DNA of 64,000 bases from Dryococelus australis. Taxonomy: Eukaryota > Arthropoda > Insecta > Phasmatodea > Phasmatidae. Location of the stretch: positions 60,874,777 to 60,938,776 of the forward strand of contig CM057002.1 of the NCBI GenBank assembly GCA_029891345.1. The letters are read 5' to 3'. Shown here one piece after another: positions 1 to 64,000 of the stretch (its first letter is position 1; the number at the start of each line of letters is the position of its first letter). Below the pieces are notes generated by a model. The model saw nothing but the letters and a program-made list of their open reading frames with translations. It made no database searches and was not told the origin of the DNA. The translations under genes were made by a program, and so were the position numbers.

Positions 1-634
1 CTGGTTCCACAATACAGCGAAGCACTCCGTTGCAATGCGTTGGGATGCAACGAGCTATACTTACTATTTCATAACCAAACGATGGTCTGTTGGCGACGGA
101 TGCCACCTTAAATCGTGCTACTATCTATTTTAAGGGTGGAAATTACATTTTCAGACCTCACGAAACTAACAAACGACATGCGTAAAAAGTTTAAATTGTA
201 TGTTTTAAGTGGTAGAAGATAAACAGGGTAGTATGAAGGCGATATGTGATGAAAACTAGCGGGAACGAGACATATTAAGATGAAGGAAAATTATTTTGAT
301 ATTAATAAACAATTTTTATGGCATTTTCCATATCTATAAAAAGCCGCGTCTTCTATTTTGCACATCCACGCAGCAATAATAATAATACTAATACAAAATC
401 GTCGGCGTAAACGCGATCGTAGTTTTCAAATTGTAAAAAAAAAAAAAGATGTTTTTACTCTCCTTGTAAATAAATACTCGTTTCTGTTTTTCTCTGTCAC
501 AGGCTGACGCCTACAATCAAATCACAAGAGTTTCGCGCAACGCACTTGACGTGGACGCACTGCTTCATCCTGATTGGCTACCGCTCTTCGCAACGCATCG
601 CATCGCAACACATCGCACTATCGTGAAACCAGCT
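1..634. mobile_element. Non-autonomous DNA transposon with imperfect TIRs
   Basis: The window starts with CTGGTTCCACAATACAGCG. The reverse complement of 590-633 starts CTGGTTTCACGATAGTGCG. Both arms continue into GTTGCRATGCGTTG-type repeats rich in CGCATCGC. I read this as a TIR element of roughly 635 bp whose left end is at or just before base 1. No coding capacity is visible; a poly-A run (435-448) and AT-rich filler lie between the arms. The superfamily cannot be assigned because the left flank is outside the window. Confidence 0.55.
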
Positions 635-1932
635 TTAGATGGAACTCTGATAGGAAAGAAATTCCTCTTCCCATAGTCACTTTGGCCTTGTAACATACGG
701 ACAGGCAACCGTGTGGTGAGCGTTCAGAAAGAAGCATTTTTTTGTGGAGGTGTGCATCTTCTGGGAATTGTGGGCACAAAACTTTACACTAATAGTGGTC
801 ACATTGGAGGTTGGGGCGCGACAACAAAGGGAGGTACGATAGAACCTTGACTCCCCCCCTTCACCCTTATAAAAACCTGCTATCTGGTCAGTGCAGCCAG
901 GAGGGAGACACTTGATAGAGCTTACAATCGCGTTATTTGAAGTAAGTGCCTGTGGAAACACCAACATAGACATTTTACCACTATAATTAATGATTTTATG
1001 GAACAGATCGGTTTTGAGTAAAAACTTTAAGTGTTTTGTGTCGCAAACATACCTATTTAACCTACATATATATTTCAGGTGCTTATTTAGTTACTTACTA
1101 AAACGATTACATATATTTAATCCGTTTCTTGCACTGCTTGTGCAAGATTTATTCTATTCTGTTGGTCACAATTGGAGGTAACGTAAATATTTCAAAGACA
1201 GAGCTAACACAAACAGCACAGGTATATATTTAATCATTGCCGAAAGCAGCATTCGGCAAATAAATGGCATTAGTCAAGTAGGTTCTAATTAAGCAATTTT
1301 AAAACATCGTTATAGAACCTCTCAAGAATAACGCAAGTTGTAAACATACTGTAAATGCTACCTGGTAAGCCTAAAAAAAATAACCAATAAAATTTTCTTT
1401 TTTGCAAATAAGCTATTTTATTAAACATTGAACACAGCGTGATTATTAACTACTTCAATGAAGCGTGTTTATCACAAAATAATCATTAAAAACTATTCTT
1501 TCGTTTTATTAAACAAGGTGATTATTTTTCGTAATGCGTGTCTGCTGTTGGTATTAGTACAGGAACCTACTACCCACCCAACACCCCTGAAAAAGACCTT
1601 AAAATAAGAAGATCTTTACAACATGAAAGTGTCCACTCTTGTCTCCATACTTGCTCTGTGAGTGCAGCTCAAGGGCTCACTATGTGCGGACGGAGTGTTT
1701 AGAGAGAAACTTGTCGCCTACTGGGACGGCGTCCTTCTCAAGCTACATAGTGCATGCTGCAGACTCTTTTTTTCTATACAGTATGTACCGTAATTATGTA
1801 TGTGTAATGTCTTTACTGTAGTAAAACAACGAAACCTATCAAGAAATCCAGTAATTGAATTAGCATCTACGACAACCCCCACAATTACCCATAGTGAGAA
1901 TAGTGTTCGTTGACAGGCGAAATCACTTCCGA
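635..1932. other. Intergenic/intronic stretch, nothing recognised
   Basis: AT-rich. A TATAAAAA at 868 precedes TCAGTGC at 888, which looks promoter-like, but the spacing of about 22 bp is too short for a standard arthropod TATA-initiator pair and no coding sequence follows. If the LRR gene continues leftward, this is part of its next intron. Confidence 0.4.
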
Positions 1933-1947
1933 TTAATCAGCGGGTAC

Positions 1948-2217
1948 CTGAAAGGCGGGCGTGAAGACGCAGTCGCACCTCCAGGGGTTGCCGCCTAGCA
2001 GAAGCATGAGCGCATTGTTGTTCTTCTGGAGCGCGTTGTCGAGCGCGTAGGAAGGAAGCTGCGCCAGCTGGTTGTGCCGCAGGCTGAGGGCTCGGAAGTT
2101 GGCGAGCCAGCGGGAGCCTTCCAGCTCCGCCAGCGACTTCACGCCGTTCCCGTCCAGGTAGATGTCCAGCACCGTGCGGTAGATCGGGTTACTCACCAGC
2201 GGCTCCACATTCGAGAT
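1948..2217 (-). CDS. Exon of the same LRR protein: LRRs plus second C-terminal cap
   Basis: Internal exon of 270 bp, 90 codons, phase 0 at both ends. The acceptor is GTTGCAG and the donor CAG|GTACCC. It continues the LRR begun in the 7253 exon: ISNVEPL, then LDIYLDGNGVKSL, then FRALSLRHNQLAQLP, and ends in GNPWRCDCVFTPAFQ. The NPWRCDC motif is the start of an LRR C-terminal cap that must finish in an exon left of the window. The acceptor has a poor pyrimidine tract in its last 20 bases. A SINE in the same orientation ends about 30 bp upstream and may supply the pyrimidines. The open frame extends upstream past the acceptor into the SINE, so a longer read of the exon is an artefact. Known for the family: insect halfway-type proteins have two LRR blocks, each with caps. 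Inferred: this is the second block. Confidence 0.75.
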
Positions 2218-2239
2218 CTGCAACACCCGACCGCCATAC

Positions 2240-2462
2240 GCTACAGATGGGCGAGTGGGGCGGCTCTCAGCAGCGAAGTCTTGAGAAGCTGATGAGGGTG
2301 AATGAGGTGAGTGTGGAGCAGCGCCGGAATGAAGGGACGGGCGATCTTCTAGAAAACTCGCCGACCAGCGGCGTCGTCCGGCACGATTTCCCCATGCGAA
2401 AATTCGGGAATGACCCATCCGGGGGTTGAACCCGGTGCTCGTAGGTGGGAGGCGAGCAAGCT
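2240..2462 (-). mobile_element. tRNA-derived SINE (family 1), minus
   Basis: Read on the minus strand: a Pol III B-box-like GGGTTCAACCC, then CCCGAATTTTCGCATG, CCGGACGACGCCGCTGG and the 3' block TTCATTCCGGCGCTGCTCC. The same order is seen in copies at 11021, 46248 and 61505. The 3' end lies close to the acceptor of the LRR exon at 1948-2217. The tRNA-like head is interrupted near 2462. A separate tRNA-like fragment occurs at 2881-2910. Confidence 0.7.
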
Positions 2463-2975
2463 AACTGCCTCAAATAAAAATAACAAAATAGAATAGTACA
2501 GATATTGAGGGGACTGGGAGCCTTCGGGTTCGTGGGCGGGGCCATTCGACCGTTGGGTGCTATGGCGGACCGCCCGAAAGGCTAGTTAGCTGTGTGCGGA
2601 CCCGACGGCGTCTGGTCCCGCGGGCGGATTCGTAGGAATCCCGGTCCCTGGTCTGTTCTGGCGGGGGCAGCGGAACGGAATAGTGCTTTTGAATAAAATT
2701 AGAATTTGTAGCTTAAATTACGGGCTTCCAGACGAACAGCTGCCCTCCCACAAAAAAAATATGAATCTGTTAAATTAATATAATGCATGTTAAATTGTAG
2801 CAGACATGGTAGAATTGAACACCCTGGATGGCTGTACTGTTAAGTAGGATTAATGAAATAATAATAAAAAAAAAAAACAAAGGCTGACCGCTCAGCCACC
2901 GCAACCCCGCTAAAGATGAGGTAGACCGATCTCGCTGGCTGCGCACGACCAGTCTGCGTGTCCCAGCACTCAACT
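2463..2975. other. GC-rich block of unknown origin flanked by repeat debris
   Basis: 2530-2690 is strikingly GC-rich compared with the surroundings and has no open frame of note. 2850-2878 is an A-rich run. 2881-2910 on the minus strand resembles a tRNA A-box region (GCGGTGGCTGAGCGGTCAG), which could be the head of another SINE. The origin is not recognised. Confidence 0.4.
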
Positions 2976-3287
2976 ATTTTCCTACTATTACGACTAGGAA
3001 ACAACAGCGTAGATTGGCTTTTAAGTTAGGACACTGACTAGAAAACATGTGCCTTTGGGATGTATGCATACCTGTGCTATCTAATTTGTAATGCAGTTTG
3101 ATTAAATTCAAATTGGTAAAAAAGTATTTTATTCATATAAAAGTGCTTGTATTATGAAAATTAAGATATAAACAAAAATGCTTATCACTGTTAACCATGT
3201 GATTTTGACAGTTATGTTTCTTTGGGGTAGGTCAATTTTGGGTATTTACATAGAAGGCGAATAAGCGGTCTACCTCATCTTTAGTGT
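2907..3287. repeat. Short inverted repeat pair (possible MITE)
   Basis: TAAAGATGAGGTAGACC at about 2913-2929 recurs inverted as GGTCTACCTCATCTTTA at about 3268-3284. The interval is AT-rich without coding potential. It may be a 370-bp TIR element, but no target duplication was confirmed. Confidence 0.4.
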
Positions 3288-3314
3288 ACGTAAACCACTC
3301 GTCAGCTCTCTTCC

Positions 3315-3748
3315 ATAGACTGGTTTATTCACACTTTTTGAATCGAACCTTTGTAAAATCACTCCATGTATGCCATGTTTGATGTAATCCTAAATATGAA
3401 TTTTATCACAAGCGTTTGATACTTCTGCTAACGTAAAGGTTCCTAATTTTTTTGTTAAATTGAAGTGTTACTTATATCTTGTCTATAAACTATAATATTT
3501 CGAACATAAGTAATATGTATATAAGCAGTGAGAAAACAGGTGTGTTGGTAATACTTAGTAAGAAATAGTTCTTATGCGTAGTATTATTACATTTAGTGCG
3601 CACGAATGCGGTGCGTTGTCCCTTTTGGTGTAACTTTATAGATTCGGTGAAGTTTAGTTTACACGAGGCGGATGAATATCCTGGAAGTAGAACCTTACCA
3701 GGGCTTCAGAAAAGTTGGAAGTGGCCGTGAATGTACTTTCGCATGCCG

Positions 3749-3801
<53 letters not shown>

Positions 3802-3835
3802 AAAAAATTGTTAAATCACTACAGGGTGTGTGTGT

Positions 3836-3868
<33 letters not shown>

Positions 3869-4295
3869 TTCAGACACGCTATAGTCCATTCACAATTACC
3901 TCCGACTTTTCTGAAGCCTTGCTAAAGTTCTACTTGCAGGATATCCATCCGTCTCATACAAACTAAGCTTAGAAAATTACACCAGAGAGTCAACGCACTG
4001 AATTCATGCTGGCTCATGTTTAATAATATTCTGCATAAGAAGTATTTCTTACTAGGCACTACCAACACACCTATTTTCTCTCTGTCTTTATTCATGTGAG
4101 TTATGGATTAAATATTACAGCTTATATATAAAATATAAGTAGCAGCAGTTCAATATAACCAAAAAAACAATGTAGTTTAATCATAACACATGTATAAAGC
4201 ACTTGTGATAAATGACAAATCTAGAAAGCAACCAAACATGGGGTGATTTTTCCGAAGGTCTGATTCAAAAACTGTAAAGAAACCGCGAATATACT
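3315..4295. mobile_element. Foldback element with microsatellite core
   Basis: The left arm (about 3315-3745) is matched by the reverse complement of about 3875-4295. Shared blocks include GTGTGTTGGTAATAC/GTGTGTTGGTAGTGCC, GAATATCCTGGAAGTAGAAC/GGATATCCTGCAAGTAGAAC, and an outer block ending in CTTTTTGAATC. The loop holds (CA)n(GA)n at 3750-3800 and (TG)n with a CG run at 3826-3868. Partial copies of the same arm occur at 29628-31020, 44490-46130 and 56640-56900. No protein is encoded. Confidence 0.7.
3750..3868. repeat. Compound microsatellite (CA)n(GA)n ... (TG)n(CG)n
   Basis: Runs of CA then GA, an interruption of about 30 bp, then TG/CG/TG. It lies exactly at the centre of the foldback element. 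The open frames here are low-complexity HTHT/ERER artefacts. Confidence 0.95.
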
Positions 4296-4929
4296 ATACT
4301 CAGGTTGGGAAGTTCAATGCATACTGTCACTCATTTGTTTCATTTGGTATAATATTTTGAGAGAGTTTCGTAGAGGCAATAAACATTTTAAGAATGCGAA
4401 AACACCATTATTTTCATCATAAGATAATACGAGATTCCTACAAACAAATTTTTATTAATAATAATATTCTAGCTCTACCATGCTTATACGTTTATTTAGA
4501 TCTGGTATTTGTTAAAGGAAATTGGGCAAAGCTAGAAGAAATTCAGAGTTTCACAGTCACAATACCTTATCGAAAGATAATATATGCTGTCCAACAAATG
4601 TATTGATTGTATTTCAAAAGAGTGTATGAAACTCTGCAATAAAATGACTTAATAAACTATCCGCTGAAATGAAAACATTGTCCGAGGGAGATGTTAAAAC
4701 ATAGGAAGGGTATTTGAAAATATTTACTCTGTAAATTAATATAAAATATTTTATGACTAAGGTTTTCTTTATATACTCTCTGCTACATATTCAGTGATAT
4801 TATCTTGCAATTCTTGTGTATTTGCTGTAATATTTTATTACTCTATTGACATGTATTTCATACGCTGGTGTTTTTGGGTTCAACGTCAGGATTGACAGAA
4901 ACTGCATTATATAATTATAAAAAATATAT
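4296..4929. other. AT-rich stretch, nothing recognised
   Basis: No coding signal beyond one random open frame (4394-4606). No inverted or tandem repeats noted. Confidence 0.5.
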
Positions 4930-5545
4930 AAAATGCAATTAGTTTAGCAACTAAAAATTATCGCCCCCAGGTGCAATGGTGTTGTCATGCAGGATTTTCG
5001 GGTTTCGTACGTAAGTAAATGGAATAATTACAAATTTCATAACAAATATATATAATTTTATAAAATCTCCCGATACGTATTCTGTTAGGACCTTAGTAAA
5101 TAATTAACTTCTCATTAGAGTGGAAGTATGGCGAAATATATTAACGTGTTTTTCTAATATTGTCATAAATTGGATATAGTAAAACGTTGGCTTATACAAA
5201 TGCTTCATTTAAATACGACAACAAAATTTAAATAATTGTGAAATGGGGAAAATATTGCTTTTAGGGCTTTCACACTCAGTTTCGATAAGGTAACGGAGAA
5301 AAGGATAATGTTCCTTCTGATAACGGTATAATTTATTTCGCTCTTAAATTTGTAACGTTTTTCCATTGAATTAAGCTTGTTTATAAACGCTCACTGCAAA
5401 ACTTAGTTATAATTTTTCTGTTCGCTCTTTTAAACGTCATTGGAGTACGTGGATAATAGTTACAAAATAAGGTTAGTACTTGAAATTTAGGCTGGGGGAA
5501 GTATTTATACATCACAATTCGACACAAACACGAACTTTTACACAC
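4930..5545. repeat. Dispersed repeat, copy 1
   Basis: Shares its order of blocks with 9957-10430: a GGCAACTAAAAATT-like start, then a CCAGGTRSNRTGGT block, AAATGGAATAATTACAA, AAAATCNYCCGAT and GTTGGCTTAT. Its right half (from about 5240, AATATTGCTTTTAGGGCTTTC to CACGAACTTTTACACA) matches 63690-63985. It is non-coding and of unassigned class. Confidence 0.6.
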
Positions 5546-5721
5546 AAGTATACAGCATTTCTCCATTTACCGACAGCTTAAAAGTGACCTCTTTGGAACA
5601 CCTGGGTATAACTAACCTTACCACTGCGAAGCTCAGGTACATCGGTCTTGTTAGTGAAACAGCAATGTGGTCGCTCCGTAGAATGGAATAGTGACCAGTC
5701 ACGCATGACTGGGACGTCATC

Positions 5722-5879
5722 AGAACATATACTCCTGAGTAACAGTCGAGCACAGAACATATACTCCTGAGTAACTGTCGAGCACAGAACATATATTCCT
5801 GAGTAACAGTCGAGCACAGAACATATATTCCTAAGTAAATGTCGAGCACAGAACATATACTCCTGAGTAACAGTCGAGT
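5722..5879 (+). repeat. 32-bp tandem array, about 5 copies
   Basis: The unit AGAACATATACTCCTGAGTA plus about 12 more bases repeats at 5722, 5754, 5786, 5818 and 5850 with a few substitutions. It ends just before a G run (about 5889-5901) that abuts the Tc1-like pseudogene. The long minus-strand open frames here only read the repeat. Confidence 0.9.
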
Positions 5880-5884
5880 AAATA

Positions 5885-6940
5885 TTGTGGGGGGGGGGGG
5901 GCGAGAAACAAGATCTCAGCATATTTGACTGTGAGCAGATCGCTCGGCCCAGATGTATGAGGCACTGTATCTCCAACGTCGTGCAGTCACTGGGATTTCC
6001 ACGAGCCACCGTGTCAAGCGTATTCCTTAATCTCGTGGATCCGGTTAAAACCACCGCCGCCAGGGACAAATGCCATAGAGTACAACATATCGATGACAGG
6101 GGTCGCTGTCGGCCGGCTCGGTTGGTAAAAACCGATACACAGGACAGAGTGCAGTGGATCGCTCGCCAGTTCAGTGCTGTGCTACAACGATCTGTGAACA
6201 GCCATATCATTCAAAACAATCTCCTCGCTATAGAGCACTGAAGCCGCCGCCCCACTAGAATAATCTGCTAACTGCACGTCAATAGGCTCAATGATTAAAG
6301 TAGGCGTGGTAACGCGCCATAGGAGAGGCATGGAGGAAAGTTCGCATGGACGGATGAGTCAAAGTACACATTGGTACACTCCGATGACAGGGTACGAGTG
6401 CATCGCCAATCACACGAAGCCGATAGAACCCTCACGTCAACAGGTTGCAGTTCAGGCTGGTGGTGTGGGGTATCTTCGTTTGGGGACTGTTTGCTTGGGA
6501 TGAAGTGCCCCCCCCTTTTTTTATACACGTAACAATGTCCCTCACCGGCGAAAGATACAGGGATCTGCTGCCAGATCAACTGTACACAATTCTGCGCCTG
6601 CAGCACCCTTCACGAGACCTGTGCCTACAGCGAGACGATCAAACACCCATTGCTCCCGACATTTGATCGGGTGGCTGGATGAACACTCCAAGTACCTGAG
6701 GTTGCTTGCCAGGCCTCCAAGGTCACCCGTCCTCAAAAATCTAGTAGATCTGGGATGCTGTCGAGAAGGCTGGGCGCGCTGTATATCCTGCTACGACCAA
6801 TCTCCATGCACTACGGGAAACTATGCAGGAGTCGTGGATCGGTATGGCTTCTGATGTCTCATGAAGTCCATTACCATGCCAAATCACCGCCAGCAGGGCG
6901 AAAGTAGCTGGTACACACTACTAGTCGGGTATCTCTAATT
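5885..6940 (+). pseudogene. Tc1-like transposase pseudogene
   Basis: Broken relic of a Tc1/mariner-superfamily transposase, which cuts and pastes its element using an N-terminal paired-type helix-turn-helix and a DDE catalytic domain. The first open piece (5903-6241) contains LSIFDCEQIARP, SLGFPRATVSSVF and a GRCRPARL hinge, which is the usual Tc1 order of two helix-turn-helix units and a GR-rich hinge. The middle pieces show QAGGVG (near 6450), a VWGIFVWGLFAWDE-like run (near 6465-6500) and TGERYRDLLPDQL (near 6545). A later piece gives GWLDEHSKYL and PPRSPVL (6667-6735). At least three frame changes and several stops separate them, so no active protein is possible. The catalytic aspartates are not all readable. 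TIRs were not identified. It lies inside the 5-kb intron of the LRR gene. Confidence 0.75.
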
Positions 6941-6959
6941 CAACTGCTCGTGAGTGTAT

Positions 6960-7205
6960 TTGATTAGGTGCATTGATTGACATGCGCCCAGTAACGTTAG
7001 TAACGCTGGAAGCGAAGGTAGTTCCCATGTTTTAAGATTGAATTTTAACTGCTAGGTAAATATTTGTGAATACTGATTTCTTTTTTTTCTAATGCAAGAA
7101 GAAATGAGCAACTTTGCAAAATATGGGTTTTTTTTTAAAATAATTTCACAGTTTCGTATGAACGACGTATGAATAAGTTCAGGCACGTGGAAATGTTGAT
7201 CTCAT
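6960..7205 (-). repeat. Partial 420-bp-class MITE, diverged
   Basis: Has GACATGCGCCCAGTAACGTT, TTTCACAGTTTCGTATGAAC and GACGTATGAATAAGT. These are the internal blocks of the MITE copies at 12224 and 59605, in the same relative orientation. The outer TIRs are not recognisable. Confidence 0.5.
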
Positions 7206-7252
7206 AACACAGAATGTTCACACACGTAGATGTTAGCCGAGGAAGGGCGTAC

Positions 7253-7441
7253 CTTGTTGCCTTTGACGTGTAAGGTGGTGGTGTTGGCGGGAAGCGTGTG
7301 AGGCAGCTCGGTGAGCCCTAGGTTGCTGCAGTTGACGACGATATTTGGCACCAGGTTCTTCTGGCCCGGCTTCCACACGATGTGCAGCACAGTGCAGCTG
7401 CAGTTGAGCGGTGAGCTCCGAGGGCAGTCGTCCTCCATCGC
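7253..7441 (-). CDS. Exon of the same LRR protein: LRR N-terminal cap and first LRR
   Basis: Internal exon of 189 bp, 63 codons, phase 0 at both ends, so it joins the exon at 18455 without a frame change. The acceptor is TTTCGCAG and the donor AAG|GTACGC. The peptide carries a CP...C-S-C cysteine cluster near residues 6-17 and a VNCSNLGLTELP block near 36-47. Together these form a classical LRR N-terminal cap. An LPANTTTLHVKGNK strand follows, which starts the LRR solenoid; NTT and NCS are potential N-glycosylation sequons, consistent with an extracellular domain. The intron upstream of it is about 11.0 kb and is loaded with foldback elements, MITEs and SINEs. The intron downstream is about 5.0 kb. 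Confidence in a real exon is high because caps, sequons and splice sites agree. The gene name stays tentative (halfway-like). Confidence 0.75.
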
Positions 7442-9956
7442 CTGCGAAACACACCGCACACAAATAACGACACCACATATCGGCTCTTCAACTAACCAAA
7501 TTCAAGAAACCCTAATCTAAGAATTTTTTATCAGTTACAGGTGTTTGACGTAAACGTAGAATCTACGGCTGGGTAACACAAGTTCTATATATACCTATAA
7601 CTTTACGGCAGATTCACAATGGGAGGCGGTAATTACTTTACTACGCGCATATGCTGTTTGAATTTTAATCGTCTCGCGGTTTATTTGCTCACTTCTGAAA
7701 GCCCTGATTGGTTTATTCCTCATCCCACTGCGTATACTTCTTAGGAGTATACAAATAAATTGCCCCGTGTCTAGTAACTGGTGTCGATGTTTCGAACTAG
7801 TAACACTGTGAAATTGTTATAAGTTACATGCAGAATATAACAATTGCGCTTATTATTACTGCAAATAAAATCACGCGTATTAACTAGGCCTACTTAATCT
7901 AGATCGCTGCAACAGTTCTATAGGCAAGCGGCTCAGGGTTTTAGTTGAAATTAAAAATGACACATTTCTTTGATTTAACTGAACCTGACTGGGAACCCGA
8001 TCGCATTAAAGTAATCCCAGATGTTCAATTATTTTTATGTAATCAGAATAGTTTCATACAATTAAAAATGTATCATTTATAATGTAATTATAAAATACGT
8101 ATTTGTTTACACTTATACGTAAGTATTATAATAATGATATTAGAACGTTATTAAATGGACTAACAAAGTAGTCTAGGCAGTAATAACATGAAAAATTTAC
8201 CATGGAATATAATAAATAAAATGAAAAGCCCTATTTAAATACTATGCACGAAATAAACAAAAATATGAGTAATAAGTTATATAATGAGGAATCACAGGCG
8301 TGGTCAGAGTTTGACAATTTTCTGGTAACAGGTGGTAACATTTCAAGGCGTGTTAATTTAATATGCAGTGTGGCGAAGGATAGCACAGATGTATCTGCGC
8401 TGTTTCTTTCAAGGACTTTGGAACCCATCGTCCTTTTGTACAATTAAATCGACGAATAAAACCCACGGAGTCACACTCTAAAACGTGTTTTGGGGTTGTA
8501 AACTACATGGCGATACATTAATGTTATTTTATAACAACTTCCGAATTTGTGGTCCTTTGCATGCATGGAATATCCCACATCACGTGCTCACACCTATGGA
8601 CTATGAATTGATAGTACTAGCAATAAAAATAAGGTAAATATACAATGTTACAAACTAGCTAGCAGTTGCAAGTGTTTAAGACTACTGTTAAAAATTGTAT
8701 TACGGCGGAAACGTTTTACATTAAATACCTCAGTTAAAATAGCCTCACAATAAAATCAACTTGTAAGCACAACATATTCAAAACTTTAATATTTGAATTA
8801 TTACAGCTTAAGTATGAAGAATTTGTCACAGCTGACAAGAGGATTATTTTGATAATTTCTTTATCAGTCTCTTGACTCCAACTGTGGAGCACAAATGAGT
8901 GGGAAGTAGGGTAGTATGACATTCATATTAAGTTAGAGCATTATCTGGCAACTCTGATAATGAAAGAACAAATATTTTAATTCCCGTTTATCTTCTCGTT
9001 CCGACAAATTATGTTTTCAGAAAAAACTACTCGTCAGTACGTTGGTGTGAGTGCCCACAAAATATCCCTTCTGTTGGTATCACTTCAGTGTAACAATGCA
9101 CTGCATTTCGAAAATTTCCCTGCAGTATAATGAATTTATTATACTACGTACTGGAATTACTAAAATTGTGCTGCAAATAGTATAACTATATTACCTACGT
9201 TTGGCAATACTGTATTCTATAAATTAAATTTTGATTCTTGAATTAATATTGTTATTAGAAGAATCGACGATATCAACACTTCACAATCTAATACATACAA
9301 TGATTAGTATTGAGCAGGGAGCTGCATAATTCGCGTTATTATTTAATATCAGGCTAACTTCACAGTACTGTATGTAAAGAAGACAGCGTTGTTTCTCCAT
9401 TGGCTGCTGCACAGATGTGAAGTCACTCCCTTTTTAACTGAACTCCACGTGATTGGGGCACACAAAATGTGAAGAGTTAATTTATTGGCGCAGAGTTACC
9501 TGGGGTGTGTCACATGAAGTATGGTCCAATGACAAAAAGTATTGCAAATATACACGTGTTTCAAGTTTAACGTGTCTCCGAATAATAACGCGAATTTTGC
9601 AGGTCCCTAGTAATGAGCTAGCGAAACTCGTAACAAATTCAAAGTAAACTATAAAAAAAACGTCGAGAAATGAAAGCTTTCAACGTAGGAGCATGTCCAA
9701 AATGCGTTCCACAGCGCCTTCCAGTACACAACAATCAGACCGTGAGAGCCAAGCTAGTTGCAGCTCCCGGCAGGCAATACAGCAGTAATACCAATCCTGT
9801 GAACACTGGTGGGTGTGCAATAAGGTGGGAGGGCAACTAGGGAAACACGGTTCTGTGATACCTCGTTAACTGTTTCAGACCACAGACTAAGGTGTTTGTT
9901 AGTATTTCGTGTATTGTTAAGGTTTAATTCTTTTCAAGCTGGAAAGTTCAATATCG
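7442..9956. other. Intron sequence, nothing recognised
   Basis: Part of the 11-kb LRR-gene intron. AT-rich and without coding signal. Open frames such as 8231-8447 overlap on both strands and look random. Confidence 0.5.
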
Positions 9957-10430
9957 ATTATTTGGCAACTAAAAATTTTTGCCGCCAGGTAGCGTTGGTA
10001 ACGCATTTGTACCGGATTTTTTTTCTATTTATATGTAAACAAATGGAATAATTACAATTTTTCATAAAACATACATAATTGTGTAAAATCATCCGATTAG
10101 TAATTTGTTAGAACGTACATAGATAATAAACTTTGTTCTTCATTCTATAAGAGAGGAGATCTAAGTGTATTCACAAGGTATTTATTATTCTGTTGTAAAA
10201 CTGAATTTAAAAAAAGTTGGCTTATGAAATTACTTTAGTTAAATGTAACTACATGATAAAAAAAATCCTTTTGGTGGCACTATTTCTGTTTTGCCGTTAA
10301 ATTAACATTTTTTTACAAACATCATGTTTACAAAAGTAATGTTGATATTTGATATTTTTGCAAGGACAAGTAAGTATATAATCACAATTCGGACCTTAGA
10401 TTAATTACTACACACAAACAAGCAGAATTT
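9957..10430. repeat. Dispersed repeat, copy 2
   Basis: Parallel to 4930-5545: GGCAACTAAAAATTTTTGCC, CAAATGGAATAATTACAA, AAAATCATCCGATTAG, GTTGGCTTATG and ATAATCACAATTCGGAC occur in the same order. Non-coding. Confidence 0.6.
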
Positions 10431-11020
10431 CTCCCTTTGATGTTACCTTGAAAACGATATTTTGTAACATGAGCACACCTTCCAGCGGGCATTTCCCTAT
10501 GCCAGACTCTTTCATAAGGATCTCGTTTTCTTCCCAACTTGAGTAGAAAGAACCGCTTCTTATTGGATGACAAATGCACACACGTGCCACTGAAACCTAG
10601 ATCCTCCTAGTTCACCACTCCGCTTATGCAGGAGCAAGAAGGAGGATCTGTATTGCGCAGTTCGGTATCATTCGGCCTACTTCGGTGACACTCGGCACGT
10701 ATTATTTTTTATTTCTGTGTTTAACGTAATTGTGATTTTTACACTCGAAGCCCGCGGACACGTCCACGAAAAGGATTGCTGCTCTTTGGAAAATAAACGG
10801 TTGAACCCACTGCATAGACTATTGTCTCTATTTCAGCTTGCAGGTATCTATCTGACAGAGGAACAGTTGTTATAATCAACAGGTGTCACCGGGAAACATG
10901 AATATTGGTGTAATGCCAAGTGATGGAGCCTGCAGTATCTGCAATCAACACAGCATTTGCGTGCTGACGGTTGTCTAGTCGGCCGGCGCTGAGCAACGAA
11001 TTCTAGACAGTCTATCGATG

Positions 11021-11275
11021 AATGAGTGAAGAGGTTTGGACGGCTCTTGACATCGAGGTCTTGAGAGCCGATGAGGGTGAAGCGAGGTGAGAATGGAGCA
11101 GCGCCGGAATGCAAGGGTGGGGTAAAAGGAATAACCCCGGAAAAACCCGCCGAGCAGCTGCATCGTCCGGCGCGACTCCCACATGCGAAAATCCGGGAGC
11201 GACTTAGCTGGGAATCGAACCCTGTTCGCATAGGTGGGAGGCGAGTAGTCTAACCACTACACCACCGCGGCCCTC
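11021..11275 (-). mobile_element. tRNA-derived SINE (family 1), full length with target duplication
   Basis: The minus-strand read starts with a tRNA-like head: GGTGTAGTGGTTAGACTA (A-box region) and GGGTTCGATTCCCAG (B box). The conserved body CGGATTTTCGCATG, CCGGACGATGCAGC and GGCGCTGCTCCATTC follows. Flanking direct repeats ACAGTCTATCG at about 11007-11017 and 11276-11286 look like a target-site duplication. It is a retroposed copy, not a functional tRNA gene. Confidence 0.85.
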
Positions 11276-11384
11276 ACAGTCTATCGGTAAACGCCTGCAT
11301 TTCTGTACACTGGTATATTAAAATCAATGCAGTGTTCCCGCCACAGGCAGGGTAATAATGAACAAGACTAGTTTGGCGCTAAGC

Positions 11385-11590
11385 AAAGCCGGGCGCGCTA
11401 CCCGAGAGAAATAACTGTCGTACACGTGGATGAGGTGAGATGGGGACGGAGCAGTGGAGGAATGAATACTGAGGATGAAACGGGAACACCCAGAGAAACC
11501 CGCACTCTACCAGGGAGGCCGGGGATCGAACCGGGGATCAGAGCGGTGGCAGGCTAGATTCCAAACAACTGAGCATACTTAACGTCCTTC
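11385..11590 (-). mobile_element. tRNA-derived SINE (family 2), minus
   Basis: The minus strand carries a B box (GGTTCGATCCCCGGCC, 11519-11537) followed by a CCCTGGTAGAGTGCGGGTTT block and a GTTCATTCCTCCACTGCTCC-like body. It is related in layout to family 1 but clearly different in sequence. Confidence 0.6.
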
Positions 11591-12223
11591 CGGACGTTGT
11601 TGCATTAATGAGATATTCCAAATCATTATCTCCAATCCTACAACCTGTCTGAGTTCACCCAATCAATGCATACTAGTCCGACAAACGCACTCACGGGAAG
11701 GGAATGTTTTCAGAAATGGCTAGCGCATCAGCTACCCATCAACGCGATCCCCGGCGGCTCCAATTTAAGTTCTCGCATTTTGGTGACATGGCTGGCGTTG
11801 TCGATGGCTAGCGTATATTACTTCCAATTTCTCACGCTCTTGTATTTCATCGCAGCTCTACTTAGCGAAACCCATGTGGGAGCTAAAGCCCTCGCTTCTT
11901 TCTCATCTGTACATTCAAAAGAGGCCCAATTACCGATGCGCTCTTTCTAAAACTCTAGTAAGCTTATTGTTTCAACCGTTCGTGTGCCTTCTCGTTTCGT
12001 TAAAGATCTACGTTATCACAGGTATAATGGGTAGTATGTCTAATAAGCTATACTGAGGCTGCAATTTCTTCAAACAGTAAATACGTTGCTATTGACGTTT
12101 ATCATTATTACGAGATAATGCAACAAGAAATTACTCTCAGAGGCTAACGACTTTTCAACATCGCTGTTTTAGTTCGACTTTGAAGCGTGGAACTACTGTT
12201 GTTAATTCGCTGTCAACATGACT

Positions 12224-12641
12224 AAAGGCTGTTTACGATAAAATGAGCACTTTTCAAATAAACATTCTAAAAAAGTCACTGCTCCTACCTGCATATGTTT
12301 TAACGGGCACACTGAGTTGCATGCGTCCAGTAAAGTTTGTAACGATGAAGGGAAAGTAGTTTCATATCTCAACGTCAAATAAAAAGTGATAGTTATGCAC
12401 TTGTGGTAACATAAATTAGTTCTTTCGCTTTTTTATGCATCGAAATGTAAAAATTAAGCATATTTGTAAAACATTTTCTTTCGTGATTATTTCATAGTTC
12501 CATTTGACCGAAGCATGAATAAAGTGACGAGGCCCATGGCAATGCTAATTTTAAACAGGGCGGAAGAATACACAACGTGCATACAAGTAGATCGTAAGCA
12601 GGGCTTTCGAAAGTGCTCTTTTTTTCCGTGAACAGCCTATA
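12224..12641 (-). mobile_element. MITE, 420-bp class
   Basis: The left end AGGCTGTTTACGATAAAATG is mirrored by the right end CCGTGAACAGCCT. The internal TGCGTCCAGTAAAGTTTG, TTCATAGTTCCATTTGACCG and ACAACGTGCATACAAGTAGA blocks are shared with copies at 21105, 44751, 51401, 51812, 59605 and 62737. Non-coding. TA dinucleotides flank several copies. Confidence 0.75.
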
Positions 12642-12735
12642 CAAGTACTCAATCTATTGTCCACGTTATTTCAGAACAGCTGAATAAGCCGTGTATGCAC
12701 TGATCACGGTTAATTAAAGCAGTTTTGAAATCAGC

Positions 12736-13415
12736 TTATGATAAATGCCAATGCCACTAGCTGCGTGAATTTTAAAGGGCGCACTGGCTGGCCTGCGCGC
12801 GCGGTAAAATTGGTAAAGACGGAAACTGAGTAGATCCCTGTCTTAACGTTGACTTAAACATGTTGGGTCAACATTCATATACATATATATATAGCAAGAA
12901 TGTGTAGGTATTAGCAAATATCTGAAGTATTTTCTGTTCTAATAACTTGACAGTTTTGCTTGACCGAGACTCTTGAACAAAGCGATTTCGTACGTAACGT
13001 CGTAGTACTGGTTTGTAGCATATTTAAGTTGTTTACGGACACTAAATTTGAAACTACAACCATGCCTCTTTGGCAATATGCATTACACTGCTGGACATAC
13101 GTAAATTCTGAAGTTTTGTCAAAAAAAAAAATTATGGCGTAAATACTGCAACATCATTATTTAAATTAACAGTATATTCAAGCCATTTTACAATTACCAA
13201 CTGGCTACTACTATTGAATGCATTTGTGCGCTCTGGAAGTGCTATAATAACACATTTAGTTACATGTTTTGTCATTAAACTGGAAAAATTATGTAATTCA
13301 AATATAAAATTCAACATGGAGGACAAGTTGGAAATTTAATTGTACATGATGGCGGAATAATACACAGTGCGCCAACAAGTAGAAACTGAGGGCGATCGGT
13401 AAATTCCATCTTGCC
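12736..13415 (-). repeat. Diverged 420-bp-class MITE with inserted AT-rich sequence
   Basis: GGGCGCACTGGCTGGCCTGC at about 12776 and AATACACAGTGCGCCAACAAGTAG at about 13359 correspond to the two ends of the MITE interior. The 550 bases between are longer than in other copies, so it is degenerate or has gained sequence. Confidence 0.4.
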
Positions 13416-13674
13416 ATGCCTTGCATTCCAGAGGGTGAATAAATAAACACCACGCCAAGATAATAGTTTTTCAAACTTTCTGAATGTGTTGCAGCTCCAC
13501 TGCCTTCATTACTTACTAACAGGTAGCAGCTGTGAAAAAGTAATTTATTGTGTTATGCGAACGACTTCAGAAGTGATGACAGGAAGAGAAACCATATCAT
13601 GAATGTACCAGGAAGTGTGCCAAGTTTTACCATATGCCCCGTCGGCCCGCGAAATGACAAACAAATTCTTAATG

Positions 13675-15403
13675 CCCGGAGTAGTATGATTATGAGAAGT
13701 CTGGCATAAGGGGATCGGTGATAGGATTAGGATTCGGGGAGCCGCCATCTTGTTACGTCACCCAACAGCCATCTTGGATGGCTTTGACCTTTTACACCTG
13801 ACCCGTATGCAATTTGACCTTGACTTTGACCCCGAGGACCTTTGATCTCCAAAAAACACAGAAAAAAATAAAATTAAAAAAAAAAATCCTCAGAAAATTG
13901 CAAATAATTCTAAAAATTAAAAAAAAACTCCGAAAAATGTATTATTGAAAATTATGAAAAATTATTAAAGAATTGATAAAAAAATTTTAAAACATCCTTA
14001 GGATTGACCCGTTTTTTTTTTTTTTTTTTTCAGAAATGCTGACAGGGATCAGCGAACCAGAGTCAGGCCCAGGTAACTAGGAGGCAGGGATCAGTAGTTC
14101 AGGGGTCAGGGGAGCAGTACGTATGACCTTTAATATTGACCTTTGACTTTGAAAATAAAAGAATTCAAAAAATCAAAAAAATTTAAAAATTGATTAAAAA
14201 AATTTCTGAAAATGTATTATTAAAAAAGTTAATTTTAAAATCGTTTTCAAAACTAGAGAAACCTTAAAGAGTTTATTTTTATAAAATTTCATTTTTAAAA
14301 TTTCCTAATTAAAAAGTCTTTAACTCCGTGGCCCATGTCTCTACGGCTGATCTGATTACCGCACCTGCCACACAAATATTACATGCAACAGAGGTTTCTA
14401 GTACAATTAGAGTGTTCATGTCATCGAGCATTGCTGCCGTGACAAACAAAGATGGCTGCCTCCAGTAGCATTTAAACAAATGGCGACGACAAAATCAAGA
14501 TGGCCGCCTCCAGTAACATATAAACAAAAATGGCTGTATCCAGTAGCATGTAAACAAATGAATGAAAAAAGCAAGATGGACTCCTCCAGTATCATATAGT
14601 CAAAGATAGCGGCCTCCAGTATTATATAAACAAAATGGTTGCTCCAGTAGCATGTAAACAAGTGGTGAACGAAAAAAACAATATGGTGGAATGAGTATAG
14701 ATGAGGGGAGTGGTTGCGCGGGAGTCAGTCGTCTCAAGAATTGTAAGCTTTTAAAATAAATTTTTTATACATTTTTAAGGGAAATTTTTTAAGGAAAAGG
14801 AAAATTCGGAGGGAAATAGGGAAATATGGCCGCTGGAGTTAAAGACTTTTTAATTATGAAATTTTTTAAATAAAAATTTATAAAAATAAATTATTTAAAA
14901 AATTTTTAATTTATGAAACGATTTTTAAATTAAATTCTTAGTAAGTTTTTATCAATTTTTTATAGAATTTGATTGATTTTTTGTGATTTTTGTGATTTTT
15001 TCAAGGTCAAAGATCATACGTACTGCTCTTCTGACACCTGTGTCACTGATCCCTGTCTCCTGGTCACCTGGGTCAGCATTTATGGAAAAAATGGGTCATT
15101 TCTGAGGACCTTTTTAATATTTTTTATTAAATTTTTTATATTTAATAATTTTTTCCGGTTTTTTTTTTTTTTTTTTTTCCCCAGAATTTGTCAGAATTTT
15201 TTGAGAATTTTTAAATATTTGATTAGTGTTTTGTTGTCAAAGGTTCTCGGGGTCAAGGTCAAAGGTTACACGGGTCAGGGGTAAAATATCAGTGACATCC
15301 AATATAGCGGTAGGGTGACGTAACAAGGTGGCGGCTCCCCCAAATCCTAATCCTATCGCCGATCCTCTTATACCATACTTCCCATAATCATACTACTGCC
15401 CGG
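13675..15403. mobile_element. Large foldback element with about 650-bp and 570-bp arms
   Basis: The left arm (13675-14328) contains GTAGTATGATTATGAGAAG, ATAGGATTAGGATTCGGGG, GCCGCCATCTTGTTACGTCA and TTTGACCTTGACTTTGACC. The reverse complement of 14832-15403 contains the same order, from GTAGTATGATTATGGGAAG onward. Both arms end inward at GTCTTTAACTCC. The 500-bp loop (14329-14831) holds degenerate CAAGATGGCCGCCTCCAGTA repeats. No open frame of transposase type is present. Confidence 0.8.
14440..14700 (+). repeat. Degenerate tandem array in the foldback loop
   Basis: About five or six imperfect units containing AAGATGGCNGCCTCCAGTA and CATRTAAACAAATGG alternate at roughly 35-65 bp spacing. The unit length is irregular. 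Confidence 0.7.
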
Positions 15404-15606
15404 TTTCAGAGAAAAAGCCATACATCCAAAATAACAGAGATCAATACTCCTTAAGGGCGTTGGCCACGAAAAATTGTGGTATTTTATATTTTTACCACAA
15501 TATGTTCAGCTTTTAGACATTATCAGTGACTGCTCCTTCCTCGAAGAAAATAATTGAGCGTATTTTTTTCGCATAAACAAATGTCAAAGTCGAGATTTTA
15601 CTGTTT

Positions 15607-15747
15607 CAGAAATAAACAGTGTACATCCTTTCAGAAATAAACAGTGTACATCCTTACAGAAATAAACAGTATACATCCTTAAAGAAATAAACAGTGTACA
15701 TCCTTACAGAAATAAACAGTGTACATCCTTACAGAAATAAACAGTAT
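15607..15747 (+). repeat. 25-bp tandem array, 5.6 copies
   Basis: The unit CAGAAATAAACAGTGTACAT plus CCTTA starts at 15607, 15632, 15657, 15682, 15707 and 15732 (partial). Variation is limited to a few positions, so the array is young. Confidence 0.95.
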
Positions 15748-16106
15748 CTTACCATTTTCCCTGCTCTATTTTCACGACTAAAACCTTCCAATACCATATG
15801 TTCCCACCGCTGACAGAAAAAAATATATCAATGAAGTAGAACTAAATTACACTGCAACAGACCAAGCAAGTAGGGCCAACATTTTATTCTGCACATCGAT
15901 ATTTTTCGCGATACAAGCTATCGACTTCACACTAGGGTCGATTACAAATACAATAATACTCTATTTTGAACATATAGACCCTACGTCACTTGGCACAAAA
16001 TGTATTATTGCCAAAATCACAAACTTGAAAATTGAAATTTTAAATCGCATATGCTTATAATTAATTACATGACCCTGTATTCCCACAAATAACACCTTTT
16101 ACTGAG

Positions 16107-18411
16107 TACACTGTAAAAAATAATAGGAAAATTACCTGACAAGTGTAAGGTAATATATGCAAACTTGTGTGAGAAACAGTTTTCCTTGCGTGTAAGGTAA
16201 AATTACTGCACTCTGGATTCACGTACATGGGAGTGAAAAATCCCATTAATGGATGGGAAAATTAACTTACGACGTGTGGATCTCATAGTCGATTGGCAAC
16301 TATTTGATAATTGTAAAATATAAATTTTTTACCTTAAAATTGATTTTTATTGTTAAGTCATACACGCTGTCCAGCATAGCTCTTTACAAACAAGGTATAA
16401 TTACAGCGCTCTTGAGTAAAATCCACGTACATAGTGGTGGAAAATCTCATAAATGGATGGGAAAATTACCTTACGACGCGTGCGTCTCTTCAGCATTATC
16501 TCAACAGCTAAGTGGGAGGACGGGTGGAAGAAACAATCATTTAACACGCTAATATTCACTTGTACAGTCGTGTTGTCTTCGTGGTGTAATTGATAGCGCA
16601 TGGGCATATCATGATGGAAGACCATGGATCGCGCCTTCCCACCAGCAGGTTTCGAGGATTTTAGAGTTGAGGTTTCAGTTGTCAGACGATATAGGTAATA
16701 AAATGAATTTATCAGTACTAAGACCTCGTATACTTTTTAATACAATATTATTATATTCTTGAGTCTCCCTTGTCCTTTAGCTCAGGCACTTCAAGTCTAC
16801 CTCACTTGCTGAAACTCTCACGCAACATTTATAACACTTCAAGGGACAAGCAGCACTCGTTTTCAACAAAAAATAACCGTATGTCCTTTCATACCTATGA
16901 ATATATTTAAGACAAACATATAAACTTTAAGGCAGTTGTACTCTGGCAAAAATGCGTTCATATCTTTGTGAAATATTTTTTTATAGAGTATGTACTAATG
17001 GATAATTTACGCAAGTAAAGCTTGAGTTATTTTATTGTCAATCACTGTAAAAATAATTTCTACACAACTTTGAGTTCATTCGTATACACTAGGCTTAATC
17101 TTGTGATAGTAAATATATGGCACCGTAAGAAATATTAATGAATCACGCACAGGTCCTCCAAAATTTAACTTTAAGATGATTTTGAAAAATACTATTTACA
17201 CACATTAAAAGTGGTCGCCGCTCGTGGGCCGCGCGAGTGAATGATGATAGTCAAAATTGGGCAAAATTTCAGTCGTAACATCCCGCGATGTTCTCGGGCG
17301 AAATTATCGATGAGACAGTAGCTTAATATCTGGTGATTGACAAACCCGTGTATGCAACCTTTATGGCATACACGGAGAATAACGGCCGTTCTAAGCAGCT
17401 GCAATCCCGGCAGGCTAGAAAGCCTGCTGTCCGACTTTATCCACATTGGACTGTCTGCTGAGCTAATGGCGGCCGCACGCCGCCCGGTGTAGCCAAGGAT
17501 GTTTCCAACAAATTGCCGCTTTTATTCCGAAACACAATGTACGTGCTTCCATTCCAACAGTCTCTTCGCGCACACGTAAAACTTTACGGACGTGACGTGA
17601 CGGACAAGACAGTGTCCTGCAACTATCATTGCGGGAAAACACAAAAGTTGCTGTAAATTTCGCGGAGACTATCGGTGCAAAAACTTCATGAACACGTGTT
17701 CAGCCAACACGCCGGCGTCTTTGGCACTGTTCATGTACTTGTGATTGCCGAAGCCTCGTTACACGACAGGAAAATTTTACCGTTGCCGCCTCCCGTTCAA
17801 TCGCGCTCAGTAAAGCAGCTGACATCGCGAGCACGCACATGGTGCCTCCACAAGGCTAAACAGCTGGCGAACTTAATGCCCTGACCTACCGCAAGGGAAA
17901 GTGCCGTCACCCGGGCGCCACTAGCGACGACCACACGAACTACATACGAAAAGCAAAGAGAGTCAAGCTCAGATGGATGGTGGGAAAATTACAAGTGCAA
18001 AAATTAATATAAAATTCAGCTGAGAAATAAAAGCAATATAAAATACGTGACTGTAATATAAATATAAATGCTTAATAATATATAATCGATAATGCTAATA
18101 ATCAATATAAAAATACAAATTAAAAAAAAAGACAAAGAGCTTAGTGCGAACCACAGTTCGCACACACAGGGTTACCAACTTTTGAGACAATACCACTAAA
18201 AACAAACTAGTGATGATGCAATCGTCGCACTATATAGTAAATATTACCTTACTTGTATGGGATTTCCCCCCACTTTTGTCAGGTACTTTTTCCGTACGAT
18301 TAGGGAGCAGTACCTTACTTATGTAAATTTTCTGCACATGTAGAGGTAATTAGCTTCCCTTACATGCAAGGGTAATTTTAGCTCCATTTTTTTTTGTTTA
18401 CAGTGTATCAA
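16107..18411. mobile_element. TIR element, long copy (about 2.3 kb)
   Basis: The left end is CACTGTAAAAAATAATAGG followed by AAAATTACCTGACAAGTG. The right end, reverse-complemented, is CACTGTAAACAAAAAAAAAT followed by GGAGCTAAAATTACCC. TA flanks both ends (GTA|CACTGT and ACAGTG|TA). The compact 590-bp copy at 53336-53926 carries both subterminal regions in inverted order. The present copy has about 1.5 kb of extra sequence between about 16690 and 18230, part of it GC-rich. No transposase frame was seen. Confidence 0.65.
17190..17950. other. GC-rich, CpG-bearing block inside the long TIR element
   Basis: Much more GC-rich than its neighbours, with many CG dinucleotides (for example ATGGCGGCCGCACGCCGCCC at 17467). 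It is absent from the short copy of the same element. Two short open frames, 17192-17446 minus and 17675-17884 plus, show no recognisable domain. It could be captured host promoter or exon sequence, or part of the parental element. Confidence 0.4.
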
Positions 18412-18454
18412 ATTACTAACATCTCCCCTGAGCCAGGTGAGTGCGGCGACGTAC

Positions 18455-18612
18455 CTTGAAGATGGCCATGACGGGGAGGAGAGGCTTGGAGCGGTACTGT
18501 GGATCGCCGCACGCAGTCTTGTCGCGGTCCACCACACGACGAGCGACCGAGCTGTTGCGACCATCGTCCACCAACCACGTCAGGTTACCTCCCTTGCAGC
18601 TCCACGGGTTGT
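18455..18612 (-). CDS. Exon of an LRR protein (halfway-like): LRR C-terminal cap
   Basis: Internal coding exon of 158 bp. On the minus strand it is preceded by a TTGTTGCAG acceptor and followed by an AAG|GTACGT donor. It enters with two bases of a split codon and leaves in phase 0. The peptide opens with DNPWSCK and continues through WLVDDGR, VVDRDKTACGDP and LPVMAIFK, so NPW-C...W...C is the signature of an LRR C-terminal flanking cap. A cap of this kind should follow upstream LRRs, but no matching upstream exon is visible to the right. Those exons are probably short, outside the window, or in sequence I could not recognise. The order cap, new N-terminal cap, LRRs, second cap across the three exons fits secreted or membrane insect LRR proteins such as halfway; singed wings 2 is the alternative. 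The exon is directly seen, the family is a recollection, and the gene name is inference. The open frame on the opposite strand here is a shadow. Confidence 0.7.
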
Positions 18613-18769
18613 CTGCAACAAACCACACACTTTCGAACTACTTTACCTAATACGCTACGAACCAATACCGGACACCTTGAAGTTTCCTGAGAGGAAATCC
18701 GGCAGTGTTATCACCTCTAGCCATCAGACAGCAGCACCTCTGTTTAACAGGAATGTGAAGTGAAACTTT
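18613..18769. other. Intron 5' of the LRR exon
   Basis: Upstream intron sequence on the minus strand, ending in the acceptor of the exon at 18455-18612. Nothing else recognised. Confidence 0.5.
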
Positions 18770-20690
18770 TTTTTTTTGCGAAATCGTTGTTTGCGCGTAT
18801 TCGCGTATCTCGGTAAATATATGTTCTGTAATAACGACCTTTTGCTAGAAAAGGTAAGAATAAAAAAAAATTAAAAAAAATATATATACGACTCTATGTT
18901 TTTACTTTTAAAATATTAAGTACATTCATGTAGAAAAAAAATTCGTGAAAATGGTTAAACAACGCATTTTGAAGATTGCATATGCAGTTTCTTTAGGAGG
19001 CGAGAGAAAAGCACAAACATACGGACGTAGTTTAATCCGTGGGCTTTCATTGCGCGTAATAAAGTCCCACTGTTACAGATCTGATTTGCACAGTACAGGA
19101 CCACGACGGAAACACTGCACGCCTTGCGCGTAGGAGCGATGGGGCACTAGGCGCGCGTGTTAGTGTCGCCCGTATCGCTCCCTCGCTTCTTGACCTCAGA
19201 CTCGCAGGTTTACACTAGGCCTATTAATAATTCGATACCAACATGGTGGATACAAGAGACGAAAATATCTTTCGTCAATGGAAAGTTTATTTAACACTGT
19301 CTAAAAATTAAACGACTAAAACTAATTCCCAATGCATCTTAATGTTTCAGAAGTGGATAATATTATACTGATAAATTAAAATGGTAAATAACTTTTTAAT
19401 ATTTCCAGAAATATAATAATAATAACACTTCTTTCCACTAGGTTATTTTTTGCACACATGCCTATGCTATTTGTACAGAGCTGTCTGGTATTGGTGTCTA
19501 GTGCATTTGATTTTACTAAAATGGCAATAATTATGACGTCACTAAACTTATTTGTAAAACCACACTTGAAAAATTAATGCGACAAAATAAAAAAAGCACA
19601 CAAGCTAGATCCAGCAAACAATTTTGTAGTAAAACAAAATTTTATTTGACAACACACGTTTGGTTTTATACTACAGTACACACTCAAATCATTCCCAACA
19701 TGCGATAACAAAATTCATAAAACTAATTGAATTAAAACGAGTTCCAACGATCACGGCACACTGCCTCGAGAAACCGCAGCGCCGATGTTCTTAAGAGGAC
19801 TGTGTAGCTGCACGTTCAAGGTCAAGAAGCGAGGGAGCCATACGGGCGACACTAACACGCACTTCTAGCACCTCATCGCTCCTACGCGCAAGGAGCGCAG
19901 TGTTTCCGTCGTGACGCTGTACTCTGCTAATTAGACGCGTAAGAGTGGCGGTTTATTACACGCGATGAAATTGCACAGAAAAAAGTACGTGCGTATAATC
20001 GTACTTTTCTCTTACCGCTTAAGGAAATTGCATATGCAAGCTTTAAAAACCTGATATTTGGCCACTTTCACGATTTTTTTCTCCATGAATACAATTAATA
20101 TGATAGAAGTAAAAATATAGAGGTATAGACAATCGTTTTTTATCCTTTCTGTCAAAAAGTCGAATTTCCAGAACTATTGTTTATCGAGATAAATGTTTAC
20201 GTGCAAACGACGATTTCACAGAAGCCGTTTCAGTATATAGTCCTCTTGAGAGTGGGATGGACAACCGCATTTTTTGTGAAATAGTTGTTGGCCCGAATAC
20301 GCGTATCTCGGTAAATAAATGTTCTGCAAATACTACTTTTTGTCAGAAAGATTTTAAAAAATCATTATCTATGTCTCTATTATTTTCTTTTCTCATATTA
20401 AGTGTGTTCTTGGAGAAAAAAATTCGTGAAAATGGTCAAATATCGCATTTTTAAAGCTTGCCTATGAAGTTTCCTTAAGCGGCAAGAGAAAAGTACAAAC
20501 ATATGGGCGTATTTTAATCTGTGGTATTTCAACGCGTGTAATAAAACCCTATTGTTACCGATCTAACTTGCACAGTACAGCGTCACGACGGAAACACTGC
20601 ACGCCTTGCGCGTAGGAGCGATGAGGCGCTAGGCGTGCGTGTTAGTGTCGCCCGTATCGCTCCCTCGCTTCTTGGCCTTGGACGCGGGGG
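18770..20690. mobile_element. Foldback element with three homologous arms
   Basis: A 430-bp block occurs three times: 18770-19200 (plus), 19810-20240 (inverted) and 20250-20690 (plus). Shared strings include CGCGTATCTCGGTAAATA, ATTCGTGAAAATGGT, GACGGAAACACTGCACGCC and GTGTCGCCCGTATCGCTCCC. The first two form a foldback around a 600-bp loop. The third abuts the second and is itself bracketed by inverted GAGTGGGATGG (20250 region) and CCATCCCACTC (20692 region). No coding sequence is assigned. Confidence 0.75.
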
Positions 20691-21104
20691 TCCATCCCAC
20701 TCTTAACAGGCTCGGTTACTGCATCAGTGTTAGGGGTTGCCGTTATGAACACTCGCTTTGGAACAGCTTGTGAAGCGAGGAAGAATCGACGGTTAACCTG
20801 CAGAATAACGGAATTTAATCGCATTATGTAATGAAACGTAGCAGGACGCGAAAAATCCTTCTGGGCTAGTACCTCCTCTTGGAATAAATGCGCGGCGTAC
20901 TGGCAACGCGCAGCAGCCTTCCTGTGTAGGGTAAAGGGAGACCAGGGAGGTATGGATGTATTATCACGTTGATCTAACACCATGCAGGCCGTCAACGGCA
21001 TACTAATAGCGAGGAATGCAGCAAAGGTCCTCTGCACATGTCCTGCACACATTACACTCATAACTCCACTGATAGCGCTGCCAGCTGAGCATGTCGCTCT
21101 TTAC
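20691..21104. other. Stretch with one unassigned minus-strand open frame
   Basis: A 139-codon minus-strand frame spans 20642-21061 but its last 15 codons read into the repeat arm. The N-terminus has a hydrophobic run (FAAFLAISMPLTACMV) that could pass as a signal peptide. No family is recognised and no splice or promoter context supports it. Probably chance, or repeat-derived. Confidence 0.3.
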
Positions 21105-21499
21105 AGGTTGTTCACTGTAAACAGAGCACTTTCGAAAACCCTGCTTAAGATCTACTTGTATGCGCGTTGTGTATTCTTCTGCCTTATTTAAAATTAACAC
21201 TAGCACGTGCCTCATTGCGTTATTCATGCGCAGGTCAATTGAAACTGTGAAATTATTAGATAAATGCGTATTTTAAAAATTTCCTTATTTTTACACTTCG
21301 CTGCATTAAAAAAAAAAAACGCAAAGCGAAAGAAACAATGTAAGTTATTAAAAATGGTTACCTAACACTCTTTATTCTGTAATAAGACATGGAACTACTT
21401 TCACTTCATCGTTACCAACTTTATTGGGCGCATGTCACTCAGCTGTGTACGTTAAATTATATGCAGCAAGGAGCAGTGACTTTTATCGCGAACAGCCTT
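21105..21499 (+). mobile_element. MITE, 420-bp class
   Basis: Begins AGGTTGTTCACTGTAAACAG and ends TTATCGCGAACAGCCTTT. The interior has CTTAAGATCTACTTGTATGC, CGTTGTGTATTCTTCTGCC and GAAACTGTGAAATTATTAGA, as in the other copies. Confidence 0.75.
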
Positions 21500-24400
21500 T
21501 ACTAGTGTGGCAAACAGATATTCCAGGAGGTATGGGCCGTGTAGGTTTTTTTTCCCAGCAATATTGGAGATGTAGCATCGCATATTAAAAGCAAAACAAT
21601 CAACTGTGTAAGATGATAAGTTCGTGACACACAATACTTAAGAATACGGAAGAGAAATAGCCGCGTTTACAACGCGAAGTCCGACCGTGCACGTCAGCAA
21701 AATGGCGTCTGGTAACCCACTCGCCAGCTTCCAGCCTAGCCATTCGGGTATCTTTCTCCGCATGCAGTAGCCGACCAGGCACCAGGCTCATTCCCAGAGC
21801 CTCGTACAGCCAATCAGATAATGGGTACCTCCACATCAAAGGAACAGCTAAGTTGCTTCGTCTCTGTGTGCTTGTAGTATACCATGTGTTTATGTCATGA
21901 GAATTGTGACTGGTTACGTTAATGTTCAGCTTTTCTCTACAAAATGTAACTGCAAAAGATGCAGTTTTTTGATTAATTTTTATTTTCGTCGTTAATTATT
22001 TCTCCTAAACTTGCTGCAGTGTAGCTTCATAATATCGATGTAATTAACGCAGCGTGTTGGAAGAATTTTGCTGTGCATACGTCATAGACTGGCGTGACTA
22101 ATGTTGGACAGGCACCAGTTTTTTTATCAGCGCAAGAAGGTTATATCTGTTGCCAGTGTTTTGTACTACCGTGGTATATGACGTGATGTACTAGGCTGTA
22201 TACTTTGTGACAAACACAGGCAGATATTAATCTAAATATACTGTGTATTATCGATTTTACGAATACCGTAAACTTTGTTGAATGAATACACATCAAAAAA
22301 CTTGAAATCAGTGTAAAAACGACCACAAATTAAAAATGTAAATTATTAGTTTTAAGATGTAAAAGTTTAATTATATAGTTAATAGCGTGAAACAATTCGT
22401 AACTTATAAAAATATGGTTAGCAAATATCAGAAAAGTAAATTATAAAGATAATATATTCGCTTTAGTAATAACCAGAGACCTGAAGAATGAGCGGATTCA
22501 TTTTGGGACAAGCTAGAATTCAAAACACGTGCGTTTATATCATTTAAGCTATTGGTCCACACGGTGTTTGGCACCTCATGAAAAACGGTGTCCAATTGTC
22601 GCTTTCCACTGTGACAGCAGACAACCAATATGCAGTTGATATCAGCACATGTGTACACAAGACTGTAGAGTATAGGCTGCAGGTCATTCAACTCGCGAAT
22701 TTTTCACGTCTCTAATAATAACTACTAAAATCTGTTTCCAAAGTTACTCCTCTACACGTGTCCTTACAAAAAGGACAACCTCTACGAATTCTGTCATTAA
22801 CGTAATGATAGATTTTTGCCATAAACATCTCAGAATTGCGGCTTACAAAATATTCGCTAGCATATATAGATAAGTTAAACATTTTATTTAATTTATGTTA
22901 CCAAACCGATATATTTGTCCCACATCAGTTCATCATATTTTTAATAGGCATACTTACTGAGTCGGTGGCAGTGTGCTGTTACCTGATTCCTTAAAGTTAA
23001 GTATACATTATTCCATAATGTCTTAAAGTCATCGCAATGATCGGTTCGCAGAAATATTTACCTAATTTTCAATTAATCTGCTGTTGTTATACTTGCGAAT
23101 TACGATTTAAGCAGTACTTTACACAAAATAATGTAGATAACTTTACATTCCCTAAACGCTGTGTATATATATGTGAATATGAAATAAGATAAAATTACTT
23201 TCAGTCCTACAGAAGATATGTTGAAGAGGTCAGAACTGGTTTCTAGAAGTCGATATTTCACTGTTCCAAATTTATGTAATTGGCTGCATTGTAAAACTAA
23301 ATGTACTTTCTAGATTGAGATTTAGGCTATATCCTGTTTCTTGTTTGCTAACTAATATTCAGTGATACCGCGATATACACGTAACATACTAAAATTACAA
23401 AAATTATTAACAAAAGGTGATGAGTAATTAAAAGCAGTAATATAACATATTCATTATATGTCATGTCAGTATTTGCGATGTCATTTAACTTCAAATTAGA
23501 CCCTTAGTTGTTGATTAATTTAGAAAGAAAGTCTGTTCGCTCTACTTACCGGTTCCTGACTAATTATTTAGGGTAGCTCGTACAGAGTTTGAACTATATT
23601 ATGGTGTACAATGAATCCCAAAACATTATAAAATTTATATACATGTATATATAAGTGCATATCTATTCCGCCAATTCTAAAATTAGTGTGAATTTTGTAA
23701 CTGCAAATAATACATAATTATCAGCGCTTAGCGAACTGTTAGAAAAATGTTATTACTTGATTTTTTTTTTCTGCAGACATTTTCGCCAATAAAGCTCCCA
23801 GCTAAACAACTGATGGTAGACAGTTATTTCGGAAAATAACATTTGGATTCATGTACCGTGCTATATCTTTTGTTAACAAAAAATATGCAACATTTCATTG
23901 CAACTCTGGGAATGTAAGAACATAATTTGTAGCCTAGTTTCATCTCAAATTATTCATGTTTTTATGCATATCAAATATCATGCTTTTTATATAATGGCGT
24001 GAACATATTATTTCTACAGCAATCATTGCTGTTTGATAACAGCATACTGACAAATATCTGTCCAACTGGCGCTTGCATCTAACGGTATGATGAAAATCTA
24101 ACGAAATTATTAAATATTTGATTACAAAAATCTTGTGTACGTCAATTAAGTCAAACTTATCCTGGAGCGATGAATTGTTTTGTTAATAACTTTAGCATCG
24201 ACTCGATGTAACGTTCTGTATTCGAGGCTACAATAAGAAGACCAGAGAATTTCGAGGATACGTTTGTCAACAAGCTAGGCTCCACAGTCCTTTGTAACTT
24301 GCGTCTCAGTTGGTTGTTCATTGGCTGTTGCTCCATTTCAATCACTGACCAGTTAGGTCCTTGTTTTCCCCTAAAGGTTCCTTATTGGTCGAATGTCGTC

Positions 24401-27400
24401 CGGGGCGTGTCTAACAAACTGTACTCCTGCCCCCCTATAGAAGTGTAACTTCGCGGTACATGCGGATACAGATTAACTCGCGAAATTCTCCGGTCTCTAG
24501 CAACAAGTGCTTACACAGTTATGCTTGTTACAACGCAAGTTGTGTTATGTGCCGAGCCGTTTGTTTTCGTCTCTTCCAACCCAACGCATGCCTGTAAAGA
24601 TTACTGTTGTTTCAAATTAGAAGCGAAAACGTCATCAGTGCCATTAAAAATAATACAATCAAACAAATTCTTTAAAAATAAAAGAGACATAAACACCTAT
24701 GGAGAAATTACACTGCATCCTACGATGATCTATTTAGTAACAAACACCTTTCTCGCATTTTGTGCTATAACTATCATGAAGTAATGATTAATTTTCATCA
24801 ATTAGTTTGGGCAAATATGTCTGTAGGATTATTTTTTCTTATATTTACGGTCGATTTTAAGAACTTCATGAACAAAGCGATATTTTCTCTAATAATTACG
24901 AATATTTACCACAGGAATAATAATTTTACTTTAAAAGAAAATGTAATGAATGTAGGGATGTGTTTTATGAGTGGAAACATAAAAAGTGTTCGCTATTAAG
25001 AGAAATAAAACAAGACTTATATAGGCCTCCTTTGAAAGTTAGATTAGACCACAAATTACTAAGTAAAAGTGGAATATATAAGGTACACACATTTGAGCTT
25101 CATTCAGTTGTTCATTCTGTCACCACAGTGATGCAGTTTCATCCTTACAAATCTACGCAAGTGTTGCGGACGATCCGGTCTACTTAAAAATATTTGGCGG
25201 AAGTAAATTATTTTTATTATTTCAGCATAAACATTTTACAGCTACGTCTTATAAAAGTTTCTTTTCTTACTTGCAATGGCCATTAATCAGTTTAAGATAG
25301 TTCTTTGGCATTATTTCAGATCCAGCTATTATGGTAAGGATTTATGCCTATTGAACCAATAAAGTCAATAATGTGTTTATTGAATTATACGTTTTTTTTT
25401 TCTGACGGAACGTTTTAGACGTGGAACTGTATATGAGCTCTTTTTTTTTTTTTGCAGAGCGCGAGTTTTCGCTTTGCGGCATTGCACTCGAATTATTCAG
25501 TTTTTGCTCTCAAGACCGTGTTGTGGTACGACTGGAGCCAACATCTTAAAAAACCAACCCTCTATCAGCAATACCCATCGCATGGGTGCACTGGGTCCGA
25601 CTGATTGTTCTGAACACGTGCCTAAAGTACAATGAAGGTAATTTACAGATAAAGAACTAATCTCGCATTTAACGCCATCGTAGCCAGAAGTCATTAGTCG
25701 TATGTGATACCTATTGTAAAGCAACGTCGTGAAAAACTGTCGACTTTCGGAACTAACACTGAATATGAAAAATAAAATAATAAACTGATAGTGTCTGTTT
25801 GACAAAACGTAAAGAGACATCTTTAAGGAAAGATAAGTATATCTTAAAATAAAAAAACGAAGAATAATTGTTAATAACTTCTTCTGGTGATGCGTTATTT
25901 AAACAATATAAAGATTTAGGAAATATAATGTTTGTGATACTCGCTTATGACATAGAAGTAAGTAATATTTTCTATATAATTTTATTCTGTGTATTGTATG
26001 TAGTAGCGTGTGAATGATTTTTACATAATGTACTTGTAATTTTTCTGCTTTCAAACTTTCGGTTAATTTTTGCGTGATATGTGATTCTTGTGCCAATTTT
26101 GAAATTAAAGCTGGCGAAAGCAGGATTCATTTGTGCTGCCTATTAACATCATGAAAATTACAATAAATTACAGGAGACAAAAATCCATTAATATTTCACT
26201 CTGTAGAGAGTTTGCCCTTAGATGTAGTAAAAATAAGAACACATGTTGTAATTGCAGATGAGTAACGCTTTGTAATTACTCTCGTCGAAATGGGTGTTTA
26301 CGAAAATAAGTGGGACATTCACTATCATAGATGTGCTGGAACCTGCGCATTTCAAACGAACAAACAGGTTTGCTTGCAACATGTCACTTAAACATGTTGA
26401 AGCAGCTTTCTCATTTACATGATACACTGACAAGTTACGCTTAGTTTTTTTTAGGAGCTGTTAAGGTAATTGCGGACAACGGCCGGTTTAAAGTCTTCAA
26501 ATGGACGTCATTGCTCTCCCCTCCCTTAGAAGAGGTGATTAACCTTCGTACTTAGATGTGGAGCTTACTTGATGATATGAGTTTCGTTTACCTAAGTCAT
26601 TCAGAGTCGGTTGCTTAATGAACGTTTTTAATGTAAAGGCAACTGTTCGAGTTAAATAACGTATTTACGTCGTGTTGTTAAGATTTTACTGTTGATTGCC
26701 TGATGTCACCATGTTGACTAAACCATGCATTCGGAAACTGTTACGCCCGAGGAAAGTATCACAGTGGTAACACATTAATTCCGAACTTATGACAAAAATA
26801 AGTCTGGTCGAAGAATATAAAAAACTAAAGCAGATAATGACATACTACCTGTAAATATTTATAAGTAGGGCCATGTGTTTTTCGCGGAAATATTCACGCG
26901 AAGGCTAGACGCGAATGTCATATGGCATACCTGCATATTTCCTTTGGTCGTTGACCACGTGTCTTTGTCGGCAGACGGTTCCTTGCCTGACTGGGCCGAT
27001 CAGAATTAGGTAACTCAGGCACTGTGTATCATCGATTCGCATGCAGACGTCTGAAATGCGCGACAGTTAAAATTATCCAATAACGAAAGTGGATATTAGC
27101 TCTAGTGTTTTTGAGCACAAGTAGTCCTGAAATCTTTTCACTAAAAACAGGTGGCCCTTCTTATGAGACCTCCATTTGAAAATAAACTTCTGAAATTCTT
27201 CAATTATAAACGTTTATGCGGCCTACATTAGCACTAAATATCTAACAGTTTTATTTACTCGTGTAGTGCAAACTTACAAAATGACAGCAAAAGAAGAATG
27301 TCAAAGGATGTATTTAAAAACTGCAGTGGGTATCGCCATTGCACTAAATTTGTTTGAAATATGTCTTAAGTGTCGATACGTGTGATACTCTAAACTGAGA

Positions 27401-28766
27401 TATTTACAAAGCCGCCATTTTGAAAAAGTGACATCTTTAATAATTACATTAGTTAAGGTTTCCTACCGCAGCATTACTTGTATACCAAACTTGTCGAGAA
27501 TAGGTTCAACAGTTCCAGAGTTGCAGTGGCGCAAAATGATAAAATTACAGACTAATGAGGACACGAGTTTCTGAATTTAGAACAGGAAGTGTGGATTATC
27601 GGTATACCAATTTTTGGTTAAATCAGTTATATTGGTTTCTGCGATATGACGTAACACCAAGGATTAAAAACCGCAGCAGCAATTTGAAAATAAGTAATTG
27701 TCACGATCGAAAACTGGTGAAATGGGGAGTCCTTATGAAATGCTACGAATGCACCGAGTTTTACGAAATACAGGGCAGGGGTTGATAGGGTTTTGGGAGA
27801 CACGCGCACGGATAGAAAAGTGACCTCAGAAGCATTATATTCCTTTCCGAAATATAGGCTGTAAAATTAAATTCTACGTTTGTGATGGCACCTTTACGAA
27901 AAAAAGTTTCACTTACGGTTAATCAGGAGTTTTCAAAATCAAGCCATTCAAGAGGTTAAAAATGTTCAATTATGTTCCCTACGAAATAATATCTGTTAAA
28001 CCCGGTGATAAATTGGCGTGCTTCCTAATTCAGAATACTACATATTCAAATGCCAAAATCTAAGTGGTAAAGTGTGTTTTGATTAGTTCTCAATATCCCT
28101 TAAACCTGTAAGACAACTTTTTTTTTTTACTTTAAAATACTAGAAATAAAAATGTTCTTGATTATATTTTGATTTTTATGTATTATTTCCTTAAAGCGGT
28201 GGAAAAGGGAAACGTGTTTTACTTATGGATACATACTAAACATCCTTTCATTACGATGCGACATTTCGGTGTTTTTCCCTTTAAAATACTACAAATATGT
28301 TCGATTAAAAACAAAGTATAATTTTTTTTTCGAAATTTGCTCTTAAAGGAATTGTTAACATCTCTTAAGCCACACGTGATATCGCAGTATTGATTGGCAG
28401 CATTACAAATGCAAATAACCAAAGTAATTTAGGATTTTTTTTTACTATTCAGTCCTTACGGGGGTGAGAAAAATTATGTTTTCATGGATTCCTCGATATG
28501 TCTTAAATTCGGCGAGAGACTGCAGTATTTTTTGCCTAAAGGCAAATTCCAATACGCAAGAGAAAAAGAAATTAAATTCCTGCCGGAGCTAACCACGTGG
28601 CCGCGGACAAAACATCTATTCATTTCAGTCTGTCACAAACAAAAGAAAAATCCTAGTCAGCAAAGCTACAGTAAATGATTATTTTTAGTCTGTCAAAGTA
28701 AAAAAATTAAGTTCCGGGCTTCCGAAGACTCGGGTTACCTTTAATCCAAATAAATAAAATTGCTTG

Positions 28767-28768
<2 letters not shown>
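21500..28768. other. Long gene-poor stretch
   Basis: About 7.3 kb without a supported gene. Open frames are short, overlap on both strands and show no domain. A motif like ACTCGCGAAATTCTCCGGTCTCTAG (split here: ACTCGCGAA, TCTCTA) appears near 22690 and 24477, and on the other strand near 31890. It may mark ends of an old repeat. Confidence 0.4.

Positions 28769-28810
<42 letters not shown>
28769..28810. repeat. (TA)n microsatellite
   Basis: About 20 uninterrupted TA units. Confidence 0.95.
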
Positions 28811-28814
<4 letters not shown>

Positions 28815-29000
28815 AATATGTACTAGTGTGTACAATTGCATTTAATATTTTGACATAATAAACTAAACAGGACAGAATTTAATTATAAGGCGGTTTTTTG
28901 TAGTTGATATATAGCAATGTTTATATGTACAAATAATATATGTTCTATATAATGTGTGCATTTTATGTCAATATCTATTTTATATCTATATAATATGTAT

Positions 29001-29233
29001 AGGTTATTCACGGTAAATTTAGCACTTTTGAAACCCCTCTCATTTGGAATAATAATCAAGAAGTATATCTTATTTTATACTTAGACGTTATCTTCAGAGT
29101 CCGGTGGAATATGCACACTGGGTTTATTACTTGCAATCAAAATGTTTTTACGAAGTGGTTGAAGGATAAAAAATGGCTGGAAGGAAAAAGTAGCTGGGGG
29201 TCTCAAAAGTGCTCACTTCACCGTGAACAGTCT
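29001..29233 (+). mobile_element. MITE, 230-bp class
   Basis: Left end AGGTTATTCACGGTAAATTT. Right end AAAAGTGCTCACTTCACCGT then GAACAGTCT. The interior resembles the copy at 32017-32250 in inverse orientation. Confidence 0.7.
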
Positions 29234-29627
29234 ACAGTATATCATTTTTCCTTTTATACACCAAGGAGTGGCAGGATCTGAATGTAATACGTGACGATGC
29301 GTGAAGATCGATATTTAAGGAACTTCTCCAGCAATACTTTGAATCGGAAGAGAGTATGGGACTAGTCATGCCTATCGAGTATACTGTGGCGGGATCCTTC
29401 TCAGAACACGAGTGAAACAGGCTTTCGGGTGAACAAATTCTCTCTCTCAGTATTGCAATAAACGTACGTTTGCCTTAGCCTTTGGTCTCTAGAAATTTTC
29501 CTTTCAAGATACGCCGTGGCATTTCCAGGGTCCCGTCAACTGGGAAGATCCTGGACGAGTGATGTTATCTCCAGTTATTAGTATTCTTTTCCTCCCTTTT
29601 CTTCTAACGGTAGCAGGCACATATAGT

Positions 29628-31020
29628 TTATTCAAGGCATCTTCATCTTTTTTAAACCAAACCTTCGAAAAATCACCCACTGTATGACGTGTTTGGTCGC
29701 TTTATAAATATGCCATGTATAATTTTATAGTTCCGTTAACACAGGCGTATTTTATTTTTAGTTCAATCGGAATGTTCTTCTTCTTCTTCTTCTTCTTCTT
29801 ATTATTATTATTATAAGTCATTATTGTCCTTGAGCACAGTGTTTAAATTCAAATTATTCAGGATTATTTAGTTTTTACTTGTCTTCTTCCTTTTCTCTTC
29901 CCAAAACCTCTTCATTCGTTCAATGTGTTCCTGTTTCCTTTATTCTGTCCACTTTGTTCCTGTTTTCTTCTGTATTTAGAATTTCGTGTTTCATAATTTT
30001 GTTCCTGAATTCTCCCCTGTTTCTTGTTATTTCCTTACTGACCCTGCAAGATTTAGGTCCTCCTCTCTTTCATAAAACCAATTGGTTTTCCGGATTGAGC
30101 CATTCACCACATCAAAGATCCTCTTTGTGAGGATTCATTGTTCATTCTCTATATGTCAGTAGAATTGCAATCTGCGTCTTTTGATCATGTCTGTGAGTCT
30201 ATCTGTATGTTCATAAAGTTCTTTGGTTGGTCTTTTCATCCATATACCTTCTTTATGTATTGCTCCAAAGATTTTTCTAAAGATTTTGCGATAAACTTTT
30301 TCAATTTCTGCGATGACGGAAGTCACAATCGTGGTCGATTCTGATTCACACGGTGCTTCTGGCAGTACAACTGTGTTGTAATGTCTGAGTTTGGCCTGTC
30401 TTGATATATTTCTTTTGTTATAATGCGCCCATGTGAGTCTGTATGCCCTTTGAAGTTTTTCTGATCTGTCCAAATTTGATGTCTTGTTCGATCCTCCTAT
30501 TTGTATGTATTCCTCTAGATATTATAATTTCTTGACTATTTTAATGTTTCCATATGTTGTGTGTATTATTTGCGTGTTGTTGTTTTGTTTTTCCATGTAC
30601 TGCATTTTTTCATACGAAATTTGTAGGCCTGTTTTGGCGGCAATTTGTTGTAAATGCTTCAGTGCTTCTTGGGCTTCTTGTCTATTGTTGCTGAGTATCG
30701 CTAAGTCATCTGCAAATACCAGTCATCTTAAAGATTGTTTTGGTATCACGTTTTTACATATATTATCTTTCAATTATAAGATTTAATCTACAGTTATATT
30801 AATACAACAGGGATAAAATAGGCGTGTTGATGATGCCTAGTAAGAAATTGTTTTCACGCAAAATATTGTTAAATTGAATGTGGAAAATTACGGTGGGTTA
30901 TCCCTTTAGCTTAATGCCCTAGAATTGTTATCAGCTATATTTGCGTGAGACGAAGGAATATCCTGGAAGTGGAATTTACGGAGTGCTTCAGAAAATTGTA
31001 AAGTTACTATGAATGCACTA
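29628..31020 (+). repeat. Foldback-family arm interrupted by a LINE
   Basis: The left part, ACCTTCGAAAAATCACCCAC and CTGTATGACGTGTTTGG, matches 44515-44560 and the outer arm at 3350. The right part, GTGTTGATGATGCCTAGTAA and GGAATATCCTGGAAGTGGAA, matches 3540-3700. About 980 bases of LINE lie between them. The second, inverted arm of the family is missing here. Confidence 0.65.
29775..30750 (-). pseudogene. LINE reverse-transcriptase fragment, 5'-truncated
   Basis: C-terminal part of a non-LTR retrotransposon reverse transcriptase on the minus strand. VFADDLAILSNN (FADD codons at 30716-30705) is the catalytic box with its two aspartates. It is followed by QIAAKTGLQISYEKMQ (thumb region), an EEYIQ block and then KIFGAIHKEGIW...KELYEHTDRLTDMIKRRRL, a usual tail in insect LINEs of this type. 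At least one stop (near 30526) breaks it. On the minus strand the copy ends in TAA/GAA trinucleotide repeats (29775-29812), a likely 3' tail. The 5' end starts just before the FADD box, so most of the RT domain and the endonuclease are gone. It is inserted in an older repeat (29628-31020). The related fragment at 44922 has the same tail motif. Confidence 0.75.
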
Positions 31021-31089
31021 TACCGGAAAGGACGAGGTACACTAATGTATCAGTCTGTTTACCCCGAGCAGTTTCTTCTCAGCTATCCA

Positions 31090-31303
31090 CGATTACTTGA
31101 GCGGTAAAAGCATTTGATTTAGTGGAAAACCACTGATTCGCTGTGAAAATGGCTCCACTTAGAGTCAGTGAAAAAAAATACACTGATGGTTTAAGTGTAA
31201 AAATTATGCTGATTGAATTAGTGATGTGAAACATTTCAGTGATTCTAAATGGAGCGATTTTCACTGCGAATCAGTGAGTTTTCACGGATTAAAATTTAGA
31301 GTG
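31090..31303. mobile_element. Small MITE with long TIRs
   Basis: CCACTGATTCGCTGTGAAAA then TGGCTCCACTTAGAGTCAGTG on the left is mirrored by CACTGATTCTAAATGGAGCG and TTTTCACTGCGAATCAGTG on the right. The arms are about 80-100 bp and nearly meet. It could form a near-perfect hairpin if transcribed. Confidence 0.7.
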
Positions 31304-32016
31304 TAACTAAGCCGTGCTTGGATTCGCCATTTAGAACCCTTATTCGTACACGTGACCAAGAAAACACTTAGCATTCGGTACATTAAAGAACATATTTACT
31401 CAACCGGAAATCACTACGTCCCCAAATGCCCCTGGAAAAATGTTTGCGGTTGTTTGCTTACTATGTCGTGCCTTCATGCGAATTATAAGTCACTGGCACA
31501 TTATTTTCTACATTACCCAATTCGTTTATATTGAGATGTGTCATACTTGATATTCTTGTAAAAAACCATAACATTTTAAGTTGCTTTTTTAGTTGATCTG
31601 AAAGAAAAACTGCGAGAGAAAAATGTTATAATTTTTCTGGGTTAAGTAAATACATATTTCTCTTACTTTTTTCGAGTAACAAAGAAACGACGAAATAGTA
31701 GTCTCAGGTCAATATTTATTTTGAATATTTGAGCACGAGATGTAGGTATCTAATACTGTCAGCGAAAGAGGTCATCTGTATAAATAAAGTAACCTCGTCC
31801 GACTTCTGTCACAAAGGTTTACCGGTGGGAATGAATACCGAACTGACGAACCCAGACGGTGAAAAGTGGTAGTCTGCTGTCGTCGCTAGAGACCAGGGAA
31901 TTTGACGAGTTAATTCGGGGGCTACAGCTTAACACAACATTTCTGCATACACACCTCCGGTGATGTCATTTGTTCACTGGCCGGTGTATTCATGACGAAC
32001 ACTTCATCCTGGGTAT

Positions 32017-32250
32017 AGGTTATTCATGGTAAAGTGATCACATCTGAGGCCCTAATTACTTTTTCCTTTCAACCATTCTTTAACTTGCCGCCACTTTTTA
32101 AAATAACTATTTCCATATAAGTAATAAACATAGTATGTGTATTTCACTGGACTCGACAGTTAACGTCTAAGGCTACCACTAAATATATCTCTTGACTATT
32201 ATTTCAAATGAGAGGGATTTCAAAAGTGCTAACTTTACCGTGAATAGCCT
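32017..32250 (-). mobile_element. MITE, 230-bp class
   Basis: Left AGGTTATTCATGGTAAAGTG. Right AAAAGTGCTAACTTTACCGT then GAATAGCCT. The interior contains CTGGACTCGACAGTTAACGTC, the inverse of the copy at 29001. Confidence 0.7.
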
Positions 32251-32999
32251 ACAGGAATGATTGTTCACAAAAAAGGTTTATTGTACTAGGAAAGGAGGTA
32301 TGAAGTGTAAAATCAACCCATTGCCTGTTTCAATAAGCTATCAGTAAATGTGTTTCAGCAAAACAGTGACCGTCAAATGAGCTAATAAATTTCGCTGAGG
32401 TATTATTTGCCCCTTTCGTTATTTTATTTCTAATAAAGCGCAATCTGCGGACACACAATAAACCGTTGTCCGTAAGGTTTTTATTTTACTCAAGCCTACA
32501 ACCATGCGCACAGTAATTAACGAAGGTCGTTTCAATCTATCATTAAAACGTATTTCCTAGGACACATCTTCAGTCCTTAATGTGTTTTAAAAACCATCCT
32601 AGAACAGAGATAGAATTTTAAATGGCCAATACGTCATCTTGCAATAAGCGAAATGGTATTATTAAATTCTCATACTTAAATGGTCTGTAGACTTGGGCTT
32701 AGCGTCTTGTATACATATGTGTATAAACGGCATGTACTAGTTTCGCAATCGTGACGAGACGGTGCTTTAGTTGTAACTATTATATTTACATGTAAATTTA
32801 ATATTTATATACGTGTGCTTGAAATAAGAGTTACATAGTATCGGAAATAATATATATTTTCATTATTTACTTCAAACTACCACGCCCACGTAAGTGTATG
32901 TTTTTAAGAACGAAACCAACAGTAAAGGCGATTTTGTAATTAAGAATATTTCGTTTTAAATACTGCATATCTTCTGTTGGGTACCCAACACTAACTAAT

Positions 33000-33057
<58 letters not shown>

Positions 33058-33436
33058 ATAGAAGAAGTACATATACATATTCTCAGACTAAAGAAATGTT
33101 CGAATTCAACACTTAGGGCACTAAATTGGCCACGAAAGTTTACGGAACTGGTGGATACCAATTCTTCAAATATATTCGCTAAAGAGTTTACTGCTGTTCA
33201 CATTAAATTGTACTTCGGGCCTGTTTTGATGCAATTTTTAATAACTTGTAATACACAAGAAAGAACAAAAACTGAAGTATTAATCTTTGGCGTGATATTT
33301 CCTTCGTTGCGTGTTTTATCTGCACTTACTTTAGTCATATTTAAAACGCATGTTGCTTAAAAGTTACACATTTTATCAAAGATATTAATTGAATATATAT
33401 TATCTACAAAACTGTATCGTAAAGGTCTTTTGAACG
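32251..33436. other. Nothing recognised apart from a poly-T run
   Basis: AT-rich. An uninterrupted T run of about 50 bases occupies 33002-33052. Open frames are random in appearance. Confidence 0.5.
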
Positions 33437-33570
33437 TCCCCCGGTTTAACGCTTGAAGGCTGGGCAGGGGACGGCTGACAGACTAACTTATAACCTAACT
33501 TAAATTCGAAGCCAGAATCTCCTGCGCCACATATCGGTGGCGCACCAACCAATTGCGCCACGGGAGGTCG
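33437..33570 (-). mobile_element. tRNA-derived SINE (family 3), minus
   Basis: The minus strand reads GTGGCGCAATTGGTTGGTGC (A-box-like), GGCTTCGAATTTAAGTTAGG (decayed B box) and then CAGCCGTCCCCTGCCCAGCC. It is the same family as the plus-strand copy at 61858-62035. Confidence 0.6.
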
Positions 33571-33729
33571 TCTATCTATAAAATGTATTAGCAATTTTTA
33601 CTGAGTGAAATTACTTAAAATTTGTTTGTTTCGTTAATTTTGTTCTTGTAAAAATCTCAGAAATTAAATCTGGACTGCAGAAACAAATAAAATAAGCGCG
33701 CAAACGAGAGTCCTTCAAATTCATCCTCC

Positions 33730-34170
33730 TGAGACTCAGATGTTAAGAGCAACCCAGATCTCTCTACTCCTCTCTCGAATTCATCAGTAGAAATACTCGA
33801 TATCGTGAATAAACAAAAAGTTAACACGAACATGGCTTTAAAGATGAGGAAGGGTCACTTTCGTCTTCTGTCGAAATCATGTGTTCGAACAGTGACGCAT
33901 ACGTTGTTTTCAGGGGCATAGTCAAAAGAGGGAAAAGGGGGAGGGGATTTGTGGTTGTGACTATCCTCTCCCTCCCTAAACTTGCTCATAAGGTTGTCAA
34001 CCGTTCTTGTTAAAATTATCGATGCCGCTTGCCGGCGAGTTTTCTCGTGGATCTCCGGTTTTCCCCGCAGTAACAATCTAGCGCTGCTTCATACTCCTCT
34101 CGCTTCACCCTCATCGGCTCTCAAACCCCTGTGTTAAGAGCCACCCAAACCTCTCAACATTCCTCCCTCC
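33730..34170 (+). repeat. Two truncated family-1 SINE tails
   Basis: 34019-34165 contains GATGCCGCTTGCCGGCGAGT, TCTCGTGGATCTCCGG and TTCACCCTCATCGGCTCTCA. 33733-33778 repeats only the last piece (GTTAAGAGCAACCCAGATCT). The tRNA-like heads are absent. Confidence 0.65.
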
Positions 34171-34270
34171 CCCCTTCCTCTTAACAGTGAAAGAGTTCTG
34201 GTTACGTCACCGATTTGTTTTCATCTCGGTTTTTCAGCAGAAACACGAATATACAAGATATTTTTGAATA

Positions 34271-34842
34271 ACATGTCGGAATTCCAACCTCAGCTTTTAT
34301 GGACTATTGCAAACAAAAAAATCCTTGTAGCAAAATGTTTGCAAAATTCATCTAGTATCTTTAAAATTAATTCGAAGTTAAGGCCACGATATCCCATTTT
34401 ACAGTTTTACGAGAATTATTTTTTTGAACCCAAACGGGAGCCGATATTGTAAAATCCTCTTACAGTTTTGTTATAAATGGTTATTTTTGCAGTCTAATTT
34501 TTCTACACAAAAAACTGTATATTTTTATTCAATTATTTAACTAACTAAATTTTAGTTTATTTGATAATTAGTTAGAATTACACAGTTTTTTGTGTAGAAA
34601 CAATTATAATACATTATTAAAACAATTTTTAACAAAATAGTATGAGGATTTTACAATATCGGCTCTCGTTTAGGTTCAAAAAATTAATTCTCAAAAAAGT
34701 TGTAAAATGGGAGATCGTGGTCTTAAGCAAAACAACGCCGACAGTCCGCAGCCTCACCTACCTGCGAAGTTGCAGCATATGAGGAAGGCGAACGGAATTG
34801 GAGCGTTCGTCTACATGCAAGAATACGTTTCCATCGCCGTAG

Positions 34843-34895
<53 letters not shown>

Positions 34896-35092
34896 TATAT
34901 ATAATATATATATATAATATTCCGTTCGCCTTCTTTATATGCAACTTCTTGTGTACGCAGGTACGGGTAGCTGTGGACTCCCGGCGTTTTTTTGCCTAAT
35001 GTTAAGTTAAATTAAAAAATACTAGATGAATTTTCTAAACATTTTGCTACTAAGATTTTTGTTTATATGCTGTGGTTTGAATTTCAACATGT
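34271..35092. mobile_element. Foldback element carrying a second, nested foldback
   Basis: The arms run about 34271-34545 and, inverted, 34560-34726 plus 34995-35092. Shared strings include AGCAAAATGTTTGCAAAATT / AGCAAAATGTTTAGAAAATT, CATCTAGTAT, AGCCGATATTGTAAAATCCT and ACACAAAAAACTGT. The right arm is split by 268 bp (34727-34994), itself an inverted repeat. No coding sequence. Confidence 0.8.
34727..34994. mobile_element. Nested foldback with TA-repeat loop
   Basis: Left arm GCAAAACAACGCCGACAGTC and CCTACCTGCGAAGTTGCAGC up to AAGGCGAACGGAAT. The right arm is its reverse complement (ATTCCGTTCGCCTT to GACTCCCGGCG). The loop is mostly (TA)n, 34845-34918, with AAT interruptions. Confidence 0.8.
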
Positions 35093-35436
35093 AATTCCGA
35101 AACGTACTGTATATACATAGACATAATATTGTGTAAGTTAATCTGAATATACCTCGGTTACAATCAAAGTTGCTCAAAGGAAGTGCATTACCATTTCAAA
35201 ATACGTTTTTTTTTTTTAAATGTGAACATTGAACTAACCTCAGCCGAACTGACGTAGTTTTGACAGTTCTAGAGACAAAAATCTAGTTGTACACTGGTAT
35301 TAGATAATTGGCTACTCCTTAGCTGGCATACGACTCTACGACACACTCGCGCTGTAAGAAATTCTTCATATAAATATGCCACTGTTACTACGTCATGGAG
35401 TTGTGATGTCATCTGTTGAGTGGCGTTTTTTGTGCG

Positions 35437-35515
35437 GTCACGTCAACACTGCCATCTGTCGGTCATGTCAACACTGCCATCTGTCATTCACGTCAACAGC
35501 GCCCTCTGTCGCCAC
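35437..35515 (+). repeat. About 27-bp tandem repeat, 3 copies
   Basis: TCACGTCAACACTGCCATCT, TCATGTCAACACTGCCATCT and TCACGTCAACAGCGCCCTCT follow each other. The rest of 35093-36280 shows nothing I recognise. Confidence 0.8.
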
Positions 35516-36280
35516 TTCACCAACGAAACTCGCGAAGCACGAGGGAAGAGACAGATCGTCTGGAAAATTTCAAAATTTGAACGCCAGGAAGTTGATTTTG
35601 CTCGCCATAAAGTACATATTAATATGTTTCTTCATAACGATCCGTTTCTTTACTTGAGTCATATTTTTTTGTGGTACCTAGAAGAAGAAATGTTCAAAAC
35701 GTGTCATTGTAGGGCCTACAATTAGCAAGAATTTTGACTTTCTCGCAAAGGAAATACATGAACTTCTATCTGATGGCATTTAAAATTACGAGAGAAGAAA
35801 TATGTAAGTCAATCGCGGTAGGAAGAAAATTAGAAGCTAAGGGAGCGGCAATTTTCTAGACTCCGTATACCAAAAATTTAAAACAATTGTAGAAAGACTT
35901 AAAAAATGTTACCATAGTAACATACGTATAATAAATACATACATATAATAAACAATAGCTGTAATCTACTAAACGAAGACTTCTGAATAAATTGCCTTAT
36001 TTCTTATTTTTCATTAAATTAAAGTATTTATAGTGTTAAATAACAGTCATTGGACTATGTAAGTTTACTTTTATTGTAAAATGTTTTCACTTTAACTGTT
36101 AGGTTTGTTCGGGTCGCATACACGAAGTAACTGCTGTGAGTACTTTCCTTGTACAAAAAAAAAAGAGGTTTTGTTAAATCAGGAAAAAGTTTTCTGGCTC
36201 AAACAACTTAAGGGCGTTGCTTACCTGTCGCTTGAATTTCGTTGCAGTGTGTTCCAAATCCGCTTTTATTTTTACTATAC

Positions 36281-36379
36281 CGATTAACGTGTTCCCATTA
36301 TACCCATGTACGTGTTCCCATTATACCGATTAACGTGTTCCCATTATACCGATGTACGTGTTCCCATTATACCGATGTA
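36281..36379 (+). repeat. 23-bp tandem array, about 4 copies
   Basis: The unit ACGTGTTCCCATTATACCGA plus three bases is repeated. Units alternate GATTA and GATGT variants. Confidence 0.9.
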
Positions 36380-36559
36380 CGAAGAGAAAACAGACGACGG
36401 ACAAATTATACAATATAGACAACACACACATTATAAATACTATTCCCGAACCCTCTAACATAGCTTAAAATGGCTTTTTCACATTGCTGTATTTCAGAAA
36501 TTTACTGATCGCAAGTATGCATAACTATTACAGGACTCTGCTCTCAAATTTTGCTGTCG

Positions 36560-36980
36560 ACTTTCCATTAATAAAAGTTTAGCATCACCGCTTTAAACCT
36601 TTCAGACCCACTTTAATTTACGTTTTTAGGTGTCGTAAACACAAAATTTTATGATGCGTGCTATACTTCAGTCGACACAGCACTTGTTTCTTTGCCACAA
36701 CCAATGAGCTGTAGGCTATATGTTTGGCTACAGTTATATGAGCCAATTATGACCTAGGCCGGTAAAACGGTTTGCGAATATTTTGCCCATTGGTAATTGA
36801 TATTCGCATTGTGTGTGCAGCACATGCCAAAAGTTACCTACACGTGTGTAATGTACACAATTGTGTACACGACGAGAACACTACACGCCAGTTCAAAGCC
36901 TTGCGGATAGGCGTGATGGAACATAAGACGCGCATGTCAATAGCGCCCTTAATGCTCTCCTACTGCTGTAGCTCAAACGT
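36560..36980 (+). repeat. Possible diverged arm of the 18770-20690 element
   Basis: Similar order of blocks: CGAATA...GCGCATT, then GCCTTGCGGATAGGCGTGAT, ACGCGCATGTCAATAGCGCCC and CTCTCC, compared with GCCTTGCGCGTAGGAGCGAT and the following at 20610. Divergence is high. Confidence 0.35.
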
Positions 36981-37109
36981 GCAAAACAGTTCTGGTTAGG
37001 TGGCCCCCTTAATAGGTTTATAAGGGTAATTCAATATTTGCTTGGTAGAGCCTAATAATTTTGAGGTGTTTATTTAGTTACTATAAACACTATAGGCCTA
37101 TGCGTGTGT

Positions 37110-37332
37110 AGACTGTTCACGGTAAAGTGAGCACTTTTTAAGGTCCTTTCAACTAATGAATATATCTTATTGCAGCCCCAGGCATTAAATTTTGAGGGTG
37201 CTGAAATGTATACACTGTGCTTATTGGTCACATTGCCACGTTTATATTAGAAAGCAGCAGGAAGATGGAAATTGGATGAAAATAAAAATTTAGAATGGCC
37301 TTAAAAAGTGCTCACTTTACCGTGAACAGCCT
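37110..37332 (+). mobile_element. MITE, 230-bp class
   Basis: Left AGACTGTTCACGGTAAAGTG then AGCACTTTTTAAGG. Right CCTTAAAAAGTGCTCACTTT then ACCGTGAACAGCCT. TA borders the right side. It ends directly next to the Academ-like element. Confidence 0.8.
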
Positions 37333-37335
37333 ATA

Positions 37336-37850
37336 ATAGTCTAGAGGGTAAGAGAGGAATTTTGCTAGAACAATGCATGTGTTCATAAAAAGGTGGCAAT
37401 TGGCATGGTGGTTTATTGGACCCTCTGAAGCATTTATAGGAACAGCCCCAATCGATATTCGCTTGTAAAGGGTTTGGGGAGTATTTGATAACTTGCAGTT
37501 GCATTAGTCGTCTCATACACATTCAAAACACAATATCTTAAAAATGAAGCGTCGCACTGGGAAAATACAAGACACGTAAAATGTTCTAAACATTCTGATA
37601 AAAAAATAGTTTCCTATACTTTTTCGTATTTCAAACGGTTTTCTCAATATTCGTGAAAAACTGCTCCAGTTGATCTGTGCACCAATGTCCTGATCGTCTT
37701 TCGGGCACCATGTCTTGCAAACAGTCAGATGTACAGAAAACCCACAAGAGACATAAATTATTAATAATCTAATTGTGAACATAAATGTATCTTGTACCGT
37801 TTACCGTATCTCTTACGGTTTAATATCTATGGACGAAAAACCATTTCATA
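37336..37850 (+). repeat. Left TIR of the Academ-like element
   Basis: About 515 bp, inverted copy at 43350-43866. Differences are mostly small indels and substitutions; the left copy lacks an eight-base stretch present near the right tip. Open frames inside it are incidental. Confidence 0.85.
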
Positions 37851-38605
37851 ACTGTATTTACGTAGTCCAACAATGACTTCCAGCTTCCTCGCAGACATGC
37901 TTGCAAGGGTTGAACATAGATGGCACCACTGAAGCACGCTTGCTAATCACTCTACGTAGGTAGTTGATGTGATGTGTGCAAAGTGAATTGTTCAAGTGGC
38001 CTATGTTGTGTGAACAAATGATAGTGAAAGGAGTGTTCTGCGATCGGAGAAGAGTAGGCGTGACGCGTAGAGAAAAAGCAACTTTCACACAGTAAGTTCT
38101 GTGTTGTTATAACCTTACTTCCAATTACTTTGTCCCAATATGTACCGATACAAATTTCCATAATCTAACGAAAATATGTTTTTGTCAACCCACGTGGATA
38201 GCTAAGTTTATCACGTTGTTTACATGAATTGTTAATCCACTTAGTTTGAAATTTTAAGGTTTATAGGATGTACTCCAGTTACGATAAATAATTTTTTGTT
38301 TTTAAAATAATGGGTTTGTTGGAAAACCAGATGTAAAGAAACATACACTTCCTTTAATAATTCGTGATTTTGACAGTTCTATATGCAATTTGCGAGTCGC
38401 TTTTGGGGACATGCGCAAAATTCTAAAATAACTCTACCGCATTTTTAGTGTATGATCAGAGTATTACATATTTTCAGTAATATGAACTTGTGTTTAAGGC
38501 TTGACATTCTTTACTGTTGTAGGTTTAAAAACATGTATTCCCTGTTTGTTGATGATTTATGTGCATTTACTCTTTCAGTTGGTGAAAATATATCTTTACA
38601 AAACA

Positions 38606-41600
38606 ATGGAGAGCAAAGCATTTCGTCTAGCGTATGTCTCAGATGAAGATATTCCAAGAAGATTGTCAGTTGACTGGAGCAAATGCATTGTTTGTCAGAA
38701 AGATACAGCTGAATATTTGATGTGTCCAGCACGTCACAAGGGTTTTGGGAAATCTGAAAGGGACTGTTACACAACATTTTCAGAACTGGCACAGGAACTT
38801 AAACATGTAGGTGAAATGCTTGTTCATATCAATACTGATATTTTGGATAATGGGTCCGGCATAGAGCAGACTACCCGGCAACATAAAGCTTTTTGTCATA
38901 AAAGTTGCAACAGATAATTTAACCGGAATCGATTACAAAGACTTAAAAAGAAACGTAAAGCTGAAGATTCTCACTTGGGGCCTTCAAGTCCTATAAAAAC
39001 ACGACGTGCAAGCGAACCACATAATAGTGAGAACTGTTTTTTTTCTGCGAACAACCACAGATGAGGGGAGAGTCTTTTCATCGCGTTATGACTTTGAAAC
39101 TGGAGTCAAATGTGAAAGAAGGTGCTAAGCTTTTGGGAGACAAATTTACTGTGAGAAAGCTGGGTGGAGGAGGAGATTTGTGAGTTCAGTTTGGCTCACT
39201 TTTACAATCGTGTGGCTAACCATCAGAATAATGTAACTAAAACAACACCCTTGCACAGAAGGAACATGTGGAGGCTATTGCTAGAGCATATTTGCTACTT
39301 TATATGGAAGAAACAAGAGACACAAATGACTCTACTCATCCTTTGTTTAAAATTTCAGATTTTTGCGCTATTTATTCTCAGCACATGGAAGATCTAGGAG
39401 TCGGAAGTTTCAGGTACTCACTCGACTAGGCTTCGAGATAGTCTTCTGAAGATTAACCCTGAGGGCTGGAGTTCCCAGGGTAAGGAGTGCGAACTTGCCT
39501 TTAAAAAAGATGTGGATGTTACTGTGAAAACAAGTGTTCGTGATTACGATGGGGAGGCCATTAACCTTGCAAAGGCTGCTCAAACTGAGTGGAAAGATAT
39601 TTTTGACCAATGCAAAAAAGGAAGTCATCCAAAACGTCTGTCACAGGAAGACCAAATTGCAAGTATACCGATATCTCTTCTTGCTCTTGTAAATATGATT
39701 ATATATGGACCAGGGATGACTAAGAATGCTGCAGAAAACCACAACAGGAATCAGGCAGTTCTCATAATATCACAGTTATAAGCCTACAATGCTGTGAAGA
39801 AATGTCCATATTCAAATGTATTAGACAGTTTGCGTACTACACAGCCTTGGTATTTGTATTGCCTATGAAAGACTCCGTATAATGCATTAAGATATAGCGG
39901 ACGAATTTCTTGCTATGTACAACGAACATAAATTAGTTTGTCCTTCAGGTCTTAAACATGATCTCTTTACAACAGTATCAATTGATAACATCGGCCATAA
40001 CCCATCGTCAAACACAGATATTAGTTGTTTCCATGGAACTGCCATTTCTGTTGTTCAACATCCAACACAATACAAACTTGAAAGAACTCGTTAACTGACC
40101 TCACCAAAAACTGAGAAAGGAAACAGAAGAGTCCAGCAACTACTCCCACTGTGCGCCAATGTGCCCCCTTGTTCGTGAGCATTAGCAGAGTATCCTGTCG
40201 ACCCCCTGAAGAAATATTGTCATGCGAAGTACCTCAATACACAGATCCAGTAGCTAAAAAATGGCTATATCATCTTTCTGTAGCAATGCATGATGCCTGC
40301 CAAAGTTGGGCTGCTTTTAACACAACATACAGTCGTAGATGCAATAAACTGATCACCCCAATGGAAGTTATGCCCTTGTTCACAGAGAAATCATGATGCT
40401 ACATAACATGAATGTAATTAAGGCAGTGGTGGAGCACTTAAACCCAGGACTGATACAATTTTTAGTAGCAGATTCTCCACTATATGCTCTCCTAAAGAAG
40501 ATCCAATTCACAATGGTTGATACCCATGGCGAGGAGAAATTATTTATTACAATGGATGGTTTGCAAATTAAACTCGCTGATATAAGGATGGCGGACAAGT
40601 GGCTTCAAGGAATTTGTTGGACACCTGAACTGGTTGATGATGGAGTCACCACTCAAGGAAAGGCAGATTATGTACTGAAAGCCTCTCATATAAAGAGATC
40701 CCGATATGCTCACGAAGTAACAGCTGCAGCCATACATATCCTCCAGCAGTTGGTTTATCAAGATCACAAAGAAAAAGACACAGATCTCATTTAGACATTC
40801 TCCGACTGGCATACCAATATGAGAGCTAAGCAGCCTATGTTCCAGTATTGGGACATTGTGCTCAAGTTAGAGCATTGTATTTTGACTCTGTTGCGATCTA
40901 TTAGGGAAGCTAATTTTCAGCTTTATGTGAACTCTCTTATTCATCTATGACCTTGGTTTTTGCACTTGATCATACCAACTATGCTAGGTGGCTTACTGTC
41001 CATATCCGAGACCTCAACCATATCGAGGACAAGCACCTAGATATTGCACAGGCTTTCAAAACTGGGGGATTTGTAGCATGGAAGACAATGCGACCATTCT
41101 CTGCCATTGCATTAGATCATGCTCATGATCAAATAAATTCTACGTTGAAGAGTGAGGGAGGAATAATGACTCACAGAGAAGCCAGATACACTTCGTAGGT
41201 TCATAGTGGCAGGCCCTGAAATCGCCAAGCTTTTAGAAGAATTTGGCAGAGTATCATCAGAAAATGTGAAAGCAGCAGCACTTACCATGAAAAGACTAAC
41301 CGTTTTCTGTCAAAGTTTAGGATAAACATCCAAACTTTAGTAAATACTTTACAAGAGGCTGGTAACCCTTTCTCTGAAAATTCTGGAGACTTGTACACCA
41401 TCGATACCAGGTCTTTTATGAGAAAATCTGTTGTAAAACAGTTTTAAGTATCGAGAAAGAAGGAGAAATTCAGTTTTCGTCATTTTTTGCAGAGAGTTTC
41501 GTAAGGTATTGAAAGGACATAATGGATCCACTGAAATTTAATAGATTCCCAACTTTCAATATGAAAGCTGTTCAAGAACAATGGAAAAGAGCACACAAAC

Positions 41601-43013
41601 CTTTGATACTGAGTAATGACTGTGCTCTTTTCAGTCAGTTGTACATCGCCTGCCAGACACACTCAGGAAATTTGGAAAACTTTTTCAGGGACAAAAATCA
41701 GCCTTATCCCCCATCCCTCTCTGTTGGTGGAGAGCCAAGAGCAACAAACAAATCTGATCTCCTTAAATGTGTTGCATTCCAGACTGTAGGTAGTGTTCAG
41801 TTTGAACCGAAAGAGGATACGAAAGTACTCGATGAAGCTGCCATTTTTCACATGCTAACCACGGATGCAACTCATACTTTCAATGAATAGACTGAACATG
41901 TTTTCATCCCATACATAGCAAGCCAACCTACAAATGTTGATCGCTTGGATGTTATTTGGGACGAGTATTCCTCATACAGTTTAAAGACATTCGCGCGAAC
42001 ATCTTGGAACTGAAAAAAAATTTCATGTCACAGACTCAGCCCCCATACAATTGGCATGACGTCCTTCAATGCGATGACAATAAGAAAGTTCTTTTTGCAC
42101 TTTTGTCAAAATCCATTTTTGAAAAATTATCAAATAATGGCAAAGAAATCTACACTACTTTGGCAGAACAGGTTCTGAGCAAAACAGATCGAACCGATTT
42201 GCAGGATCTCACCCCATGTTACTATGAAGAAGCAGACACGCGGATGCTGATTAAAACTGCTGATGCAGCAATTGCAGGGCACAAGCGGATCATGGTCAAG
42301 ACAATAGATACGGATGTTGTTGTTCTTTCTGTAGCTTTCTTCCAAGATATGGAGGTTGAGCAATTGTAGGTGGCCATAGGGGCAGGGAAGCATTTGAAGT
42401 ATTTGCCTCTTCACGAAATAGCAAATACTCTTGGATGTCCTAAGGCTTCTGCACTCCCTTGCTTTCATGCCTTTACAGGATGTGATAATGTGGGCTCCTT
42501 CGGTGGATGTGGCAAGAAGACTACAAGGGAAATGTGGGATGTTTACCTCGAGGCTACACAAAGCTTTCTTGCTCTTGCCAAAGGCTCAATAGAAGAAGCA
42601 TTCGATGGGCTACATTTGTAATACTGCTGTATGATAGATCCAGCAATGAAGTCTGTATTGACGATGCAAGACGCGCTTTGTTTGTGAAGAAAAATAGGCA
42701 AATAGAGAACATTCCACCTACTTCAGATGGACTTCGTTTACACACTCTTAGAGCTGCATATCAGGGAGGAGTTATATGGGACCATACACTCAAGCCTCGA
42801 CAAGGACAAGGTGATACCTCAAGGTGGGGCTGGAAGAAGTGCACAGAAAAGTGGTTGCCTGTATGGACGACAATGCCTGCAGCATCAAAATGTTACCGAG
42901 AATTAATTCGTTGCAGTTGCCAAGAGTGTGGTAGCCGCTGCAAGTGCGATCAAGCAGGACTTCCATGCACACAACTGTGTAGATGCGATGGGCTTTGCAA
43001 CGATGACGAATAA
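38606..43013 (+). pseudogene. Decayed transposase/nuclease gene of the Academ-like element
   Basis: One long gene now in many pieces. Piece 1 (ATG 38606 to 38917) has a putative zinc cluster: SKCIVCQKD, MCPARHK and CHKSC. Pieces at 39512-39781, 40393-40794 and 40947-41198 follow; the last has NYARWLTVHIRDL and FSAIALDHAHDQ, a block I recall from many arthropod and cnidarian multicopy proteins. Piece 41956-42369 carries acidic nuclease-like motifs EEADTRM (42226) and IDTDVVVL (42304). After one in-frame TAG (42367-42369), FHAFTGCDNVGSFGGCGKKT (42466) resembles the helix-two-turn-helix of XPG/FEN nucleases. The last piece ends with nine cysteines (CSC, C, CKC, C, CRC, C; from 42912). An intron acceptor-like TTTACTCTTTCAG at 38580 suggests an upstream exon. 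Many stops and frame changes make it non-functional. Confidence 0.75.
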
Positions 43014-43349
43014 ACCACAAATATATTTGTGATTATGAATTGATTAGATAATTTTAATATTGCTGTAGATTTTTTTATTATGTTTACTCTTTCAGTTTAG
43101 GTTTATTCCCCATTATTTAATGATTTAGATTGTTAACGAATGTATGATAAAACATGGAGCTTTGTTGGCTTCAGAACATATATAGTCATTAAATTTCGTA
43201 TAAAACGTTTAACTGAAATCTAAATTCACTGTATTTCATATGAAGTTCAGTTCATTGATGGTAGCAGTAGGCATTAATAGTAAGCAACGATCACTGACTG
43301 AGACAACTACCACATTGTACAACATATAAACATGTTAACACTAGTGTTT

Positions 43350-43866
43350 TGAAACGGTTTTTTGCCAATAACTATTAAGCCGTAAGAGATACGGTGAAAG
43401 GTACAATATACACTTTTGTTCACAATTCAATTATAAATATTTTTTCATTTTTATGTTTTCTGTACAATTGACTGTTTGTAAGATATGGCGCCCGAAAGAC
43501 GATCAGGACATTGGTGCACAGCTCAATTGGAGTAGTTTTTCGCGAATATTGAGGAAACTGTTTGAAATACGAAAAAAGTATAGGAAACTATTTTTTTTTT
43601 TTAACAGAACGTTTTGAAAATTTTATGTATCTCTTATATTTTCCCAGTGCGACGCTTCATTTTGGAGATATTGTGTTTTGAATGTGTATGAGACGACTAA
43701 TGCGACTGCTAGTTATCAAATGCTCCCCTAACCCTCTACAAGCGAATATCGATTGGCGCTGTTCCTATAGATGCTTCAGAGGGTCCAATAAACCACCATG
43801 CCAATTGCCACCTTTTTATGAAAAAATGCATAGTTTTAATGCTTACCCTCTAAGAGTCTAGACTAT
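43350..43866 (-). repeat. Right TIR of the Academ-like element
   Basis: Inverse of 37336-37850, with the tip TCTAGACTAT at 43857-43866. The inner end is near AACGGTTTTTTGCC. Confidence 0.85.
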
Positions 43867-44750
43867 AGGATTTCGTTGTAACTAATTATTATTATTATTA
43901 TTATTTTTTGTTTTTGTTTTTGCTATAGACGTAGTCCAGTTTAATTTTCTAGTATAAATAATATAATTGTATTAATTTAGCTTTATGAATGCAAGCAAAT
44001 CGCTAGGCAATTTTATTTATACTGAAATTTAAGTGCTTCGGACATAGCCAAAGCCAATACTCTCTCGTTATTTAAACACGGAACTTCAAAGTCTGAAATT
44101 AATCTTCTGAGCCTTTCAGTCATAGCGATAAATTTAATGTTTATGGGACGTCGCACAGGGAGTGGATATATTGCCTGTACAGCGTCCAATAAGAACTTTC
44201 CTAAATTGGCGGCAGACGCGATCCACACCGCTGTCTCACAACTCCAGTCAATAACATCGAACAACAAAAATACATTTTTTTTTATTGGCGTTCCGACGTA
44301 TGAGAGAGTTTAGTGCTGATATACGTACCCTTAAAATTAAGAAAATTTTTTTTCGTTGCATTGCCTAAAATCCTGTGTTAATTTTTCGCTGAAAGGATTA
44401 AGCAACCTCGGCCAAGGTGATACTATTTATGACGTGGAAATGGCTAAACTTTTAAGATAATAAACCACTTTATGATTTTAATATATTCTATTCACGGTTA
44501 CTACACTCTTTTAAATCAAACATTAAAAAAATAACCCCGTGTATGACGTGTTTGGTTTGTTCTAGATAAACCGTGTGTCTCATACATTTTATACTTTCGT
44601 TAACATAATAAAATCTTATTTTTGATCAAATTGAACTTTTATTTATATTTTTATCTACAATTTATAATATTTCATTGATAATTAATATTAATAAAACTAT
44701 GGATAAAACAGGTGTGTTGGTAATGACGATTAAAAATTGTTCTTATACAG

Positions 44751-45972
44751 AAAGCCCTGCTTAGTATCTACTTGTATATACGTTGTGTATTTTTCCGCCT
44801 TATGTAAAATTATAATTTCCATGGACCTCAAGAACTTTATTCACACGTCGGTCAAGTGAAACTGTGAAATTATTAGAAAAGAAAATACTGTACAAATTTG
44901 CATATTTTTACACTTAGATACGAGAAGGAAGAGGACGCGAAGATGGCGCTAGCAAACTTAGCAGAGATTGCAGCGAAGATCGGCCTGAAGATAGCCTACA
45001 GTAAGACCAAGGTATCGAATGCAAAAACCGACTGGAAGATAGAAGGTCAAGTTGTAGAGAGAGTAGACAGCTTTCGGTACTTGGGAGAGAACATCACCGG
45101 CGAAATACAAAACAACAATAGTACAATAGACAGGGCACAGCTACTCCAGAGACTAAGATATGCGGCTAAGACAAGAAGAACTTATGGAGGAACGCCAAAC
45201 TGTGACATTATACGTCGACCATCAGGAATTCCGCAATGTATGCAACAGAGACGCTGGCATTAGCAAGAGAGCTTGTATACGCTTGGAGAGAGAGAGGAAA
45301 GAAAGATCTTGAAAACTATATGGGGCACCAAAAAACAAGGCGAATTTTGGATCCATAGATCAAGACAGGAGCTGTACGAGAGCGTAGAACCAATTTCGAG
45401 TGTGACACGGAAGAGAAGATTGAGATTGTGGGGGCACCTGATGATGATGAACGACAACAGGTTGACCCAGAAGATCTGGAATGCGACACGCTTAACGGGA
45501 AACAGCTGGACGAAGGAAGTCAGGGAGGACTGGAAGGCAATTGGCATCATGGATGAAAATCCCCAGACAATAGTACAAGATAGAGTCAGGTACAAGAACA
45601 CGGTGGAAGGTCACAAATGGACTGACACCAGGATCAAGATACAACTCACAGAAACAGGAGGAGTGAAAGAATGAAGAGATATTGGGAAGAGCGAAGGCGC
45701 TCTGAACAAGTCACTCGTGGTCCTGATGGGTCATAACGAACTAGAAGAAGAAGATACATTAAAAAAAAGCGAGAGGAACAATTTAAGTTATCACAAACGG
45801 TTACCTAACACTTTTATTCGAAGTTAATATATGTGACTACTTTCCATCCATCGTTACCAGCTTTGCTGGGCACATGTCACCTAGTGTGCCCGTTAAAATA
45901 TACGCAGGTAAGGACAGTGATATTTTTCTAAGGTTCATTTCAAAAGTGCTCACCTTATCGCGAACAGCGTTT
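44751..45972 (+). mobile_element. MITE, 420-bp class, missing its 5' TIR and split by a LINE
   Basis: Starts at AAAGCCCTGCTTAGTATCTA, so the outer 35 bp of the left TIR are absent. It ends AAGTGCTCACCTTATCGCGA then ACAGCG. The interior is cut at 44921 and continues at 45758. Confidence 0.75.
44922..45751 (+). pseudogene. LINE reverse-transcriptase C-terminal fragment
   Basis: 5'-truncated non-LTR retrotransposon. The first frame (to 45263) reads KMALANLAEIAAKIGLKIAYSKTK and SFRYLGENITGEI, the region after the catalytic box. A frame change near 45260 leads to RKILKTIWGTKKQGEFWI, RSRQELYESVEPIS and RRLRLWGHLM (45291-45440), the usual RT tail. The direct repeat AGATAC at 44916-44921 and 45752-45757 is a candidate target-site duplication. 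The 3' end is a GAA-rich run. It is the same broad LINE type as 29775-30750. Confidence 0.8.
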
Positions 45973-46247
45973 AAGCTGAGTGCGCACGAAGGTTATGCGT
46001 TGTTTCTGCAGTGTAATTTTCTAGACTTAGTTAAGCTTTATTTGCATGCATGACGCGAAGGAATACCCTGCAAGTATAACTTCAGCAGGGCTTCATAAAA
46101 GTTGGAAGTAGCTATTACAGAAACATTAGCATACTCTTACCTCCAAGAACTTCTAATTGCATCATAACAGTTCCCAAGTTCCTCGAGTTATCTCATATTT
46201 CGATAAGGCCTTGAAAGATTGTGAACCTCGATCATTTAAGTGCCTGG

Positions 46248-46506
46248 GGCCTCGGTGGCTCGGCAGTTAGGGCGCTCGCCTCCCACCGTGGTGAACCAGG
46301 CTCGATCCCCAGCGGAGCAACTCTCCCGGATTTTCGCACGTGGGAATCGTGCCGGACGATGCCGCTTGTCGGTCGGTTTTCTCGGGGATCTCCTGTCCCC
46401 CCCCGCCTTTGCATTCTGTCGCTGCTCTGTACTCTCCTCGCTTCATCCTCATCGACTCTCAATACTCCGACGTTAACAGTCGGCCAAATTTCTCCACTCC
46501 ACTCGT
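46248..46506 (+). mobile_element. tRNA-derived SINE (family 1), plus
   Basis: Head GCCTCGGTGGCTCGGCAGTT, B box GGCTCGATCCCCAGC, body CCGGATTTTCGCACGTGGG and CCGGACGATGCCGC, tail TCATCCTCATCGACTCTC. The C run at 46398 is part of the body. Confidence 0.8.
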
Positions 46507-47527
46507 GTAAGTAACTTCAAATATACTATTAAAAGTTCGCCTTTTTGTCAAAAATCACTACTTCCTGTTCCTGTGTTTCGTGATATAAAATAACAAAACT
46601 TGTTTCGCTCACAGCTGATTCGTTGTAATAATTTATATTTCTGAATCACAAATATAAATTTTCGAAACTTAATAAACAAAATAACTTCTGCTGCAACAAT
46701 ATATTGCCTAGCACGTAGGCAATACTACCTCCATAAGTCTATGCTACGCTGCTGTGACCAATGCACAAACAATGGTACAGTAAAGAACATTTCTAACACC
46801 TACATTAAACAACATGTGCCATACATTAATATGCTTACCTAGGGTACTGAATCTGCCTGCTTGTTTCTGGCGACAGCCGGTGTGCGACTCACTGCAGGAA
46901 GCATTGGTATCGCCTACGCGCCAATGAGACTGTTTCGCTGCCGCCAATAGTTTCGTTTGCATTTTACGCAAAACCGGTTAAGTCCTGGGCAGTCGCATAG
47001 CGCGATTCGGTTAACTAAGTCATGCTGCTCAATAAACCCGCATCAAACGTTCGTAAATCCTGACGATAAAAATGTTGTAAACACACCTGTTATTTTCACT
47101 TCGGGGGGGGGGGGGGGGTATTAATGAGAGTTTTGCCCTTAGGCTGAATATCCCGACGACATAAAAGGATGTTCGGTGAATTGTATTTTAATCGCAGTTA
47201 GTTTCAGATATATCGCTAAGTACAGTCTTAAAAAACTCTATTTTCAAGTCCTTGTATCTGCCTTCAAGCTCCGCTTCGCGAAACTCTTCATTTTCACGTC
47301 ATGATTTAGGATTCATAGTAACTACTGATTACAATTAGTGATTACAGAAAAATCACATTTTAAGAGTTGTTCAATATGTTTGTGGGTAATTTTAATTGTG
47401 TGTTATGTGCTAAACAGTCGAGAACATATTTATATTTTATTGATAAGTTCTCGTATTTTTACAACAAGCAGATAACACACGTCCTGTCCCCTCTCTACTA
47501 GGTTTCTTCATCCCCACTAAGAAAACT
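46507..47527. other. Nothing recognised; contains a G run
   Basis: AT-rich except for a G run of 17 bases near 47103-47119. No coding signal. Confidence 0.5.
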
Positions 47528-47705
47528 GAGCGAGGTGGCGCAGTGGTAACTTACTGGACTCGCATTCTGGAGAACCCGGATTCGATTCCCGGTCCAGCCA
47601 TCCTGATTTTCAGGTTTTCCATGGTTTCTCGAAATCATTCCAGGCGAATTTTGCGGGTCCCAAACCAAGGCCATGGCCGATTCCTTCCCCAGTCCCTCTT
47701 CCTTG
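47528..47705 (+). mobile_element. tRNA-derived SINE (family 4), plus
   Basis: Head GAGGTGGCGCAGTGGTAACT (A-box-like) and GGATTCGATTCCCGGTCC (B box), then a unique body with CCATGGTTTCTCGAAATCAT and CAAACCAAGGCCATGGCCGA. A tRNA-like cloverleaf is not complete, so I do not call a tRNA gene. Confidence 0.65.
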
Positions 47706-48589
47706 CGCAACTTGCACCGTCTCTAATGATCTCGCTGTCAGCTACCTACTGACAAAGAGTATGTTTCTGCGCACTCTGTTTCCCGTAGCATACCCGTTTA
47801 ATGCATGGATGATTTTGAATTCTATTCAGTCGATTGGTTGTTAAGGTCTGTCCCAATCTCTTCTCAGTTATAGGTTAAGTATAGGTATACTTAGAGAGCC
47901 AGTTGTTGTCCCAGTAGTTGGCCATGGTTGCCCAATCCCTCTCTGCCGCTATGCATGTATCCCAACATTTAGGCGTAAGGGGTTCGCCCTGAGACGCAAT
48001 TAGGTCCAGATCCTACCTCAGACGTGCATCTGACACTTAGAATTAGAGTAAATTAGGGGGAAAATCAGATAACACACAAATAAAATTACGCACAAAAATA
48101 TTAATTTACGCACAAAAATACGAATTTTCTATATCGTACATTGTCAGTAGTTACTATGAATCCTAAATCATGACGTGAAATGAATACGATATTACGACGC
48201 GAAAACGAAAAATTCCTGCAACAGGGTCGAAAGCGAGCCTTTAACATTCAGTTTAGGTAGAAAGTGTCTTACATATTTCCCACTTGATATTGCAAAACGA
48301 GTCAGTCGAATTCCGCCGCATTCTATATAAGATAGTAAGTAGTCGCTGTTCAAACCTTACGATCAAATGCAACTTTCACGAGGCTGACATAGTAAGATTG
48401 AAGTCCTGCTTCAAGTCTGACACACGTGTCAATTAGCAAACTCAAGCAATATTTTGTGAGAACACCTGTCCTGCCAAAGACTGTCCTGCCTGGACGATTT
48501 ATTTTTCGTCCCGTCAGCTGGTGAAATGTGTGATATCTACAATTTTCTGGAGTGCGATTAAAGGCTGCTAATATGGGGTTGGCGGGTTT

Positions 48590-48702
48590 ACAGAACTACA
48601 TGATGTTTGTTTACAGAACTACACGACGTTTGTTTACAGAACTACAAGACGTTTGTTTACAAAACTACCAGACGTTTGTTTACAGAACTACAAGACGTTA
48701 AT
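48590..48702 (+). repeat. 23-bp tandem array, about 5 copies
   Basis: The unit ACAGAACTACAAGACGTTTG plus TTT starts at 48590, 48613, 48636, 48659 and 48682. Confidence 0.95.
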
Positions 48703-50309
<1,607 letters not shown>

Positions 50310-51310
50310 CTTTACTTTTATATATGCGAAATGACAGAAATATGACAGTTTGCAATATTATGTCCTCTGAACTCTTTCACTGTATTCATTGCAATTTCTT
50401 GTAAATCATTAAAAAAGTTTAGGCCCAAACGTAATACCACGAAGGCTTCCATTTTTAATTTTCGTGACTTTATTTTAGGCGTAAGACAAGAAGAAATAGA
50501 ACTGTGGAACGAACAGCTGATTCGGCAGAACAAGTGCAACAAAGTAATCTAACGGAAACTCCATTTTAGCGTGTATTCCTGGGTACTTCCCTTTATTAAA
50601 GAGAAAATATCGTCGTCACGGTTCTCTTCGTCTACTTCCTTGCAATGCACTTCCAAGAAGCGCAGTTCTTTTCGACTGCACTCTACCGATGGTAATTTAT
50701 TTTACCAATATTTCCTAGTTTGTTCTGCGTGGGACGACTTCCTGCCATCTCTTTTCTTGTACCACTGTCTACTTTCGTTTTATTTATTGTTGCTAGAATA
50801 CAGAATGTTCCAGAAATATATTTGCAACTTTGATCACATATATATTTTGGAAACTGTAAACGACAGGGAGGAGCGGTTTATTGCATTTTTTGGCTACATG
50901 ACTTATATGCCAGGTGACTTTTAGGCCAAGTTACTTTTCGCGATACGATTTTTTTATATATATATTTTAATTGTATGCTAAATGACATTTAGGCAAAGTG
51001 ATTCATCGGTCAAGTGATGCGCTCCCTGCCTGCCATTCCAGGAATAACTCTTTGAACCCAATAGCAGTTAAAGATTCGAAAATTAATGTTACAATGTTTC
51101 TTAGAAGCCAGAGTGAAGCAGAGATATCTCTCCAGCAGGAACTTATCGATATCGCGCCTTGAAATCGCTGGCGAAAAAGGCAGCGCGACCCCAGCCGTAC
51201 AGCAAATATATGGGTCACGTCAGAAGTCAGAGACGCAGGACGAGCAGTCGCAACGACACAGTGTCAGGCGCTGATTGGACGGGGGAAATCCCCCCCCCCC
51301 CCTCCATCCT

Positions 51311-51346
51311 TATATTCTAACACACCACGTAGTTCTGACCAGTCGT
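51311..51346 (+). promoter_or_regulatory. Candidate core promoter (TATA plus initiator)
   Basis: TATATTCTAA at 51311 is followed 30 bp later by CCAGTCG (A at 51341), close to the arthropod initiator TCAGTY. A GATTGG (reverse CCAAT) lies upstream near 51272. No coding sequence follows in the window before the MITE at 51401. Chance is quite possible. Confidence 0.25.
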
Positions 51347-51400
51347 TTCGCCGAGCCGCTGCGAGCGAGCCCAAGTGAGATAGCGAGTAAAACAGGCTGC

Positions 51401-51810
51401 AGGCTGTCCGCGATAAATGTGAGCCCTTTCGAAACACCTGTTTGAGTTCTACTTGTGTTCACATTGTGTATTCTTTCGCCACGTGTAAAATTAGAATTCC
51501 GTGGACCCCGATCACCGTATTCGTGCGTTGGTCAAGTGAAACCGTGGAATTGTTAGAAAAGTAAATATTTTATAAATTTGCTCGTTCTTACGCCTATATG
51601 AATTTTAAAAAACCACAAAGAAATGATATGATTTCAGTAATCACAAATGTTTACCTGACTATTTTTATTCAAAGTTAGGAGATGGAACTATTTTTCCTGC
51701 TGTCGCGCAAACTTTACTGGGCGTACACAGGGGCCGGTCAATGATCCCGCTAAAATACGTGCAGGCAGAGGCACAGGCTCTATTCAAAGGTTGCTTTCAA
51801 AAGCGCTTAT
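51401..51810 (+). mobile_element. MITE, 420-bp class, 3' TIR lost
   Basis: Begins AGGCTGTCCGCGATAAATGT and carries the usual interior. Its right end stops at CAAAAGCGCTTAT, directly joined to the next copy. Confidence 0.7.
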
Positions 51811-51811
51811 T

Positions 51812-52239
51812 GGTTATTCGCGGTAAAATGAGCACTTTTGAAAGCGCTGCTCAAGATCTACTTGTACGCACGTTGTGTATTTTCCCACCTTATGTAACAT
51901 TAACATTGCCATGGGCCTCATCACATTATTCATGCGTCGGTCAGGTGAAACTCGGAAATTATTAGAAAAGTAAATATTTTACAAATCTGGTAATTTTTAC
52001 ACTCCGGTGCAGTAAAAAAAAAATAGGAAGCATAAAAAAATTGTTTAAGTTATCACAAACGGACACCTAACACTTTTTCATTTCACGTTAATATGTGAAA
52101 CTACTTTCCAATCATCGTTACCAACTTTATTGGGCGCATGTCACTCAGTGCGCACGTTAAAATATATGCAGGTAGGAACAGTGACGTTTTTCTAAAGTTG
52201 GTTTTAAAAAGTGCTCACTGTATCGTGAACCGCCTTTAG
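51812..52239 (+). mobile_element. MITE, 420-bp class, head-to-tail with the previous copy
   Basis: Begins GGTTATTCGCGGTAAAATGA and ends AAGTGCTCACTGTATCGTGA then ACCGCCT. Same orientation as 51401. Confidence 0.75.
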
Positions 52240-53335
52240 TTAATCGTTACCAGCCTCTACGAGAAACAGAAAAGGCTTCTGATTCTTATGGGGCCCAGTT
52301 TTTCGCGAAATGATTCCGCGACTTATTTCACTCCTAAATAGTTCAATTCAGAAACTATTTTTGTGATTGGATGATTCTAATCTTCACGCCGCATCTTAGG
52401 TGTCTGCCCGCGAATATAGACGTTAAGCGTCGGGGCAGCTGTACCTATCCAACCCAGTATGCCCAATTGTTGTACACAACGTACACGAAGATTGTTTTTA
52501 CCGGTGTTGTACTCCGCTAGGCTCAATGCCCATGCTTCTTCTCTGTTTTTGACTGTTTCGTAAATCGTGCAGCTGGTATAGGCCTAGGTCATGAATGGTT
52601 CACATTGATGTAGGTATATAGACGAACACAGCGCTTGTGATAACGAAAGAAGTGCTGTGTCAGGCTAAATTTGGAGACCCAAGAGTTACGAGTTTGGACC
52701 TTACGCGCAAAGGCCCAAACTTGGTTCGGACAACCAAACTCACCCGACGATTGTTGTCTTCTACGAAAATCAGCTGTGCCCAGATTGACAAAGGTGTTTC
52801 TAGAAACATTCAATTCAAGTCACAACGACACACGATTTTATAGTATAGACAAACTTGAAATCGGTGCTCGTGAATCCCTTTCATTTTTTTTTTGTCACTA
52901 GGCTACCGTTATTATAGTAATTGAAACTGGGCATTCGTACAAACTAATTTTCCTCACCATGCATGCCTTATACGTAGGCTTATACCGTGCATGCATTTTT
53001 TTTTGTTTCTCTTAAAAACGAATTTTTTATCTTTTATATATAATATTGAAATAAAAATATTACGTAAAATACAAATTCCTGTGTAGCTGTTGTATTATAT
53101 GTGACACACTATGTACTTAAGAGTTAAGCAGAAAAATGCTGTTTCGGCTTAGGAACAGCACGAAACAAAGCAATGCATATTGCAACACATTAAGTAATAA
53201 AATTAACTAGCTCTGACAGTGTATTCTGATTGGGCCAGTCCGGTGAGAATATGTCTTCTCTCAAAAGCACCCGGCTGGTAACCAAAGGAACATTACAAGT
53301 TGTTGTGATTCAGTAAGGGTGGACAAACCTAAGCT
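52240..53335. other. Nothing recognised
   Basis: Short open frames only, overlapping on both strands. No repeats noted. Confidence 0.5.
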
Positions 53336-53926
53336 GTAAAAAAATGGAGTTAAAATTCCGTTATATATAAGGGAAGCTAATTACCTCTACATGTAAGGTA
53401 AAATTGCCTATTAAGCAGAGAGTAAATTGACATAACAAGTTAAGTACTATTCCCTTATCGTACGGAAAAAATACCTGTCAAAAATTGGGTTTGTGGGGGG
53501 GGGGGGGGTCCCATACAAGTAAGGAAAAATTAACTATATTGTAAAATAAATCTATATTTAAAAATATAACAATATCCCGGAGTATTAGTTCTGTTAATTA
53601 TTCTTATTACTGACATCCTCTGACGAATAGTAACCGAAAGCTTAACACTATAATCCTCGACACTTGCTGGCGGGTGGGCGCGAACCATTGTTCTCTATCC
53701 CGATAGGCCGATGCACTATAACAGCGTGACTGCATCAGTGAATATTAGCGTGTTAAAGGAATGTTTCTTCCCCCATGTATGGGATTTTCCTCTATCATGT
53801 ACGTGAAATTTACTCCAGAGTGCGGTAATTTCACCTTACCTGTAAGGAAAACTGTGTTCTCCCCTCAAGTTTGCGAATATTACCTTACACTTGTCAGGTA
53901 CATTTTACCATTATTTTTTACAGTGT
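53336..53926. mobile_element. TIR element, short copy (about 590 bp)
   Basis: The ends CTGTAAAAAAATGGAGTTAA and ATTATTTTTTACAGTG match those of the 2.3-kb copy at 16107. The interior holds GTAAGGTAAAATT-type repeats near both ends, a 15-20 base G run (about 53487) and a tRNA-like B box GGTTCGCGCCC on the minus strand (near 53680). Confidence 0.7.
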
Positions 53927-53994
53927 AGCGAACTGCAGCGACGCGTCGGTATCCGGGCGAGGCGAAGAACTAAAACACATTACAGCAGTAATCG

Positions 53995-54220
53995 TTTATA
54001 AAATACTAGCGGACCCGACAGACGTTGTCCTGAACATATGTCTTAAATCTCTCCCCCTATCTCTCCCCCTCTCACTCCTCCTCTCTTTACCGAATTGTGA
54101 ATCTAAACTATTCTCGAATCCACTTGAACACAAACAAAAAATTTCATCAAAATCGGTCCAGCCGTTTAGGAGGAGTTCAGTGACATACACACGCACAGAA
54201 GAATTATATATATATAAAGA
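53995..54220 (+). repeat. Dispersed insect repeat ('ACTAGCGGACCC...TCAAAATCGGTCC')
   Basis: TACTAGCGGACCCGACAGAC opens it, and ATCAAAATCGGTCCAGCCGT then a TA tail close it. From memory, this pairing is frequent in insect genomes as a LINE/SINE 3' region. It encodes no protein here. Confidence 0.5.
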
Positions 54221-54495
54221 TAGCAGCGAAGCACCAGAGTATCCCCCCTCCCGACGGCACGGTATTTCGAACTATGCCACCGGAAACTATATAATACTTG
54301 GCAACACTTCGGCTGTCTGTGGACCCACACTGCGATGAAGCCATCAAGATGCAGTTTGGCGTGCCGCTCATCGCCTTCCGACTCAACACTCAGCCTCCGG
54401 CGACTTTATCATTTAGATTAGACATGTACTGTTTTGAGTAGGACCTTCCTCGCCAATACCTTATACTTATTGTATCTTAAAAATTATTATATTAA

Positions 54496-54770
54496 ATACT
54501 AGCTGTTACCCGCTCTTTCACCCGCGTGCACAACTTAAACCTTAATTATAATGACCAAGTGCTCTATCTTAATTGTTGGTGGCATATTTTATATATTCCC
54601 TAAGATACTATTCGTTTTTCCGGGATGAAAATTACCCTATGTGCTAATCCAGAATATAATCTACCCCTGTATCAAATTTCATACAAATCTGTCCAGCCGT
54701 TACGACACGTTGAGTAACAGACAAACATACAAACTTTCTCATTTATAATATTATTAGGACGTATTCTGTA
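54496..54770 (+). repeat. Dispersed insect repeat ('TACTAGCTGTTACCCGC')
   Basis: Begins TACTAGCTGTTACCCGC and ends with CAAATCTGTCCAGCCGTTAC, AGACAAACATACAAACTTTC and ATAATATTATTAGGAC. This layout is common among insect retroposon 3' ends. The exact family is not assignable by eye. Confidence 0.55.
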
Positions 54771-55756
54771 TTCATAATTAACTTAAGTTCTTCCCACGTA
54801 ATAGCATAAACCTTCCCAAGACACTAGTATAAAATTTTAAAACCATAAAAGTGTGTTCATAGAATATATTGAATTTTATCAAGCGCGTAGAACTTGTCGC
54901 GACAAACAGGTGGCCGTACCAGTTCATAGTATCTCGATGCACCGACAGTAAAGATAAAGCAGCAGTCGAGGCCATGTATGAATCACCTGGCGTATTGCTA
55001 ATGTCGTCAAAGCGTATATTGATTACCTCTGTCTCTCACACACCCTCTCTTATCTCTCGCCTGCTCTTTTAGATGCGAGAGAGATAATTGCTAAGCTGTC
55101 AATACTAGGAAGCTGAACTTGTGTACGACAAATAAAGCGTTTAATGGAAATATTTGTTTTTGTTAAAAAAAATTTTTTTTTCAAAAATAAGCCAGGTATT
55201 TGCACACGACAATAAGGCGGATTCCCACCCGTCATCTTGGATCTATCAATTTTTCGCCAAAGCTTCTATTTCAGAATGTGTATTGGAATTTCCCGCATAG
55301 CATATCCTGAATAACAGCTGCCCAATTTTTATCGAACCGCCACAGCTTCAGTACATTTATTAATTTTTAGCTGATAACTGTCGAGGTGGAACTTGTGCTT
55401 TTCTTTCGGACATGTCTAAAGTGTGAACAATAACTTGGTGTTAGTCTTTTTTAATCAACTTTGCTTGGGCAGTCTGATTCCGTTGCAAGTGTAACAATCC
55501 CTAAGAATGGGCCGAACATTAAATTATTAATTAAATATTATTTAAAAAAACAGCAATTGTTTGCGTAGTTCCAAGTCAACCCTATATAAAAATAACGTTT
55601 CAGATAAAATAAATTAATATGAAGTATCTTATAATTGTCCTTGAGTAAATAAAAGTTAGCCTATACAAAAAGATTTTTATAACTGTCGTTAACAGTATTA
55701 TGGAACATTCTTTCAATTAAATGTTTCAGCTAATTGTTTCGTTCTTCATATATCAG

Positions 55757-55929
55757 GCCTCTTTCTTGTTGCTGAGTTGGCTTTTTGTGGGGCTCATTCT
55801 AATTAAGAGTGAACATAGCGATAATTTTATTATGAAAACTTTTAATCGCCATCCAAACAGAAAGTACTTACACATTATCTGTGATGTAGCAGGAAAATCT
55901 TGTAAGTTAAACTGTAAAGTTTCCAGGGT
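55757..55929 (+). other. Possible coding exon with hydrophobic start and three cysteines (unsupported gene)
   Basis: An open frame begins at an ATG (55721) and contains a hydrophobic run ASFLLLSWLFVGLILI. It ends in ICDVAGKSCKLNCKVSR, immediately followed by the strong donor AGG|GTAAGT (55929/55930). TTCTTCATATATCAG just before 55757 is a fair acceptor. The C-x6-C-x3-C spacing is reminiscent of cysteine-stabilised alpha-beta peptides, but six cysteines would be needed and no confident next exon was found. It may be a chance open frame. Confidence 0.25.
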
Positions 55930-57131
55930 AAGTGAGTAGGTAGGCGAGGGTCTAACACAGAAAACGAGCAAGGTACATATAATATGACTAAGACCTTTTT
56001 ACTCGCAAGTTATAATATGCCAGATCTACGTTTTTCATTGTGACTGTGTTCGAGGATGTTGAAAATTAAACACTTTTTACACGAGTCGTCTTTTGTTGCA
56101 CCCTGTGTTGGTTTTATCATTTCGATGACTTAACTACAGTAAAAATCTAAGTACAAACATGAATAAAACAAATAGCAGCAGGCTGTTGGGAGTGCAGCCT
56201 GTAATTCACTGTAGTGCTCGAGATTCAAGAATCTTTCTATTATGCATGACGATATGATAAAATAAAACTCGATTACACTCGCTTGCCACTTTCCTTTTGT
56301 GAAGATGATGTAAGCATATCAGTAACCATTGGATGGTTAGAGATTGGGACAGCCATCTCGCATATGACTCGAGCTGTACGAGCTGTCTCGATATGCGCGC
56401 TACACTCGCTTAGACCATCAGACCTAGTTCACTAAGTAATTTATTCACTCGCTCATACAATCTCAAATTTACCTTGCTTACGATGCTAAGAATTAATAAT
56501 ACAAACCAGCCTACGTGTTGTAGAACACAAATATTTTAACAGCGTACATACTGAATTTGCTGTTGCCTTCTATTTTCCTACAAATCGCGTGCATTTCCTT
56601 TTTTGACGCTCTTCTGGTAGGTTTTAAACGTATAGTCCATTCCCGACTGGAAGAGACGTACGAAAATCAACCTTTGAAAAATCACTCTTAGGCGTAACAT
56701 GCCAACCTGTTGTTTCAATAACCTGTTTTCCACAAATATATAACACTGTGGTTAACTTTAGAGTACTGTATTATTGAGTGAATGAAACTATACCTTAATA
56801 TCTTCTATAACTTGTAATCTTTATTTCGTATTAAATATGAATTAACAACAGCGAGAGCAGCGACGTGATGGCAAAGGCTGGTGAGAAATAGTTCTCAGTT
56901 AAAATATTATTTTGACCTAGTTTTTTTAGTATGCTGTTTGTAAATTAAACGGTGCCTATTGAAATATTCAAATATTTTGGTAGCCCCGATGGCAACATAT
57001 TTCATTTTTACAGTTTAAAATAACAGCGCAAAATATCGTGCGTAAGCCGTAGTGGCACGGTGTTTGTTATATCGAGCGAGGATCGAGGAAGCCAAATGAC
57101 ATCGGCTGGGCGAGGTTTGTCGCTCGCTCTC

Positions 57132-57153
57132 TCCCCCCCCCCCCCCCCCTCCC

Positions 57154-57200
<47 letters not shown>
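57132..57200. repeat. C run followed by (CT)n
   Basis: About 18 C, then CT repeats with a short interruption. Arginine/glutamate- or serine/leucine-rich frames across it are artefacts. Confidence 0.95.
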
Positions 57201-57203
<3 letters not shown>

Positions 57204-58909
57204 GTCTCTCTCACACTCGGGAAGTTTCGCTTTGCCAGTAAGCATTAAAATTGTACATATTTTAAATTGTAGTATATTTCATACTTATTACAGCTAAATA
57301 ATGATTTTTTAAATTTGTAATTTACAACTGAAAAGAGATTTTATGTCTGAATACTAATTTTAATATATTTAGATATGACTGCGGGACGATTTCCATCTGT
57401 GAATTTGGCAGACGTAGCGAGCCATGACATGGCGTGTTGCTTTTTGCCAAACGAAGCGTAAATTCTTCTTCCTCGAAAAAAAATTCAAATTACCCCATCA
57501 TGTTTGTAGACATGTTTTTTAAACCTACTTAGGCCAGTTACGATGTTGTGATAAATATGTGTTTCCGCTGCAGTAATAAATATACTGTTAATGTGTGTGA
57601 AATAGCGTGGTGGTCGTTATTACGCTGGCCTTGTGTGTGTGTGTGTGTGTCCATGTTTTCAAATATTTGATGTGCACTATTTATACGTTTTAACTGTGAA
57701 CTGTGTTTATGATGAAGTTAATTAGTTACATCCGCGTCTGTCTACTTATCACAACGTTGTACCTATTCCCTAGATGTTTGAAACACAGTCGTGTAACGTG
57801 ATTGGCCACAGTCCCAACAAAATACTAAGCCCAGCCTGATAAATTTCAATAAACCTAATAAACAGTAAGTAGCAGTGCATAGAAATATGAGCAGAATAAA
57901 AGTTGCTGTAGGCTTATTTGTGCACATGTTCACCGCTTTCTTTTAAGTTTGTATGGCAACAAATAAGCAACACGAGCTGCGTGTTTGAATGTAATGTGCC
58001 TTTTTCGTTTGACTGGTTGTTCCTTCGTTTTAGTATTTATTCCAACTGAGGCCGTCCTTTTAGAGAAATGGCCCAACACATATCATTAACAAAATGATAA
58101 TTAGTACAGCCCTTTACATCGCAGTTGTAGCAGTGTTAAACACAGTCTCGGCAAAATGTTAAAGTGCATTTCATGTAATGTGCTATGTCGTGGAAAACAA
58201 ATATGTTAATTTAAAACAACCGTAAGAACTATCGTCAATTCAGGCATTTTGAAAACGTCATAAAGCTGACCTAAATAATTTCAGAGGTCTAAACTGTGAA
58301 TATTCGTACGGAATGGTTTTTGGAATATGACAGAATTCTTTGGAAAGCTGTAAACAGTAAACAACACATTTGACAGGTATAAAAGTAGAAGTCACATTTC
58401 AATGTTTATGTTTAGTTGTAGCGAAAGTATACGAACACATGTATACACACAATGGAATGTAAACATTGATTTTGACAGATGCTACATGGCAGTCACATGA
58501 CAATGTTTGTTTGCATTTGGCGGAAGGATACGAAACGGGCCTGCAAGTAGATATTTAGCAGCAATCCGAGAAAGTGTCTTCCAGTGGGGAATGGGATATA
58601 GACTTGTATTTCCTTTCGAAAATCGGCAACTTTTTTTTCTGTGTAATTGTACATAAAAACTACATGTTTAGTTCATCACAGAAACATCTTGGAATTCTAC
58701 GTTTGCAGGAAATGCAGTCTCCGCTACAACTGAATTGTGGTGTAAGGAAAGAGTCCATTATTGACAGGGCCATTTTCTCTCGCTCCTTACCCATTATCTC
58801 ACGGGCGCGTATTGTGTGCCACACAGCCCGCCCTTGGACTCATAGTGTAAGATGGACCTAACAACCAAACAAGGAAATACACAAACGTAAAGATAGTTTG
58901 GCAGTTCGC

Positions 58910-59095
58910 TACGTCGTATCCAACAGCCTTAACATCGGGGTCTTGAAAGCTATATGAGTATGGTTCGGCGCTGGAATGCAAGCGTAGAGGAAACGGGAGA
59001 CCCCCGAGGAAACCCTCCAACCAAGGCATTGTCCCGTACGATTTCTACGTCAAAAAATATGGGGAGCAACCCTGCCACTAAACGAACCCGGTTCT
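58910..59095 (-). mobile_element. Diverged tRNA-derived SINE (family 1), minus
   Basis: The minus strand reads GAACCGGGTTCGTTTAGTGG (B-box area), GGGACAATGCCTTGG and TTGCATTCCAGCGCC. It is more diverged than the other family-1 copies and 5'-truncated. Confidence 0.6.
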
Positions 59096-59604
59096 TTAAC
59101 AGGAAAGGGATTTATTTATATGAACGTTAAAAAATTATGTTGACAAATAATTTCAAACTTTTTTCTACAACACGCCAAACAGAAAAAAAAATCTATAGTT
59201 CGCTTGTTTTTATGTACGTATACTATGAGAAATTCAGCAGAACGTCAGTTCTCAATTTAAAAAAAAAAAAAAACAAATACTAGATCAGGTTATTACGATG
59301 GTTTGACTGCACTGTGTCCATTGCCGACTATGAGACTAAATAAACACACACAGACTCAGCAAGACGAAAACGAAAAAAACATTTTACAACACCATAGACA
59401 GATAATTAGGAAAAGCTGTTTCCTTGTCAATAGAATAGCCACTGTAGTTATTCCATGAGTTAAAGGACTTTCAGAAAAAAAATGCGGAGAATGGCTAAGA
59501 AACACAACATAAGCACCGCTTTCAAATCTTCTAGAACAATAAAAACAATACTAACAAATGTAAAACCCGCCAGTGATCAACAACATACACTGGAATGTAT
59601 TTAA

Positions 59605-60019
59605 AGGCTGTTCGCGATAAAGTGAGCACTTAAAATCAACCTTAGAGATAAAAAAGTCACTGTCACTGCTTGCACCACTAACTGGTGCACTGAGTGACAT
59701 TCACCCAGTAAAGTTGGTAATGATGGATGGAAAATAGTTCCAAAATCTAACGTCGAATAAAAAGTGTTGAGAATCATTTCTGACAACTTAAATTATTTAT
59801 TTTTTTTTCAGTTTTTTAATGCATCAGTGTGACAAAATTAGCATATTTATAAAATATTTGCTTTTCTAATAATTTTACAGTTTCACTTGACCTACGAATG
59901 AGCAAAGTGATGATGCCCTTGGCAATGTTAATTTTACATAAGGTGGAATAATACACAACGTGCATACAAGTAGATCTTAAACAGGGCTTCCAAAAGTGCT
60001 CATTTTACCGTGAACAGTC
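59605..60019 (-). mobile_element. MITE, 420-bp class
   Basis: Left AGGCTGTTCGCGATAAAGTG. Right AAAGTGCTCATTTTACCGTG then AACAGTC. The interior is reversed relative to 62737. Confidence 0.8.
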
Positions 60020-60024
60020 GATAT

Positions 60025-60560
60025 CAAATTATTTGTCTGTGCGGCAGTGTACACATAAGGGAAACAGGCCGGTCATTATCCATCCGTGTCAAGGAACACA
60101 AGAAGGACACCAAGAAGTGTGAAAGAAAAATCCAAACTAGCTTAACACGCCTAGTCAAATAATCATAAGATTATGTGGAAAAATTCTGCGCCCATAGCCA
60201 AAGAGCAGAATTGGGGGGGGGGGGGGGGGGAGGGATTAAAGAATTGGCTTTCATCAATTGCAATAGTAATGTCATACGTCAACAGAGCGTAGAATTAAAA
60301 GCTAATATGTACAAAATGAATCATTCCTCTTCAAAACAGACCTGGATTTCCACTCCATAGTACCTACATCCCATAGGCTGCCTCTCGGCCCAATCAGCAA
60401 GCTCTCTCCCAAGCACCACCAATCAGAGACTACCTGCCCTCCAGTTGGTGGGCTCGGAAGAAAGCCATAATCGTATGTAAACTCCCTGTTTCCCACCTCA
60501 ACTCTGTTTACTGCGATTGTTCTTCCAGTATTTCACCCGGAGAAAGGGACAGAATCCAAA
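60025..60560 (+). pseudogene. Possible GIY-YIG endonuclease remnant (Penelope-like)
   Basis: 60060-60160 translates to ETGRSLSIRVKEHKKDTKK, the conserved middle of GIY-YIG domains (TGRSL...R..EH) as found at the C-terminus of Penelope-like retroelements. The tyrosine motif before it is not readable. A 17-base G run at 60213 and several stops follow. A looser open stretch reaches about 60560. The reverse transcriptase is not visible, so the class is inferred from a single motif. Confidence 0.4.
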
Positions 60561-61504
60561 CCCCGAAACTTCGTGAAGACTTAATTATTTCTTTGTGGCT
60601 CTGTGTACTGTGTTGGTTTATCTCTCTGGTTATTTTTTTTCGTAGTGTTGATTTATTTGGTTTTATAATCCGACAAGGAATACTTTCCGTGACTTGTAAT
60701 TCACCGTGTTTTCGTTTTATTTTCGCATTGTTTTGAATTTTCTTTATTGTTCAGCTGTGAACACTGACATTGGGGCTTTTATTGCTCTGTTTTGTTCACT
60801 TTTGTGATGTTTTGTTTTCGTCATAGTGTTGTCTTTTCTTTTGGTTTGCTTTTGTTGCCTGTCCTGTTTTGCAATAATAAGTCGTTCGTGCGTCTTTTTG
60901 TCGTTTCAATATTCTATTGGCAAGGAAACCGCTTTCCCTAATTAGCTGTCTGTGGTGTTGTAATAACACGAACTCACCATTGCCATTAAACTTCAAATAT
61001 AAAAGTACTAGATCAGTTTTAAAAATAGATCAAGATTAAACATTAAAGTTTTTATTATTTTTTATAAATAAATAACTACTAAATAAGTTAATCCAATTAT
61101 TAAAAAAAAATTAAGACACGGAGAGTGGTTTTGCGAACAATGAAAAAAAAAAAAATCATCACAGAAGTGAGAACAGAACAGTTCTGTAAAAGTACTTGAG
61201 GGTGACACCAGCTACATGCAAGGTCTGCTGATGTTTGATCAGTACTTAGGCTCTACACTCTCGCTGCACACAGCAGGAACCAACAACATCCTCTGAGCCG
61301 GGGTAACAGAACGCATAACGACCCCACACACGTGACGTGAGGGTAAATGCGGAAGTATGTTTCACTTGTTAATATAAAAACTAGATAACAACCCGCTATA
61401 CTCACATACTGCCGTTGAACTTCCATCGATTTTGTGTGCTGAAATCGCTGCCTCATCCGGAATTACCACAGATACGTAAATCGCTGATTCAATTTAGTGC
61501 GTGA
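60561..61504. other. Nothing recognised
   Basis: T-rich to about 60960, then A-rich with poly-A runs near 61101 and 61142. Short frames only. Confidence 0.5.
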
Positions 61505-61752
61505 GTGAAGATATCTGGGAGGCTCTTAGCAGCGAGGTCTTGAGAGCCGATGACGGTGATGAGGCGAGTATGGAACGGTGCCGGAATGAAAGGGCGGAGG
61601 AAACGGGAAATCCTCGAGGAGACACGCCGACCAATCGCATCGTCCGATACGATTCCCACGTGCGAAAATCCAGGAGCGAACTCGCCGGGAATCGAACCGA
61701 GTTCGCCGTGGTGGCAGAAGAGCGCTCTATCCACTGCATCTCCGTGGCTCAT
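61505..61752 (-). mobile_element. tRNA-derived SINE (family 1), minus
   Basis: The minus strand carries a B box GGTTCGATTCCCGGC, then TCCTGGATTTTCGCACG, TCGGACGATGCGATTGG and the tail CATCACCGTCATCGGCTCTC. Confidence 0.8.
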
Positions 61753-61857
61753 TTTGTGAGAACAAAAATTCCTCTGTGATACTTTACGGACACCTCATTT
61801 ACCCTTTGGGGCCCCCTCAATTTAGAGTTGTGTACCTACCCGCCTACAATACTGCTG

Positions 61858-62035
61858 AGCTCTAATGGCACAGTCGGTTGGTGAGCCGCCCGTCTGGGAT
61901 GCGGGAGGTTCTAGGTTCGAATCCCTGGTAAGGAGTTGGTTTAAGTTAGGTCATAAGTAAGCTTGTAAGCCGACCCCTGATAAGCCTTCAGGCAAAACAT
62001 CTGGGGAACTTAATGATCCATTCCCAAACCAACCC
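61858..62035 (+). mobile_element. tRNA-derived SINE (family 3), plus
   Basis: Head TAATGGCACAGTCGGTTGGT, B box TAGGTTCGAATCCCTGG, then TTTAAGTTAGGTCATAAGTA and CGACCCCTGATAAGCCTTCA. Matches the minus copy at 33437. Confidence 0.7.
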
Positions 62036-62422
62036 TATAATACCGGCATTAACAGCAGTTTAAGCGGGCTGCAGAGCTGTCAGGCATCTGTCGGGAGATT
62101 TGCACACTATAGTAAAGCTGAGGTGAACCGATTATTCGTCTTCACAACTGTCTAAATCACTCGGTGAACAGTGATGAAAGTGTTTGTTTATATGTTGTTG
62201 ATTTTCAAAAGACAGGCACTTTTAGTATAATAGATTAATTTTAACAATTCGAATGTAGTCAAATTGTATTGCAATGTGGATAGAGGTAGTATACAAACAC
62301 CTCGAAGAGCTTGTTTGTACTAAGAGCATTCTAAACTCAAATCATAACCACGTAGTTTATTCTAGTCGTATTGGCATGAAAAGTAGTTCAATGCTGGGAC
62401 ACGCACATTGGTTTCGCGGACA

Positions 62423-62527
<105 letters not shown>

Positions 62528-62736
62528 TCAGAGAAGTTACAACACAACAGCCGTGTAACCGTGCTTCAGGGTAACACACGCCATATTTCTGTACCAGCAG
62601 CAGAATATTTTATTAATTTATTACTATGTGCTGTCTTTTGCAGAGACGATCCAAATGTTGCTGAAGTTATCCTGTTGATATAACTGTATGGTTTGTAGGA
62701 CGAACAGAATACTCTGCTGTAGGAACTATATTCATA

Positions 62737-63153
62737 AAGGTCGTTCAAGTTAAAATGGGTACTTTTGAAAGCCCTTCTTACAATCTACTTGTATGCACGT
62801 TGTGTATTCTTCCTCCTCATATTAAATTAACATTGGCATGGGCCCCATCACTTTATTCATACGCCGTTCAAGTAAAAGTGTGAGATTATTAGGAAAATAA
62901 ATATTTTTCAAATCCTCTTAATTTTAATACGTTGATGTATTTAAAAAAAAAAATAGTAAGTGAAAGAAATATTTTAAGTTATCACACCTAACACCTTTTA
63001 TTCGACGTTAAGATATGGAACTACTTTCTATACATCGTTACCTACTTTACTGGACGAATGTCACTCAGCGGCCATATTAAATTGTATGCAGTTAGGGCAG
63101 CGGCTTTTTCCTAAGGTTCATTTTAAAAGTGCTCACTTTATCGCGAACAGCCT
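62737..63153 (+). mobile_element. MITE, 420-bp class
   Basis: Left AGGTCGTTCAAGTTAAAATG. Right AAGTGCTCACTTTATCGCGA then ACAGCCT. Full interior present. Confidence 0.8.
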
Positions 63154-63664
63154 TTTGCCGCAGATACACTCGCAGTTGCTATTTGCGTTAACGATATATA
63201 GAATGGTAGCTACAACTAAACTGTTTGCTGTAGCTATACATACTAACATACTATGCTGGTTATGGTCACAGAAGTTTGGTTCCTACAACCGTGTTTATTT
63301 CTCTACCCCAAACTCACTCTACGTTCTGCTAATGTTTATTCCACTCAGGTTGGGAAGCTCAATGCTTGAAGTTTGGCGACAGAGTATTTGTGCCTCTAGG
63401 TAGAGTATTGGTGTCGCATATGCTGGACCGGATTTTTTCGTTTTGTTTGTTAGCCAATGTAATACATGCAGTTATACATGTCCCTTTGCGTGGCTATATA
63501 AAACAAATCCTATCGTTAGCAATATCATTGTTACTGCGCTGTCGTATTCTTGTGAGGCCGTGTTTAACACTCGCCGAACAGACTGCACTGCCATGCGAGT
63601 TTTTTCTGAACAGCAAAGAAATTTTGAAGTTACACTCGAGCATATCTAGTGTTAAATATAACAA

Positions 63665-64000
63665 ACCGAATAAATAAAAATTGTGAAATAGTTAAAAATA
63701 TTATTTTAGGGCTTTCCAGCACATCTTCCTTAAACGAAAGAAAAATAGTACACAATTCCTTTTGATGACAACTATGTTTATTTCGCACATAAATACTTGA
63801 GGTTTTCCAATAGAAATAAACTTGTTTACGAATGCTGAAGGTCAAACAGGATCGCGTTTTTACTGTGTGCTCTGGTAAATACTGGCTGGGCTTGAATAAT
63901 GGTTACGAAATAAAGTTGATACTTAAGAATTTTGGCTGTTTTGAGTGTAGATCACACATTCAGCAAAAACACGAACTTTTACACATAAATAATATAATTC
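63665..64000. repeat. Dispersed repeat, copy 3 (runs off the window)
   Basis: AAATATTATTTTAGGGCTTT, TTCCTTTTGATGACAAC, AATAAACTTGTTTACGAATG and CACGAACTTTTACACA follow the order seen at 5240-5545. Confidence 0.6.

Follow-up and report, generated by a model that had tools for sequence, protein, structure and literature searches.

Academ DNA transposons carry an XPG nuclease together with a cysteine zinc finger. In the passages of PMC10045372 drawn on here, AcademX elements are described with target-site duplications of 3 or 4 bp and AcademH elements with duplications of 9 or 10 bp, and the length of the duplication seems to be related to the encoded nuclease and helicase. Going by the excerpted text of two other sources, Academ belongs to the superfamilies whose transposase is of the DDD/E type (PMC9587614), and a RecQ helicase has been linked with it (PMC3627910). 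An element of this type is to be expected, since excerpts report that every arthropod in one survey had Academ (PMC6327564) and that curated Academ elements of bivalves average 5,565 bp (PMC10294476). A limited literature search found no paper that treats Academ, transposon and XPG jointly and, among the matches listed and in the portions of text they gave, the term AcademX in PMC10045372 only.

The element described here lies in a 64,000-nucleotide stretch of Dryococelus australis DNA, hereafter the window, and is probably a dead Academ-type DNA transposon with long TIRs, from an AcademX-like lineage and one of several related families in this genome. Its ends were set by alignment with sister copies, which gives a span of 37337-43865 (6,529 bp); the features are collected in Table 1. 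With both ends of five copies placed side by side, the tip reads TAGTCTAGA or is close to it. In the window, the inverted arms measure about 515 bp and pair in ungapped blocks at 37366-37572/43632-43838 (93% identity), 37620-37756/43440-43576 (87%) and 37755-37852/43346-43443 (83%), and additionally share a perfect block of 25 nt. The earlier note had reported inverted arms of about this length with matching tips; the arms stand, but the outermost base that it assigned to the tip is flank according to the sister copies, which fix the left boundary at TAGTC. Tips reading ATAGTC with ATN duplications were also considered, and were dropped after both ends of the five copies had been aligned. A direct repeat (38547-38580/43064-43097) lies within the element.

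Table 1. Features of the transposon copy in the window (window coordinates).
Feature	Position	Strand	Basis or remark
Left target-site copy, TAA	37334..37336		boundary from sister copies
Left terminal inverted repeat, tip TAGTCTAGAGGGTAAG	37337..37852	+	arm comparison and sister copies
Site of ~770-bp internal deletion relative to sister copies	38179..38183		sister-copy alignment
Gene piece, N-terminal cysteine/histidine cluster (C-x2-C ... H-x3-C)	38606..38914	+	ends in TAA
Gene pieces with LLALVNMIIYGP block	38918..39778	+	shifting frames
Site of ~87-bp deletion relative to sister copies	39827..39829		sister-copy alignment; coding in L012
Middle-domain gene pieces, putatively DDE-like; VADSPLYALLKKIQ; FALDHTNYARWL; FSAIALDHAH	39891..41195	+	
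Nuclease-like domain, first half (LDEAAI, RLDVIWDEY)	41513..42013	+	one in-frame TAG
Nuclease-like domain, second half (EEADTR, DTDVVVL, FTGCD...GKKT)	41941..42618	+	one in-frame TAG
C-terminal part, nine-cysteine tail (CSCQECGSRCKC...PCTQLCRCDGLC)	42489..43010	+	
Right terminal inverted repeat	43346..43865	-	arm comparison and sister copies
Right target-site copy, TAG	43866..43868		sister-copy alignment; one mismatch to TAA

The host assembly (3.415 Gb in 646 contigs) contains at least 42 matches to the left arm (40 of 44 candidates scored), and 20 stretches around arm matches were fetched for comparison. Coding sequence of the gene adjoins the arm in 13 of these 20 loci. The gene is enclosed by an inverted pair of arms at four further loci outside the window (L009-L012); these other complete copies are 6,237, 7,149, 7,399 and 9,369 bp long, and an extra stretch of about 1.8 kb inside the gene of L011 partly explains its greater length. 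The match in L017 is internal and mostly noncoding (window 38434-38656). Blocks aligned to the window copy are 71-92% identical, mostly 79-88%, and the family is therefore old.

Perfect 3-bp duplications flank four of the five complete copies (ACA/ACA in L009, ATA/ATA in L010, TTA/TTA in L011 and TCA/TCA in L012), with a single mismatch in the window copy, and a 4-bp flank match was found in none of the five. The duplication in L010 carries less weight because the left flank of this copy is an AT repeat. By our own arithmetic, three bases would match by chance in about 2% of cases per copy in AT-rich DNA, so four matches in five copies are not the product of chance, even when some choice of boundary is allowed for. 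As judged by eye, L012 sits in an irregular tandem array, in which one other unit reads ATTCAATAG and two more read CTCAATATT and TCCAATATT; deleting one TCA turns the L012 site into ATCAATAG. This comparison is only suggestive, and may hint at the sequence before insertion.

The arms, the gene and the 3-bp target duplications form one mobile unit, because arms and gene co-occur in other copies, the duplications lie at the outer ends, and a second family, represented by L049, shows the same arrangement. The earlier note had proposed a TIR transposon with a directly linked gene, and both points are borne out by the co-occurrence in the window and the four other complete copies, together with the duplications. 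In L049, 11 of the 17 window query pieces find matches at 31-58% identity, with their order kept. This element is 5,639 bp long, with ends TAATGGGGCGGATAAG and TAGTGGGGCGGATAAG; its tips, TARTGGGGCGGATAAG (TARTGGGG), are related to those of the window family, and its flanks are TAT/TAT, a 3-bp duplication with no 4-bp match. An expanded AT repeat with a large inverted duplication lies inside its right arm (L049:5613-5994).

Gene sequence of this kind is abundant in the assembly. The middle gene piece has at least 149 matches (150 of 268 candidates scored), the nuclease piece at least 134, in about 130 separate places by our own count (150 of 315 candidates scored), and the nuclease piece of L049 at least 122 (111 of 1158 candidates scored); in these totals some places are counted repeatedly, and many of the matches are fragments or contain stops. 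Among IMG/VR, GTDB contigs, phages and plasmids, no relative was confirmed.

Comparison with the sister copies also changes the picture of the window copy, whose architecture the earlier note had called intact. Twelve of the 20 loci (L009 included) match all or part of a 770-bp stretch of L009, and 12 of 20 (L012 included) match a 100-bp stretch of L012 around the second gap; both stretches are missing from the window. L014 and L015 extend 116-142 bases into a segment that the window lacks. Since segments of about 770 bp and about 87 bp present in sister copies are gone, the window copy is internally deleted as well as decayed. The decay itself had been recognized from the start, and is seen in multiple frame changes and in-frame stops along the coding pieces. 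The window copy is no longer able to make the encoded protein.

The motifs that had been listed for this gene are all found on the + strand in the order given: the N-terminal cysteine cluster, NYARWL/FSAIALDHAH, EEADTR, DTDVVVL, FTGCD...GKKT and the nine-cysteine tail. From the sister copies and the window together, the protein runs from C-x2-C...H-x3-C modules through a middle domain and a nuclease-like domain to the tail. Sister copies have a second C-x2-C...H-x3-C module, which is broken in the window (38918..39778). The residue pattern of these cysteine fingers, two N-terminal modules and the nine-cysteine tail, recurs in several copies, and we regard them as putative zinc modules; the tail presumably resembles the Zn3Cys9 (CXC-type) modules. 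The middle domain has VDNIDHNPSS and VADxPLYALLKKIQ followed by conserved glutamates, with DNIGHNPSS in the window as against DNIDHNPSS in the sisters. The candidate DDE motifs VDNIDHNP and VADxPLY and the downstream glutamates were picked out by eye in the sister copies and, in part, in L049, which has TFNQPLF for the second motif. With these motifs seen in two families, the middle domain may be DDE-like, with a putative catalytic role. The third domain is marked by LDGAAI, DVIWDEY, HEEADTR, DTDVVVLA and FTGCD...GKKT.

The FEN nucleases have their acidic residues in the order D, D, E-x-D, D-x-D, GCD, and the third domain has seven acidic positions in the same order. In a 19-row alignment, with gapped rows left out at each position, positions 1 to 7 are acidic in 12/16, 17/17, 13/18, 10/18, 15/18, 16/18 and 15/17 rows, and the acidic share across the domain is 607/5510 (11%); these seven positions were chosen by motif, and copies of a single family make up most of the rows. 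Among the top 16 columns, ten others are equally acidic, and the fourth position (EEAD) falls outside the top 16. When six family representatives were compared, L049 lacked the D-x-D pair and the fourth acid, and L052 the first and fourth acids; L050 and L053 lack the first acid, and L053 has Q at the third position. These losses may be due in part to the fact that all rows are decayed genes.

In profile comparison with a seven-sequence XPG-type set (FEN/EXO1/GEN1/XPG), the FTGCD...GKKT block aligns in register with the GCDY...GIG helix-hairpin block of those enzymes. An 18-row profile scored 25.4 (E 0.018, HHsearch probability 2.5%), and a six-row profile scored 29.2 (E 0.005, probability 6.9%), the shuffle controls covering the 18-row set only. 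Column shuffles of that set reached 25.4 in 0 of 60 trials (top 24.4) and in 0 of 250 (top 22.7), and the reversed set scored 16.9. Removing the GCD block leaves an 18-column alignment that scores 15.7. When an HMM was built from the seven XPG-type sequences, its best E against the 18 rows was 0.17, and hhalign against four archaeal FEN sequences only gave a probability of 0.8%. No Pfam match at the curated cut-off was obtained with eight pieces from the window, four from L049, two from sister copies and nine alignment members, and PDB searches with single pieces, L049 and a nine-row alignment returned no XPG match. AlphaFold, run on one 226-aa read-through of the window as a single sequence, was uninformative (mean pLDDT 37.7). 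Together this leaves the XPG-like identity put forward in the earlier note plausible but not proven: the acid pattern and the GCD helix-hairpin block speak for it, and the Pfam and PDB searches and the HHsearch probabilities of 2.5-7% speak against it. As in FEN1, EXO1, GEN1 and XPG, the acidic residues keep their order and pair spacing and a GCD helix-hairpin block is present; unlike in those enzymes, the spacer lengths differ, HMMER similarity is not significant, and the domain is fused to a putative transposase.

We hypothesize that the gene product would act as the transposase, with its N-terminal zinc modules binding the arms of about 0.5 kb. The middle DDE-like (RNase H-like) domain would excise the element and join it to the target with a 3-bp stagger. 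We speculate that the XPG/FEN-like metal nuclease and the nine-cysteine C-terminal zinc module may process the non-transferred strand or the flaps left by excision or insertion.

Of the described lineages, AcademX is the closest. The likeness, drawn from published descriptions rather than from compared reference sequences, covers a TIR DNA transposon with 3-bp duplications and cysteine modules, and a nuclease-like domain, whose XPG identity is weakly supported here, beside a probable DDE domain. The 3-bp duplications and the TIR-gene linkage agree with the AcademX features in the five complete copies and L049, apart from the one mismatch in the window. Complete copies here are 6.2-9.4 kb long, and L049 is 5.6 kb. 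An AcademH-type element would share the superfamily name, but its duplications are 9-10 bp and it is described with a helicase in the passages of PMC10045372 at hand, neither of which is seen here, and we consider this assignment very improbable. No helicase family appears among the Pfam matches of the eight window and four L049 pieces, all of which come from decayed copies; the RecQ helicase mentioned for Academ in the excerpt of PMC3627910 likewise has no counterpart seen here.

Other readings overlap with one another, and their odds need not sum to one. That the downstream acidic domain of a DDE transposon is some other metal-binding or structural domain, outside the XPG fold, would fit the Pfam and PDB searches, the weak hhalign and HMMER scores and the uninformative fold prediction; the acid pattern and the in-register helix-hairpin match count against it, and we hold it to be doubtful. 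Rather unlikely is a distinct, unnamed TIR superfamily with a FEN-like nuclease and 3-bp duplications, whose transposase would show no closer affinity with Academ than with other DDE superfamilies. The failure of window, L049, sister-copy and alignment sequences to match Pfam at the cut-off would suit such a superfamily, but AcademX is described with this very combination of a nuclease-like domain, cysteine modules and a 3-bp duplication. Slightly less probable again is the broader claim that these abundant transposases (the nuclease piece in about 130 places), with their DDE-like domain, divergent FEN-like domain and nine-cysteine tail, constitute a superfamily separate from Academ. Arm or near-arm sequence stands alone in four of the 20 loci (L018, L022, L024, L027), as might be the case if arms and gene were unrelated neighbours, with the relic of a host gene caught inside a fold-back or nested repeat. 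Truncation can explain these loci, as can the limits of the fetched stretches, which may have clipped some of them, and the repeated co-occurrence of arms and gene and the duplications that border complete copies make mere neighbourhood scarcely credible. The element most probably represents a new family within Academ, a type already known, and is placed there by the AcademX descriptions; that it is a new kind of element is less likely.

A large protein family without a Pfam match above cut-off is thus tied, in two separate families, to transposon ends and a 3-bp duplication, and such proteins can therefore be annotated as transposases and not as host genes. The copies also provide sequence material for testing the role of a flap-nuclease-like domain in transposition.

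Several smaller features were observed elsewhere in the window. A frame of 175 aa on the minus strand (1933-2460) has, by eye, the look of a leucine-rich repeat with a cysteine cap, and had no Pfam match at E 0.1. Short-period tandem arrays lie at 36276-36381 and 48586-48699 (both 23 bp), 5721-5878 (32 bp) and 15607-15745 (25 bp). A SINE- or MITE-like repeat of about 120 bp occurs at 2259-2341, 11020-11147, 46377-46499 and 61502-61618 (75-85%), and also inside L010, and related units of about 200 bp are present in both orientations at 51808-52019, 59812-60034 and 62724-62924. A short, MITE-looking element (37109-37333) lies two bases away from the transposon's left target copy; its inverted ends are 40 nt long (93%), and both arms end in TA.
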